A DNA stretch of 64,000 bases from Periplaneta americana (lineage: Eukaryota; Arthropoda; Insecta; Blattodea; Blattidae): contig NC_091122.1 in assembly GCF_040183065.1 (NCBI RefSeq), forward strand, positions 83,131,955-83,195,954. Reading direction: 5' to 3'. Position numbers and translations under genes: made by a program. Under the pieces are notes generated by a model. The model was not told where the DNA came from, did not search any database, and saw only the letters and a list, made by a program, of their open reading frames with translations. Position 1 is the first letter of the stretch. Every line of letters begins with the position of its first letter. Of this stretch, positions 1 to 64,000 are shown piece by piece.

Positions 1-574
1 GAGTTATACTCGTTGGGTCGTACCTAATAAATTAAAAAAAAAAAACATCCAACGAATAGAAGCAATGCAATATCTGCGAAAAATAAGTGATTACGTTGCA
101 CTGGGTTTGAAAAACTTCAATATGTATGTCGATTCACTCTGTGACCAAATCTATAAACGAAATAAAATTCCAAACTCTCAGCTGGCCTAAAAATGTCAAA
201 AAAGAAAAAAGGAATACCACAGGAATGGTTCAACGTAGGTGGAATGCTTCAAGTTGCCGAATGTATAGACGGAACATTGATAAATATAGTTGCACCTCGT
301 ATATACGGAGATTCAATTAACTGCATGATTGTTTCTGGGTTTACTTGAACTTTTACTATGCCAGAGCATATTGGCAAATAGTGTCCGTGACACATGTGTT
401 TTGATAAATTGTAGTCTTTAAAGAAGAGTGGTGCAAGGATGGAGACCATTTTCTCAGTCGGTATTGCTTGATGGCTCTGCATATGTTTTGAAAGCTGGGT
501 TTATAGCTCCTAAACTTGGTGATTTACTTGAATCTATAGTTCAAAGATTCAACAGAGCACTTTTTCAATTCAGA

Positions 575-1078
575 TTCCTTTCAGTTATAAGCCCTTTTCT
601 CTGCGATAGTTTTGTAAAAATATAAGCTATATATTTCTTTTCCTTCCTTTCCCCTTTTTGTTCTCTTTATCAACTGATGAATTTATTATCATAGCCTTTT
701 ATTGTGAATTTTATTTAATTTTCTTTTTTTTTTTCTTTTTTATTATTATATTATTACATTCTATTTTGTTATATTCTTCCTTACGTTTTCCATATTAACC
801 ATTTGTACTAAATGAGTTGCTTTTGCTATATTCCAATGTATTTTACTTTCTTTTTTCTATTATGGTATTATTTTCATGTTGTTTAGTGTCGATTTTATTA
901 TGCTATTATTATTATTTTTTTTTGTAATATGTCAGTATTGTGTTCTTTAACGTATTGTTAAATTTTAACTGCTTGTATACTTTATGACCTGGTAGAGTGT
1001 AAGAGAAGGCCCTACTGCCTTAACTCTGCCAGTATAAATAACTAAATAAATAAATTAATAATAATAATAATAATAATA

Positions 1079-1145
<67 letters not shown>
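575..1145 (+). mobile_element. 5'-truncated LINE 3' end inserted in the Harbinger remnant
   Basis: This block interrupts the transposase between FNRAL and STRRLIEN. It is T-rich without coding potential. It ends in a hairpin (about 989-1033) whose outer stem CTGGTAGAGT pairs with ACTCTGCCAG, then AATAAATA and AAT repeats, the look of a non-LTR retrotransposon 3' end. A related hairpin occurs in the opposite orientation at about 31,766-31,806. Exact junctions and target duplication could not be fixed. Confidence 0.5.
1056..1144. repeat. AAT/ATT microsatellite
   Basis: AAT units switch to ATT units near 1080. It is probably an expanded tail of the adjacent LINE end. Confidence 0.95.
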
Positions 1146-1146
<1 letters not shown>

Positions 1147-1420
1147 GAGTACGAGACGCCTAATTGAAAATGCTATTGGTATCCTAAAAGAAAAATACTC
1201 TGATTTGAATAATTTACGTATAGATCCCAAATTTGGGGCAAATAATTTCAAATCTTGCTTGGCTTTGTATAACATATCTCACCAAGCACAGCCAGTGGGC
1301 AATGATTTGAAGAGAAAAAATATATACCAGTAATAAGGTCTACATGGATAACTTACGTAGCTCAATGAAGAACAATAATTACACTAATTTGCTGCAACTT
1401 ATAGAAGAAATCAGCTAATA

Positions 1421-2015
1421 AACACTGTTCAGTTAAGGTAGAACAAATAATCTATTTTTTAGCTTACTGTTTCAATATTGTAATGTGGATGTTTAAAATT
1501 CGCACTCTGATTCAACGTAGGCCTACTAGCTACATTTTTTTAATACAGGCGTGCCACTTTCAGTTTATAAAATGATTACTGTCTCCATTTGATAATAATC
1601 TGAATAACAATGAGTACCGGTAACTATGGCAGATGATGCATCAGCTTACCAAGTCGTTTTAATAATTCCATCACTTCTTACGTTAGTTCTCTGTTCAATA
1701 ATCAAAGATTTTCCACTTAAATTTATTTCTTTCTTTACAAGTCATTATAAGTTATTTTATACTTTGCCCCTTTCTCTTGCTTGTGTTACAGGAAGCTGAA
1801 TTAGTAGTCTTCTTCTGTGCAGTACTCTCATGAGAAGTTGAAGGTTGTGGATTGATCTCGAAGGAATCGAGAATGTTCAAGCTTGTAACAGACGGGAATT
1901 CCTTGTCTGATATCCAGCACCTTATGGACTACCATCAGTTCTATATCTTCTCCTACGCCCGATCCAGTTCCCCTTTGGCTGTCGATCTTAGTCTGCAAAA
2001 GTAAGAAGATAATTT
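1421..2015. other. No recognisable feature
   Basis: AT-rich sequence with one TAGGCCTA palindrome near 1516. I see no coding or repeat structure. Confidence 0.6.
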
Positions 2016-2223
2016 GAAGGATTCAGAACCGTAGTGGGCCAAGGATTAAAATGAAGTTATTACCATAATTCAATAGAAACATATAGCAAGTAACATAAAG
2101 TACACACATTAAAACTAAATTATATGTCAATCTTTATTAAACTATGGTATTCACTTAACTTTAACCCTTTCTTTATCCGTTTTTAATAAATGGCGCTTGG
2201 CCCACTATAGCTCTGAACCCTTC
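2016..2223. mobile_element. MITE, family A (copy 1)
   Basis: Terminal inverted repeats of about 27 bp: GAAGGATTCAGAACCGTAG followed by TGGGCCAA at the left, mirrored by TTGGCCCACTATAG and CTCTGAACCCTTC at the right. No ORF. Related copies lie at 18,613-18,862 and, truncated, at 55,040-55,213. ATTT flanks both sides and may be target duplication or the outer TIR. Confidence 0.8.
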
Positions 2224-3088
2224 ATTTGTGATGTAACGTGGTATTGACACGTGGCAAGACGAATGCCATTGTCCTGCCTTTCTAGAATTTTTGCCTTTTT
2301 CGGCTTATGGATTCTTGACTGTACTTTGAGAAAACCAGTAAACTTGGAAAACCTGTAATATATAAAAGAAATTCATATGCAGATAAAGGTGACGAGCTTA
2401 AATTTACTGGCGTACTGTGAGCTTTGTACTTACAGTGATTATATTAACATTTTTATACACATCCAAAATATACTTTAATATAGAATATTTGCTCCATAAT
2501 GTCAATACATTGGCAATTTTTGCAATATTAGAAAAATAAGTCAGCACAACATCATTTCCTCCAAACTTTAAACTGTCTTAATTTTTTTCATAACTAATCT
2601 TATGGTAGGCAATAAACTGGGAGTTGCAACTCTATCTTTTTCTTATGTTACATGAGGAACTTCAACGTATTAAGAGTCAATCTGTTGCGAGAAGTAGACG
2701 CTTGTCATCTGTCATTTGAACTGATATTCTTGCATAATATTTACAAATTAGTATAGGCCTACTCTATGGTATTATTTATTTATCACAATGATTTATACCG
2801 TCGTCCTGGATACAGTATTATATACCACACAAGAGTGAAGAGATTTCAAGCACCTGTGGAAATTATCAACCTCACCTCAACTTGCGCCTTATTAAATTTA
2901 TTTCGCTTTTGAAATTGTACATTGTTAAAGACAATGTTGCAAGTAACGCTTAATATCTTATCTTTTTTTGTTGCTGTTTTCTTATTTTCAGTTGCTGTCT
3001 CATCTTTTATTTGGACACTTTTTCATACATCAACGTTACGATAATAATATTTTTTTTATTAATTATTAGCCCATTATATAAAATATAG
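2224..3088. other. No recognisable feature
   Basis: AT-rich, one TAGGCCTA near 2755. No gene or repeat structure seen. Confidence 0.55.
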
Positions 3089-3312
3089 TCGACCTGGTTG
3101 GCAAGTTGGTATAGCGCTGGCCTTCTATGCCCACAGTTGCGGGTTCGATCCCGGGCCAGGTCGATGGCATTTAAGTGTGCTTAAATGCGACAGGCTCATG
3201 TCAGTAGATTTACTGGCATGTAAAAGAACTCCTGCGGGACAAAATTCCGGCACATCCGGCGACGCTGATATAACCTCTGCAGTTGCGAACGTCGTTAAAT
3301 AAAATATAACAT
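3089..3312 (+). mobile_element. tRNA-derived SINE
   Basis: The head has a polymerase III A box (TTGGCAAGTTGG, about 3099-3110) and B box (GGTTCGATCCC, about 3142-3152). An unrelated body ends in GTTAAATAAAATA. Similar ATTATA-rich sequence on both sides (about 3072-3087 and 3310-3330) may be an imperfect target duplication. The tRNA-like fold with a long unrelated tail argues against a functional tRNA gene. Confidence 0.8.
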
Positions 3313-3647
3313 TAACATTATAAAATATAAAAAGCAAAGAAAACTAGTCATTAAAATGAAGTTGAAATATGATTCAGTTATATTTTTGATGTTTTTTTTT
3401 TTTTCAGAATTAAGTTAATTAATTTTGACCACACCATATTTCCTAGAGTTCTATAAAAACGATGTAAAAAGACAGGATATTTGAGAAAATCTCTATGATT
3501 TCAAGTAACGTTTATATATTAATTAGGGCATTGGAATTAGGGTAAATTAATACAATTAGATGTAAAATAAAATTAAATATGTAGGCTATAATGAAAGGAA
3601 TTAAATAGGCTTTTTACAGCAATCTATTCTCCAATAATAATAATAAC

Positions 3648-3702
<55 letters not shown>

Positions 3703-4729
3703 TATTATAACAGAATGTAGTAATAAGTAAAGATTTTTTATTTGCTATAGACAATAATTAACAGTTAATTGCTACACTGTGTGTGAGGACTTGAGAATAT
3801 CCCGAAAGTGTTACTGTTATTATTTATTCATGTGCATATAAGTAACGACAAGCTTGTATTAACTTCCTTAATTTATTAAATTAATGTGTACGCGTCTGTT
3901 TGCCATCCATGTCAAATCTTTGAAACATCCAAATGTTAATTTAAAACAAAAAATTATATTCTACTTGTACATTGATTTTATGTTTTAAATTATACTCACG
4001 AAGATCATGACTGCTGAAAACATTAATAACAAAATCATTCCCATCGTTCGAACATGTCTGCTTAAATTTATTTATTTTGTTTTAAGATCTTACATGAACT
4101 ATTGTCAGCATGGTCATATATATAATTGTACAAATAATAATTATATTCTTAATACATTAGCTTTCTTGAAGGTTTCTAGGAGGTTATGTAAAGCATGAAA
4201 GCTTTTAATCTCCTAAACTTAGTAATGAAATTATAGTAGGCAACAAAAGTGAATATTAATCTGCCTTCTAAAAGTATAAAAGTTCACATGCTTTAAATTT
4301 AGTATGAATAATTTTTTGTTGCTTAAGAAGTATTTTTATAGTCTATATGTATTTATGGACTACAGACTGTAAATAAAAAACTGTATATATTGTATGTACG
4401 AGTATATATTAATCACGTATCTAGGTGAAGTTTTTATTTATTATTCAGTAGTCCTTAGAAACGTGTACCTTGAACTTGGAAAATGTAATAAAATAATGGT
4501 AAAAGCATTTAATTCACATGTATGGATTCTTACAGGACATCAGAACTATATGAATGTGTGAATGAGTTTACAGAACACCTGAGTAATGTAATAATGTATA
4601 TGTTTCTATACAACACTTGGAAATTAATGTTAAAGAGAGATGAGAAGCGAGTTAAATTTAAGTTTTAAAAGGAATAAAATAATGACATGTCAACCCAACA
4701 ATATCCTCTACCTACATCTACTCTAAATT
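3313..4729. other. AT-rich spacer
   Basis: Contains an AAT microsatellite at about 3638-3702. The rest shows only short chance ORFs and no family resemblance. Confidence 0.6.
3638..3702. repeat. AAT microsatellite
   Basis: About 20 AAT units with a few interruptions at the left. Confidence 0.95.
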
Positions 4730-6739
4730 GAGGACTATTTTCACAAAACTCAACAAACCCCACTTCAAAAATTTTACAGGAAACGTTTTTTTTAGTATAT
4801 TCTCCGACCTTTGATGCTATAATTCTGAAAAAAAAATTTGGGCATTGTTCCTCTTTCAGAGATGCATTAATTGATATGAAGTGCAATTATTATTGTTGTC
4901 TTATTTATTTGGAAAAAAATATGACAAAAGTTAAGAATTTCACAAAACTCAACATATCCACTTTTTTAAATGCACATACCTTATAATGTTTAATTATTTT
5001 TCATTCGCAGCTGTAAAATCCTCATCAAAATCATTAATATGTATTTTAAAATAGTTCTTAAGTACTCCTGAATTAAAAAACAGTTAATTGAAACACAATG
5101 AAACCTAATTTCAAGCTTTTTTTGTTCTCTCCAAAATTTGTTATTGACTTACAAGAACTCTTTATTTGCACGAATTAACTGTTTCTATTTGTGCAATACA
5201 TTACACAGATCACTGAAGATCAAAATCTTGCACAATAATTTTGTTGCAATGGTTCATCATAATCTATTCTATTACCAGAATCTTTGGCATATCCCTTTAA
5301 AACTTTACCATAAAATACCTTGCTTCCCCTCTCCGAAATACCATTATGGAAGTAACTCATTAACTTCCTCATATCATTACCTTTGTTTTTGCTGACATGG
5401 TTCACCAGTGAAAGGTCAGATGCTTTAGACATTACAGAAGCACTTGTCTTTCTTGGTTTAAACACTTGAACTTGTATTGGTGCAGAAAAATTTGTGTTTT
5501 GTAAATAACACTTTACACGATTCTTACAAGTTCTTTGGTACGTAAATACTCTCATGTCAGATAATTTAAATGGTAATTTGACTTTTACATTATTTTTTGT
5601 CATCGATTTTAAATCACAAGTATGCCAGCCTTTGCCCAAAAGTTTTACGTCCCCAAACATTGCCATAATTTCATAATAAATAAACACATGGTCCGGAGGC
5701 ATATAGCTATGGACACGGATAGGAAAGAAATGTTTAATTTCCTTAAAAACTTCAGAGCTTTCCAGATAACCAACAAGCATGGCAATCAGTATGCAATTTT
5801 TATTCTGAGACCCACAAGAATCTGAAAACAATCTCTAAGAGTTAATTTCAGGATTTTTCTGTTAGTAAACATTTTTTCTAAATTACCTATGTCATCCTTC
5901 AATGTCGTAATAACATACTTGTCACTTTTCTAAACGTAGCAGCACATAGGCCTACTGGGAAATCTTCTCCATTTTCACCTCTTACGAAATATGAAATAGA
6001 CACAAATCTTTCTAGCTTTTTGAAGTCCTTCTATGCCGCTTAGGTAGATCAACTTTCATTTGTCTTGGCAAAAAATTATCCTGTTCAACTTTTGTGCTAC
6101 TTCTGTATAAATTGTCTCGAAAATTAATTAGATCATTTAAGCAGAAGGAACCTGCAGCACGTTTTCTTTTTCCCTTTTCTCAATGATTACAGTCTAGTTT
6201 GGAGGTATGTCATTATTTTTAGGCGCAACTATATATTTCTTACTCTTACATTAACGTACTCTTCTGCTACTCTTTCTGCCCCTTTCAGTAGCTTGAACGG
6301 ATTTAGAATACTCAGGGTTCTTATCCAATTTTCATCAGCATTCATAAAATACATCACTTACAACAGCGGCCAGATTTATACTGAATTAACGCAAGAAACA
6401 ACAAAATATTATAGAATATTTGAGCTCCGAAATGTGTCACTGTTGTCAAAATGCAAATGTGTTACATTGTTGTAAAATATTGTAGCTTGTGAAACAGGAT
6501 AGAAGTGTGAAATGTTGAGTTAGAGGATATGTTGAGTTTTGTGAAAATTTAAGAACTGGAGATGTTGAGTTTTGTGAAAACTCTCTACATTGAGGCACTC
6601 TTTTCAACGGAAAATGTTGAGTTTTGTGATATTATGAGCACTGCATCATTTTCCTCTCATTACAATTGACCAGAATCCGTCAAAACCCGCATTTCGAAAA
6701 AAAAAATGGCGTTTGTTGAGTTTTGTTAAAACGGTCCTC
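4730..6739 (-). mobile_element. TIR DNA transposon with DUF7869-like ORF and repeated subterminal motif
   Basis: The ends are inverted copies: GAGGACTATTTTCACAAAAC at the left, mirrored at the right by GTTTTGTTAAAACGGTCCTC. Both are flanked by AATT (4726-4729 and 6740-6743), either a 4-bp target duplication or the outer TIR. The motif CACAAAACTCAACA occurs at 4742-4755 and 4941-4954. Its complement TGTTGAGTTTTGTG occurs at 6530-6543, 6563-6576 and 6615-6628, with a variant at 6714-6727 inside the right TIR. Such arrays often serve as transposase binding sites; that role is inferred. The only coding remnant, on the minus strand, is described separately. Length is about 2.0 kb. The superfamily is not one I can name with confidence. 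Confidence 0.7.
5220..6165 (-). pseudogene. DUF7869-like transposon protein, internally deleted
   Basis: A 203-codon open frame (5831 down to 5223) begins FSDSCGSQNKN, followed at about residues 31-51 by IKHFFPIRVHSYMPPDHVF. This resembles the (F)(A/S)D.C.GQNKN ... FP.RGHS..P.D..F block of an insect repeat-encoded family that I believe databases call DUF7869. Upstream on the same strand (about 6165-6040) another open stretch reads NFRDNLYRSSTKVEQDNF and DLPKRHRR, which fits the more N-terminal part of that family. Only about 200 nt separate the two, much less than the usual spacing, so an internal deletion is likely. The intervening frame has stops. The function is unproven; the Asp-rich block could belong to an RNase H-like transposase core. 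An HMM search would settle the family. Confidence 0.55.
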
Positions 6740-6877
6740 AATTCATCAAGAAGCTGTATACACAGTAAGAACCATCGCAATTCGTAAGTTTAAACTATAA
6801 TCTAAGAAAGTTAAAAAAATTATACTACTTTGTTAAAAAAGGAATCGTTTAAGTACTGATGAAGCAAATAATTAAAA

Positions 6878-6880
<3 letters not shown>

Positions 6881-6937
<57 letters not shown>
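6881..6937. repeat. TA microsatellite
   Basis: Uninterrupted TA/AT dinucleotides. Confidence 0.97.
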
Positions 6938-6940
<3 letters not shown>

Positions 6941-7239
6941 TTGTCATCAGAATGTTGTGAGAAAATTTAATTCCACTGAATTCCCAGAAATGTATATACA
7001 TAGTTACTTTTATTTCAAATAATAAATAATGTATAAAGCATGTTACAACATGTAAATATTATGAATACATTACTGTAAATAAAGATTATTTTGAAGCTAT
7101 TATTCTTCTTTCTTTAACTCACAACACATTGTATTGGTGTTGTTTTTCCTTTCTCCTGAACTTATTTTCCAGTAAATTTGAAGTTGTACAATATTTAGAC
7201 AGTAATGTTCTTAAATCGTGTCAGGATAAAATCACATGG

Positions 7240-7800
7240 GATAAATGCACCCAATGCTGAAAGAAAAAAGCGTCCAATGTTCAGCCGGATCAAGAAAAAA
7301 TCGTCCATTTGCGTTGGTTCTTTGCCATAATACAGGCTACAAATTCTTTTAATTTTCTACTCCAGTTTTGTATGAGAGTTAGGTTCCTCAAACTTTATCG
7401 AATGTCCTTATCCTGACGGTATGTGTTTATTATTTTTTATGGCTTTATTAAGATTTATTTACATTCGCCTTCTTTTGGTGTCATCCACTCCTAAAACCGC
7501 ACGGTCATATCTCAGTCCACTTTCTTCAGCCTCCATTCGCAGGTGGTTCAGGAGTTTATAAAAGTTCGGATTCGCAAAAACTAAAGAACTCAGTTTGTTT
7601 TTCCACCCTTCGACTGAGGTGTTGGTCCTGTGTTGGCCATTTACACTTTAATTGTTTACGTCCACTTTGACGTTACATGTTTCAGTTATAATAGATATAT
7701 TCCCATAATCACCAATTTAAAGGCGCATTTTTCTCGTGGTCAATAGATAGGGCGCATTTTTCCACATTTTAACACTGTGAAACAGGTGGGCGCATTTTTC
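7240..7800 (-). mobile_element. Short Mutator-like element with three terminal motifs at each end
   Basis: The left end carries GATAAATGCACCC (7240), GAAAAAAGCGTCC (7263) and GAAAAAATCGTCC (7294). The right end carries inverted versions: GGCGCATTTTTC (7722), GGGCGCATTTTTC (7750) and GGGCGCATTTTTC (7788). Between them lies the 3' end of a Mutator-type transposase frame on the minus strand. The outer boundaries and the 9-bp target duplication expected of Mutator elements were not resolved, so the true ends may lie slightly outside. Confidence 0.5.
7459..7632 (-). pseudogene. C-terminal tail of a MULE-type transposase
   Basis: An open 57-codon stretch ending in a stop contains RTNTSVEGWKNKL, then ANPNFYKLLNHLR, and a basic end DTKRRRM. 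In insect MULE-derived proteins, after the catalytic core, one often sees R.TN..EGWH..F followed by HPN.......L..E. That order and spacing are present here. Nothing upstream in frame was recognisable, so only the last exon-like tail survives. The call is from family memory, not a search. Confidence 0.5.
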
Positions 7801-8011
7801 TCGGGCGGTTATTTTCCTCAAATAGTTTATTTACTTAAAAAATATTTATTTTGTTATACTGAAAAAAATTTATTGAAAAAAAAAAGACGTAAGTAGAAAT
7901 ATAAGCAACATGTTTTGTAAGCCGTTTGTACTAAATGGAACATCAAAATAATTTCAAAATGAAACACATTTTACTATTCATTAATTCCAGGTCTACATCA
8001 AAGACGAGAAC

Positions 8012-8012
<1 letters not shown>

Positions 8013-8080
<68 letters not shown>
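8013..8080. repeat. TA microsatellite
   Basis: Uninterrupted TA dinucleotides, about 34 units. Confidence 0.97.
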
Positions 8081-8083
<3 letters not shown>

Positions 8084-8326
8084 GATGAGCCGTAAGTAAT
8101 GTCATTAATTATGGTGGATGATTCCTTCAGTAAAGCGCAAAAAAGTCAAGTATTATTTTGCTGTATTCTGAATATTTTTCCAGAAAATTGTGCATTTCAA
8201 AATACATGAGTTACGAGATAGTGCAACCCTGTGCAATAAGTAGGGAGTGCACATATGGCTGTGTTGCTCTGAACAGCCCCTTCACCTGGCTTGTTATGAA
8301 TAGGGAAGTTGAAGGTCATTGTCATG

Positions 8327-8603
8327 TACAGTCTTACAAAAAGTTTTGTCGCACAGATATTTCGCAAGTCCCAGAAAGGAGGCAGTGCGCATGATCAGAG
8401 GACGAGCGACCTGGTTCACAAGAGAAGGACTTACTTACAAGTGGCTTTTAAGGAACCAGAGGTTCATTGCCACCCTCAAGAGAAGGACTAGTTGAAGTAA
8501 TAAAATTACTTTTGTTTCGCTATAGCCTATGTCTGATCATGCGCACTGTCTCCTATCTGAGATTTATAAAGTATCTGTGCTACAAAACTTTTTTAAGACT
8601 GTA
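8327..8603. mobile_element. Tc1/mariner-type MITE that carries a LINE tail fragment
   Basis: Inverted ends of about 75 bp. The left has CAGTCTTACAAAAAG and GGCAGTGCGCATGATCAGA; the right has TCTGATCATGCGCACTGTC and CTTTTTTAAGACTG. TA dinucleotides flank it. The middle (about 8432-8485) matches, in antisense, the 3' end of the RTE-type LINE at about 34,880-34,925 (shared: GGCTTTTAAGGAACC, GAGGTTCATTGCC). So the MITE acquired, or was hit by, a LINE tail. Confidence 0.7.
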
Positions 8604-9683
8604 CATTGTTTGTAAACCCACAAGAAAAAACCTGTGTTAGAGAGCGGATAATACACACTGCTCATTTAACGTTAAATAAACTTTTGGAAGTTTTAAAATA
8701 TACTCATTTAGTTAAATGTTCAGAAAAAGCAGACAATAAGATATGCAAATTAAAGTAAATGTAAAAGGTTAAGACATATTTCTACTCCATCATTTGAAAC
8801 AAAATTTTAAAACATTTAAAACTCTAAAGGCAAAATTAAAAATACGATATGCTTATTTTACGTTAAACGAACTAAATTAAAAATTTCATTTAGGAATAAA
8901 CTATGGTGATTACTATCACGTGTTAATTTGAACTAGGCTTAAGTTTATAAATAACTAGTTGACTAGTTTCGTCTTGGCAGCCATCTTCAGAACTGCTCAA
9001 TTGTGTAATAAAGATGAATAAAAATATTATTTTAAACTCTTCGAATTAATTTTAATTACATATTCGGTGAATACAAACAATAACAAAAGCTTATTTTATA
9101 TTATACGAATCTAATTAATGATTTAAAAAATCTTCGTTTGTCGTACCACGAGCATTTACTTCAGACAATTAGAAACAGTTCCCTCCGACATTAATTTTTA
9201 AAGTAGTAACCGGTAAACTTATATAAAATCAATAAAATTGTCCTTAAAAAGCAATTATGTGTGTCATGTTTATATTTTTCGTTGTCTCATTCATCTCTCG
9301 CATTATGCGAGCTGCATCTGTCCAGTATGCAATAACTTTTACAGGGTTGTCTGCGTGCATCAAATTTAAAAATTCTTTTGCAGAACGAAAAGTTACATTT
9401 GTTGGGATTAAATCTATGGACATTTAAAGGAAAGAACTAAAATTCTTTCAATCAGTTATCATCATAATACACTGTTCTCTTAAATTGACTCAGCATATCG
9501 GGAATTAATTCAATAGTTTTCCCAAAATACGCTATGAAATGTTTCATATAAAATAATTTTTTTCTCGAAAAGAAAGTAAAAACGAGCAAAATTTGTATTA
9601 AACTATTTTGTTTAAAGTAGGCCTATCTCAAAGAATAACCCCTTGAAATTAATGACACTACTTACAATTATTCAACCGTAGCC
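8604..9683. other. AT-rich spacer
   Basis: No gene seen. Holds a hammerhead-like motif on the minus strand (8953-8990, listed separately) and a TAGGCCTA at about 9618. Confidence 0.5.
8953..8990 (-). ncRNA. Hammerhead-ribozyme-like core (degenerate)
   Basis: Minus strand, 5' to 3': CTGAAGA (8990-8984), a short weak stem region, GAAA (8970-8967), then CTAG-TCAA-CTAGT, which would form a short helix III closed by a tetraloop, then U. This order matches the type I hammerhead core. Helix II is poor and helix I is not convincing, so it is at best a decayed copy. A better match lies at 25,999-26,041. Confidence 0.25.
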
Positions 9684-9947
9684 TATATCGTCGTTGTTCC
9701 TGCAATAACTCCTATGTGACATATTTATCGATTTTCATATTTTTGCTCTATAAAATAACTTAGTGATACAGCAAAATAATAAATTCTCCTATATGTAATT
9801 GTATTTATTTTTTCGAAAATGTAAGAATTTACAGTCTCCTATGTACTCGTACAACTGCCATAGAAGGAATAAAAATGTGTTTTTTCTTCCTACTGAAAAA
9901 ATTTATATTTTGCACATAAAAGTTATTGCAGGAACAACGACGATATA
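9684..9947. mobile_element. MITE with 26-bp inverted ends
   Basis: The left end TATATCGTCGTTGTTCCTGC is mirrored by GCAGGAACAACGACGATATA at the right. The symmetry continues inward (AATAAC / GTTATT). No ORF. TA at both ends suggests a TA target. Confidence 0.7.
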
Positions 9948-10139
9948 ATATATAGTACTAGTACCCATTGTGCGTGCCCTACGACCTTAACGCCGTACAG
10001 GCTTCTCCTAACTCTCCAACAGCCTACAGAATCCCTTTACCATTCCACTTAGGCATCACGGAATTCCCTCAATTCCAGTCCTTCGAGATACTATGAGCCT
10101 AGGAGGAGAGTCTGCGGTACACAGCACTACCGACGACCA

Positions 10140-10480
10140 TAACTAATGACCGCTTACCACGGAATACAAATTCGTTGCATCGTTTGCAATGTCGAAATGG
10201 GGAAAATAAACGGAAAAAGGTGAAAGAAAGGGAGTGTAAAGTGGAGAGTGTTTGTGGTATGATAGAGGAAAACGGGAGTATCCAGAAAAATACTCTCTGC
10301 AACGTGTGCTTTGTCTGCCATAAATTCCATCACTACCTGGATAGGGATCGAACCTGGTCCGCCTGGAAAGATGAATAGCGAACGTAAATATACATACCTG
10401 TACAAATGCCTTCTTATACACATGCACACATTAGAGATGAGCAATGGACCGGTCTCAGCCTGACTTCTATTTGACATTGG
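10140..10480 (-). mobile_element. SINE-like dispersed repeat (tentative)
   Basis: On the minus strand there is a B-box-like GGTTCGATCCC (about 10,346-10,356), followed by a body translating to VVMEFMADKAHVAESIF, a string I associate with a repeat found in cockroach gene predictions. The A box is not clear. Several overlapping short ORFs here are reading-frame shadows of the repeat. Confidence 0.35.
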
Positions 10481-11029
10481 GTTACGCGGCTAGTTCAAGT
10501 TGCGTTATCATATCATGCAGGCTTGTACCGTTCTTTGCTCTTACTCTCAGAGCTAAGTAAAACACACCGTATATCTAAAAGGGGTAGCTTATCGCCATAG
10601 AGCTATAATTTCTGGTGTTAATTCAGTATACGGATAGTAACACATAAACATTTTCCTTCACATTAACTGAAAGTGAAAGAAAGGTACTTACACATAATTC
10701 AAATCAAGAAATGGATTCGGAACACTTCAAAATCTGTGCTTCAGTGGTTGACGATGACAATATCTTTGAAAAATATTGGCGTGCAAAAGGTCAAATGACT
10801 TTATTGTCAAACGTCTGACATTAGAAAACAACAACAACAATAACAACAACATTGAATATGCTACATTATTATTAGAACGAAATACTGCATTCACAAATAA
10901 AAAAGTGTTTACATAAAAATTCAGTTTCAAGTTGTGTTAAGTTTTTAATGTTGTTAACGTTCTGTATTTCCTTTGCAAGCAATCTAAAATATGCAGTTGT
11001 AAGTTGAAAAGGAACATTATTACTGCGTA
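10481..11029. other. No recognisable feature
   Basis: AT-rich sequence; short chance ORFs only. Confidence 0.5.
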
Positions 11030-11900
11030 GGGGAAATTAGGAAAATATGGGCACAGTAAGGCATTTTACTCTATACCTTGCACTTGAGTAATGATAACAG
11101 CTTGAAAACCTAAAACATTTTAGAGTACATCTATTTTAAAAGATACAGCCCATCTAAACGCTAAAATTATTCTTTTATATATATATATAGGCCTACTTTT
11201 TACTAGAACCTTACAAGTGCCCATATTATCTGCACTATAAGGGTAATATGGACAGTATAGGAATTAAGTACATTTTAAAATTTCAAGTATATATTTAATA
11301 AAAAATACTGTATTTAATGCTTTCTACACTAACCATTCATAGAAAAAAGTTATTGTTGAAGTAACAGAACACTGAGCAAATGAAAATAAAAAAAATAATA
11401 TTTAAGTAAACACTGAGACAACATTAAAATTGATTTAAAACATTCGATGAGGAAGAAAGACTATAAAAAGTACTTTGAATAGTGACAAATGTTATTTCAG
11501 ACTAAGACTAAGACTAAGAACAAAAGCAAAAGAAGTCAAAATAATTTTTTAATTTATTTTGTGAAGTTAGCACAGAAAAATGGATCACTTTCCATGTAAA
11601 CATATTCTTCATATACCAAAAAGCGAATAATCCTTCACACTGTACTTACTTTTTTCATTTTGCTCAGTATAAAAATTTCTTCCACATGCAGGACAAATGC
11701 AAGAAGCATTTATTGAAGAAGATGCGTTCGTATTCAAGTGCTTTCAAGTTGCTGATTTTATAAATGTATTGGCTCTTGTTGTCACTCTTTTGGTAACTTC
11801 AGAAAAACAGATGAAAACAAATAAAAATATTTTAGTTCTTATGTAAGATAACAATCCATTTCTATTTCACTTAATTTAGTATACCTATAGTTTGTATTAT

Positions 11901-13008
11901 CTATCTATACTAATAATAAATTTGTAGCCGAAATTTTTCTGGTAATTTTCGATTTTCCAAAAATTATTGGTCCTAACATATATAATTAACCACCCTGAAA
12001 CCGAAAATCGCTTTTTTGAAATTTTTGTTTGTATGTATGTCTGTCTGTCTGTCTGTCTGCATGTTTGTTACCTTTTCACGCGATAATGGCTGAACGGATT
12101 TCGATGAAAATTGGAATATAAATTAAGTTCGTTGTAACTTAGATTTTAGGCTATATGGCATTCAAAATATATTATTTAAAAGGGGAGTTATAAGGAGGCC
12201 TGAATTAAATAAATCGAAATATCTCGCTTATTATTGATTTTTGTGAAAAATGTTACATAACAAAAGTTTCTTTAAAAATAATTTGCGATAAGTTTTACTC
12301 CTTGAAAAAGTTTGATAGGACTGATATTTAATGAGGTAAATGAGTTTTAAAATTAAAATAACTGCCATCTAAGGTCGTGTAATGAATTAAAAAACAAATG
12401 ACTCCGTCTATAAGGGGCCTTGGACAGCAACAATCGAAAGCTATTAAACATAGCCTACAGACAATGTTTCTGTGTTTGTATGAAGTAATATCTGAAGCTA
12501 AATTAACCGATTTGTATAATTAATTATTATTTCACCATTGGAAAGTGTAGTTTCCCTAGATGGACATAATGCTATAATGTTATTACAGTAACGTCTGAGT
12601 AAATCGAGGACAGGTAAGATTAAAATAGCTTTTATGCACAGAAAATTTGATAGGCTATTTTGTACATTCGTTTTCTGTATTTCTTGAAATAATATTTATG
12701 TACACTCATTTCAATCTCAGAGAATTAACGAACAACGAGAGTGTATTGATTCAGTATGCAGTAATAGTACGTTAGCTTAGCAATCCATTATTTTATAATT
12801 AAAATTTTAACTATGCTCAATTGAATCGTGTTAAAATACATAAAATATATATGTAATAAATGCAATGCAAAAAAATTGGGTAATGAGCGAAGCAGATTAT
12901 TTTCCGCTGTTGTAAAAGTTGTTCCCTGGATCAAACGTCCTATTTTAATTATGTAATTACTTTATATTTATTTCTAACAGGTGCAGCGGAGCGCACGGGT
13001 ACGGCTAG
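11901..13008 (+). mobile_element. Non-autonomous Helitron, copy 1 of a tandem pair
   Basis: The 5' end reads TCTATACTAATAATAAA (from about 11,904). The inner text TTCACGCGATAATGGCTGAA and CGGATTTCGATGAAAATT is typical of arthropod Helitrons. The 3' end has a small hairpin (GTGC.GC with GC.GCAC at about 12,981-12,996), eight bases, then CTAG (13,005-13,008), the usual CTRR ending. No Rep/helicase frame. An internal deletion relative to copy 2 joins GTTGTTCC to CTGGATCAAA. No target duplication is expected. Confidence 0.8.
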
Positions 13009-14413
13009 TACTAATAATAAATCTGTAGCCGAAATTTTTCTGGTAATTTTCGATTTTCCAAAAATAATTGGTCCTAACATATATAATTAACCACCCTGAA
13101 ACCGAAAATCGCTTTTTTGAAATTTTTGTTTGTATGTCTGTCTGTCTGTCTGTCTGCATGTTTGTTACCTTTTCACGCGATAATGTCTGAACCGATTTCG
13201 ATGAAAATTTGAATATAAATTAAGTTCGTTGTAACTTAGATTATAGACTATATGGCATTCAAAATACGTTATTTAAAAGGGGGGTTATAAGGAGGCCTGA
13301 ATTAAATAAATCGAAATATCTCGCTTATTATTGATTTTTGTGAAATATGTTACATAACAAAAGTTTCTTTAAAAATGATTTCTGATAAGTTTTATTCTCT
13401 GAAAAAGTTTGATAGGACTGATATTTAATGAGATAAATGAGTTTCAAAATTAAAATAACTGCCATCTAAGGCGGTGTATTGAAATAAAAAACAAATGACT
13501 TCGTCTATAAGGGGCCTTGGACACAACAATCGAAAGCTATGAAACATAGCCTACAGACAATTTTTCTGTGTTTGTATGAAGTAATAACTGAAGCTAAATT
13601 AACCGATTTGTATAATTAATTATTATTTCATCATTGGAAAGTGAGTTTCTCTGGATGGACATAATACTATAATGTTATTACAGTAACTTGTGAGTGAATT
13701 GAGGACAGGTAAGATTAAAATAGCTTCTTATGCACAGAAAACTTGATACGTTATTCTGTATATTCATTTCCTGTATTTCTTATAATAATGTTTATGAACA
13801 TATCAATTTTTATCTCTGAGAATTAACGAACAACGAGAGTGTATTGATTTAGTATGCAGTAATAGTACGTTTGCTTAGCAATCCATTATTTTATAATTCG
13901 AATTTTATCTCTGCTCAATTGAATCGTGTTAAAATACATAAAATACATATGCAATAAATGCAATGCAAAAAAATTGGGTAATGAGCCAAGCAGATTATGT
14001 TGCGCTGTTGTAAAAGTTGTTCCTCCTGAGATTCAAGAGCTCCCACAACAAATTAAAAACTTTCTAATTTGAGTACATCCGTTATCAACACACTTTTTCA
14101 TAACATAGTATAATATAAACATAATAATAAATCTGTAGCCAAAATTTTTCTGTCAATTTTCGCTTTTCCAAAAATAATTGGTAATAACAATTAAGAAACA
14201 TGTTAAAGGAATTGTCATTGCACCAAATGAGTGGTCTCCGGATCAAAATGATCGCATTTTAGTATTTTAAATACAATTTAAATTAAGTAACATATTAAAC
14301 GATTTATCCTTCTATCAAACACGAATGTCCCTGGATCAAATATCCTATTTCAATTATGTAATTACTTTATATTTATTTCTAACGGGTGCAGCGGAGCGCA
14401 CGGGTACGGCTAG
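13009..14413 (+). mobile_element. Non-autonomous Helitron, copy 2, fused head-to-tail
   Basis: Starts at once after the CTAG of copy 1 with TACTAATAATAAATCTGTAG, lacking only the first bases of the 5' end. It ends in the same hairpin plus CTAG at 14,410-14,413. A further 5'-end-like block (AATAATAAATCTGTAGCC) begins near 14,118. The array therefore has three 5' starts and two 3' ends, as expected from rolling-circle read-through or nested insertion. Confidence 0.75.
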
Positions 14414-14590
14414 TAATCAATAAAATTATAGCTATGAACATCAACAATTATTATAAGACTGTCCTGATATTGAAAAAGAAGTCACAAAATATCGAATGTT
14501 AATTTTTTAACTAGAATGAAGAGTTAGAGTACGTAGGACTTAGTATTTGACAATAATTTGGATAATTAAGAGTATAGGAGTAAATTTCAA

Positions 14591-16215
14591 TTATATAAAT
14601 TATATTTAATTTAATTATATTTTTATATAGGATGGAATTTAAATAACAATAACTTAACCCTGCAGACTTTCAGAGCGAATAGTTCATGTTGTATTTAACA
14701 CAAAAGTGAAAAACCTTATGGGTGGAATAGTTTTCTAAAAAAACCGCGTCTTCCCAAAGTTTAACACCCTCTAATTCGGTAAGTATTGCGAGTAGAATCT
14801 TGGTTTTTTTTTTTCATATCGATAGAAAATCTAATAAAGAACTATTTATCCCTCTGGTATATTTCAATGGCGTGGACGGTTTTCGTGTAAATTTAATTTA
14901 AAAACTACTCATTTTAAGCCACTGACCGATGCGACCAGCTTGCAACATTGTAGTCATAAAGGGAAATGAAAAGTAGTTCATTAACGCAGACAGACCTGAG
15001 GTTCGTTGACTTCTTATATCTGTATTACGAAAAGAAAAAGCAGTGTGTTAGCGGCGATGTTGCCAGTTTGCTGAAATTTCCAACCCAATTGTCTAATTAT
15101 TAACCTTGAATTTAATCACAAAACATAATAGGCCTATAGATTTTCCAGTCATTTAACTGTACCATATCTTCCCTTTCAATCTGCAGAATTATTTCACATC
15201 CACTCTGTATAAATCTGTTTCATATAATCAATTAGTAGTTTTATAGGTATTACTTTTATTATTAAAGCATATACTACGGAGATCGCTAAATGTCATACTT
15301 CGTGTAAAAATTATATCTTACTTACCTCATTACTATATTCTTTGTTGATATAAATTCTGTTAGTAAAGCTACGTCAGATTAAATTGTATTTCACATATTT
15401 CCATACATGTGTTTCCATGAATCCAGTAGATTATTGCCTTGAACAGCCACTTCATTTCTTGGGACGGATGACATTCTCCTAGTTGAACTTTGACTTTAAT
15501 TGCGCCATTGAAATCTGCTATTGAAACAATTCTATTACACCTACGGCGAGCAACATGTCTTTCCTTTCTCCTCTATATATACTCAACTGGAAACGCCACT
15601 AGAATCACCAAGTAAGCTACACATTGTAAGAGAAGGATCCACCTCACCTTAACACATGAAGTCCCTTAACCGTCAAGAATAGGTGACACTTATCCGACTC
15701 AGAATTATTCACTCCTATCTCAACCATTCTTATCTACTGAAACAACCACAACCAACTTGCAATACCCGTAACACAGTACCCACCATCCACTACCTCTTCA
15801 ACATATGCAAAAAAAAAAAAAAAATGGAATACCGATCGATCCATCATCTACATTTCAATAATGTTTCGTAACTGTATAAGCAAGTAATTAATAACAAATG
15901 CAATTTCTTGTTAATTGGTCGCCATATGATCCAGATGTCAAAGCGACTGTAAATAAATAAATTAAAAAGAAGGAAGAATTTTATTAACATTCTTTCACCA
16001 TTCGTTACTTTTACCATAATCTCCTACTAAGATGAATTTCTTGGTGATTAAAAAACTATTGATGTTAAATACAATATTTTCTATACAGAGAAAGAAACAG
16101 AAATACTCCGTTTTCTCTAAGATCGTTCGCATAATCGTACATTTGTAATTAATGTTTACTATGACGTTCACTCTTTGTACTTCGAGTAATGAGGAAGCAC
16201 AGGTACGACAGTATT
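14591..16215. other. Mostly unassigned spacer
   Basis: No gene or clear repeat recognised. TAGGCCTA near 15,129 and an A-run near 15,811. Confidence 0.5.
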
Positions 16216-16267
16216 ATTATTATTATTATTATTATATTATTATTATTATTATTATTACTATTATTAT
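16216..16267. repeat. ATT microsatellite
   Basis: ATT units with one slipped unit. Confidence 0.95.
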
Positions 16268-16837
16268 TACGGTAAAACCCGAAAAGACGTTCTTCAAGGA
16301 GCCGCGTGTAATCCGCGTATTTATAGGAACTACATATTAGGCGGACATTTTAAATTTCACATGTACAGACCCCTATATTTTTCTTATTGAATTACATCAT
16401 TCATGGACAGTAATAGAATTTTACCCCATTCTGTTCTACGTCAAAGACATTTAGAGTACCGGTACGTACTCAATTCTTAAAGAAAAAAGCTTTTATAATT
16501 GTTTTCCTGGTATGTGTTGGCTACCATTAGAATGAATTATCACATTTTCAAGACGATTTAAATTTGAATTTACACTGAATGACGTATCATAAAACAAGAT
16601 CTTTCCGTTTAACACATATTGTAATCAGAATCACAGTCACAGAAACTACAATACATTAAAGGAAACAAACTGACCAGCAAAAATTTCCAGAATTATGCCT
16701 GACTGATGAAAGTTTTGAGAAAGATGGTGTAGGAAAAGCGCACGGTATTGTAACTTTGTATAGGCTTAAGCACAGGTAAAGGGTCGAATAAGATGACAGC
16801 ATGTTATATATAGACTTAAGTGAGCGGGTAAATACTA

Positions 16838-16840
<3 letters not shown>

Positions 16841-16882
<42 letters not shown>
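16841..16882. repeat. ATT microsatellite
   Basis: About 14 ATT units. Confidence 0.95.
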
Positions 16883-17289
16883 TAAAGTAATGTCGCTACT
16901 ATTATAGGACATACTACAAATTTTAATTAGCCTAATTAATCAAGCTTCCTTTATGAAAAGGTTGCCAGGTTTGACAAAGCGTTTTATATATAATTTGGAA
17001 AACACACCTAAAAGATAAAATGACTTACATTTGAAATTGGAATCGAACATACAAAATGTCCGAAAAATTTACACCAACAAGGTACATTCGCGAAATGCCT
17101 GATTGATAATGGTATAAAATCAAATACGATGGAAGTTCAGCTGTAATTAGTGTTCATGATATCAATTGTAGCTGCCCATAGCTATAATTATATGTGGGGC
17201 AGTGAAATTAAAACGGGTCAAATGCCAAAAAGTATAATAGAACATTTAGGCCTATTACCTCAAAAGCAATCTGAAAAACTGTTTATATA

Positions 17290-18460
17290 TTTATTCCACT
17301 GGGAAACAAGACGATCAATCCCATTCTTGAAAAAGCTTGTGAGCTATCTTTACCCAGTCACACACGTCTTCGCCCGATGCAAAACGAAGTCCACGAATGT
17401 CTTTCAACTCTCCAAAAATGTGAAAATCGCATGGGGATCTGGGCTGTAGGGGGGATGTTGAAGCGTTTCCCAACCAAATCTCTGCATCGTATTCCTCACA
17501 CAGTTCGCAGTAGCCTATGTAGGCGGGCATTATCATAAAGAAGGATAACGCCGTTCGATAGTTTTCCAGGCCGTTTTGACTTAATGGCACGTCTCAGTTT
17601 CTGTAAAGTTTCTTCATAACGCTGTGCATTTCTTGTGGCCCCATGCTCGAGAAATTCAACAAGCAGAGGACCACTAGAATCAAAGAAGTCCACACCTGTG
17701 GAGTAACGGTTAACACGTCTAGCCGCGAAACCAGGTGGCCCGGGTTTGATTCCCCGTCGGGGCAAGTTACCTGGTTGAGGTTTTTTCCGGGGTTTTCCCT
17801 CAACCCAATATGAGCAAATGCTGGACAACTTCCAGTGTTGGACCCCGGAATCATTTCACCGGCATTATCACCTTCATCTCATTCAGACGCTAAATAACCT
17901 AAGCTGTTGATAAAGCGTCTTAAAATAACCTACTAAAATAAAAATCAAAGAAGAATGCCAACATGACTTTACCGAAACTTGTGGGAATTGCTTTGGACTT
18001 TTTCGGTGGCGGAGAATCCATGTGTTTCCATTGTTGGCTCTTCCGTTTGCTCTCTGGTTCAAATGGTGACACCACGATTCCTTCCCAGTGACAATACGGG
18101 ACAGAAATGCGTACTCTTCCTCGTGGTATCGTTGCAAGTGACCCAGTGAAGCGGCCATTCTGTTTGTTTTTTGTTCCTCCGTCAACTGATGTGGAACTCA
18201 TTGCGCGCAGATTTTTCGGTAATGCCGGTGCTTCGTCGCAATGACGTGTTCGGAATCGTGACTTATTCCCATCAAACTACGAAGTGATTCGTCGATTTCC
18301 CCGTATAAGACCATCAACCTCAGCAATAACAGCAGGGGTAATGGCATGATGAGCCTGTTCTGGGCGAACATCCTCCTGCAGTGACATTCGTTCCTCTCGG
18401 AATCTCTTGTGTCATTTCAGTACACGCGAACATCCATAATCAGTTCAGTGCCCCCATATT
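17290..18460 (-). pseudogene. mariner-family transposase pseudogene
   Basis: In order on the minus strand: HTH remnant GISHDSEHVIATKHRHYRK (about 18,280-18,220), TEEQKTNRMAASLGHLQRYH (from 18,185), then SRIVTGKESW where an active enzyme has TGDE.W. Next come PESKRKSQQWKH and PPPKKSKAIPTSFGKVML, all mariner hallmarks. After the inserted SINE the frame continues with LVEFLEHGATRNAQRYEETL, ILLYDNARLHR (second Asp kept) and PCDFHIFGELKDIRG. The HPPYSPDLAPCD block is scrambled, though the CD remains. The first catalytic Asp is replaced by Lys in GKES. Multiple frameshifts and the SINE make it inactive. Terminal repeats were not located. Confidence 0.85.
17689..17942 (+). mobile_element. tRNA-derived SINE, family 1, inside mariner
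   Basis: Flanked by a perfect 11-bp target duplication AATCAAAGAAG (17,678-17,688 and 17,943-17,953). Head: CACACCTGTGGAGTAACGGT with B-box-like GGGTTTGATTCCC. Body: GAGGTTTTTTCCGGGG. Tail: TAAATAACCTA followed by AAAATAAAA. Other copies are at 27,848-28,095 and 59,583-59,832 (minus). Confidence 0.9.
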
Positions 18461-18612
18461 CACTAACATGATTAAGAATGCCTGGAAGGAAGCTACTTTT
18501 TCAGTTGAATGTGATGCCTTTGAAGCTCATGCCAAAGTTATCTGGAACTCTGGAGATTCAACTCCAAACTCCAGAAATGCATCATTCATCCAATGTGCTT
18601 ATTGTCGTTTAC

Positions 18613-18862
18613 ATTTCAAGGGTTCAGAGCCATAGTGGGCCAAACACCATTTATTAAAAATGAAGAAAGTAAGGGTTAAAGTCAAGTGAATACCGTAATT
18701 TAATGAAGATTGTCATATTATTTAGCTTTAATGTAATACCTACATACTTTATATTACTTACTACATGTTTCATTATATTATGGTAATCATAAATTTTAAC
18801 CCTTGTTTCCTCCGTTTTTAATATATGGTGTTTGGCCCAATATCGCTCTGAAGCCTTCATTT
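18613..18862. mobile_element. MITE, family A (copy 2)
   Basis: Inverted ends AAGGGTTCAGAGCCATAGTG and, at the right, TTTGGCCCAATATCGCTCTG, bounded by ATTT. It shares interior sequence with the copies at 2016 and 55,040. An unexplained open stretch just upstream (18,466-18,616, KEATFSVECDAFEAHAKVIW) is not a known domain to me. Confidence 0.8.
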
Positions 18863-19329
18863 GTACTCAACGGATTTCTGCATCAACATTCACAAACGTT
18901 TGAGTACATGTGTATGTAGGAACGGTTAAAATTAGTAGAATAATAATTATTTATAGCTGAGTTTCCTTCTGTGTTCCTTATTACTGTATATCAATATCTA
19001 TCTAGGCTCATAAATATTGTATAACTACCACTATGGGCAGCTGAAATTAGTACCATAAACTTTTATTACAGCTGAACTTTTAATCATATTTGATTTTATA
19101 CCATTATTAGTCAGGCACTTCACGAATGTACCTAGTAAGCAGCGTATATGTTCATTTGCAGTTAAACAAGGGATAGTAGTATTATCAGAAATGTTACAAT
19201 GATTCGAATGCCATATACTTCGAGAAAAATAATAGCTACCGATTTATTGACATTTATATCTAAACCAATCAATAGCTATCAGTTAAGATAACTTGAAATT
19301 TTCATTATCACTCCAATACAAGTGATTTC
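18863..19329. other. No recognisable feature
   Basis: AT-rich spacer. Confidence 0.5.
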
Positions 19330-19990
19330 TCAATATCTGAACCGAACCTTCGCGAGGACACTAATGGCTATTTCCTTCATAATCTGTGTACTAGGCCTAG
19401 ATTTTATATTTGTTGAAAGAAAGAGGGTATGGTACCTCGTGCTCCCACCATCAGATATATTACATCAATGTGGGACAGGCTATAGGCCTATTTATCTTTA
19501 TAGAACGGGATTGTTGCTTCATAGATGCCTTTCCTTTCACTGTCCACCTCATACGGTTGATTTGCATGTGTCTCAAATCTGATGGTTGGATCGAGAATGT
19601 ATGCCGAGTGTTCTTAATGGCAATGATATCAATTCGCCGAACATTTCCTTGTGTGGCTAGTCCCTGCACCTCTTGATGGACTGTAAACCTTACCTCCTTC
19701 AGTGCCTCAAACAGCATAGAACGGACAGCATGGTGACGGATGTTGTGAAGGGCTTCACTATAGGGGCAGAAGCCAAGGATATGGGGAAGAGTTTTCATCT
19801 CGCTGAGACAGCGCCTACAGTGGGTACCATCCCGACTTCTATCCGGTACAGCTCGGACCGTAGCAACATAGTCGTGCATTTTAAGGGCGTCTATCCATTC
19901 CGAGAGGGTTAGACCTTTATGATTTCTTATCCAGCTGTTTGCTGGGGAAACTCTTTGTTAAGAATCACTCCTTTACCTTTTAGTTGCAAT
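19330..19990 (-). pseudogene. R2-clade LINE C-terminal domain (zinc knuckle plus RLE)
   Basis: The minus-strand frame has SEWIDALKMHDYVATVRAVP, then CRRCLSEMKTLPHILGFC, a C-X2-C-X8-H-X4-C knuckle, then NIRHHAVRSMLFEALKEV and GNVRRIDIIAIKNTRH. This order (CCHC knuckle, conserved HH, then R..D of the restriction-like endonuclease) is the C-terminus of R2/R4-type non-LTR elements. The reverse transcriptase is missing, so this is a 5'-truncated insertion. The end decays into stops near 19,450. Two other fragments of the clade occur at 27,331 and 52,025. None has rDNA sequence next to it. Confidence 0.75.
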
Positions 19991-22111
19991 GTACACCAAT
20001 TTTCAATTTTTTTCTCTCTTAAAGAGTCTCTGACTTTTCGAGAGTACAAAACATTTTCATGATTATTCAAAAAGATTTGGCAGGAGTTAATTTAAGGCTA
20101 TTTAAACATATTTTACTCTCATCAATAAGATCGCCAGTAGAAGTAATGTAAGGATAATTAGTTCTGTGTAATATCCTTGAGCCGTTAATATGTTCAAGCA
20201 TGGATTCACAGCGTACCTAAAAAGACCAAAACCTTTATATTCACGATGTGTATATACCATGGAATCGGGTGTGTCAGCTGGTAGGTGCAAAATTTCTTTA
20301 AGAGTGCTTTTAATAATTTTATCAGCGTTATCTAAAAAGTATTGGGTATTGTATTCAATGGCATTGTCTGAAATGTAGGCTATAGATTAATGATGGGCAA
20401 ATTGAGGAATATAATATACAAAACTTTCACAAAAAAAAGGGGGGGCGACGATATTAGTAAATCTAATCTAGCTTTCAAATCATTTAAAACGGTTTGGGAA
20501 TCGAATATATAAACGTTAACACCTAAGTAGTACTTATAATGTAGAAAGTTGAGTAAGACGCAAATGTGATAATTATTATTTTAAAAATAAAAAATAAAGA
20601 AGCAGGGTGCTGCAAAGTTACAGAAAAAGTATCAGGTCAGCGCCCTGGCACAACCGCACCTCTAATTCAGACATTTATTGCAATTTGTTTCTTCAACTCC
20701 ATCCACAAGACATGTAGGTCATCATTAAGAGGGAAGTAGGAATTGGAAGAATGTGAGATAAACAAAACTCTAGTCGTAACAAAATGAAACATGTCTAAGG
20801 TAAAAAACCTTAGGAATGTACAGATACATGTGTCTTTTCCCTTTTCGCTACTAAATAGCATTAAATTTGTCAATAATTTACAGTGATATACAATATTCGA
20901 AATATAAGGAACAGATACACTCATGTCAATAACTTTTCTCATTTGGATAATGTGTTTCTCACACACTTGTTCCAATAGGAACTCGGTTCACAAATTTGAC
21001 TCTATGAATTACACTCGTGTAACCTACAAAAGAACTGACAGCTTATGTGCCTTCTGCATTGTGAGCATGTCCTCGCATATCCTTTCAAATACCTTGAAGA
21101 AAAAGACACTTTGCACCAGAGTGTATTGTATACTTTTATTACAGGCGAATCTTGTACCTGGCCGACCCTCTTGGATGGGACGGGACGGGACGGGACGATG
21201 TGACGCGTGTGGACCGGCCCGTGTAGGGATGACCTTACCGTACCATTGAATGAAGTGAAGTCATTCATTGCATTTGTAGTGGATTATCAACACATCCTTT
21301 TTATTTAATCGCATCACATCCGTAATATTATCGTTGGTTGAATAAAAGGGGTCGTTCCGGTTTAGGACATCCCAACAAGCGAATGTGTGTCTGTTTTTTA
21401 TATGTTTATACTTGTGCTATACAATGGACCTCAGCAGAATACAAGTCTACCTGAAACCGCTTTTGTGCTTAATAAGTATTTACTTACAATTCTATACACG
21501 AGTTTCTGAATAACTTTGCAATAGGTTACATTTCAAGGGTGAATAATAACCACCGTCTTCAGAAACTTCTAAGGGTTGGTAATGGCTATGAAGATTATCA
21601 TCACTATGAAGTATTTATAATTGAGACCTTAGGTATTTTGCCATGAATAAGTAGATAGGTGTGTGAAAAAGTGGACGAAATTCTATTAAGGACAAGGTCC
21701 CGGGATATTAGGTTGAATGGATTGAAAACGCTATGGATGGCTTTTCAGCGCCGTTATTACAGCACAGATATTTCAGGCAGATCCCTGACGATTACCAGAT
21801 GTCAGCAAACATCATGTGACAGCAATTAGTACTCCTGACTGGCATGAACACGTCTTGGATCCTAGTAAGTCCCACTGCAAAAAGTAAATCGTTGGATGCT
21901 AAGAACTATCGTTCACCTAGCGTCTTTGTTTGGTGGTGTGCGTAGTCAAGAACATTTTATAGAAAAGGAGCAGTGTAACTAGCCATTTCAAAACAGCATC
22001 ACAGAAGTTCGTACACCTTATCCTAAAATCATACCTTTTAATGGCATGGCGTTGGGAAAAGATAGAATGGAATGTTTAGAGAAATGAAAGAACATCTAAG
22101 AAATTTTAATC
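19991..22111. other. Unassigned spacer
   Basis: Several short ORFs with no family resemblance. A GGGAC-rich patch lies at about 21,178-21,196. No gene called. Confidence 0.5.
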
Positions 22112-22373
22112 TTTTTTTTTACTTGGTTATTTAATGGCATTGTATCAACTACTAGGTTATTTAGCGTTGATGGAATTGGTGACAGCGAGGTGGTATTTGG
22201 CGAGATGTGGCTGAGGATTCGCTATAGGTTACATGACATTCACCATACGGTTGGGGAAAACCTCGGTAAAAACCCAACCAGGTAATCAGCCCAAGCGGAA
22301 ATCGAACGCACGCTTGAGCGCAATTCCAGATCAGAAGAAGAACACCTCTGTCGACTGAGCTACGCCGGTGTCC
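22112..22373 (-). mobile_element. tRNA-derived SINE, family 2
   Basis: Minus strand: head GGCGTAGCTCAGTCGACAGA (A box), B-box-like GTTCGATTTCCGCTTGGGC, body TTACCTGGTTGGGTTTTTAC, T-run on the plus strand at the tail. A second copy is at 35,807-36,041. Confidence 0.8.
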
Positions 22374-22974
22374 ACCTCATAATGTAACCTATAAGTATCA
22401 CTCCAGTCAGCGCTGAGGATTAAATCGTAGATGGAGGATATTTAAGTCAGAAGTAAAAAAATATATATATTTTTCTAAATAATTCTTCTACCTATTAAGC
22501 CTTAATTCGTTTTTAGTTTTTACACTCAACGACATTATTTTGTAATTTGAAACGGAGTGTTTTTATGCAATATATAAGGGATTTCTCACATTATTTTATA
22601 TTTTGATTTTGAGATTTCTATGTGATATTGCCAAGGAATTTTATTTAATTACCGTGATGGAAATTGTAGCTCCTCTTCTGATTTTGCTACCAAAGTTCAG
22701 TAGGCCTATAATAAGTTTATTTATTTAATCTAATGCTCTAGACATTTAGAATAGCCTACTTGCCATTAGTCTTCTGCCTTCCCAATAAAGTTGTCCATCC
22801 AATTTTGTCCTGTAGGTTTGAAGTGCATCACATGTTCTAAGATGGTTCTAATTCATGACAATTTCATTACACAGCATACAATTTGGTGAGGCTATTATTT
22901 TCATCCGGTGTAATTTGAAGGTTTCGGACCGTTAATTTGTTTCATTCTTAGTATTTTAAGAGGATTGTCGTATA
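22374..22974. other. Unassigned spacer
   Basis: AT-rich; TAGGCCTA near 22,702. Confidence 0.5.
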
Positions 22975-23305
22975 TCGTTGTGGAGTAACGATTAGCATAG
23001 GCTATCTGACTGCAAAGCGAGCTGGACCGGTTTCAAATCCTGTTTGGGTTTCTTTTTTTTTTTTTTTTATAGATTTTACCTGAACCAACTGAGCAGAATT
23101 GCTGGGTGAATACAGGCGTTGAATGTCGGAGTCATTTCGCCATCATTTATTCACATATCATTATCATCATTACCATTGCCCGTGTCAAATTCATGGTGTA
23201 GAGCGTACCTCATTCGTAGGGGAGCGCGACCGTTCGACAACAAATTTAATATCATTCACGGAACAGGAATGAGCACAATAAGCCTCGTGCAAAACTTAGG
23301 ACCCC
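22975..23305 (+). mobile_element. tRNA-derived SINE, family 3
   Basis: Head GTTGTGGAGTAACGATTAGC with B-box-like GGTTTCAAATCC. The body, after a T-run, reads GGAGTCATTTCGCCATCATT. The 3' half AGCGCGACCGTTCGACAACA and CACGGAACAGGAATG is shared with 51,042-51,385. The head is related to family 1 but the 3' half differs. Confidence 0.7.
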
Positions 23306-23663
23306 TCCTCCTTGAGAAAGAGGAAAAAGTAGGATTTCCGCATGCACATTTTGATTTGTAACTGAAGCTTAAAATTTTAACACGCAAATAAATAAATATT
23401 AAACTATGTAATTCTTCAGAGTGGTTTACAAAATAATATAAATAATTGTTAAATCTAAAATAATTGATAATGTGAAAAGCTTCAGGCATTCTTATATTTT
23501 ATATAGGCCTACTGATATTTCAAAGACTATTTAAGGAATGTAAATACAATTTATGATTTCTGTGTTAATGTACCTAAAGTTAAACTGTCTCGTCAATAAC
23601 GCAGTTCAAACAGGAAACAAATTAATATAGCCAAGTGCATTTCCTTTAGTCTATAAATGTGCC
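23306..23663. other. No recognisable feature
   Basis: AT-rich spacer with a TAGGCCTA near 23,505. Confidence 0.5.
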
Positions 23664-24010
23664 AAGTCCCGCGCCGTGGCGTCATAGTCTAAGGCATCCT
23701 GCCTAGGACTCGCGTTACGGAATGCACGCTGGTTCGAGTCCTCATGGGGGAAGACAATTTCTCATGCAATTTCGGCCAGTGTATGGAACCGGTGACCACC
23801 CAGCATCGTGATGTACTTGAGGAGCTACGACAGGTAGCGAAATCCGGTTACGAAAGCCAGCTATAACGGCTAGAGGGATAACCACACGATATCTCCATTC
23901 TGGTTGGATGATCGTCCACCTCTGCTTCGGCATGTGGATGTGAGGCCAGTAGCCGTCTGGTCGGTCGTGGTCCTTCATGGGCTGTCGTGTCTCGGATCAT
24001 TATTATAAAT
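23664..24010 (+). mobile_element. tRNA-derived SINE, family 4
   Basis: Head CGCCGTGGCGTCATAGTCTA (A box region), B box GGTTCGAGTCC (about 23,731-23,741). A long body contains GGTGACCACCCAGCATCGTG and ends TCGGATCATTATTATA. I recognise this as a common cockroach SINE. It reads nearly full length. Confidence 0.8.
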
Positions 24011-25877
24011 GTGTCAACACTGCTACATGAGATGAGAAATGAGACCATTAGAAAAGAACATTTCTCGCTCAGTAAGTTATTATGTGAAAAATAGATTACG
24101 GCAGGGACAAACGATTATAAAATTTAAACAGAATGGAAGATGACTGTCCTCCGATACAGTACTAAAACCGGAGAAAAGAGATGTGAAGAGAGACGTAGCA
24201 AGAATTGGACATTTCAGTAACTATAGGCAACGTAGTTAGAGAGGAAGAACCTTGAAGTTGACAATGATTATGAAGATTACGTTGATAAGACAGTCATATA
24301 GTATAACGGAACCCTCTGGCTATCTGATTAGCATACCGCAAGTTCACCGCTTATGAAAATGAAGTAAAAAAATTAAGACACTGGATTCCTGCCGAAAATC
24401 AAACCCTAACCCGCTAAATGTATGCACGAATACTGTACCACTCGGGCCCAAAGAAAAACATATCAGTATTAAAGAAACCATGTGTAGTGTCGTAAAATAT
24501 TTTAATAAAAGTGAGAGTAACAGGGAATCAATAAGTTCTTATTTTCAGAATTTGCGTAATTATAAAATTATGATCGTAATTTAAGTTATTGCCTACAATA
24601 AAAGAAAAATAATAGGCCTATATTAGAGCATATAATTTTTACCTGACTATAACATTTTCAATGAATTATAATAATATTACTACTGAATAACCAAACTTAG
24701 AAACAGAACTTACTTTTAAATGTGGAGTTTTTACAAACAAAAATTACAAAATTTAATAAGTAAAGTTATCCGTATCACAAGCCATGGAGACTCACAAGTT
24801 CGCTGGAATTTTGGGCCAGTACCTTTGCAGACAATCGGTATTACAGTAGCTAATAGCAGTGAAATCATAAAATTTAAATTTATTGCAATTTTTGTTTCTA
24901 CTATTATTAAATCTTTGTTGGTTTCGATTTATGGCTCCTGTACATTTAGATTGTTGCATCCACTTGATATTTTCACTATGCATTAGGGTGGAGTAATAAT
25001 ATGAAGTTTATAGAATCAAAATGTAATACAGGGAAAAGATGTGGGGTGATATCATAAAGAACAAGGAAAATATATATTTTCTCTAAATTAATATTTAGAG
25101 GTGCCCCAAGAGTATTATATTTTTAAATTTTCACTAAATTTTGAGGTTCAGATTTTTTAGCGAGAGAACATTCTCCAATGATTTAATCTGAACAGGATAC
25201 CAGAAACATGTTAAAAATACATAGTAAAAGACTCGGCATATTTTTGGTCCCCTGTTGTTTCATCTTGAAGTGTCACAAAAACCTCAATTTATAAGAGAAT
25301 TGGGAATAATCACAAAACTCTTACGTATGATATAATTAATATAAGAACATTAATGGAAATTCATTCTTCTTGTGTTGCAGGGTATTTAAATCAGATATGA
25401 CTAATTAATACAAAAAATCTGACCTTGTACCTTGTATTCGAAATTCCAGAGGGGCTCAATCCATCACAATTACCTACCTATCATGACGAAATGAAATATT
25501 ATCTATGGGTCAAAAATAAATTAAAATCTGACTTCAAATCAAAAGAATCTACTGTTGGAGAGATTTCTGAAAGAGTTACTATCAAAACTAAGGAAATCTA
25601 GGTAAAGGCATAAATTCCGAAAGTCAGTCATATAAAAATATTACAATTAATTTGTGCTTACCATGATCAATATTTAATTAAACTTTGTAAGAAACGACAT
25701 AGTGACGACAACTAAAATGACAACATTGCAAAATTCAAAGAAGAAACAAACAAACTATTTGATATATGCAGTTGCAAATGCAAAAAAAAAAATACTGTAG
25801 GCCTAATTGTGATAAAGCTCGCAGTGTTCCAAAACAAGAAAGAATATTTCACTAGAGCAAAGAACAGAAAGAAAGAA
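24011..25877. other. Unassigned spacer
   Basis: AT-rich, short chance ORFs, TAGGCCTA near 24,614 and 25,798. No gene or repeat family recognised. Confidence 0.5.
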
Positions 25878-26083
25878 TGTATGACTTGAGGCTTTCCCGG
25901 CGTTTGATACAGAATAACTCTTCTCGGGTTCTCAGCCAGGTGAGTTGGAGATTAGCTTCCAAGCTTTCGACGGCTAGCTCTGCCATCTGCCTTCGTCCCT
26001 GAAGAAGATGGCAGAGCTAGCCGTCGAAAGCTTGGAAGCTAATCTCCAACTCACCTGGCTGAGAACCCGAGAAGAGTTATTCT
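25878..26083 (+). mobile_element. Fold-back insertion, probably Penelope-like, with exact target duplication
   Basis: Flanked by the 12-bp direct repeat AGAAAGAAAGAA (25,866-25,877 and 26,084-26,095). The insert has 33 bp of unique sequence, including GGCTTTCCCGGCG. It then forms a perfect inverted repeat: 78-bp arms 25,911-25,988 and 26,006-26,083, with a 17-nt loop. The arms contain GATGGCAGAGCTAGCCGTCG followed by AAAG. Sequences of this kind occur in Penelope-like element termini, so the family call is an inference. There is no ORF. Confidence 0.6.
25999..26041 (+). ncRNA. Hammerhead-ribozyme-like core
   Basis: In order: CTGAAGA (25,999-26,005, fits CUGANGA), one extra A, stem II GATGGC/GCCGTC (26,007-26,012 with 26,020-26,025) closed by AGAGCTA, GAAA (26,026-26,029), helix III AGCT-TGGA-AGCT (26,029-26,040), then A at the expected cleavage position. 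Short helix III is typical of hammerheads in Penelope-like elements. Helix I pairing is not evident and the extra A is non-canonical, so activity is doubtful. Confidence 0.4.
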
Positions 26084-26373
26084 AGAAAGAAAGAAGGATA
26101 ATAACTGGACATTTTTATTTAGTTACCACTCAGAAAGAAATGAAAAAGAAAAGAAGAATAAATTCTAACTAAAAAAAATAAATGGGCTGAAATGGAATCT
26201 TTGTCATATTTTGTGTAAAATACTATACATTTGTCCCTTTGGATCCCCTCAAAAATACTCTATACTGCAACCCCAATTTAGAGTCTTCCAAATAAAGTTT
26301 AAATATGTTTTTTTACAGAAATTCATTAGCTATGTAATGAAAAACAAAATAATAGAAAAAATACAGAAAGAGG

Positions 26374-26375
<2 letters not shown>

Positions 26376-26427
<52 letters not shown>
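26376..26427. repeat. TA microsatellite
   Basis: Uninterrupted TA dinucleotides. Confidence 0.97.
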
Positions 26428-26431
<4 letters not shown>

Positions 26432-27330
26432 AAGAAACTTCAAACTCCTTGGGACACCTCAAAAATTAAATACTTATAGAAACTTCATATTTTTCACATT
26501 TCTAATTTAAGTGAATATACAGATTTTTACAACTATTACATTCAGAAAACATATAAAAAACAATTTCATGTATAGATTCGCTCCATCCTATTATGCACGC
26601 TGCTAATAGTGACAATAATAATGACAAGAGGCGATAATTCACCTGAAAGGGAGAGATGTAAGTTTGAGGGTAAAAAAATGTGTTTTTTTTAATTAAATTT
26701 GAGTAGGCCTATTTGTCTTCTTACTAGTGAAGACATGTTTCCGATATCTGCAGTATTTTAGAAGTTATGGCTATAAATTTGCAAGTGCGTCATTTATTCA
26801 GCTCCTTGAACCTTATGATGCAATTTCCCGCTCACTTACGTTTTTATTTCCTCTGTTCTTACATCTTCATAATGTCTTGAAACTTCATATTCAATTTTTC
26901 ATATATGCACTGCTCCACAGGAAGATGGCAGGAAGTGCAAACATCTTATAGACTCTTGTTGCACTTTGTGTAGTAAATGCGGTTTTGTTATGTCTGTTAT
27001 GTAGTGACTTCGATAGAATAGTTAATTAAGTCTGAACTTAACAGTAAAACATTCAGAATGGGAAAACAAGCCTACAAGACGAAGAAAATAAGATTCACAG
27101 GTAATAGATTTACAAACAAGAACGTTTTACTGGAGGACCATGTGGTTCACTTAACCTATATAGTGCAAAGAATCATGAAGCTAATCTGGATAAATGTAGG
27201 TTATAAAAGAAATACTGTATACATAATTATGATTTTTATATAAATACACTCTTTAGGAAACTAAAAAATTGTCTTCGTTTTGCGTGTGAAGGTAATGTAA
27301 ATATAAGTATAAAAATCTAGTGGGTTTAGG
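26428..27330. other. Unassigned spacer
   Basis: Short ORFs only (for example 26,727-26,951) without family resemblance. TAGGCCTA near 26,705. Confidence 0.5.
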
Positions 27331-27702
27331 GTGCAGAGTGAGCGTAATTTAGCTAGTCCTGAGATCCTGTCCATATGGATAGGTTTGCGTAACAATAGAC
27401 ATCATAAAATTGGATGTGAAATTTCCAGCGCGCTTAAAGACGTAGAATACACAGCACATGAAGAACTATTTGGTTTGGCAGAAAATGGAAGCAATAAGAG
27501 AATTGATTTATTGGCCTATAAAAGCAATTCTGATATTGGCTTAGTCATGGCACAACTGTTCGCTTTCAAAGTTACAGATGTTGATAAAGAAAAGAAAGGT
27601 ATTTACAATGCCACCATTCACTATTATTTAGAAAAATATAAAGTAATATGTCTTATGATAGAAGCCAGAAGAGCTATTCATCAAATTATGAAATTATTTT
27701 GA
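27331..27702 (+). pseudogene. R2-clade LINE restriction-like endonuclease fragment
   Basis: An open 123-codon frame reads NNRHHKIGCEISSALKDVEY, then HEELFGLAENGSNKRIDLLA, where the R2-type endonuclease R..D motif sits. It then reads EKKGIYNATIHYYLEKYKV and MIEARRAI near the C-terminus. It is the longest clean RLE fragment in the window, closest in layout to those at 19,330 and 52,025. The zinc knuckle and reverse transcriptase are missing upstream. An in-frame ATG exists but is not a natural start. Sequence after the stop is non-coding. Confidence 0.7.
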
Positions 27703-27847
27703 CAAACACATAATCTGGAAATCCATAAATTAAAATTTCTTGTGTTGTTAGCTATTAAGGGATCCTGCATCTTTTAAGAACTCGTTGTTATAGCTTATAG
27801 TTACAAATTTCTATATTTGTGTAATTCTTTTGTCACACTCTTGTTGA

Positions 27848-28095
27848 GTCCACACCTGTGGAGTAACGGTTAGCGTGTCTGGCCACGAAACCAGGTGGCC
27901 CTGGTTCTATTCCCGATCGGGGCAAGTTACCTGCCTGAGGTTTTTTTTCCGTGGTTTTCCCGTATGAGCAAATCATGGGTAACTTTCGGTGCTGGACCCC
28001 GTACACATTTCACCGGCATTATCACCTTCATCTCATTCAGACGCTAAATAACTTAAGATGTTGATAAAGCGTCGTAAAGTCACCTGCTAAAAAAT
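27848..28095 (+). mobile_element. tRNA-derived SINE, family 1 (copy 2)
   Basis: A perfect 11-bp target duplication ACTCTTGTTGA brackets it (27,837-27,847 and 28,096-28,106). Same head, body and tail as 17,689-17,942. Confidence 0.9.
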
Positions 28096-28106
28096 ACTCT
28101 TGTTGA

Positions 28107-29235
28107 TAGATTTAGATATAACATATGTATAATGTTAATTTTCTTATATGCAATCAAACAAACTGTTAGAGTGTACTTTGTTTTCGTGCCAATCCTCTGA
28201 TGAGAAAGGTCCTTAATAAAAAATTACTAGACCAATTATTTGACAACTGTAAAATATTAAGGGTACACTATGGTGAAATAATTCTGAAAAATTGAGGGGC
28301 TCAGTGGAAAAAGGATCCATGCTACAAAAACTAAATTTGTAGGGAAAACGTTTATTCCACTGAGATTCTCTCTCTTCTAGTGAAGAAAAGGCATTTATAA
28401 ATGCTTACCCTGTCAGGTACACAAATGTCAGAAGACTGGAAGTTCATAAAAGAGGTCTTAGATGGCAAGATCTGTCGGATTACCGAAGAAACTAAAATTC
28501 AACAGGAATATGGCATAGGCTCCTTTTCCACTGGTCCCTTCAATTAAGAAAATGCATTTTTTTGTTTTTTTTTTTATTATTGTAATTACATTTGAGACTA
28601 TTTCAAATGAACTACCCGTATAATGAAATGTTGCCAAACATACGGTATATGTGAGTGAGTTGAGATAAAAGTCTTCTTTTTAATGTTGTTTTCTCGACTT
28701 TAAAATTTTAAGCAGTTCATTAAATAAAAAAAGCTCCTTGCACAACGGTTATTGTCATATTGGTCTGAAACTTCTCACAGAGGTCAATTAAATGTTGACA
28801 AATAAATTTTAATTAGAATTGATATGAAATATTAATATTATGTTCCTTCGGAGCATATTCATCTTACACTTAGATTAAAATATGTTGTACTGGTAAATTC
28901 ATAAAATTCAAAAATGTATTTTGACTCTCTATTTAGACTGAGCTCATAAAACTAATTCATTTTTATTGCCATTACTATTTTCAAACTTCAGAGGAAATAT
29001 GAGCTAAACATTTTGAAAACTTTGACGTAAGGAGCCTTTTAAGTTACATCAACATAAAATAAATATACCTCCGACTGAAGTTCTGGCTGATACAGCTATT
29101 ATATCAGGCAGTACATCTTACTTGGCGATAAGTGTTAGAGCAGACGAGCTCACGGCGAGCATTTTGCACTTTGTGCGCATGTGGACCCCGTAAGCGGTTT
29201 GTAAAATAAAGTGATCTACTGATACGATATTCATT
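28107..29235. other. Unassigned spacer with one dispersed repeat
   Basis: Holds a 77-bp repeat at 29,067-29,143 (AGTTCTGGCTGATACAGC, CAGTACATCTTACTTGG) that recurs at 42,371-42,448. A short open stretch near 28,385-28,500 (NAYPVRYTNVRRLEVHKRGL) looks protein-like but I do not know its family. Confidence 0.5.
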
Positions 29236-29341
29236 TATGTGTTCATTAATCAATTAATTAATTAATTAATTAATTAATTCATTTATTCATTCATTCATTT
29301 ACTTATTTATTACTCAGTTACTTATTTAGTTACTGGTATAG

Positions 29342-29376
<35 letters not shown>

Positions 29377-29378
29377 TA
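29236..29378. repeat. Compound microsatellite (AATT-like, TTCA, CTTT)
   Basis: TTAA-rich tetranucleotides at about 29,248-29,278, TTCA units to about 29,300, and CTTT units at 29,345-29,377. Confidence 0.9.
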
Positions 29379-29931
29379 TCCAAGACTGGTATCTAAATTG
29401 GTCTTAGCAACCTAAACAATGACTTTATTTACATCACTGAATTAAAAGTTTTTCCATGACAACCAACACATTAGCAACCATATAATCCATAATATTCATT
29501 CATTTATAACATTTTCACAAACAACGCATTACAAAGAAAAGGGGTACAATTTAAAATTTAATTTAGATACCAGTAATGAAATTTACATACCAGCAATGGA
29601 TAAAATATTGTGCAGCTCCCAAGTGGAAATTATCACCTTCGGCTTCGCCATGGGCGCTAAACTTTCTACTCGCGCATGAAGTCTAATTTTATTCTCTTAT
29701 ACTATAAATTACTATTATTTCTTTCTTTATTTCCATATTATTTCTTTCTTTGTGTTTTATTTATTTATTTCCCTTTTATTTATTTATTTCTTTACTTCTT
29801 CCTCTCTACAGGGTGGCACACGAAATGTCATACTATTTATTTTACTCATAACACGTATTGATTTGTATTAAAGCTTTACAAAATTATACTGAATTAATAA
29901 TTAGGATTTGGGATTTTATCTCTAAAGCAGA

Positions 29932-31560
29932 ACATGTTCCATATGACCGCCGTTTTGCCTCACAACCTCTTGCAAATGAACCCTTACATTCGTCACCACT
30001 TTTCGACACAAGTCTTCAGATAGCGCACGGCACAACTCCACTAGAAGAACTCTGAGCTGTACCACATTTTCTGGCATCCTTTGGTAGATTTTTACTTTTA
30101 GGAATCCTCATAAAAAGAAATCGCACGGATTAATGTCCGGGCTATGAGGCGGCCACATTTTGACGCACCCATGTCGTTCAGGAAACCGATGTGACATCAC
30201 ACGAAGATCACACATCTCGTGCAGGTAATCCAGAACAGTGTTTGCAGTGTATGGACGGGCTCCATCCTGCATGAACCACGTGTTTCCATAGGGAGACCTT
30301 TTGTCATGAGATGGGGATAAAACTGCTTTCCAACATGGTTTTGTATCGAACTTGGTTGACAGTTTCATCGAAGAAAATTGGACCAATGATTCCGTGGCTC
30401 GAAATTGCGGCCCATACAGAAACTTTTGCTCCAAACATTTCTTTTCATGCAGTATGCGAGGAGATTCCCTCGCCCAGAATCGAACGTTTTGTTTATTCAT
30501 AACACCGTTCACATGAAAGTAGGCCTCGTCTGTAAACCATATGTTGTGGAGCACAGCCTCTTCTTCCATTGCCCACAACGCAAATTGTAGTCTCCACTCC
30601 TTATCTCTCTCTATAAGTTTATGCATAACGGTAATTTTGTAGGGATACAATTGAAGATCTGAATGCATGATCCTTTGCACTGACCGACGACAGATTCCAA
30701 ACTCGGCAGAAGCCCTCCTTGTTGATTTAGAGCAGCGGTCATCAAAACACTGCACGCTCGGGCTACCATTTCTTACCCGCGGGCAAGACACAGCCCTAGC
30801 GTGCAATCGTCGCTGCTGGCGGATATGCTGTCTTTCTATCCCTTGTGCACGACGGAGCAGAGTTCCTTGCCCTCTATGCACTCTACCCATTTCAGTGAGT
30901 GCTGACGACCACTGATTTAGAGGGACGAGTCAAAGTCACGCGAACCGCTTCGATGTTTTCAGGCGTAGGAACACTAGCGCGTTGCGCCGCTTTTTTCCAA
31001 CACAGATCCGTTAATACATCAAATATTCATAATATGAGGTCTTGCCATCCTCATTGAATATTAACACGACTACTATGAAGTAGTCAATGAGTATTATCAC
31101 CATTAAATCGAGAAAAATTCGTTCGGGTACCGGGAATCGAATCCGGGACTGTTGTTGAATATGGCCATAAAAGTCATTTAAATATGCGCTCCTGCATATT
31201 GACTTACATAGGTTTAAATGCAGGTAGTAGGCTGTAAAACAGTACAATGAGAGAGTTCGACCGGCACCGTGGATCGGTCCCGGCATAGCTCAATTGGAAA
31301 GAGCCCTCAGCGCGCAGAGCTGAGAGGTCCCGGGTTCGATTCCCGGTACCGGAACGAATTTTTCTCGATTTAATGGTGATAACAGATCCGTTAGTTTCGA
31401 ACTGTTGGGACAATCTGTAAATTGTCTGCTTGCTAGGAACCCATCTTGTATTAAAGTGGGCACGAAAACGTCTCTGAGTCCTCACAATACTCTTCGTTTC
31501 GGCGAAAACAGAACAACTTTAACCTTGTGTTCAACAGTCAATTGCCCGTTGTCCGCCATT
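29932..31560 (-). pseudogene. DDE_3-type Tc1/mariner transposase, interrupted
   Basis: N-terminal frame begins near 31,560 (MADNGQLTVEHKV) and shifts into VRTQRRFRAHFNTRW and PSKQTIYRLSQQFETNGS, the helix-turn-helix part. The SINE pair interrupts just after this. Then 30,890 down to 30,111 is open: RRSVQRIMHSDLQLYPYKIT, NIWFTDEAYFHVNG (first acid), WFMQDGARPYTANTVLDYL (second), HSPDINPCDFF (third). A frameshift near 30,110 leads to the C-terminal part ending near 29,932 (ENVVQLRVLLVELCRAL). A central stretch (KFLYGPQFRATESLVQFSSM) also looks frame-scrambled. Catalytic acids survive, so it is a young pseudogene. The host repeat family is common in cockroach DNA, from memory. Confidence 0.85.
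31014..31381. mobile_element. Inverted SINE pair (fold-back) inside the transposase gene
   Basis: A perfect 12-bp target duplication ACAGATCCGTTA brackets it (31,002-31,013 and 31,382-31,393). The right part is a tRNA-like unit with A box TAGCTCAATTGG, a CTCAGC/GCTGAG stem and B box GGTTCGATTCCC. It ends CGAATTTTTCTCGATTTAAT (about 31,354-31,373). The left part (about 31,093-31,150) is the inverted copy of that 3' end, so the insertion can fold into a long hairpin. Confidence 0.8.
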
Positions 31561-31739
31561 TCAAAAATTGATATTTGTGCATGTAGCTATGGTTACATCC
31601 GAATTGTGATGCTACCTATCGGATTTTCCATGAATTTCGGCATCCGCTAGCGCAGTTAGAAACATCGAAACTACAATATTAAAATTTTAATGAGATAATT
31701 AAATGGTATGACATTTCGTATGCCACCCTGTATATTTAC

Positions 31740-31806
31740 TTCTTTCCTTCTTTATTATTTAATCTGGTAGAGATAAGGTCATCAGGCTTTCTCTTCCTCT
31801 CTATCA
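31740..31806 (-). mobile_element. LINE 3'-end fragment
   Basis: Minus strand: a hairpin with outer stem CTGATAGAG/CTCTACCAG, followed by an AAATAATAAAGAAGG-like tail. Same design as the LINE end at 989-1033. Confidence 0.5.
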
Positions 31807-31822
31807 GGGAATTACAACTACA

Positions 31823-32224
31823 ATATGTGACTAGTTGCAAGAAATGGGACCTAAAGTCGGATTTTTCACTTTTTTTGTGCTTTGAAAAAGAGAATGACAT
31901 ACTGAGCATTAAAAAAAATTCATGGTTATAGGTGCTATAGTTTTTAATCTATTACTTATTGAATGTTGATATTACATTATTTACTTTTCAAGAAAAATGC
32001 AATTAAAGTTTTCATTTGTTTTCTTAGCAACCATAAGAAAGATTTAGGTGTTTAAGAAGCACTATATAAAACTACGTCCTAGTTTAGTATGTAAAAAAGT
32101 CTACAGGTAGCGCAAGATATCAAACATAGAAATACAGTTTTTACACCGCAAATTCGTTATTTTGTTCTCCTGTAAAATTTCTTTTTACGACTTTAGGTCC
32201 CTTTTCGCGCAGTGGGTCACATAT
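31823..32224. mobile_element. MITE with GGGACCTAAAGTCG inverted ends
   Basis: The left end ATATGTGACTAGTTGC and GGGACCTAAAGTCG is mirrored by CGACTTTAGGTCCC and GCAGTGGGTCACATAT at the right. No ORF. Confidence 0.7.
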
Positions 32225-32838
32225 TAAGAATACAACTGAAATTAAAATTTCAGTTAATATTAAATTTACAGTTACAATAAAATCAAAGTACTATAACATT
32301 ACCTGATGAATAAATACTGAACAATTTACTGTAGAATTTTACGGCAAAAAAGAAAGTATTATTTGCTGAAGTACAAATTAAACGTAGAATAATTATCCAG
32401 GTATGACATTACTGGAGATTGATACTACAATAAGAGAACTATTTACAAAAGGAACAGAACAAGTACTGTCACTACATTTAAAGTTACCTATACAAGATTC
32501 CCAATGAGAGGAACGTTTTCTTTCTGTTCAAACTGGAAAACATGCTAAATGCTTAGTATGTGGACACTCTGTTATAGTAAAAGAAATATAACGTTGAGCC
32601 ACATTACATGATCAAGTATACTCAAACATATAATGATACTGTTGGAGATAAACTTATGCAACTAATATAAAATTTAAATCAGTCCTTCGTCAATGAGAAA
32701 AGTTGCTTTAGTAAAATAAAGTATTGTTTCAGACATTTCTCTGCTCATCGCAAAACACAAGAAACAAAATTATATAAGAAAACACATGAAGCAAAACCAT
32801 AATAGCATTTCATTGTGTAGATAGACATAATGTAAATA
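32225..32838. other. No recognisable feature
   Basis: AT-rich spacer. Confidence 0.5.
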
Positions 32839-33076
32839 TAGGGTAAACTAGGGTCTGTTGGACAGTCGGGCATGTTGGACACTCCGTACTTTAACGTGTT
32901 ACCTCGCCACTTGTGGGCAACACATTCTGCTAGAAATCAATGACGGAAGTAGTCACGAGTGGGGCTACTTCCGTCATTGATTTCTAGAAGAATGTGTTGC
33001 CCACAAGTGGCGAGGTAACACGTTAAAGTACAGAGCGTCCAACATGCCCGACTATCCAACAGACCCCAGTTTACCC
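32839..33076. mobile_element. Near-perfect palindromic MITE
   Basis: Ends GGGTAAACTAGGGTCTGTTG and CAACAGACCCCAGTTTACCC are flanked by TA. The arms are about 112-115 bp each and nearly identical, leaving a centre of roughly 13 nt (CACGAGTGGGG). A transcript would be an almost fully paired hairpin. Confidence 0.85.
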
Positions 33077-33267
33077 TATTGTAAAAATAACTCTCTGATT
33101 TGAAAAGACAAATTGAAATGAAGTAATTAAATATTATTGTCAAAGACATAAAAGAAAATGCATAAAGCAAAATACTTTGTTGTTTAAATAATATAAATGT
33201 GTTACAAATAAAACTCTCTAATTTTAAAAGAAATAATATTGAAATAATCTTGTCAATCCCACTACAA

Positions 33268-33534
33268 CAGTGGTTTTTAATCTTTTTTTTAAGCCACGGA
33301 CCCCTACGAAAATCCGGTGAAAATTATGGACCCCTCACTAGAAAAATGTCAAAAAACGTGAGAAACAATTTTAAATACTCTTCTGCTTTTTACGTTGAAA
33401 TAATATAGTGAATAAACATGTTATTTTTATGTGTCTTTTACGGACCCCCTGAAGCCCATCCAAGGACCTCCATGGGGTCCATAGACCCCAGGTTAAGTAT
33501 TCCTACACTATGGATCCCAGGTTAAGAACCCTTA
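33268..33534. mobile_element. hAT-like non-autonomous element (tentative)
   Basis: The left end CAGTGGTTTTTAATC and repeated GGACCCC text, with right end GGTTAAGAACCCTTA, resemble hAT (Charlie-like) ends. Flanks CACTACAA and CACTATAA could be an 8-bp target duplication with one change. The right end carries two copies of a CCCAGGTTAAG unit. Confidence 0.5.
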
Positions 33535-33707
33535 CACTATAAGATTAGCGACTGAGTGGCCGCCACTGAACTGCTCTTGCCTCATGTTAAGAGCAACGCC
33601 TGCCCAGAACTTACCCATCCAGGCCAGGGCACGCCAGATTTCTGGCTGCCTGACCACTTATGGATTAGAGGAAGAACAATTATTGCATGCATTTCAACTC
33701 AAATTAA

Positions 33708-33865
33708 TTAAATATGTTACTAGTCAGCGATGTATTCAATGGAGGGGGAAAGGAACTGGCCGCCCTACCTCATTATCTCCTGACTTAGTTGCTTCATGAC
33801 TGATATCTTATTGGTTTCACTTAAGAAGTTCCAACGAGTCTTCGGACTGTTGACTAAACAAACAT
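33708..33865 (+). repeat. Dispersed repeat (copy 1)
   Basis: Shares ATATGTTACTAGTCAG, TCAATGGAGGG, CATTATCTCCTG and CTTATTGG in order with 42,489-42,655. Probably a cockroach SINE or LINE tail; no tRNA-like boxes seen. Confidence 0.65.
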
Positions 33866-34315
33866 ATTGCCTTGAGGTACATAGGCCAGCACGATTACAA
33901 GTTTTTCTGGGCTGGTGGGCTTACCATCACCTGTAAAAAAAAGTGCATAGGCCCTACCGGTACCTATAATACTGTAGGCCTATATAGGCACATTTTGTCT
34001 GCGACTTCTGCAGTTAACAGTTAGTTAATGAACTATGAAAACAGAAATAAGCCTTACAAACTTCAGGGACATGTTTGTTTCTTTTGATGGTACCTGGCTG
34101 ACTAGATGAGTCTCTCCTCAACATGGGGTGCGCACTGTGATAATTGCACAATGAGGTAATGTACTAGATATCGCTGTGCTATCACTATATTGCAATATGT
34201 TTGATAGCCGACGGAATGAAACTGACAGTGCAAAATATAGTGAATAGTAGGATGACCATGAAAATAAGTACAATATAAATCATATAGGATCAGATCGAAG
34301 TAGGAAGTTGAAGGT
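33866..34315. other. Unassigned spacer
   Basis: One TAGGCCTA near 33,975 and no gene. Confidence 0.5.
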
Positions 34316-34555
34316 ATGGAGGAAATTTTCAATTATTGTATTTCAACCCATAATTTACGTTTTGTGAATTTCACAGCTGATAGAGACGCCAAAATATTCA
34401 AAGCTGTATCAGATTCAGAACCTTATGGTCCTGATGTGACCATAAAAACTAGAACATGCTGGTCATTTCCAGAAGAGGACCTATCCGAGGAAGTTGTAGA
34501 AGAACTTACAAGGACGGAAAGCAAGAACTGGGAAAACCTTTGTCTGTTAGTGTGA
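34316..34555 (+). pseudogene. Fragment of an insect repeat-encoded ORF (tentative)
   Basis: The open frame starts MEEIFNYCISTHNLRFVNFT and reads KIFKAVSDSEPYGPDVTIK. If the frame shifts by one after that, it continues with HAGHFQKRTYPRKL and NLQGRKARTG. This is reminiscent of the ECVGHVQKRMG.RLR block of an insect repeat-encoded protein family. The match is from memory and I cannot name the superfamily. A real start is unlikely. Confidence 0.35.
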
Positions 34556-34634
34556 GAAACAATATTCGTGTTGAAAAATAACTGTGATGCTTTCGTTTCC
34601 GGTGCTCTCTTAACTTACACAACTAGGAGATTAT

Positions 34635-34930
34635 TTGTTGTATTATGGGGAAGGAAAGGATAATCACCAATTAGGAACAGGATTCTTTATTCATAAAAGA
34701 GTAGCACGTATGGGCGAATCCAGAAATGCATATAGAATGTTAGTTGGGAGGCTGGAGGAAAAAGGACCTTTAGGGAGGCCGAGACGTAGATGGGAAGATA
34801 ATATTAAAATGGATTTGAGGGAGGTGGGATATGATGATAGAGAATGGATTAATCTTGTTCACGATAGGGACCAATGGCGGGCTTATGTGAGGGAGGCAAT
34901 GAACCTCCGGGTTCCTTAAAAGCCAGTAAA
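34635..34930 (+). pseudogene. RTE-type LINE with large internal deletion
   Basis: The 94-codon open frame opens with GEGKDNHQLGTGFFIHKRV, part of the endonuclease domain seen in craniofacial-development-protein-2-like LINE ORFs. It then jumps without a stop to VARMGESRNAYRMLVGRLE, GRPRRRWEDNIKMDLREVGY and RDQWRAYVREAMNLRVP, the extreme C-terminus of the same type of LINE. The rest of the endonuclease and all of the reverse transcriptase are missing, yet the frame stays open. The 3' end AAAAGCCAGTAAATAATAAT follows the stop. Identification of the C-terminal text is strong, the endonuclease part moderate. Confidence 0.75.
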
Positions 34931-35806
34931 TAATAATAATATAATAATCTAATAAATAGTAAAATACGATACAATAAAACTGAACAAAATAAATAAATAA
35001 ATAATAAATCATAAAATACAAGTAAAGATATAATTTAAAGAAGCGAATCATTAAAAAGTTTATAATGTTTACAGAACAAATGAAATAATTAAATTTAATA
35101 TTACCTATGACTGGCTGCATGTATGAAAATATCCCAAGACTTTTCTACAGGATGAAATTTATCTTAGGTGTAGATTTACACAAAATCTTAACAGGTAGAT
35201 TACCAATTTGGAATTGAAGAATTCTTGCACTGATTAATAAATTAACCCGTAAAGACGTCTTTAAATTAAAATAAAATAGGTAAACGCAATAAAGTCTGAA
35301 GTACTTTACAGGAATTGCGTTTCAGACTTACTACAGAGTGAAGTATGTTATCTCCAACTATTAAATTTAAAGAGTAAATCATTCTGACAGTCTTGTACTG
35401 AAATATGCATTTCCTATATTAATCTTCTTATATATCTTAAATTGTGGCTCTTAAGATAGAGTCTCCTTCCAGTCAACTTTTTAATTATAGTTTAGTCAAG
35501 TAACTTACAAAGACAAAATAAATTATATAATTCGTTGATAGCTTTGGTAACGTAAACTTACAAATTATTTTGACAAAAGTTTCGATGTTTAGATAAAATA
35601 TAAAGCGTACACAGGTTTTAGAACAAGCCTAATTTCAATAGCAATAAAATTGTTAATTTTTTTTATCACAGAAGCTATTCAGAGATGATGTGAAGACATT
35701 ATTTTGGTAATAGAGCAATTATTAGATAAGAATGATATAAGAGGTTTAAGTATTCAGAGAAACTCTGCACCACAGAATTTTTTTTTTGGCTCTTGATCAC
35801 ATATGT
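34931..35806. other. AT-rich spacer
   Basis: No feature beyond short AATA repeats following the LINE end. Confidence 0.5.
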
Positions 35807-36041
35807 ACTTGGTCATTTAACGACGCTGTACAAACCACTGGATTATTTATCGCCAATGGAATTGGTATTTGTCGGGATGAGGCTGAGAATTCGCCACATT
35901 ACCTGGCATTCGTCTTATGGTTGTGAAAAACTTCGGAAAAAGAACCACCCAGGCAATCAGCCTAAGCGGGAATGGAACCCACGACAAGCGCAATCCCGGA
36001 TCGACAGACGAAACTGTTACTGCCTGAGCTACGCCGATGGC
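35807..36041 (-). mobile_element. tRNA-derived SINE, family 2 (copy 2)
   Basis: Minus strand: GCCATCGGCGTAGCTCAGGC head, B-box region GTGGGTTCCATTCCCGCTTA, and a body parallel to 22,112-22,373. Confidence 0.8.
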
Positions 36042-36683
36042 TTTCGTTGTAGCTACTTTTTAAAGATCTAAATTCGGTGCATCTTCATTAAAACTTTCAT
36101 ATAAATTGCCTGAACTATGCAGGATCCGCGAAGCAGACATGTAGATGTAATGAAAACGTCTATACGAAAGAAAATAACTTATTAAATGTAAATAAGGAAT
36201 GACTTACTGCACACTATTGTTAACGGATCTTACATGTACAATTATGTAAGTTGTACATAAAAGCGCTGAAGGGACTAGTTTCTGGAAAAACCAATTTGAA
36301 AAAAAAAAGTGGAATATCATGGAGACCATACATAATTTCTAACTGTACGTTTCAATAACTTCGTGATAATGTTGTTTCCATCATGCAACACATTATGCTC
36401 CTGTTCTCATATAATTTTTTTCCTCACTACTCTTACCATCCAAGAAATAGGCTTATCCATAATTAACATAGTAGAAGAACTGTATGAAATAAATTTCTTA
36501 GGTATCTATGCCCTGAGAAATAAAATTCTCTATCAAAATTTGTAAGGTAGCGCCTTAATATATGTTACTCAAGTTCTAAAAGAAAGACCAATAAAAATGT
36601 TTACAACATATTAAAAGAATGCATGGAACGAGATTAACAAAAAAATTATTAATAAAGATCATTACTAGGCCTATATTTTAACG
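36042..36683. other. No recognisable feature
   Basis: AT-rich; TAGGCCTA near 36,667. Confidence 0.5.
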
Positions 36684-37028
36684 TTGGAAGATACAAACTG
36701 TGATGGGAAGATGAATAAAATTCTTCTACTGTGGAACAGGCATCCTTATGGCGGTGACAGTGAAGAACTGTTGACAGATGACTTGGCGTTTTATTTACAA
36801 ATGTTGCAGCTTGCTGTAGTTAGATACGTCTTGTCATTAACTTCTCAAAAATTTAAAGCAACAACTAATAGTACAGAGCACTCTTTCCTAATATCATTAT
36901 TTGTTAAGTCAGTTTGCAAAAGTGTAAAAAATCTTAAAAGCTATTTAATGATTTATAATATTGTTGTAAAAATTAATGTCTTTTCCCCTTTTATATCGCG
37001 AAAAAGATGTAAAACAAAGTCATTATGA
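36684..37028 (+). CDS. 114-codon ORF of unknown status
   Basis: An open frame with a natural ATG. It starts MEDTNCDGKMNKILLLWNRH and continues with a mixed middle and Ser/Lys-rich end. I recognise no domain, signal peptide or membrane segment. It has no splice or promoter signals that stand out. In AT-rich DNA a frame of this length can occur by chance; it could also be an exon or a repeat remnant. Reported for completeness only. Confidence 0.15.
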   Translation: MEDTNCDGKMNKILLLWNRHPYGGDSEELLTDDLAFYLQMLQLAVVRYVLSLTSQKFKATTNSTEHSFLISLFVKSVCKSVKNLKSYLMIYNIVVKINVFSPFISRKRCKTKSL

Positions 37029-37250
37029 ACACTCACTTTGCGTACAAATATGTTATCTTTTATAATTTATTGCATTTCCAGTGATCCTCTTATGGAATTG
37101 ATTTTGGGTGTCTTTACTTAATTTCGATGAGAAAAAAATAGGAATTACTAAATTATTATAGCCTATCAGAGACTTATTTCACAGAAATTTAAAGTTTCTG
37201 CAAAATATAAATCCTCACTTTTCTCCTTTTCCGTAATGACTAGGGTTATG

Positions 37251-37736
37251 TTAAATTCGTTTGTTCGTCTATTTGTCCGTCCATGCGTCTGCTTTTGTAC
37301 AGCGATTTCTTCTACACATTTCGACGGATATTTTTACATATCCAGTATTTGCAACTAACTTCTCACCCGGCAATTTTATATTCAAATACTCATATTAAAA
37401 ATAATAATTGGTAACTGTAAGAAAACACTAAATAGTGATTCATTTAAAATCGAAGTTAAATTTTTTCTTTAATACCTTCTTTATGCAAACATTAAATAGC
37501 ACATAGAAATTTAAAGACAACATATCTGCGAGAATAATCACTTTTAACTCCGAATAGTGTTCTCTCATAGTGATCCATTATTATTTTAATGTGTATATTT
37601 CAATATAAAATTGCTGGATGAGAAGTTAGTTGCAAATACTGGATGTGTAAAAAAATCCATCGAAATGTGCAGAAGAAAACGCTTTACCAAAGCAGACGCA
37701 TGGAAGGACAAATAGACGGATAAACGAAACACCTAA
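37251..37736. mobile_element. Fold-back MITE with about 150-bp inverted ends
   Basis: Left: GTCTATTTGTCCGTCCATGC, GTATTTGCAACTAACTTCTC. The right end is their near-complete inverse (GCATGGAAGGACAAATAGAC, GAGAAGTTAGTTGCAAATAC). A central unique part of about 180 bp has no ORF. Confidence 0.75.
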
Positions 37737-39563
37737 GCCAATATTTTCCTTCTTAGGAGTTTTAAATACATAAACTTCGAAATTAATATTTGTAGAATCG
37801 CAATAGTTCTTTTTCGTAACTCATTCAATAAGAAAATAGAAAAAATATCTGCAGTACAGAAAGAAATGTTAGAACATTGGCTGTGAAACAAAAAATATGA
37901 AACATGCCAATGGAAAAACACACCGCGGACAAGTAGGGATCTCATTATTGGACATGGGAATGTAGCATCGGAATACATACTCTGTAGATCACAATATGTC
38001 GATAAACAAATTAAATATTTATGGTATTAAATATGAGACTTAGCTCGGTTTACTTCTAAGTTATCAAATATAAAACAAAAAGTGGAAATGAATACAACAA
38101 ATTGTCACAAAGTAACTCAATCATAATTTAGAAATGTTAATGACTTAGCCTTTTTGCAGATGATACAAGCACCTCATGAAAGTAAATACTTGAATTTTAT
38201 TCTGATACTTGAATACTTGAATTCACGAAAGCTGTGATTTTTTATGTTAGAAAAAGAAGAACTCGAAAGTGAATAGACTGCTTCTATTTTTATAAGAAAC
38301 AGAGACTGAAATAATGTGCATCATTCATGAAAGTGACGAAAATTGATTTGAAACAGTCAATTTGCTTAAAGCAGAAAAATTTTCATTAAACCACATCACT
38401 TCCAATAAAATAATTTATTTACATATTTTATATAAATATACTCTTCTTAACTAATCTAATCTATTACATAGCTTTGACAAAGTTTCAGTTGCGATTTATT
38501 TGCTGTGGGAAAAATAATTATAACTTGACATAATATTTAATGAATAAATTATTCAGCAAGAAGACACAAGTTATATCATTCAGAGGAACAATGTCCTCGT
38601 CCTTGTTGATCTGTAACATATCCTTTTTATACCTCTTCTACAACTTAAGCTTCAGAGGAAAATACCAAGAGTTGTGCTGGTTAACATTGGTTAAGATAAA
38701 TACAGGTTAGGCCCAAGGTAAACCATGTTAGTTTAAGTCATCTAGAAGGCTGCTAGCTTGAATTCATCTGAACATTTTAAAATAAAAAATGGGGTGATGC
38801 GATAAATCAAATAATTCTAAAATAGCACGATAAGCATAATGACAAAAGTTTCTTGAACCTATTTTAACTACTAAACAGTTATGAATTTATTTCCAAATTA
38901 CAAAATCTATTCATTATGTTGTCTTTGTTCCTGTAGGCATAATTGTAGGTGCTTCTTTCAAACACGCAGAAAATGTTTGCAGCGCAGTATGTTTACTATC
39001 GTAAAAGGAAAATGTTTGTTCCCTCTGCCAATATCCTTCAAATGTCTCCAAAACTAAAAATCTAATCCTATTAGTTAAATGGGACGTGGAGACATTTAAA
39101 AAGGTCTCCATTTACCACTTCACCTATCTGGAAATTTAACGTGAAGAAACCGTGAACAATGTTTCCATAGTGTGGTGTTATTCCAACGTATTGCAAAAGT
39201 CTAGAAAAGTAGCATCCTTTGTAAGCAAGGTTGGAAAAACCTGTTCACGTAACAAGTCAATTAGGCTTCAACATTTAAGGGGACGCTTCTTTGACTGTTG
39301 CTCAATTTTGGTCACATTCTTCATTTATTTAAATATTGTGCCAAAACATGTATGTTTTCTTGAAACACTTCAGGGAAGATTTCATCCCGATATCTTTAGT
39401 CGAAGTTAGAAATTCAGTTGACCCCATGTAAATGTTTACTTTATATTAAGAATGCATTTTATAACCTTTAAAGTGATTTTACCACAAATCAGAGTTTTTA
39501 CATTTTAATTTACTAGAAATGACATATTACCTAAATAGCTATACATAGAGCAATGACATTTTG

Positions 39564-39566
<3 letters not shown>
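37737..39566. other. Unassigned spacer
   Basis: Open stretches on the minus strand (39,111-38,914, METFLNVSTSHLTNRIRFLV) and plus strand (39,152-39,409) show no family I know. Confidence 0.4.

Positions 39567-39617
<51 letters not shown>
39567..39617. repeat. TA microsatellite
   Basis: Uninterrupted TA dinucleotides. Confidence 0.97.
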
Positions 39618-39620
<3 letters not shown>

Positions 39621-40448
39621 CAACAGATTTATGCATTAAGTCCTGCATTTGTTTACACATATTAGTATTATTACGAAAGCTGTGATTTTATAAGTTGAGC
39701 AGGGAAGTTGAAAATCCAAAGAAATATCTAATATATTTCCTAAGTTTTTTTTGGCTAATGAAGTAGGCCTATATTGCCCAGGAGGAACGACTGAACCATT
39801 TCATTAAAAGAAGTCATAGCTTTATTTTAAACTGTTAGGATATTATTGGTTTTATGTGAAGTCCAGATAGGTGTTTGCCAAATATAGAAATTATATTAAA
39901 TAGAAAATATAATATTAATTTATGCTCGACCATGCCGAAATGTAGTAATTATACACCTGGTAGTAGTCCTTTAATGCATGTCATTAAAGTACACCTACTC
40001 ATTAAAGTACAGGTGTTTTCAGCCAATGACAACTTAACTTACAGGTGTTCAGCCAATAACAAGTCAGTTTTGTACCGTTATAAAACCGCAAGTATCGATT
40101 ATTCTCGGATATGCAATCGAAACAGAATTAGCGAAAAGTCACGGAGGCTGGAAATCCAATACTGTCGCAGAAGGTTATGTTCTATTACTATAATAATTAG
40201 CGTTAATTGTAAATAATAGCCTATTCAAATAAATTCAATTTGTCACCTCGTTTTTCAATGTCGAATTCAATAATCAAGGTTATACCAAGTTTAACGGGAT
40301 TACACAAGGTCAATGACATTATTGTTCCTCGGAAAAAATCAATACTTTCGCGTCTGCGCACATCTCACAATTCACGATCTAGAACAAGGTCACTTCCGAT
40401 CTTTTCAGATACAAATAAAATGTATACATCTGAATAATTTCAAGTTAG
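39618..40448. other. Unassigned spacer
   Basis: Contains direct-repeat text ACAGGTGTTTTCAGCCAATGA and ACAGGTGTTCAGCCAATAA near 40,010-40,060. The open frame at 39,875-40,216 is unassigned. Confidence 0.4.
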
Positions 40449-40620
40449 AAATATGGTCGAGAATAAAAAGTCATATGAAACTCGCCTATAATGTTAATTA
40501 AGAAGCTCGTATGCAAATTATGAAACGAGCGCAAGCGAGTTTCATAAACATCCATACTCGCTTCTTAATTACTATCATTATAGGCTCGTTGCATAATGTA
40601 CTATTCTGGGCATATTTTTT
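40449..40620. repeat. Imperfect palindrome, about 170 bp
   Basis: The inner arms CCTATAATGTTAATTAAGAA and TTCTTAATTACTATCATTAT run on to AGG, around the centre CGAGCGCAAGCGAG near 40,533. The symmetry extends to AGAATA/TATTCT. It could be a small MITE or the end of the neighbouring element. Confidence 0.6.
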
Positions 40621-41130
40621 GACACAACAATTTGAGAAGAACTCTGCATTCGAATCTTAGCTACTTCAACTACTTCTGACGTAAAGTTTTCAAGAAGATA
40701 TAATGAAAATTGTAGAAATTACAAAACTCAGCATCGCGTCGTCTTAAGGTACCATAAAGAAAAATAGACCAACTACTCGCATTTATCATACTCCACACAA
40801 CACCATAAACTTATCAGAATCAACCATTCTGTTGGGATCTGTCCACATATTCTGCTTATTGACCTAATCAGGAATACAAAAATTAATTTTATTAATTTGA
40901 AGGATTTTCGTTACGCAGGAAGGACCACGCTGTAATTGTCTGAGACACCATTCAAAAAACTCAACTTGATAGTCTGGTTTGTCCTCACGAAGATGATGTT
41001 GAAGTTGAAGTTTATGAGCGTGGCGTTTCTATTCATGCAAGATCCGAATGATTGATCGTTGACTAACACCACAACAGGCTTGTGTGCGTAAAGGTTTGGG
41101 GAGTTTTGGACCTTGCAAATGAAATAAATA

Positions 41131-41245
41131 CTTCGTCTTAGGCAGATCAGGAATTAAATAAATACTGCTGATGCTGATTCTTCGTGTTTGGCGGATCAGG
41201 AATTAAATAAATACTGCTGATGCTGATTCTTCGTCTTCGGCAGAT
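41131..41245. repeat. Tandem repeat, 49-bp unit, 2.3 copies
   Basis: The unit holds CAGGAATTAAATAAATACTG and CTGATGCTGATTCTTCGT. GGCAGAT or its variant starts at 41,141, 41,190 and 41,239. It lies at the LINE 3' junction. Confidence 0.85.
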
Positions 41246-41880
41246 TGTATTGTATTGTATTTATTAACATTCCACGGTATTCATACATTGCTTCACAGCT
41301 AGAATATGGAACAAGTCAAAAAACTTAATACTATTATAAAGTCTTAATTTATAGTCACAGTCTAGATGAAATATATACAGAAGAGATTTACAATATAGTC
41401 TATTAGTACAACACAAAGTTTTAGTATCAATTTCATGAAGCGTTATTCAATGTCATGAATTCACCTACAGAATAGAAGGCGTGAGAAATTAGGTACTTCT
41501 TGAATTTGTCCCTAAATAATCTTATGTTTTGAGTTTCATTTTTTATATCGATAGGGAGGCTATTAAAATTTTTACTGCCATATAACGCACTCCTTTTTGA
41601 TAGCACCATAGACTTGCCGATGGAGTATGAAAGTCATTTTTTGACGTGTATTTCTTTAATATGATTTTTCCAATTTAACACATTATCGATTTTTAAGCCA
41701 AGAAATTTGGTTGTTGTTGTTTCTAATAGGGATCTATTGTTAATTATTGCGCTAGAAATTTGCGAGGTTGAATTTGGACAGGATTTAAATTGAATTATGT
41801 TAGTTTTGTTACAATTTAATACTAATTTATTGGCTGAGAACCAGTCACAGGGCCGTCCTCGCCGTTGCTCATCTTCGACT
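41131..41880 (-). pseudogene. 5'-truncated LINE reverse-transcriptase tail
   Basis: Minus-strand frame: WFSANKLVLNCNKTNIIQFK, TTTKFLGLKIDNVLNWKNHI, which is the late reverse-transcriptase text of CR1/Jockey-type LINEs (N.L.LN..KT..I.F ... KFLG..ID..L.W..H). It then skips to RSALYGSKNFNSLPIDIKNE, the usual C-terminal region, so some sequence is deleted. The 3' tail is ATACA repeats. It is fused in frame to the transposase remnant GSVEDEQRRGRP. Confidence 0.65.
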
Positions 41881-41884
41881 GATC

Positions 41885-41904
41885 CTCTCTCTCTCTCTCT
41901 CTCT
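41885..41904. repeat. CT microsatellite
   Basis: Short uninterrupted CT run inside the transposase remnant. Confidence 0.9.
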
Positions 41905-42146
41905 GAGCTTTTGTAAGAATTGTGCAATCGAAATGCGACGCAGGGTCTCTATGTGGATGTCGATGATTCGAGCTATTTGCAATGTAACGTTAACTTTTCT
42001 TCCCAGACGTCACGATGATCTGCATTCGTTCTTGACGCGTTAGGGGCATTCCATTTATAACGTTGTTTCCTCACATCTGGAAGAGAAGAAATTGGTTATA
42101 TTCATTCCTATATAAGATTGCACTGGTTAAAGACAAGGTCAAAAGT

Positions 42147-42149
<3 letters not shown>

Positions 42150-42197
<48 letters not shown>
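42150..42197. repeat. AAT microsatellite
   Basis: About 16 AAT units. Confidence 0.95.
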
Positions 42198-42198
<1 letters not shown>

Positions 42199-42370
42199 TT
42201 TTAATGTACTTCACCATTGCATTTGTCATAAAATTCTAACCTTCTTTGATGTATGGCATTACCATATTTCTATTTAGACCTTTGAGTTGAATTCAACATG
42301 GTGGAAGTCCATTTGACAAACACAAATATGGTTCCCTCTGCGCCTTATTTGTTTCTATTATGACCACTTT

Positions 42371-42448
42371 ACCTCTGATAGAGTTTCTGGCTGATATGCA
42401 TATCTATTATGAGGCAATACATCTCAATTGATGATATGTGTCAGAGAA
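42371..42448 (+). repeat. Dispersed repeat shared with 29,067-29,143
   Basis: ACCTCTGATAGAGTTTCTGG and GGCAATACATCTC match the other copy at about 80 percent by eye. Confidence 0.6.
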
Positions 42449-42488
42449 AGAACAATAATTGTTTGTATACATCTGAAGTCTGATTAAT

Positions 42489-42655
42489 GTAATATGTTAC
42501 TAGTCAGTTATGTAGTCAATGGAGGGTGAGAACAACTGACCACCTTATCCCATTATCTCCTGGCTTAGTTGCCTCATGAGTGATGCCTTATTGGTGTCAT
42601 TTATGAGGTTCAAACCTGCCTCCGGATGTTTTATTGAACAACAAAATGACTACTT
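42489..42655 (+). repeat. Dispersed repeat (copy 2 of 33,708-33,865)
   Basis: Collinear with the first copy over about 160 bp. It lies just downstream of the 42,371 repeat, so both may belong to one longer element. Confidence 0.6.
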
Positions 42656-44203
42656 TATCTAGCACAATTACTTTACACTTTATGTGTGATATTAAGTGAC
42701 TTTTTACTCGCTCCATATTTGTAAACGAATGTGTTAGTTCGGTTATTAAATTTAGTAATGTTTCACAATTTCCCATTCATTTCTTAATCTTATCTTTGCA
42801 TAATACTTCTCACAAAGAGCGAGTCACAGCAGCAGGAAATATCAATTCAATTCAATTCAGTCAAGAATTTCAAGGTTGTAACCCCACTACTGGACTATTT
42901 TAGCATCAATCTAAGGAACTCTCATGTAGATTACACAACTTCTTACAAGCTAAAAGTAAATTACTAATTTCTGCATTATCTATAAATCACACTGATTCTT
43001 AACGATATAAGTAACACATGGATGCACAATATGATAACCTATAATATCTACAAGAATGCATTCAACAGATTATCCTTACAAATTTTATATGTGGGTATCA
43101 GCATAGATGAAAAAGGAGACTGAAGAAATGTCTGTCTTCCTCTTTAACGTACATAAATTTGTTATTCGAAACACCACTTGGTCTAGAATTAAGTTATGAC
43201 TACAGTATAAATAAATGTTATTTTATTTGACTTTTCACGCCAGAATCCTGGACTTACACCAACGTCGACTGTAATGCTATTTTTTGCACGATCGTGCCTT
43301 TTGTTGCATTTAAGCTATTGCTGTTAGGCCTTGAGAATTATAATTCCCACACAGAAACTTGTTGCTAGGGAAACCATCCTTCATAACATGAAACTACACT
43401 GAAATAGACCCATTACATTGCACTTATTATTACTTAATTATCATCACAGTGCAGTTTTGCGAAGGCTTTGGAATAGTATTGCTCTAAATATATTCTATAT
43501 GTGATTTTAAAAATATAATCGTGCAAAAAAGTTGTACAATACAAGTTTGTGAAGTGCATTACAAAATCTGGGAAATTAAAAATTTCGCTCTGGTCGTTTT
43601 CCAAACGTATTCTCGATTTTGTGAAAAGTACTTCCCAATCTTGTATCGTAATATACTATTTAGTAGGTTTTATTTGAGTGCTACTTTCTTCTGTTTGACC
43701 AATTCCCTCAATCACCTCATAATCATTGCTTTCAGACAGATTTTACGGCCTCCCCAATAATATCAAAATCATAGACGGATTCTTTTACATTCATGACAAA
43801 CAAGAAAGAAAAATATATTATGGGAAAACCAAGGAGCATATCTACATTTCTCTAACCTGCCTGTTATGTCACAAAGAAGTTATCGTACATTATCAACACT
43901 TTGTATCCTGTAGAGCCATCGCAGCAAAAAAAAAAACATTATATGCAAATATTGGGAAGCTAGATCGCTAATGGCTTCATTGCTAGACGCGACTCCACAT
44001 TAGAAACCAACCAACTATATTTCATGGATATTACATGTGATCTACGGTTATAACTTTGACGTTAACTATAAAAACTTTGCATTATTACTGCGAATTCATT
44101 TGCGCGATGAACAGGAAATTTTAAGTTCAGTAATTTATGTTTTACAAATGAACTTAACATCATGCAATTGTCGCGCAAATTTTCCTTAAATAGCTTGAGT
44201 CTA
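42656..44203. other. Unassigned spacer
   Basis: No gene recognised. The open frame at 43,726-43,971 has no known domain. Confidence 0.45.
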
Positions 44204-44572
44204 TGTGTAGTCTACTGGCCAAGTTGATTCCGTTATGTGTAATCTACTGACCAGGTTGATTCCATTATGTCGTGTAGTCTACTAGCCAGATTGATTCCGT
44301 TATGTGAAGTTTACTGGCCAGGTTGATTCCATTATGTGTAGTCTACTGGCCAGGTTGATTCCGTTATGTGTAATCTACTGGTCATGTTGATTCCGTTATG
44401 TGTAATCTACTGACCAGGTTGATTCCATTATGTCGTGTAGTCTACTGGCCAGGTTGATTCCGTTATGTGTAGTTTACTGGGCAGGTTGATTCCATTATGT
44501 GTAGTCTACTGGCCAGGTTGATCCCGTTATGTGTAGTCTACTGGCCAGAGTGATTCAGTTATGTATAGGGTT
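44203..44572 (+). repeat. 32-bp minisatellite with five-unit higher-order repeat
   Basis: Eleven units of the type TATGTGTAGTCTACTGGCCA plus GGTTGATTCCGT. Units 3 and 8 carry a 3-bp insertion (TATGTCGTGTAG). Units 2-6 match units 7-11 position by position in their variants, which shows a duplicated five-unit block. The units abut without spacers. Confidence 0.9.
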
Positions 44573-45480
44573 GCCACACATCCGTATTTTATACGGACAG
44601 TTTATATTTTTAAATCATGTCCGTGTCCTTATTGTACAAGCCAATTGTGACAAAATGTCCGTATTTTCTAGCTTAGGGTCAGAAAGGAGAATCAAGTTAT
44701 GGGACCTGCTAGGCTTACAAAGTCAACAACGGTAATGGCAACTGTTCTGTACATTTTGGTTTTAAAGGTACATAAGGGACCAAAACATTGGAACTATAGA
44801 TATTGTGAAGCTCATTTCCAGGAGAAAATATAAATTCATCCCTCAGACAACCAAACAGAAACTGGCGATATTGACTACCGAACGTGAAACGAAAGAAGAG
44901 ATTTCGAAAAAAAATATATATATATATTCTGAACTTTTATGACCAACGTATTGCATATCTCGAATTATGGAGAGGGAGTTTTGAGGGTGCTGAACAGTTT
45001 TCCTGAATCCAAAGAGATTCAGGTTCTGAATTACACTGGAGCAGTGTTGAGAAATCAGCTGAGTTTATAAATTCACTGGCTTCTAATCCCAGTGCTGTCA
45101 TCAATATTGTCCAACTTTTTGATGAGGTTATGTTCATGAATCTTGTACTTAAAATGAACTTTAAATGTGGAGTAAATTAAAAGACAAAATACTCGAACAC
45201 AAAATTGAATTGTCTAAATCACTGTGTTGAAGTTTTCAAAAGTGAAACGATGTAATTATAATAATTTTGATTAAGTTTTATAATTTGTGTACTGTCTCTC
45301 GAGAACTTCTGCACCTATGAAGAGAGCATTTTCCTCAATAATTGTCTGGACACCTGAAAGAAATAGACTCCAAGTAATTATAACATAAAAACATTGCTTC
45401 AGAATAGTCATTTCATGGTTTCATGCGTGGATTTCTATGGCTTCATCAAAGATAAAACAAGTAGGTCTACATTATTTCCA
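44573..45480 (+). pseudogene. hAT-type transposase remnant
   Basis: The best part is at about 45,290-45,400: SRTSAPMKRAFSSIIVWTPE followed by RNRLQVIIT, the hAT C-terminal dimerisation text (P.T.A..ER.FS......RNRL....). HAWISMAS and a FYGFI-like end follow across a frameshift. Further upstream are scattered frames with stops. GTTGCCACACATCCGTATTT near 44,571 could be an outer part of the element. Heavily decayed. Confidence 0.5.
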
Positions 45481-45636
45481 ATAACTGATGAATCAATTAA
45501 TTACATAATGGATGCTATGCAGCCTATGTGTAAATCAGACTAGCCTATCAGTTTGTAGCTATGATTTTAATCTTATGAGGATGAAATTATGATATATTCA
45601 GTTACTTTTAATTTTTTGTGTAATAATCTCCTTTAA

Positions 45637-45931
45637 CCCCTTCAGACCTGAATTTATATTAAACAAAATTGAAAAAAAAAACTGAAAACATGATCATTCT
45701 GGGGATCCAAAATTCCCAAATCAAGTCTTCACAGAAAATCAAAATTTGGGGACAATTTTAATCCCTGGGACCCTAAAATTTTTAATTTTATTTTTAATTC
45801 AGGTATAGAAATGTTTCAAAAATAATATTTTCCATTTTTATCACATTGAATTTTTCAAAATATTTAAAAGTATCGAAGACATTCCAAAAAAGAAACAATG
45901 TACACTATAATGTACAACAGGCTTGAAGGGG
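45637..45931. mobile_element. piggyBac-type MITE
   Basis: TTAA on both sides (45,633-45,636 and 45,932-45,935), with inverted ends CCCCTTCAGACCTG and CAGGCTTGAAGGGG. No ORF. A TTAA target with a CCC start is the piggyBac pattern. Confidence 0.75.
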
Positions 45932-45935
45932 TTAA

Positions 45936-46650
45936 TGGTGTAGTAATCTTCTTTAATGGAAATAATGTCATCAATTTTTAAAAGTCCTTATTTTAGTATC
46001 CAATATTATGTAAAACATAGCTATGTAAAGATTTTTGTCCGGTAAATGGATTTATTCATAAAGCCAGCTTATTTATTAAATGACGCCTTCTACTGCAAAA
46101 GTTATTCAGGGTTGAAATAATTTGGTGAGAGAAGGATGACAAATTTTTCCTGGAACCTCCTACTCGGATTGGGCTTCTAAGAACTCTTTTTCATATAGGG
46201 TACGGGTATATTAGCTTCGCTTTTCTAAGGATTTTATCGTCCTTTATATTTAATCGCCATAGCCCTTGAACCTGGGATCTAGTGAGCAGCACGGGAACTG
46301 CTAGACCTCCGAGGAAGACGCTATTATAAAAAATAGGTGAGTTTTTGCATTTATTGCTGTCTTGTGTTTCATTTGAGTTAAATAATTTTGTTATATGCAA
46401 AATATTTAACGTAAAATTTGAGTGTGAATAGCGAGATTACTGTGATAAATAATTAAAGAGAAAAAATACGAAAGAAGCAGTAAACAAGACAAGTAGAGGA
46501 GATTAGCAATTTAATTCTCTTTTAAAACAACCTTCAAAACTTTAAGGTTACAATTGAAAAAATTTAGTTCATAAATACTACACAATGTCTATTATGATAA
46601 GACTAGTAAAGTGTACATTTTTAGTAGGCCTAACATATTGAACATTTACG
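45936..46650. other. Unassigned spacer
   Basis: No gene; TAGGCCTA near 46,627. Confidence 0.45.
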
Positions 46651-46735
46651 AGTAATAATTCCAAGGGAAAAATTGTTCTGCCATCGATACTCGGGCCCGG
46701 AACAATTTTTCCCTTGAAATTATTCAAGTCTGCTT
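46651..46735. repeat. SINE-related inverted repeat
   Basis: CCAAGGGAAAAATTGTTC is mirrored by GAACAATTTTTCCCTTGAA around a 22-nt centre rich in GGGCCC. It resembles the fold-back SINE design at 31,093-31,383. Confidence 0.6.
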
Positions 46736-47905
46736 TACAGGGAGCTTTACTTGGAAACTGGATTTGCATAATTTACGAGTAAAATAGATTTTCATTGTAA
46801 TATAGCGGATAGCTCCTCTGCTTAATTGGTTGCATTACTGAAAATTATTTCGAGAGTTCAATACCAGAACCAGCGCCTAAATAGGATTTTTATAGATTTA
46901 CGCGAAATTAAAATATCACAACAAAGCATTGACGTAATTTTAAAACACCTTCCAGCACTTGTGATTTAAAATAGTTGCTAATTTGTTATAAATTGGTCTG
47001 AGAAATCATTAAGTGCTCTGTCTACATCTTAATAGGGATTTCATATCTGACCAGTCACTTTCTGGAAACAAATTACAAGAGAAATAAATTGTTAATTGAT
47101 ATCTTTATCTTAATGTTACAAATCATATTATTTATTCTCACTTCCATATCACATCATCATCTTGTCCTGTCAACTATAAGCCTGACAGCAAAATAGTGTG
47201 TAGTTGAACAAAACATATAAAACAAGCCTAAGAGAATTTCATTCACGGAGTTGTCTTGCATGACAGTTGCACAGAATCTCCTCAGTCCATTCAGTTGCCT
47301 GACCAAACCTTATCTCTTGAGAAGATTCTTTCATCGTTGCTCCACCTTTCTACGAACTATTTCTCTTCGCTTGTGCATTCAAACTCGTGAAACTGGGTTT
47401 GAAATCCTTATATGAAAAATCCTATGAAGTTTTTTCTTTATTTAACCGCATTTCAGAAACCCCAACTTCGGTGTATTTTAGTAAAGGAACAATATCCAGC
47501 GAGTTCGACACTCAACAGAAACGAAAGCGAGTTGTGTAGAGATTAGATGGCACATGAAAACTCGTCTCAAATTTGTTTTAGTAAAAAATAATAATGAGAA
47601 AGTTTAACTACCACCATCAGTTAATCAATATCGCTTTAGAATATATGAATTACGCTCTCAGAATTTCCTAGACAAAGTTACTTTAGGCATATACAATTAT
47701 TTAAAAGGCAAATAGCTAAAAAAACAACGAAAATCTATTCGAGTTCTAATAGAATAATGGCAAATTATTTCAGTCCTACTGGAAATATATGTTCCATGTC
47801 TTGTGTTTTTCTTCTATCTCTCCAAGCTACTGCTTTACGCCGTGCTGGCCGCATTAACAAGACTTCCTCTGGTTGTGAATGTGTTTGTTGAGATTTCTAC
47901 ATATG
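46736..47905. other. Unassigned spacer
   Basis: A weak tRNA-like stretch lies at about 46,803-46,885 (GCGGATAGCTCCTCTGC ... AGAGTTCAATACC) but the boxes are poor. Otherwise nothing recognised. Confidence 0.4.
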
Positions 47906-49227
47906 AATCATTCACTCGAACAACGTTGTAACCAACAAAAAATAAATTTTGTAGGAGAATAAAAAAAAATTTGTTTAATGCTTTACCATAATTATTTTAT
48001 TAGTACAATCCGGATATGTAAGTAAACACCATAATTTTATAAAGTAATCTAAAGAGTTTAACACACTGCGTTTCATTTACACCTGATTAACAGAAAAATT
48101 AAAATGTTTTAGTAGGAACAACGTTGTATCTGGCTGGTTACAACGTTGTTCTTATTTGAAAATTTATTCAAATTAAGTAAAGTAATTTTAAATTTAGCAT
48201 GTAATAGAAAACTGCAGTTAATTCTTGAGTACAAAATTAAGAAATAGTTAAACGAAAAAGATATTTCGTAATATCAAAATTCTATAGAAACTTGGAATCA
48301 GAGTTCTATTGAAACAATCACTAACCTGTGTTGTACTCAAATATATATTCTAAGGTCACCAATTAGGATGAGTATGCTTTTCTTCAAGTGATTTTTACAT
48401 TTCTTTGGCGCAAGTGTGATGAAATTGCGATTTCGATTTTAATTTTCTTTAACTTTTTCAGATGAGACAGCAATCACCTACATAAGGAATTTGCCACAAT
48501 ATGAATGTGAATCGGACCTAGGAACACGAAATTTCAATCGAAAATCACTTATAGAGATAATTCATACATGCTTTCAGTGACATAAACATTGGGATGTTTC
48601 TCCTGGAAATTATCATACAGTACATCTTGAGCACATTCAGTTGTGAACTTAAGAAACAGTTCACACCATTATGCCTAGAATAGAGACTATCCTGTATTGG
48701 AAATGACTGAATGTATTTTTTCACGAAGTTTTTGTCACAATTGGGAATTTTATTTGGCCTGTTCGAATGCTTTCCTCTTATGTCTTATTAACTTCAAGGA
48801 AGACCAAATTATTTGTACTATTTAAGCATTTATGCACTAGTTTCACTTACAACGTTGTTCTATTCATTCCATTAGCTGGTAGTTTTCCAGGAACATGTTG
48901 CTTCCTTTCAAAATATATGCGCATTCGCTGTTTTAGCTCCTTTTGTTTGTAATCTGTACAATTAGTAAGATTAACTTTCCGTCTTTTATATTTATTGAGT
49001 CTTTTTTTTATCACAACCCGTCAAAGAAAGAACACCAGAATTGTTTCTGATTACAACGTTGTTCTACTAAACAGTAATTTCAAATATCTGTAACAACTTA
49101 GTGTCAACTGTAGATTTAGGCTTAAACAAAGTTTTCCATCACATACAGGAGGGCAGATACAAAATTGTTCTATCTATAACTAATTTTCAATAAAAGTATT
49201 GGTTACAACGTTGTTCAGGTGAATGAT
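47906..49227 (-). mobile_element. TIR transposon with six ACAACGTTGT palindromes and DUF7869-like remnant
   Basis: The ends ATCATTCACTCGAACAACGT and ACGTTGTTCAGGTGAATGAT are inverted. The 10-bp palindrome ACAACGTTGT occurs at 47,919, 48,118, 48,140, 48,849, 49,053 and 49,205, mostly flanked by GA or GGTT. The pair at 48,118 and 48,140 is head to head. A minus-strand coding remnant (48,545-48,752) belongs to the same family as that in the 4730-6739 element. No clear target duplication. The design (motif scattered inward from TIRs) is shared with that element although the motif differs. Confidence 0.7.
48545..48752 (-). pseudogene. DUF7869-type transposon protein, N-terminal-side fragment
   Basis: The open frame reads NFVKKYIQSFPIQDSLYSRH, then FLSSQLNVLKMYCMI and a stop. 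In the family to which the 5220-6165 frame appears to belong, the part before the C-terminal core usually reads V...I.SFP...SHYSR.......YL...LNV.KMY. The next downstream text, in another frame, has FRVPRSDSHSYCGK, which fits FG.PRSDTC..C. So a frameshifted copy is present but the FSDSC..QNKN core is not. Family from memory. Confidence 0.5.
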
Positions 49228-49232
49228 TTATA

Positions 49233-50830
49233 GGGTAAATCAGGAAAATATGGGCACTTTTAAGGTAATGCCCATGTTACCCTAATTCTTCGTGAGTTAC
49301 GAAGCATCAGATAGTATATTGATATACCTGGAATAAGGTGGCGAACCACAGTGTGAATGGTGTTGACGCTGCTGGACATGTGAACGCTACGAATGTAATT
49401 ATTTATGTGAGTAGACATTGGAGCAAAGCAAAAATAGTGCTTTTGTTGATTTTTGCATGACTTACTTAAGGAATTATTGCCACAAATGTGTGAGTAGTAC
49501 CGAAATCTTTACAGGCGGGAATGGTAGATTTAAACAGAACAATAATCCATATGATGGGGGTTCTGAAGCATGTACTTGCTAAACTGACTGGTCATTTGTT
49601 GAAGTAATACAGTAAGGCAAATATGGGAATGTCATTCAGGGTGTTATGGGCACAAGCATTGAATGCTATTTTTCAAGTCGTTCATTGATATTTTTCTATA
49701 GAATGGAACTGTAAGAGGTAAATGTCCTTTATATAATATCTTAATTATCTAAATTATTGTCAAATACTAAGTCCTCTTATTCTATTATATTATTTTCATT
49801 CCAGTTTTAAAAAATTAACATTAGATGATTTTGTGACTTCCTTCTCAGTACTAGTACAGTCATAGATATAATAATTGTTTATGTTCATTGCTATAATGTT
49901 ATTGATAATAATACAAATTATATACAAAATTTAGTTTATAGAAATGGATTGTTATCTTACACAGGAACTAAAATATTTTTATTTGTTTTCATCTGTTTTT
50001 CTGAAGTTAACAAAAGAGTGACAACAAGAGCCAATACATTTAGAAAACCAGCAACTAGAAAGCACTTGAAAACGAACGCATCTTCTTCAATAAATGCTTC
50101 TTGCATTTGTCTTGCATGTGGAGGAAATTTTTATACTGATCAAAATGGAGAGAAATAAGTACAGTGTGAAGAATTATTCGCTTTTTTGGTACAATGAAGA
50201 ATGTGATAGGATGAAAAGTGATTCATTTTTCTGTGATGACTTCACGAAATAAATTTAGAAAATTATTTTGACTTCTTTTGCTTTTGTTCTTAGTCTTTTA
50301 GAGAATTATACCATTTGAAATAACATTTGTCACTACTTGAAGTATTTTTTCATATTCTTTCTTCCTGATTGAATGTGTTAAATCAATTTTAATGTAGTCT
50401 CAGTGTTTACATGTTTACATAAATATTAGTTTTTTTTTTATTTTCATTTGCTCAATGTTCTGTTAATTCGCTAATAACTTTATTCTATGAATGGCTAGTC
50501 TATGAAGCATTAAATACATTTATTTTGTATTATAAATAACTTTGAAAATTTAAAATGCATTTAATTCCCATACAACCCATATTATTAACATAGCCTATGT
50601 GTCCATATTATACTCGTACTTACAGTGCAGATAATGTGGGAGCTTGTAAGGTTCAAGTAAAATGCAAATAATATATGCGACATACAAGAATAATTTTAAC
50701 ATTTGAATGGGTTATATATTTTAAAATAGATATACTCTAAAATGTTTTAGGTTTGTAAACTGTTATCATTATTAAAGTGCAAGATATAGAGTAAAATGCC
50801 TTATGGTGCACATATTTGCCTCACTACCAC
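49233..50830 (+). mobile_element. pogo-like transposon, full length but decayed
   Basis: The left end GGGTAAATCAGGAAAATATG follows TA. The right end is a diverged inverse (CATATTTGCCTCACTACC, about 50,812-50,829). It is collinear, inverted, with the split copy at 11,030-14,590. It begins within a few bases of the end of the neighbouring transposon (49,227). Confidence 0.65.
49949..50252 (+). pseudogene. pogo-type transposase C-terminal zinc knuckle
   Basis: Frame: ATRKHLKTNASSSINAS, CICLACGGNFYTDQNGEK, then a stop where the family has Trp. Reading on: VQCEE, then (frame shifted) NEECDRMKSDSFFCDDFTK and the natural stop. The pattern C..C.........W.QC..C..W.H..C.......F.CD.C is the C-terminal motif of several pogo-class transposases. 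The DDE domain upstream is not recognisable. The copy at about 11,600-11,750 (minus) shares it. Confidence 0.6.
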
Positions 50831-50894
50831 TGTGACGTTTGAAGGGAGCTTTAGTAATATAAACTAAAATATAAATAAATTATAAATTTAATAC

Positions 50895-51015
50895 AGAGCG
50901 AGATGGCTCGATAGTAATTCACTAGACTCGCATTCGGGAAGCTCCGGATTCGGTCAATCTGACCAGGATATTTTCGTGGTTTTCCTAGTCGCTGAGGCAA
51001 AATTCCGAGTGGTTA
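50895..51015 (+). mobile_element. tRNA-derived SINE, family 5 (5' part)
   Basis: The head GCGAGATGGCTCGATAGTAA, with GACTCGCATTCGGGAAGC, GTGGTTTTCC and CGCTGAGGCAAA, matches 60,472-60,670. Truncated at the 3' side, just before the next SINE. Confidence 0.65.
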
Positions 51016-51041
51016 ATTTTCTTATTACAAACCACAACAAT

Positions 51042-51385
51042 TGCATAGTCCACCTGTGGAATAACGGTTAGAATGTCTGGCCGTGAAACAAACGGGCCCG
51101 GGTTCAAATTGTGGATGGAACAAGTTACAAGTTTGGAATTATTTCCGAGATTTTTCCTCAAATAATTGAAGCAAAATTGTTGGGTAACTTTCGGCGTTGG
51201 ATCACGGACTCATTTCGCCATTACTTATTCACATATAATTTTATTAACTTATAATCATTACCATAGCCCGGGTAAGGTTCACAGCGTGCTCTATTGGTAT
51301 AAGAGCTCGACCGTTCGACGACAAATATAATTCACAGAACAGGAGTGGTACTCACAAAAAGCATCGGGCTGCAGTGTAAGCTTTC
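51042..51385 (+). mobile_element. tRNA-derived SINE, family 3 (copy 2)
   Basis: Head GTCCACCTGTGGAATAACGG, B-box-like GGTTCAAATTG. The 3' half ACTCATTTCGCCATTACTTA, CGACCGTTCGACGACAAA, ACAGAACAGGAGTGG parallels 22,975-23,305. Confidence 0.75.
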
Positions 51386-52024
51386 GGACCACTCCTTCGT
51401 AAAAAAGTTACACAACAAGAAAAATGGAAATAGATAATGCCCAGAAAGAAGTCTACGCGACTGACTCTATTAGCACACTTGTAAGCATGTGGTACAGGAA
51501 GGCGACTACGCAACTAAGGTCACTTGTCTGGTGATTTCACATGCTAGATCAACAGATATCGCGGTATGACCACAGCTATTTAAGCAACAATAAATAGTTA
51601 CAAATATAAATGAAATATGAATTGTTTGCTACAGTACAGAGGACTTTCAAATATGGCTACAAAGAAATAAAACTGAAATATACAGTCATTGCAATGTCCA
51701 CACCGTTGTAGGTCCTTCAATTCTGGACAGTAACAAGTAATGAATTTCAGAACAACTTGAATGATGTTTTTTTAAAGATACATAAACTTAAGAAGGAGAA
51801 ATGTAGTAGGCCTAATGATGTCCGTGAAAACTCAAGAATAGGCCTATTATATTAAAGACAAAGTAAATAAGGAAAATATCTTTTTCTTCTTGGTGTCAAT
51901 TGCCGCAAAGGAGTCAGTTTTATGCGGAATTTCCTAAGATAAATGTCTGGATAGTCAATAAAAACGGCCTGTTATCATCTGAATATATTAATGCGGTGAA
52001 GATGTAATGCAACCTTTCTGCAGT
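51386..52024. other. Unassigned spacer
   Basis: Two TAGGCCTA copies (near 51,808 and 51,840). No gene. Confidence 0.45.
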
Positions 52025-52480
52025 ACAGTCAGTCCCAGGTAGAGAATTCAACACAACTCGTTGTTGCCATCCAGGCTGTGACGAGACTGAAACTCTTGGA
52101 CATGTGTTGGGGTTTCTTTCGAATAATAAGAGTTATTGCGGAACAACCGCCATCACAGGGTAAGGATAATGCTTGCTGATATCCTAAGACATCAGGAATT
52201 AGAAGTCCATGAAAAAGTAAATTGTATCTCGGAAGATGATTCAACAAGACGAGCAGACATTGTTGTCATTGATAGAAAAAACAACACAGGAACAATACTA
52301 CAGCCGGCTATCAGGTTTGAAAGAGATGCATAACAGCAAAAACTTACTGATGTTAAAAAGGGAGTAATCTATGAACCTTGTATTCCTTATTTTAGTAAGC
52401 AGTATAACATCATGCCTAATCGTTGGTCAGTACATGGAGTTCGTGGTACCATTTCCAAATACACCTATAATTTTTAAAAT
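52025..52480 (+). pseudogene. R2-clade LINE C-terminal domain (zinc knuckle plus RLE)
   Basis: Across frames: CCHPGCDETETLGHVLGF (knuckle, last Cys lost), then NNRHHRVRIMLADILRHQEL, EVHEKVNCISEDDSTRRADI, VVIDRKNNTGTILQPAIRFE. The endonuclease R.AD motif is kept; the second acid position (usually DPTIRFE) reads QP. The tail VIYEPCIPYFSKQYN and RGTISKYTYNF completes the C-terminus. One frameshift separates knuckle and endonuclease. No reverse transcriptase upstream and no rDNA next to it. Confidence 0.75.
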
Positions 52481-53245
52481 GAAAGGGATTCACATTTTAC
52501 AGTGTTGAGAAAATCCTTAGACAAATTCTAAAGAATTCAATTAAAATTTTTCAATTTCATCTCTATTTTAAGTAATATGATTTCACCTTCACTTTAATTT
52601 TCTTTTTAAATTTATTGACTGAAATTCAATGTAAACTTTTATATATGTATTTCTTTCTGGATCCTTCTGGTCACCATTATTGAAGAGCAGATGGTTTTAT
52701 TTTATAAATTTGATGTATAATAAATGGTAAAACACATTACAATTGCAGATAATGATTAAAATTATAAGATAATGAAAATGGCGTGAACAATAAAATTTTC
52801 CCTGTTCAAATTGCATGAAACCTGTAAAGAAATGAAAGGTGTAATCCTTCTAAATGAAGATTATTATTAAAATTTTAACATACATGTTTCCTAGTCTGCA
52901 GTTCTATTATAACAGTAGACTTTATAAAAAAAAAAGGAAATAATCTGTACGAAGTACTCGTAAATTCATGTTCTTACGTTCGCACAGATTTTGCGATAGT
53001 CTATACGGAAACTTGCGAAAAAGTTTATGGCCTGTTAAATTATCAGATTTTACATTACTGACGATAAAATGTGGATGATTTTATTCTCTTCAACGTTTTG
53101 CGTAAGAAATATCAACAGCCTTATTAAGAAATATTCTTAACAATGCCGTCCCAGTTACAGCTTAGTGGTCGTATTTGTTATATACCAGCATCTCAAAATG
53201 CCTTTCTCAGGTGTCAAGATGTGTCAAAACTACAAACTTAGTGTA
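52481..53245. other. Unassigned spacer
   Basis: AT-rich. Nothing recognised. Confidence 0.45.
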
Positions 53246-54692
53246 CACTTGGTCAAAATGAAACTGCCCGGCCTCTTGAGCAGTTAAAATTTTCTAAGTC
53301 CCTTCGGGTGAGCGTGCAGTTCACTATCGTAAACCTCCGTGCGCAGCTTTAGTTAACTCCAAATCAAATAGGTTTGATTATGTTAATTCATGTTACTTAC
53401 AGATAATTACAAAATTGATGAAAATTTGTGGTTATATTTCCAGGAAATCAGGATATATTTTGTCATCAGAATTATGGTTTTTCTTTTTGTTCACAATTAC
53501 TACGTTTAGGCCCTGTTGATCATGGATTTAGGTTAGCATAATAATCATATTCCCTGTAGCACATCTTGCAAATTAATTATTGCCAATTATTTAACCGTCA
53601 ACATTATTTTCTGAATGTTCCTTAGGCAAAAAGAGTGTAAAGCAACAAGGATTAATAAAATAATTAACACAGCATTTTAATACCTCCACAGCGTGCTTAG
53701 CGTGGAGCAGTGGTTAAGCTACTTAACTTTTATGCAGACAGTTCGGTTTCGAATCTCAGTAGTGAATTTTTGTTCTGCACTTTCTTTTATTTTTTACAAC
53801 TCGTTTTAGTGTAATATAGTCAAATTATTTTGATTATGTTACTTCATGTTACTTACAGATCATTACAAAATTGGTGAAAATTTGTGGTTATAATTCCAGG
53901 AAATCAGGATATATTATGTCATCAGAATTATGGTTTATCTTTTTTGTTCGCAATTACTACGTTTAGGCCCTGATGATCATGGATTTAGATTAGTATAATG
54001 ATCATATTCCCTGTAGCACTACTTGTAAATTAATTATTGTCAATTATTTAACCGTCAACATATTTACTAAATGTTCCTTAGGCAAGAGAGTGTAAAGCAG
54101 CAGGAAATAATAAAATAATTAACACAGCATTTTGATATGAAAGCCCCTAATTGTTGTCTTTAGTGTTACTTCCACATAGCGTCAAAATTTCAATTAACAC
54201 GAAAAAAATAAAGCAAAAAATATTCTAAGGATAAAAAAAATGACGAAATCCTGTTATATTTTCACTGATGCATTTAAAAGGCAAAAAGAAGAAGAAGAAA
54301 AAAGAAATTTAGCAGCTCCAGGAACATTTGAACTTTCAACCTCACGAATACTTAGCTAACGCTGTACCACTACTCTAAGAGTACTACTACAGTAAGAACG
54401 GCATTGTAACGAGCAATGATCATACTCCACTTGAGAACCTGTTATGCAGTATATAGTGTTTGTGTTACAATATTTATTGTTTAAAGACTCTGAACGCTCT
54501 GTCTGTTTTAAATCTCGTATATGAATTATTTTCTCGGAAGACTTTAGTGAATAATAGTTGTGTTCCCCATTATAACTACTAGAAGAATATAAGCAATCTT
54601 TTGAAAAAAGCCTGGCTGTCCCGAGCGCTCACGGAAATACCCAATTCGAACTTAGTCTCTTAGACGGCGGCCAGTTTCATTTTGACCAAGTG
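53246..54692. mobile_element. Composite TIR element with internal duplication and SINE heads
   Basis: The left end CACTTGGTCAAAATGAAACT is the inverse of the right end AGTTTCATTTTGACCAAGTG. TA lies on both sides (53,244-53,245 and 54,693-54,694), a Tc1/mariner-type target. The inner TIR parts (GTGAGCG, CCCTTCGGG vs CGGGACAG) are diverged. Inside are a 311-bp direct repeat (listed separately), a tRNA-like head at 53,695-53,775 and an antisense one at about 54,325-54,395. No transposase frame. Confidence 0.7.
53373..54137 (+). repeat. Direct repeat, about 311 bp, spaced 455 bp
   Basis: 53,373-53,683 and 53,828-54,137 run in parallel (TTTGATTATGTTAATTCATG and TTTGATTATGTTACTTCATG; both end near AATTAACACAGCATTTT). 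About 90 percent identical by eye. The 144 bp between them holds a tRNA-like head (AGCAGTGGTTAAGCTAC, GGTTTCGAATC). Confidence 0.85.
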
Positions 54693-55039
54693 TACAAATA
54701 ATGATTCTTTTGAAAAAAACTTTATTTACAAACAAAATTTTATATTTATACCGGTTACTCTGAGCTTGTCTTTCAGCAATTATAAGCTGGTTTCAACATA
54801 TTAAAAACTAGCCGTACCCGTGCGCTCCGCTGCACCTGTTAGAAATAAATAGCTATAAAGTAATTACATAATTAAAATAGGACATTTGATCCAGGGAACA
54901 TTCGTGTTTGATAGAAGGATAAATCGTTTAATATGTTAAATAATTTAAATTTAAATAATTAAAATGCCATCATTTTGGTCCAGAGACCACTCATTTGGTG
55001 CAATGACAATTCCTTTAACATGTTTCTTAATTTTTATTA

Positions 55040-55213
55040 CATGCAACCATAGTTTAATGAACATTGACATCATTTAGATTTAATGTGTATACTTTATTTT
55101 ACTTGCTACATGTTTCCATTGAATTACGGTAATAACTTAATTTTAACCCTTGTTTTCTACGTATTCAGTAAATGGCGCTTGGCCCACTATGGTTCTGAAC
55201 CCTTCAAATACTG
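55040..55213. mobile_element. MITE, family A (copy 3, 5'-truncated)
   Basis: Only the right end survives: GCGCTTGGCCCACTATGG and TTCTGAACCCTTCAAAT. It lies inside the Helitron. Confidence 0.7.
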
Positions 55214-55235
55214 TAACTTAAATAACTTAAATTAT

Positions 55236-55336
55236 ATTATATTATATTATATTATATTATATTATATTATATTATATTATATTATATTATATTATATTAT
55301 ATTATATTATATTATATTATATTATATTATATTATA
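55236..55336. repeat. ATATT pentanucleotide microsatellite
   Basis: About 20 perfect units. Its open frame is a low-complexity artefact. Confidence 0.95.
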
Positions 55337-56527
55337 TAAAAAGTGTGTTGATAACGGATGTACTCCGATAAGTAAGTTTTTAATTTATTATGGGGGCTCT
55401 TGAATCTCAGGAGGAACAACTTTTACAACAGCGCAACATAATCTGCTTGGCTCATTACCCAATTTTTTTGCATTGCATGTAATGCATATTTATTTTATGT
55501 ATTTTAACACGGTTCAATAACCTAACCTGTTGATAAAGCGTCGTAAAATAACTTACTAAAATAAAAAAATAAATAAAAACACGATTCAATTGAGCATAGT
55601 TAAAATTTGGATTATAAAATAATGGAATGCTAAGCTAACATACTATTACTGCATACTAAATCAATACGCTCTCGTTGTTCGTTAATTCTCTGAGATTAAA
55701 ATGAATGTGTAACTTACATAAACATTATTTTAAGAAATACAGGAATCGAATATACAGGATAGCCTATCAAGTTTTAGGTGCATAAGAAGCTATTTTAATC
55801 TTACCTGTCCTCAATTCACTCAAAAGTTACTGTAATAACATTATAGCATTATGTCCATCTAGAGAAACTACACTTTCAAATGGTGAAATAATAAATAATT
55901 AATTATACAAATCGGTTAATTTAGCTTCAGATATTACTTCATACAAACACAGAAACACTCTCTGTAGGCTATGTTTCATAGCTTTCGATTGTTGTTGTCC
56001 AAGGCCCCTTATAGACGAAGTCATTTGTTTTTTATTTCATTACACCGCCTTAGATGGCAGTTATTTTAATTTTGAAACCCATTTATCTCATTAAATATCA
56101 GTCCTATTAAAATTTTTCAAAGAATACAACTTATCGGAAAAGATGTTTAAAGAAACGTTAGTTATGTAACATTTTTCATAAAAATCAATAATAAGCGAGA
56201 TATTTCGATTTATTTAATTCAGGCCCCCTTATAACCCCCCTTTTAAATAACGTATTTTGAATGCCATATAGCCTAAAATCTAAGTTACAACGAACTTAAT
56301 TTATATTCTAATTTACATCGAAATCCGTTTAGCCATTTTCGCGTGAAAAGGTAACAAACATCCAGACAAAGACAGACAGACAGACATACAAACGAAAATT
56401 TCAAAAAAGCGATTTTCGGTTTGAGGGTGGTTAATTATATATGTTAGGAGCAATTATTTTTGGAAAATCGAAAATTACCAGAAAAATTTCGGCTATAGAT
56501 TTATTATTAGTATAGATAAACAAATAT

Positions 56528-56586
56528 GTTATTATTATTATTATTATTATTAGTAGTAGTAGTAGTAGTAGTAGTAGTAACACTAC

Positions 56587-56637
<51 letters not shown>

Positions 56638-56638
56638 C

Positions 56639-56678
<40 letters not shown>
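56528..56678. repeat. ATT/AGT compound microsatellite
   Basis: ATT units turn into long runs of AGT with few interruptions. Confidence 0.95.
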
Positions 56679-57214
56679 TTATAGACTACAGCGTGATTCA
56701 CGAGAATTTACCGTCACTTACGGAACTTATTTTCGAAGATATTCTGAGCGAAGAAGTCATATAAACATTTGTCCTAATCTCAATATTTTCAAAGTTACAT
56801 TAATTTGAAGTTGTTAGTAAAATACTTTTCTTCTTTAGTTTTAAAGGTAAAAAAAATATTAGAAATAGATTAAGAACTATCCAGAAGTGTCATTTCTTTA
56901 ATTGGCTAGTGTTCTGAAGCCAAAAAGTGTTGTTAATTGCTTTGTACAGATTTTATTTTTCAATTTATAACTAAAAATGACATCATTCGTACTTACTTAT
57001 GGCAAAAATTGTTACAAATCATACGACTTTAGAAACTTGATTCTTTACAGTTAATTATACATTCTAATGTACAGTATTAAAGAATTTACAAGAGTGGCGT
57101 GATTTGTAACAATTGTTGTGATAAATGCGTAAGAAAATGTAATTTTGTAGTTAAAAATCGAAAAAAAATTCTGTACGAAACAACTATGGAATTCACAACA
57201 CATTTTCAGCTTCA
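56679..57214. other. No recognisable feature
   Basis: AT-rich spacer. Confidence 0.45.
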
Positions 57215-57600
57215 TAATATTAGAGGAGAAAAATTCGCTTCGGTACTGGGGATCAAACCATGGTCCTTGGTTCTACGTATCAGGCTCTCTAGCAATTGAG
57301 CTACACCGAAGTTCAATCCAAAGCACCGGATCAAATCCCTCTCCTTCAGTGTTTTTAGCTTTGTGGCCTGACTCCAAGTTCGACATGTATGTTGACATTT
57401 TTATATTAAGTCAACTGCCATTATACAAGAAGCGCACTCAGTTGAGTGACTTGGTGGCCGGGATTCCACAGTAATATACATTTTTGCTCTAAGAATTTAC
57501 GTCAAGGTTAATTTTTTGTCCTAAAAATACGTCTGTTACGGTAACAATTAATATTAGAGGAGAAAAATTCGATCCGGCGCCGGGGATTGAACCAGGGTCC
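57215..57600 (-). mobile_element. tRNA-derived SINE, family 6, two pieces
   Basis: Minus strand: CGGTGTAGCTCAATTGCTAG (A box) and GGTTTGATCCCC (B box), 57,309 down to 57,230, ending CGAATTTTTCTCC. A second 3'-end piece (GGAGAAAAATTCGATCCGGC) starts at about 57,557, and AATATTAGA precedes both. The tail is related to the SINE pair at 31,014. Confidence 0.65.
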
Positions 57601-58437
57601 TGAAAAAAACTCAAATTATTAAATATTCTTTATAAGTATATTATATTTATGAGCGAATGTAATTTATTATGCATGTTGAATCAGGTAATTTTGCAGGAAG
57701 GAGATTCCAGATTCGAGAGATGTAGATTGTGAATGATTGAAAATAACGTCATGTTCTGTACTTAGGTGTAAGCATAATAGTTTCTTGTTGAGACCGGGTG
57801 CCAAAGCTGTGAAGAGATGAGAGATTTTGAAACCGACATGACTGGTAAGATGGACGAGAAGTGTGCATAATTTGATACCACAGCGAGAGTGAATGTAGTT
57901 TTCTGCGTTTCTCAACTCAGAGCCACGACAGCTGTTCGAAGTATAGTGAAATATGGTTATATTTCCGAATGTTGTATATAAATCTAATGCACATTTATTA
58001 TAGACACATTGTAACTTGATGGCTAATTTTGAAGTTACTATATAACAGAACATCGCAATAATCAAATAAATATATTATCAAAGTCTAGAAAAGGATTATG
58101 TGAATAGGAAGGACAGCATTACAAATATTTTATAACACAAATTTATTTAATCTTTAACAATAATAAAAATGAAAAAAAAAATAGTGTCAGCATTTTGGAA
58201 GTTTTCATTGCCGAAACAAATTATCTAAATTGGAGTTTCTAGAAGTAGAAAACAATGTATTTGTTATCCTCCCGCAAGTCTTCAAATGATGAAGCACAGT
58301 AAGTACCCGTGTTATAATTATCAAGAATGTATTGTTGAGAATTGTGCAAATGATGATGAAATATTAGGTAATACATAACTGATTGATTAATTTTCAAATT
58401 ATTGAAAACTAATGCGAAATGATATTAACAATATAAC
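57601..58437. other. Unassigned spacer
   Basis: The 132-codon minus frame (58,065 down to 57,667) has no domain I know. Confidence 0.4.
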
Positions 58438-58439
58438 AT

Positions 58440-58445
58440 TACTAT

Positions 58446-58508
<63 letters not shown>

Positions 58509-58518
58509 TATTACTATT

Positions 58519-58552
<34 letters not shown>

Positions 58553-58563
58553 GTAATAATAAC
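58440..58563. repeat. ACT/AAT compound microsatellite
   Basis: Runs of CTA/TAC to about 58,509, then TTA and AAT units. Confidence 0.95.
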
Positions 58564-58973
58564 AACAAAAATAATAATACGATGTTCAGTAAGATGATAA
58601 GAAGTAGTTTAATTTTCTTCGAAAGAAACCTCTATGGAGATATAGTTCTTATAGTGATTCTTGGAGTAATAAATGATTACAACTTATTATATGATTCATA
58701 TTGTCAGACAATACATTGAAAAACTGCCTTCGAAGATGTCATAAACAATTAGTTTTGGAGAGAGAACAGACCGATGGGTTTAAGCCATAAAAGTATTGGT
58801 GATGATGATGACAACGACGATAATGTTAGTAACTATGATATTGATGACTATGATTACGATAATGACGACTACCACACGGACTTTAAAATCAAGGAAATTG
58901 TTTCATATGTTTATTACTTTAAAAAGAGAAATATAATTTATTAAAATAGAGTACTGCACTTTTCCCAAAATAT
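58564..58973. other. Low-complexity spacer
   Basis: Contains a degenerate GAT/GAC-rich stretch (about 58,798-58,875), probably a decayed trinucleotide repeat. Confidence 0.5.
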
Positions 58974-59275
58974 TTAGTTGTTTAATATGCGCTTGATGTG
59001 TAGGCTACCATTATTGTGCACACTCGGTTCTGTGGCAGCCGCAAGTGTAAATCTCGGTGGACTGCTTGTCTTGTAGGAACTCGGGAATAAAAGCGTCTTG
59101 CAGCTACTGCTGTCGGCGACGAACCCCTGCACGCCTGTAACTGACAAGCGAAATTCCCGGTCATTCTCAAGACATGCCGCACACGTCCGCCCAACCGCTG
59201 TATGTTCCAATCCATATCCTAGCCAGCTCCATCGGACACTAATCTCATGAATTTCGTCCTCATTATCATATGGGC
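58974..59275 (-). CDS. Unassigned minus-strand ORF, possible exon
   Basis: The open frame can be extended upstream of its ATG to about 59,275. It reads SPYDNEDEIHEISVRWSWLG, HTAVGRTCAACLENDREFRL, then a Ser/Thr/Pro-rich end and a stop. GC content is clearly above the surroundings, and the frame is open for about 100 codons. There is a weak acceptor-like CCTAG just upstream. No domain is known to me; it may be a repeat remnant instead. Confidence 0.2.
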
Positions 59276-59582
59276 TAACATCTAGGTACTGCTATCTTCC
59301 ACAATGTCGTAACTTACAATCGTTCGGATAACTGGAAAGTGACATCCATAGACGAGAGGAGGTTTTAAAATCCTACGAGATCATTTGAACATGTTCGTTG
59401 CAGTCTCATACGGGATCACTCTGAATTTACAATTAAAAGAGCAACTGCAATTATACTTATAATGTATTTTAATTTTTAAATATAATGTATTTAAACGAAT
59501 TCAAGATCTGTGCTCAATGCTTTCAAGCATGTATAGTAAATAATTATCTATGCATATATTTTCTTTTAATGTATTATGTAGT
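59276..59582. other. No recognisable feature
   Basis: AT-rich spacer. Confidence 0.45.
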
Positions 59583-59832
59583 TTTTAGTAGGTTATTTAA
59601 CGATGCTTTATCAACATCTTAGGTTATTTAGCTTCTGAATGAGATGAAGTTGATAATGAATGCCGGTGAAATGAGGCCGGGGTCCAACACCGATAGTTAC
59701 CCAGCATTTGATTATATTGGGTTGAGGGAAAACTCCGGAAAAAATTTCAACCAGGTAACTTGCCCCAACCGGGAATCGAACCCAGGCCACCTGGTTTCGC
59801 GGCCAGACGCGCTAACCGTTACTCCACAGGCA
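59583..59832 (-). mobile_element. tRNA-derived SINE, family 1 (copy 3)
   Basis: The antisense copy of 17,689-17,942: AACTTGCCCCAACCGGGAAT, CGAACCCAGGCCACCTGG, CTAACCGTTACTCCACAGG. It abuts an ATGT microsatellite. Confidence 0.9.
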
Positions 59833-59858
59833 TGTATGTATGTATGTATGTATGTATG
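59832..59858. repeat. ATGT microsatellite
   Basis: Six to seven ATGT units, possibly grown from the SINE target duplication. Confidence 0.9.
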
Positions 59859-60079
59859 TTTGTAGCCTATCACAAATATACAATCCTACATATTAGGTAC
59901 ATTTTTTAATTTATAATTTAACGTGGTACTCAATAATGTTATAATGCAAAACACATAATTTTTTCCATCACTTACTTGATTTAACTCTAAAGGAATTTAC
60001 AAAAAAAGGCAAAGGATAACAGTTGATCGGTGGCCTTTAGGACTAATAAAACGAGAGAAGTGATTGGTATTGACTACAA

Positions 60080-60232
60080 CATTGATGTTGAAAGGGTTCC
60101 CTAAGAGAGGAATTTCAAATGTTTAGGAGTTTATCTCAGCGATAACCTTCGGTGGAAGGATCAAACCATGGGACTGGAAAATTATAGGCCCTGTGCACTA
60201 TTTAAGGGATATTTAGAACATACAGCGTGGAA

Positions 60233-60291
<59 letters not shown>
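60080..60291 (+). pseudogene. LINE fragment with A tail (tentative)
   Basis: NFKCLGVYLSDNLRWKDQT resembles the F.YLG..L...L.W..H text after the reverse-transcriptase core of LINEs. A stop, about 100 bp, and then a 56-nt A-run (60,236-60,291) follow. Too short to assign a clade. Confidence 0.35.
60236..60291 (+). repeat. Poly(A) tract
   Basis: 56 consecutive A residues, likely the tail of the preceding retro-inserted piece. Confidence 0.95.
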
Positions 60292-60292
<1 letters not shown>

Positions 60293-60471
60293 GAATTTTT
60301 CTAGCACAGATCATAATCATAAAATTAAAAATGGGGAACAGAGGACTGATAGGCCTAGGCCTATAGGCCTAATAGATTAGAATCAGCTCCCTGCAACCAC
60401 TTTTGAGGGCTCTCCTTTAACAATTCAAAGATTAAAAATAACTTAGATTGATCGCTATAAGAAAACTACCG

Positions 60472-60670
60472 AGCTGTTTGGCTCAGACGTAACGTTTGAG
60501 ACTCGCAATTGGGAGATCCCGAGTTCAACTCCCGTGGCCGACCAATATAACTGGGGTTTTTCATGGTTTCCCTAAGCCACAAAGGCAAATGCTGGATTGA
60601 AAATTTACCAGTACATATCATGATTCATTGCCGCCTCAATCACTAATAATAATCAGTGACTTTCCCAATA
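60472..60670 (+). mobile_element. tRNA-derived SINE, family 5 (copy 2)
   Basis: GAGCTGTTTGGCTCAGACGT head, B-box-like GAGTTCAACTCCC, body GGGGTTTTTCATGGTTTCC and CCACAAAGGCAAATGCTGG. Confidence 0.8.
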
Positions 60671-61413
60671 CGTTTATCATAAATATTAATAAAAATTTAA
60701 AATCAGTTACATGAACACAAGCCATCTATAACACACGACAATAGACAATAGTGAAACCGGCCTACTGATATACCCAAAGATCCTAAACACCCAATATGAC
60801 CATAGATGTTAAAGCGTGTATAAATAAACAACAAAAATCTAATAATTATAAATTATTTATTATTAACTTACTAAAAGTTATGTAAATGTGGGTGTGCCAT
60901 GAATACTCAATTATTTTTTAGAGACTTTTATGTTGTTTTACCATTTTCTTGTGTTTTGTTTATGTTTTTTGTAGGCCTATTTCTTATTAGGTTGTGTTTA
61001 TTGGAAGTGTTTAGTGCTCCAAAATGTTGTGCAAATAAATAAGTGTAGCGTAAGTGTTGGAAGTAGTTAGGCCTAAGTGTTTCGTATATGCTAAAATTAG
61101 TAGTTTTGTGTAAGAATTACAAGTGCCGCGCATGCGTTTAGTACTTCCTCCAGCTGAGTGACAGGAGTGATTTAGTGTGTTCTAAAGTGTTTAATAATGT
61201 GTTGTGTGTCGTGTTGATGTATTTTTATATTTGTGTTATTATTTTGCAATAGTATTATTGTTTTCTAATTGTTTTCTTTGATTTGTTTGTATTGGGGTGT
61301 TGTTTTGTACATGTATTTTGTTGTGTTCTTTATTTTATTGGTTGTTTATTGTATAAATTGTGTATGTTCATTGTTTTACTGTGCCAGAAGTAACATCGAA
61401 TATTTACCCAATC

Positions 61414-61414
<1 letters not shown>
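60671..61414. other. Unassigned spacer
   Basis: T/G-rich from about 60,900 to 61,380 with no domain. TAGGCCTA near 60,973 and 61,070. Confidence 0.45.

Positions 61415-61456
<42 letters not shown>
61415..61456. repeat. TA microsatellite
   Basis: Uninterrupted TA; a second short TA run follows at 61,465-61,477. Confidence 0.97.
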
Positions 61457-61459
<3 letters not shown>

Positions 61460-62304
61460 TAAATATATATATATATAAGTAAATAAATAAACGAATAAAT
61501 CCGTCACCAGTATTTTCAGATGATAATATAATTACAGTGAAATCAAAACATTCTGCTCAGGGACTGGGGAGTCGCTATTTTAAAACAATGGTGTTGATTT
61601 AAATATTTAAAAAAATCGGCAGAAATTCACATCTAGTAGGGGAAGTTATTATACGACGACTTAATTTTAAACAACAAGGAGTCCGTTAAAGTGATCGGGC
61701 AGGATACTAAGATTAAATAGGGCTGTATCTATATGACGTTTAATGAGAAAAGAATTAAATTTTATCAACAACAAATTCTTCCATGCTTGCAAAAAGATTT
61801 TTAAATTTAACAGGAATGCCATTGTCAGATGAAATTTAACCTAGTTAATCAGTAGGCCTATATTTTGCCAAAATTAGTTTAATCCGTACAGATGGACAGA
61901 TGGCACAAATACACTAATTACGGGCTAATTATTTGGAGAATATTGACAAAATCATAAAAAGTTCAATAAAAGACATTCCAAATAATATGTATGGTGTATT
62001 GAAGCTCAAAGGCTAGAGGTTTAAATATTATTCGAGTAACGTGGGAGGCCAATCTTCAACATTGTGATTATGTGACGTTATTAAGGGCAAATAATTTCCA
62101 TTGCGGCCTTTGGAACAGGAATTAAAAGTATCTTGCAATCGACACAGTCTTCCTCAATAAACAGAAGCAACAAAAATGTTTTGCGTAATTTTAGAGAAGA
62201 ATAGCGAAAACGAGAATCTGAAGCATGGAAATTGCTGACCAGTAGAGGAAAAGGAGTTCTATTGTACAATGAAGTTCCTGGTATTAGTAAATGGATATTA
62301 GATA
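61457..62304. other. Unassigned spacer
   Basis: No gene; TAGGCCTA near 61,855. Confidence 0.45.
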
Positions 62305-63207
62305 CAGCCCCTACCTAAAGTAAGGACACTCCTCCATAAGTGATGTTTTATTCTGTCATACTTAAGTGAAAATGCCCAATGTCCAAATGCCCTTGGAAAG
62401 TGAAGTTTTTACTGTAAACCCAATCAATCTTCCAAAATGTGGATTATATAATAATTTTTTTGTTATTAAACTTATTGAAAAATTACAAATTTTGTAGGAT
62501 AAAAATTAATTACTCTAGAATAGCCTAGGTTGACTTAGATCGATGAATTTTGGAATGGAGTTAGATACTGTATTATCTCCAGTCATTCTTCCACGTCCCA
62601 ATAATCTGCCACTTCACGTCCACACTCACTAAATTTCGACTTTTTCAATTTTTTGAAGAAAGAAATCCAACCTTTCCACACTTGTAGCGAACTCCATAGC
62701 TGATTACTAAAAATGGAGGGAATAAGCTGGTTGACCAATGTTACCAATTCCCAATGTTATGATGAACTGGCAGAGGCGGGACCGGGTCTATTTGCCGCGA
62801 ATTTGAAGCTCAAGAGAATTTTAGAGAATGGCAATTTTTCCTAAAGAAAAAAAAAAGAATCTGGATAACAATGCCTGCATGAACTGTCACAAATTTTTTA
62901 AACGAAAAGTAATAATGCACAAGAAGTCTTTCAGATATGTGTAACTCTATCCTAAAATTCACTGATCTAATTCAATCAATTCTGGAATAATTAATTGTTT
63001 TCCTAAAAAATATGTAATTTTTCAATAAATTTCATAACAGAAAAATTATTATATAATCCAGTTTGGAAGATAAACAGATTGGGTTTGCAGTAAAAACTTC
63101 ACATTTGGTCCCTGTATAAACAAAAGGGGGTTTCGCATAAGTACCTATAAGGACAGTAGTGAAACATCACTTATGGAGGAGTGTCCTTAAACTTTTGGCT
63201 AGGGATG
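62305..63207. mobile_element. Tc1-like MITE with long inverted ends
   Basis: The left end CAGCCCCTACCTAAAGTAAG and GGACACTCCTCCATAAGTGA is mirrored at the right by TCACTTATGGAGGAGTGTCC, CTTAAACTTTTGGCTAGGG. TA is on both sides. Similarity between the ends continues inward for about 200 bp (ATATAATAATTTTT / AAAAATTATTATATAA; AATTTTTCAATAA / TTATTGAAAAATT). The CCAAAAGTTTAAGGACACT text is typical of Tc1-type termini. The centre is unique and non-coding. Confidence 0.75.
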
Positions 63208-64000
63208 TAAGAGGAATGATAGAAACTTTAAAATGAATACCAATATTGTTACACTTCGAGCAATTCCCGTCAGTCCCAAGATGGTATTCGGTACAGACAT
63301 GGCTGCTCGGAAACAGAAACTCTTGCTCACGCTTTCTTGAGGCAATGTAATCATAGAAGTCTTCTAAGAAACGTTCGTCATCACACTGTATGTTCATATT
63401 ATAATTAAGTACGTCTATGGACCAATACAAACTCAGCAAAGTGTAAGTTTTGACTCTTCTTTAGGCGACATTTAAACCTTTCCATAATTCTCCGTGATAA
63501 TATTGAATTATGAACGATAAAAAATCTTGTCTTGACTGATTTTAAATCAACATCTTGGTCATAAGTAATAAGAGTGTTAACTTTTATTGATTATAAGTTT
63601 TATGTGTATTCTTTCAGTTTATTTTTCTGTCAATTATTATTTCCGTAAATTTTTGCAAATTGATAAGTTGTAAGTACTGATTCCTTTGGGGCTACATTCA
63701 TTGGAAGGCAGTTGCTTATAAATAATAACAAATATCAGAATCTAGTAAACATATAGTTTCAACTAAAAGGAAACGATTTGATGAAAACATATCCAATAAT
63801 GATTTTTTTTAAATGCGAAGGCAAGAATTATTAAAGTGCTCGGAGAAAATATATCCGACATTCGCTTTTTCAATCATCAATATTTTAGAAAGTGTCCAGA
63901 ATAAAATACTGGACATTGACGAGAAACTGTAAACTAAGTGATTGAATAGCTACTAGCCCTACTTAATTATAATACGTATGAGACGAACTTTTAACTACTG
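63208..64000. other. Unassigned spacer
   Basis: The minus frame 63,439-63,167 has no known domain and runs into the MITE end. Nothing else recognised. Confidence 0.45.

Follow-up and report, generated by a model that had tools for sequence, protein, structure and literature searches.

A decayed DUF7869 transposon in the cockroach genome carries ordered copies of a putative lineage-specific transposase site

Why should one 10-bp palindrome, ACAACGTTGT, occur six times within 1.3 kb of AT-rich DNA of the cockroach Periplaneta americana? The copies lie in a 64-kb stretch analysed here as a whole (the window). A preliminary description held that their number exceeded chance, that two lay in terminal inverted repeats (TIRs) and two formed a head-to-head pair, and that the surrounding element (here E2) carried a coding remnant of the same protein family as a "4.7-kb element" with a different motif. 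It suggested a transposon superfamily in which each lineage has its own scattered binding site. On the evidence below, we consider it highly probable that E2 is a decayed, non-autonomous cut-and-paste transposon of the DUF7869 family, and that the ordered copies of its 13-mer GAACAACGTTGTA are putative recognition sites of the transposase of its own lineage.

Exact ACAACGTTGT was found at starts 47920, 48118, 48140, 48849, 49053 and 49205, all within 47920-49214, and was absent from the rest of the 64-kb window. Shuffling gave a mean of 0.04 copies, and none of 100 shuffles reached six. A scan of the window for 11-mers with at least five copies in at most 2.5 kb returned three places: E2, a second element (E1) and a tandem array at 44.2 kb. 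Bidirectional clusters of this kind were confined to E1 and E2; the array copies all share one orientation. No 5-copy cluster arose in 60 simulated windows, and the claim that the six palindromes exceed chance was thus borne out. The palindrome forms the core of an asymmetric 13-mer, GAACAACGTTGTA, which is identical in all six copies. The inverted arms of E2 measure 34 nt, are 91% identical and hold one motif copy each; these two copies and the head-to-head pair (48116 and 48139) are as first described. The initial bounds, 47906..49227, were corrected by TIR and target site duplication (TSD) to 47905 and 49229. A first guess from the window alone, that E2 has a 2-bp TSD, was dropped because relatives show 4 bp. 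The features of E2 are as follows.

47905..49229, minus strand: E2, probable decayed, non-autonomous DUF7869-family DNA transposon; gene direction minus, 3' end at the left; basis TIRs, TSD and coding remnant
47901..47904, no strand: left TSD, ATAT; basis the ANNT TSD in same-lineage copies
49230..49233, no strand: right TSD, ATAG; differs from the left TSD at one position
47905..47935, plus strand: 3'-end TIR, GAATCATTCAC..GAACAACGTTGTAACC
49199..49229, minus strand: 5'-end TIR
47918..47930, plus strand: site 1, GAACAACGTTGTA, within the 3' TIR
48116..48128, plus strand: site 2, 198 bp inward of site 1
48139..48151, minus strand: site 3, head-to-head with site 2
48848..48860, minus strand: site 4
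49052..49064, minus strand: site 5, the 5' internal site, ~164 bp from the 5' end; retained in derived short elements
49204..49216, minus strand: site 6, within the 5' TIR
49158..49170, minus strand: seventh, degenerate copy with two mismatches to the 13-mer
48548..48784, minus strand: transposase remnant, profile positions 155-212 (N-terminal half), E 1.3e-6
48481..48561, minus strand: collinear transposase remnant in another frame, profile positions 230-251, E 0.026

The protein family was assessed with a profile of 61 listed relatives of at least 440 aa, run on all 1546 reading-frame pieces of at least 25 aa in the window. The top five matches all fell inside E1 (E 4.6e-49, 5.7e-7 and 1.1e-3) or E2 (1.3e-6 and 0.026), compared with 0.41 for the next-best window piece and 0.52 for the best reversed piece. 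The E2 remnant scored 23.7 bits, whereas none of 2000 shuffles exceeded 7.6. The two collinear matches (48548-48784 and 48481-48561) therefore indicate that part of the N-terminal half is retained in E2; the profile search of window reading frames detected no catalytic half there, and the stronger match falls outside the DUF7869 part. Judged by these profile scores, the E1 and E2 proteins belong to the same DUF7869 family, as first proposed. A protein search with the E2 remnant alone gave one candidate, and none was scored. With the E1 frame, an initial search found one relative (P0001, E 1.7e-24), and an alignment-based search found 134 at E ≤ 0.01, with DUF7869 in 110 of 120 among the matches listed; named hosts include Pyrocoelia, Dryococelus, Blattella, Melitaea, Amphiura and a fish. 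Pfam PF25273 (DUF7869) was matched by 59 of the 61 long relatives and, at E 0.016 (below cut-off), by the E1 open frame.

The predicted structure of a full-length relative (P0012) resembles RNase-H/DDE transposases, with an RNase-H fold and three acidic residues. By this model, the DUF7869 transposase would have an RNase-H/DDE fold. Scans of viral contigs and genome contigs for the protein yielded no relatives, tblastn against phages no match, a structure search of the viral library no match below 0.001, and a PDB sequence search with the profile no match. DNA-pattern matches in viral contigs (21 stretches, one match each) were regarded as chance and left unused. Four proteins compared with NCBIfam gave far-below-cut-off matches only, such as P0004 with an IS481 transposase model (18.1 bits, cut-off 224). 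Among the Pfam matches of the 61 relatives (0.01), hAT, piggyBac and THAP domains were absent, and none of the five families matched bears the name Sola2. Sola enzymes are described as DDD.

E1 was bounded by the same TIR and TSD rule as the loci fetched from the genome (below). The "4.7-kb element" is indeed a second DUF7869 element, but 4.7 kb is its position and its length is 2.0 kb. Its motif, TCACAAAACTCAACA, differs from GAACAACGTTGTA, in agreement with the original observation. The features of E1 are:

4730-6739, minus strand: E1, second DUF7869 element; TSD AATT/AATT (a palindrome); motif TCACAAAACTCAACA
5220..5834, minus strand: catalytic (DUF7869) open frame, 204 aa; profile E 4.6e-49; E 1.7e-24 against P0001
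4741..4755, plus strand: site in the 3' TIR
4940..4954, plus strand: 3' internal site, 199 bp inward
6530..6544, minus strand: 5' internal site
6563..6577, minus strand: 5' internal site
6615..6629, minus strand: 5' internal site
6714..6728, minus strand: site in the 5' TIR, one mismatch

The genome of the window (3.23 Gb, 91 contigs) gave 2969 DUF7869 candidates, of which 150 were scored. Twenty-five loci were fetched (20 and a further five) and 20 could be bounded; L032, L040, L043, L049 and L050 were dropped, having no acceptable pair of ends. Together with E1 and E2 these make 22 elements, which were grouped by eye from TIR and protein into 13 lineages; catalytic-part identity within a lineage is 53-100%, and element lengths across lineages are 1.3-5.4 kb. 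In 15 of the first 20 loci and four of the five added, the gene is flanked by paired TIRs and a perfect 4-bp duplication of the form ANNT; L033 has TTTT/ATTT. The TSD register was chosen where a duplication exists, a choice that favours finding one; the shared A..T form and the shared TIR start argue against an artefact of that choice. TIRs mostly start with GA or GG (CG in one lineage, and T in one TIR each of L051 and L053). Nine of 19 duplications are non-palindromic, and these nine therefore cannot be extensions of the TIR. Most TSDs are AATT, ATTT, AAAT or ATAT (AWWT), ATGT and AACT departing from this form. For L034 and L035, an AT run allows more than one register. L047 and L049 are DUF7869 elements situated between long inverted repeats (arms of ~305-349 bp) that resemble another repeat family.

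The placement of the motif was first examined in 17 elements from 10 lineages. All 14-nt words with a start between TIR positions 7 and 31 were taken from both ends, and each element was searched with own-lineage and other-lineage words. At 195-255 bp from the 3' end, own-lineage words matched in 14/17 elements with at most one mismatch (other-lineage words, 0/254) and in 17/17 with at most two (11/254). With two mismatches, the 5' side gave 11/17 (2/254) at 140-205 bp and 5/17 (4/254) at 80-125 bp. Control stretches were nearly empty of own-lineage words: 0/17 (3/254) at the centre with two mismatches, 0/17 (9/254) at 400-460 bp from the 3' end and 1/17 (10/254) at 400-466 bp from the 5' end. 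Allowing 3/14 mismatches proved too loose and that count was discarded, the own motif standing above that of every other lineage in only 10 of the 17 elements.

Because the position windows had been picked after a first look at these 17 elements, the five added ones (L033 and L051-L054, comprising three new lineages) matter. With two mismatches, three passed at the 3' site (L033, L052 and L054) and L053 and L051 failed, L051 carrying its 3' motif copy at 276 bp; four of the five passed at the 5' site. For all 22 elements, at up to 2/14 mismatches and with low-complexity words removed, own-lineage words matched in 20/22 at 3' 195-255 bp (other-lineage, 16/438) and 15/22 at 5' 140-205 bp (6/438), copies within one lineage not being independent. 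The 5' 80-125 bp stretch gave 5/22 (4/438), and the controls 1/22 each (3' 400-460 bp, 5/438; centre, 9/438). At one mismatch or fewer, the stretch from 45 to 600 bp inward of the 3' end contained (merged) matches in 17 of the 22 elements and 10 of the 13 lineages, all at 209-276 bp; those on the 5' side lay at 99-201 bp, except two at 375 and 587.

Measured inward from the TIR copy, the 3' spacing is 199 bp in E1, 198 bp in E2 and 183-255 bp for the best site of the other lineages having one. The orientation of the internal copy varies between lineages. Lineage l has no 3' internal site in the windows tested, and lineage j no 5' site at 140-205 bp. When TIR words (at most 2/12 mismatches) were compared with shuffles, the count was reached by at most 3/100 shuffles in 12 of 17 elements and was not significant in five (L030, L037, L038, L047 and L048). 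The sampled DUF7869 elements, by these computations, carry a lineage-specific motif at similar places, and the sites are ordered. One motif per lineage fits the 13 sampled lineages of this genome, lineages l and j being the exceptions. Of the earlier suggestion, the part that stands is that each lineage has its own motif; the copies are not scattered, and their binding by a protein we infer.

A DNA search of its own genome with E2 gave 68 matches, including E2, from 40 scored of 83 candidates, and 20 loci were fetched. Of these, 12 carried the exact 10-mer core, and 18 a 13-mer differing from GAACAACGTTGTA at no more than one base. Since the relatives were found by similarity to E2, motif presence arises partly by selection, and column identity is the fairer test. 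Motif columns were 90.0% identical (849 cells) against 78.4% for other columns (6878 cells), an excess reached by 12 of 5000 random window sets. Taken singly, site 5 was 86.9% identical (flanks 87.8%) and site 2 87.2% (flanks 85.8%). Neither refuting condition set out in the preliminary description was borne out: the remnant is not of an unrelated family, and the motif is not absent from most genomic relatives. TSDs were checked in 21 rows (L073 not included), four with one end missing being left out. Among the remaining 17, E2 included, nine had an exact 4-bp ANNT duplication, five had one mismatch and three had two. Two long relatives, L055 (~5.1 kb) and L056 (~6.0 kb), retain most sites in matching places but are expanded by internal insertions of kilobases; neither yielded a catalytic part, and the 3' TIR motif copy of L055 is degraded.

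A family of short E2 derivatives (L057-L072; 17 copies in 16 fetched loci) consists of elements of 238-256 bp in which the terminal 65 bp on the 3' side abut the 5' portion running from site 5 to the element end. The retained 5' part starts almost exactly at site 5, which is kept; sites 2-4 are missing. Site 5 itself has a changed base, the third as printed being identical in 24%. This family represents a natural deletion, probably in one event, and suggests that sites 2-4 are dispensable for spread. With the 3' internal sites gone and site 5 altered, it follows that not every site is needed unchanged.

Across the 13 lineages, TIR motif similarity correlated with catalytic-part identity (Spearman 0.60, 66 pairs, 0/5000 label permutations) and with N-terminal identity (0.33, 63 pairs, 87/5000), the N-terminal comparisons having fewer columns and unequal power. 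Low-complexity windows were excluded from this preferred version; a first motif-protein correlation was weak (0.32 and 0.38), and a second took in such windows. The motif of lineage c agrees at 15 of 18 bases with those of its closer relatives d, h and j (protein identity to c, 35-47%). The motifs of f and h (14/18), k and m, and c and m (13/18 each) also match, yet the proteins are only 23-37% identical. On this sequence comparison, motif similarity follows transposase similarity, as inheritance along the family tree. Co-variation of the motif with the DNA-binding part of the protein had been proposed as a check; the motif does track the protein, but it follows the catalytic part no less closely than the N-terminal one.

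It is accordingly quite possible, if somewhat short of an even chance, that motif differences reflect elapsed time and inheritance with the element, with no reciprocal change in a DNA-binding domain. Such drift is compatible with transposase sites, and both the higher catalytic correlation and the bases that lineage c shares with relatives of 35-47% identity speak for it. Conversely, it leaves the preserved motif columns and kept positions unexplained, and the unequal power of the two correlations weakens the contrast between them. A second alternative, that the internal copies are functionless by-products of end duplication or repair (end fragments copied inward), would account for their resemblance to the TIR, for an orientation that varies between lineages and for lineages lacking one or another site. 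We consider it improbable, since the places recur in most of the 13 lineages despite different motifs and lengths of 1.3-5.4 kb, control stretches are nearly empty, and motif columns are the better preserved in E2 relatives. Less probable again is binding by a host protein, such as a regulatory or chromatin factor; six palindromes do look like a regulatory cluster, but a single host factor predicts one common motif, whereas the lineages differ in motif at similar places and motif similarity tracks transposase similarity. That the pattern is accidental, or that a coding fragment is nested in an unrelated repeat, might be entertained for an element so short with so broken a gene, but has a negligible probability given the shuffles and simulated windows, the position of the top five profile matches inside the two motif clusters with no other piece of the window above background, and the existence of relatives.

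Recognition by the E2-lineage transposase thus remains the most likely role of GAACAACGTTGTA, by analogy with Sleeping Beauty, Galileo, piggyBat and hAT (PMC8151067, PMC3688188, PMC11707139, PMC4763223); the same analogies underlie what we propose for end pairing and movement. The transposase would bind its own motif in the TIRs and at internal places. With a site in each TIR and others ~200 bp from the 3' end and ~165 bp from the 5' end, several transposase molecules could bring the ends together before they are cut, the unequal ends giving the complex its handedness. E2 and the short derivatives would have moved in trans. As lineages have similar places but their own site sequence, an enzyme should mobilise mainly copies of its own lineage. 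The broader proposal, on which we are evenly divided, is of a superfamily with a fixed end plan in which each lineage has rewritten the site sequence and even its orientation; a single genome could then house many lineages without cross-mobilisation, the spacing (~183-255 bp at the 3' end) being the constrained trait.

Sola2 elements in amoebae have a 4-bp AT-rich TSD, AWWT (PMC3627910). The ANNT TSD of the DUF7869 elements fits Sola2; the likeness, assessed on TSD and TIRs, lies in the 4-bp AT-rich TSD and short TIRs, and ordered internal sites were not found in the accessible part of the Sola2 description (PMC3627910). Sleeping Beauty, of the Tc1-like IR/DR type, carries an inner and an outer transposase site within each end of ~230 bp, and their spacing matters (PMC8151067). 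DUF7869 elements have motif copies, presumably bound, in such places. Sleeping Beauty duplicates TA and has another protein, whereas the TSD here is 4 bp; furthermore, DUF7869 elements have unlike ends, and the orientation of their sites is not the same in all lineages.

Galileo, of the P-element superfamily, has several THAP-domain binding sites in each long end, with a footprinted site at +63 to +80 and two more in long direct repeats, and its recognition differs between subfamilies (PMC3688188). The arrangement proposed for the DUF7869 elements resembles it in having several sites per end and subfamily-specific recognition; Galileo differs in its THAP domain, which is absent from the Pfam matches (0.01) of the 61 relatives. 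In piggyBac/piggyBat and hAT, repeated internal sites lie near the ends and are partly palindromic in piggyBac (PMC11707139, PMC4763223). These are other protein families with target duplications of TTAA and 8 bp, in contrast to the 4-bp ANNT duplications here. Transposon ends bearing several transposase sites have thus been described before, as has, for Galileo, recognition that is specific to a subfamily. In the open-licence literature, we found no description of this end plan with a different motif per lineage in DUF7869 elements, no paper mentioning DUF7869, and none for three conserved peptide strings. The 13 sampled lineages form a natural series within one genome, differing in protein and site sequences with a similar end plan, in which joint change of transposase and binding site, and the isolation of families from cross-mobilisation, become testable. 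DUF7869, annotated as of "unknown function", gains a likely role, with ends and target sites.

Several other features of the window were recorded. A further palindrome, TAGGCCTA, occurs in 26 copies from 1518 to 61860 (0.59 expected by shuffles), spread through the window and not confined to one element. The tandem array occupies 44202-44568 and comprises ~11 copies of a 32-bp unit. Direct repeats lie at 11908-14415 (spacing ~1.1 kb, piecewise similarity 85-97%; a third copy is incomplete) and at 53364-54137 (spacing ~456 bp, piecewise similarity 89-93%). Fold-back structures with arms close together are present at 32823-33094 (130-nt arms, 91%) and 37256-37728 (145-nt arms, 89%). Remnants of a mariner-type transposase were detected on the minus strand at 17499-18276; one frame matches PF01359 at E 4.5e-9, and the adjacent frame gives a below-cut-off match at 0.019.
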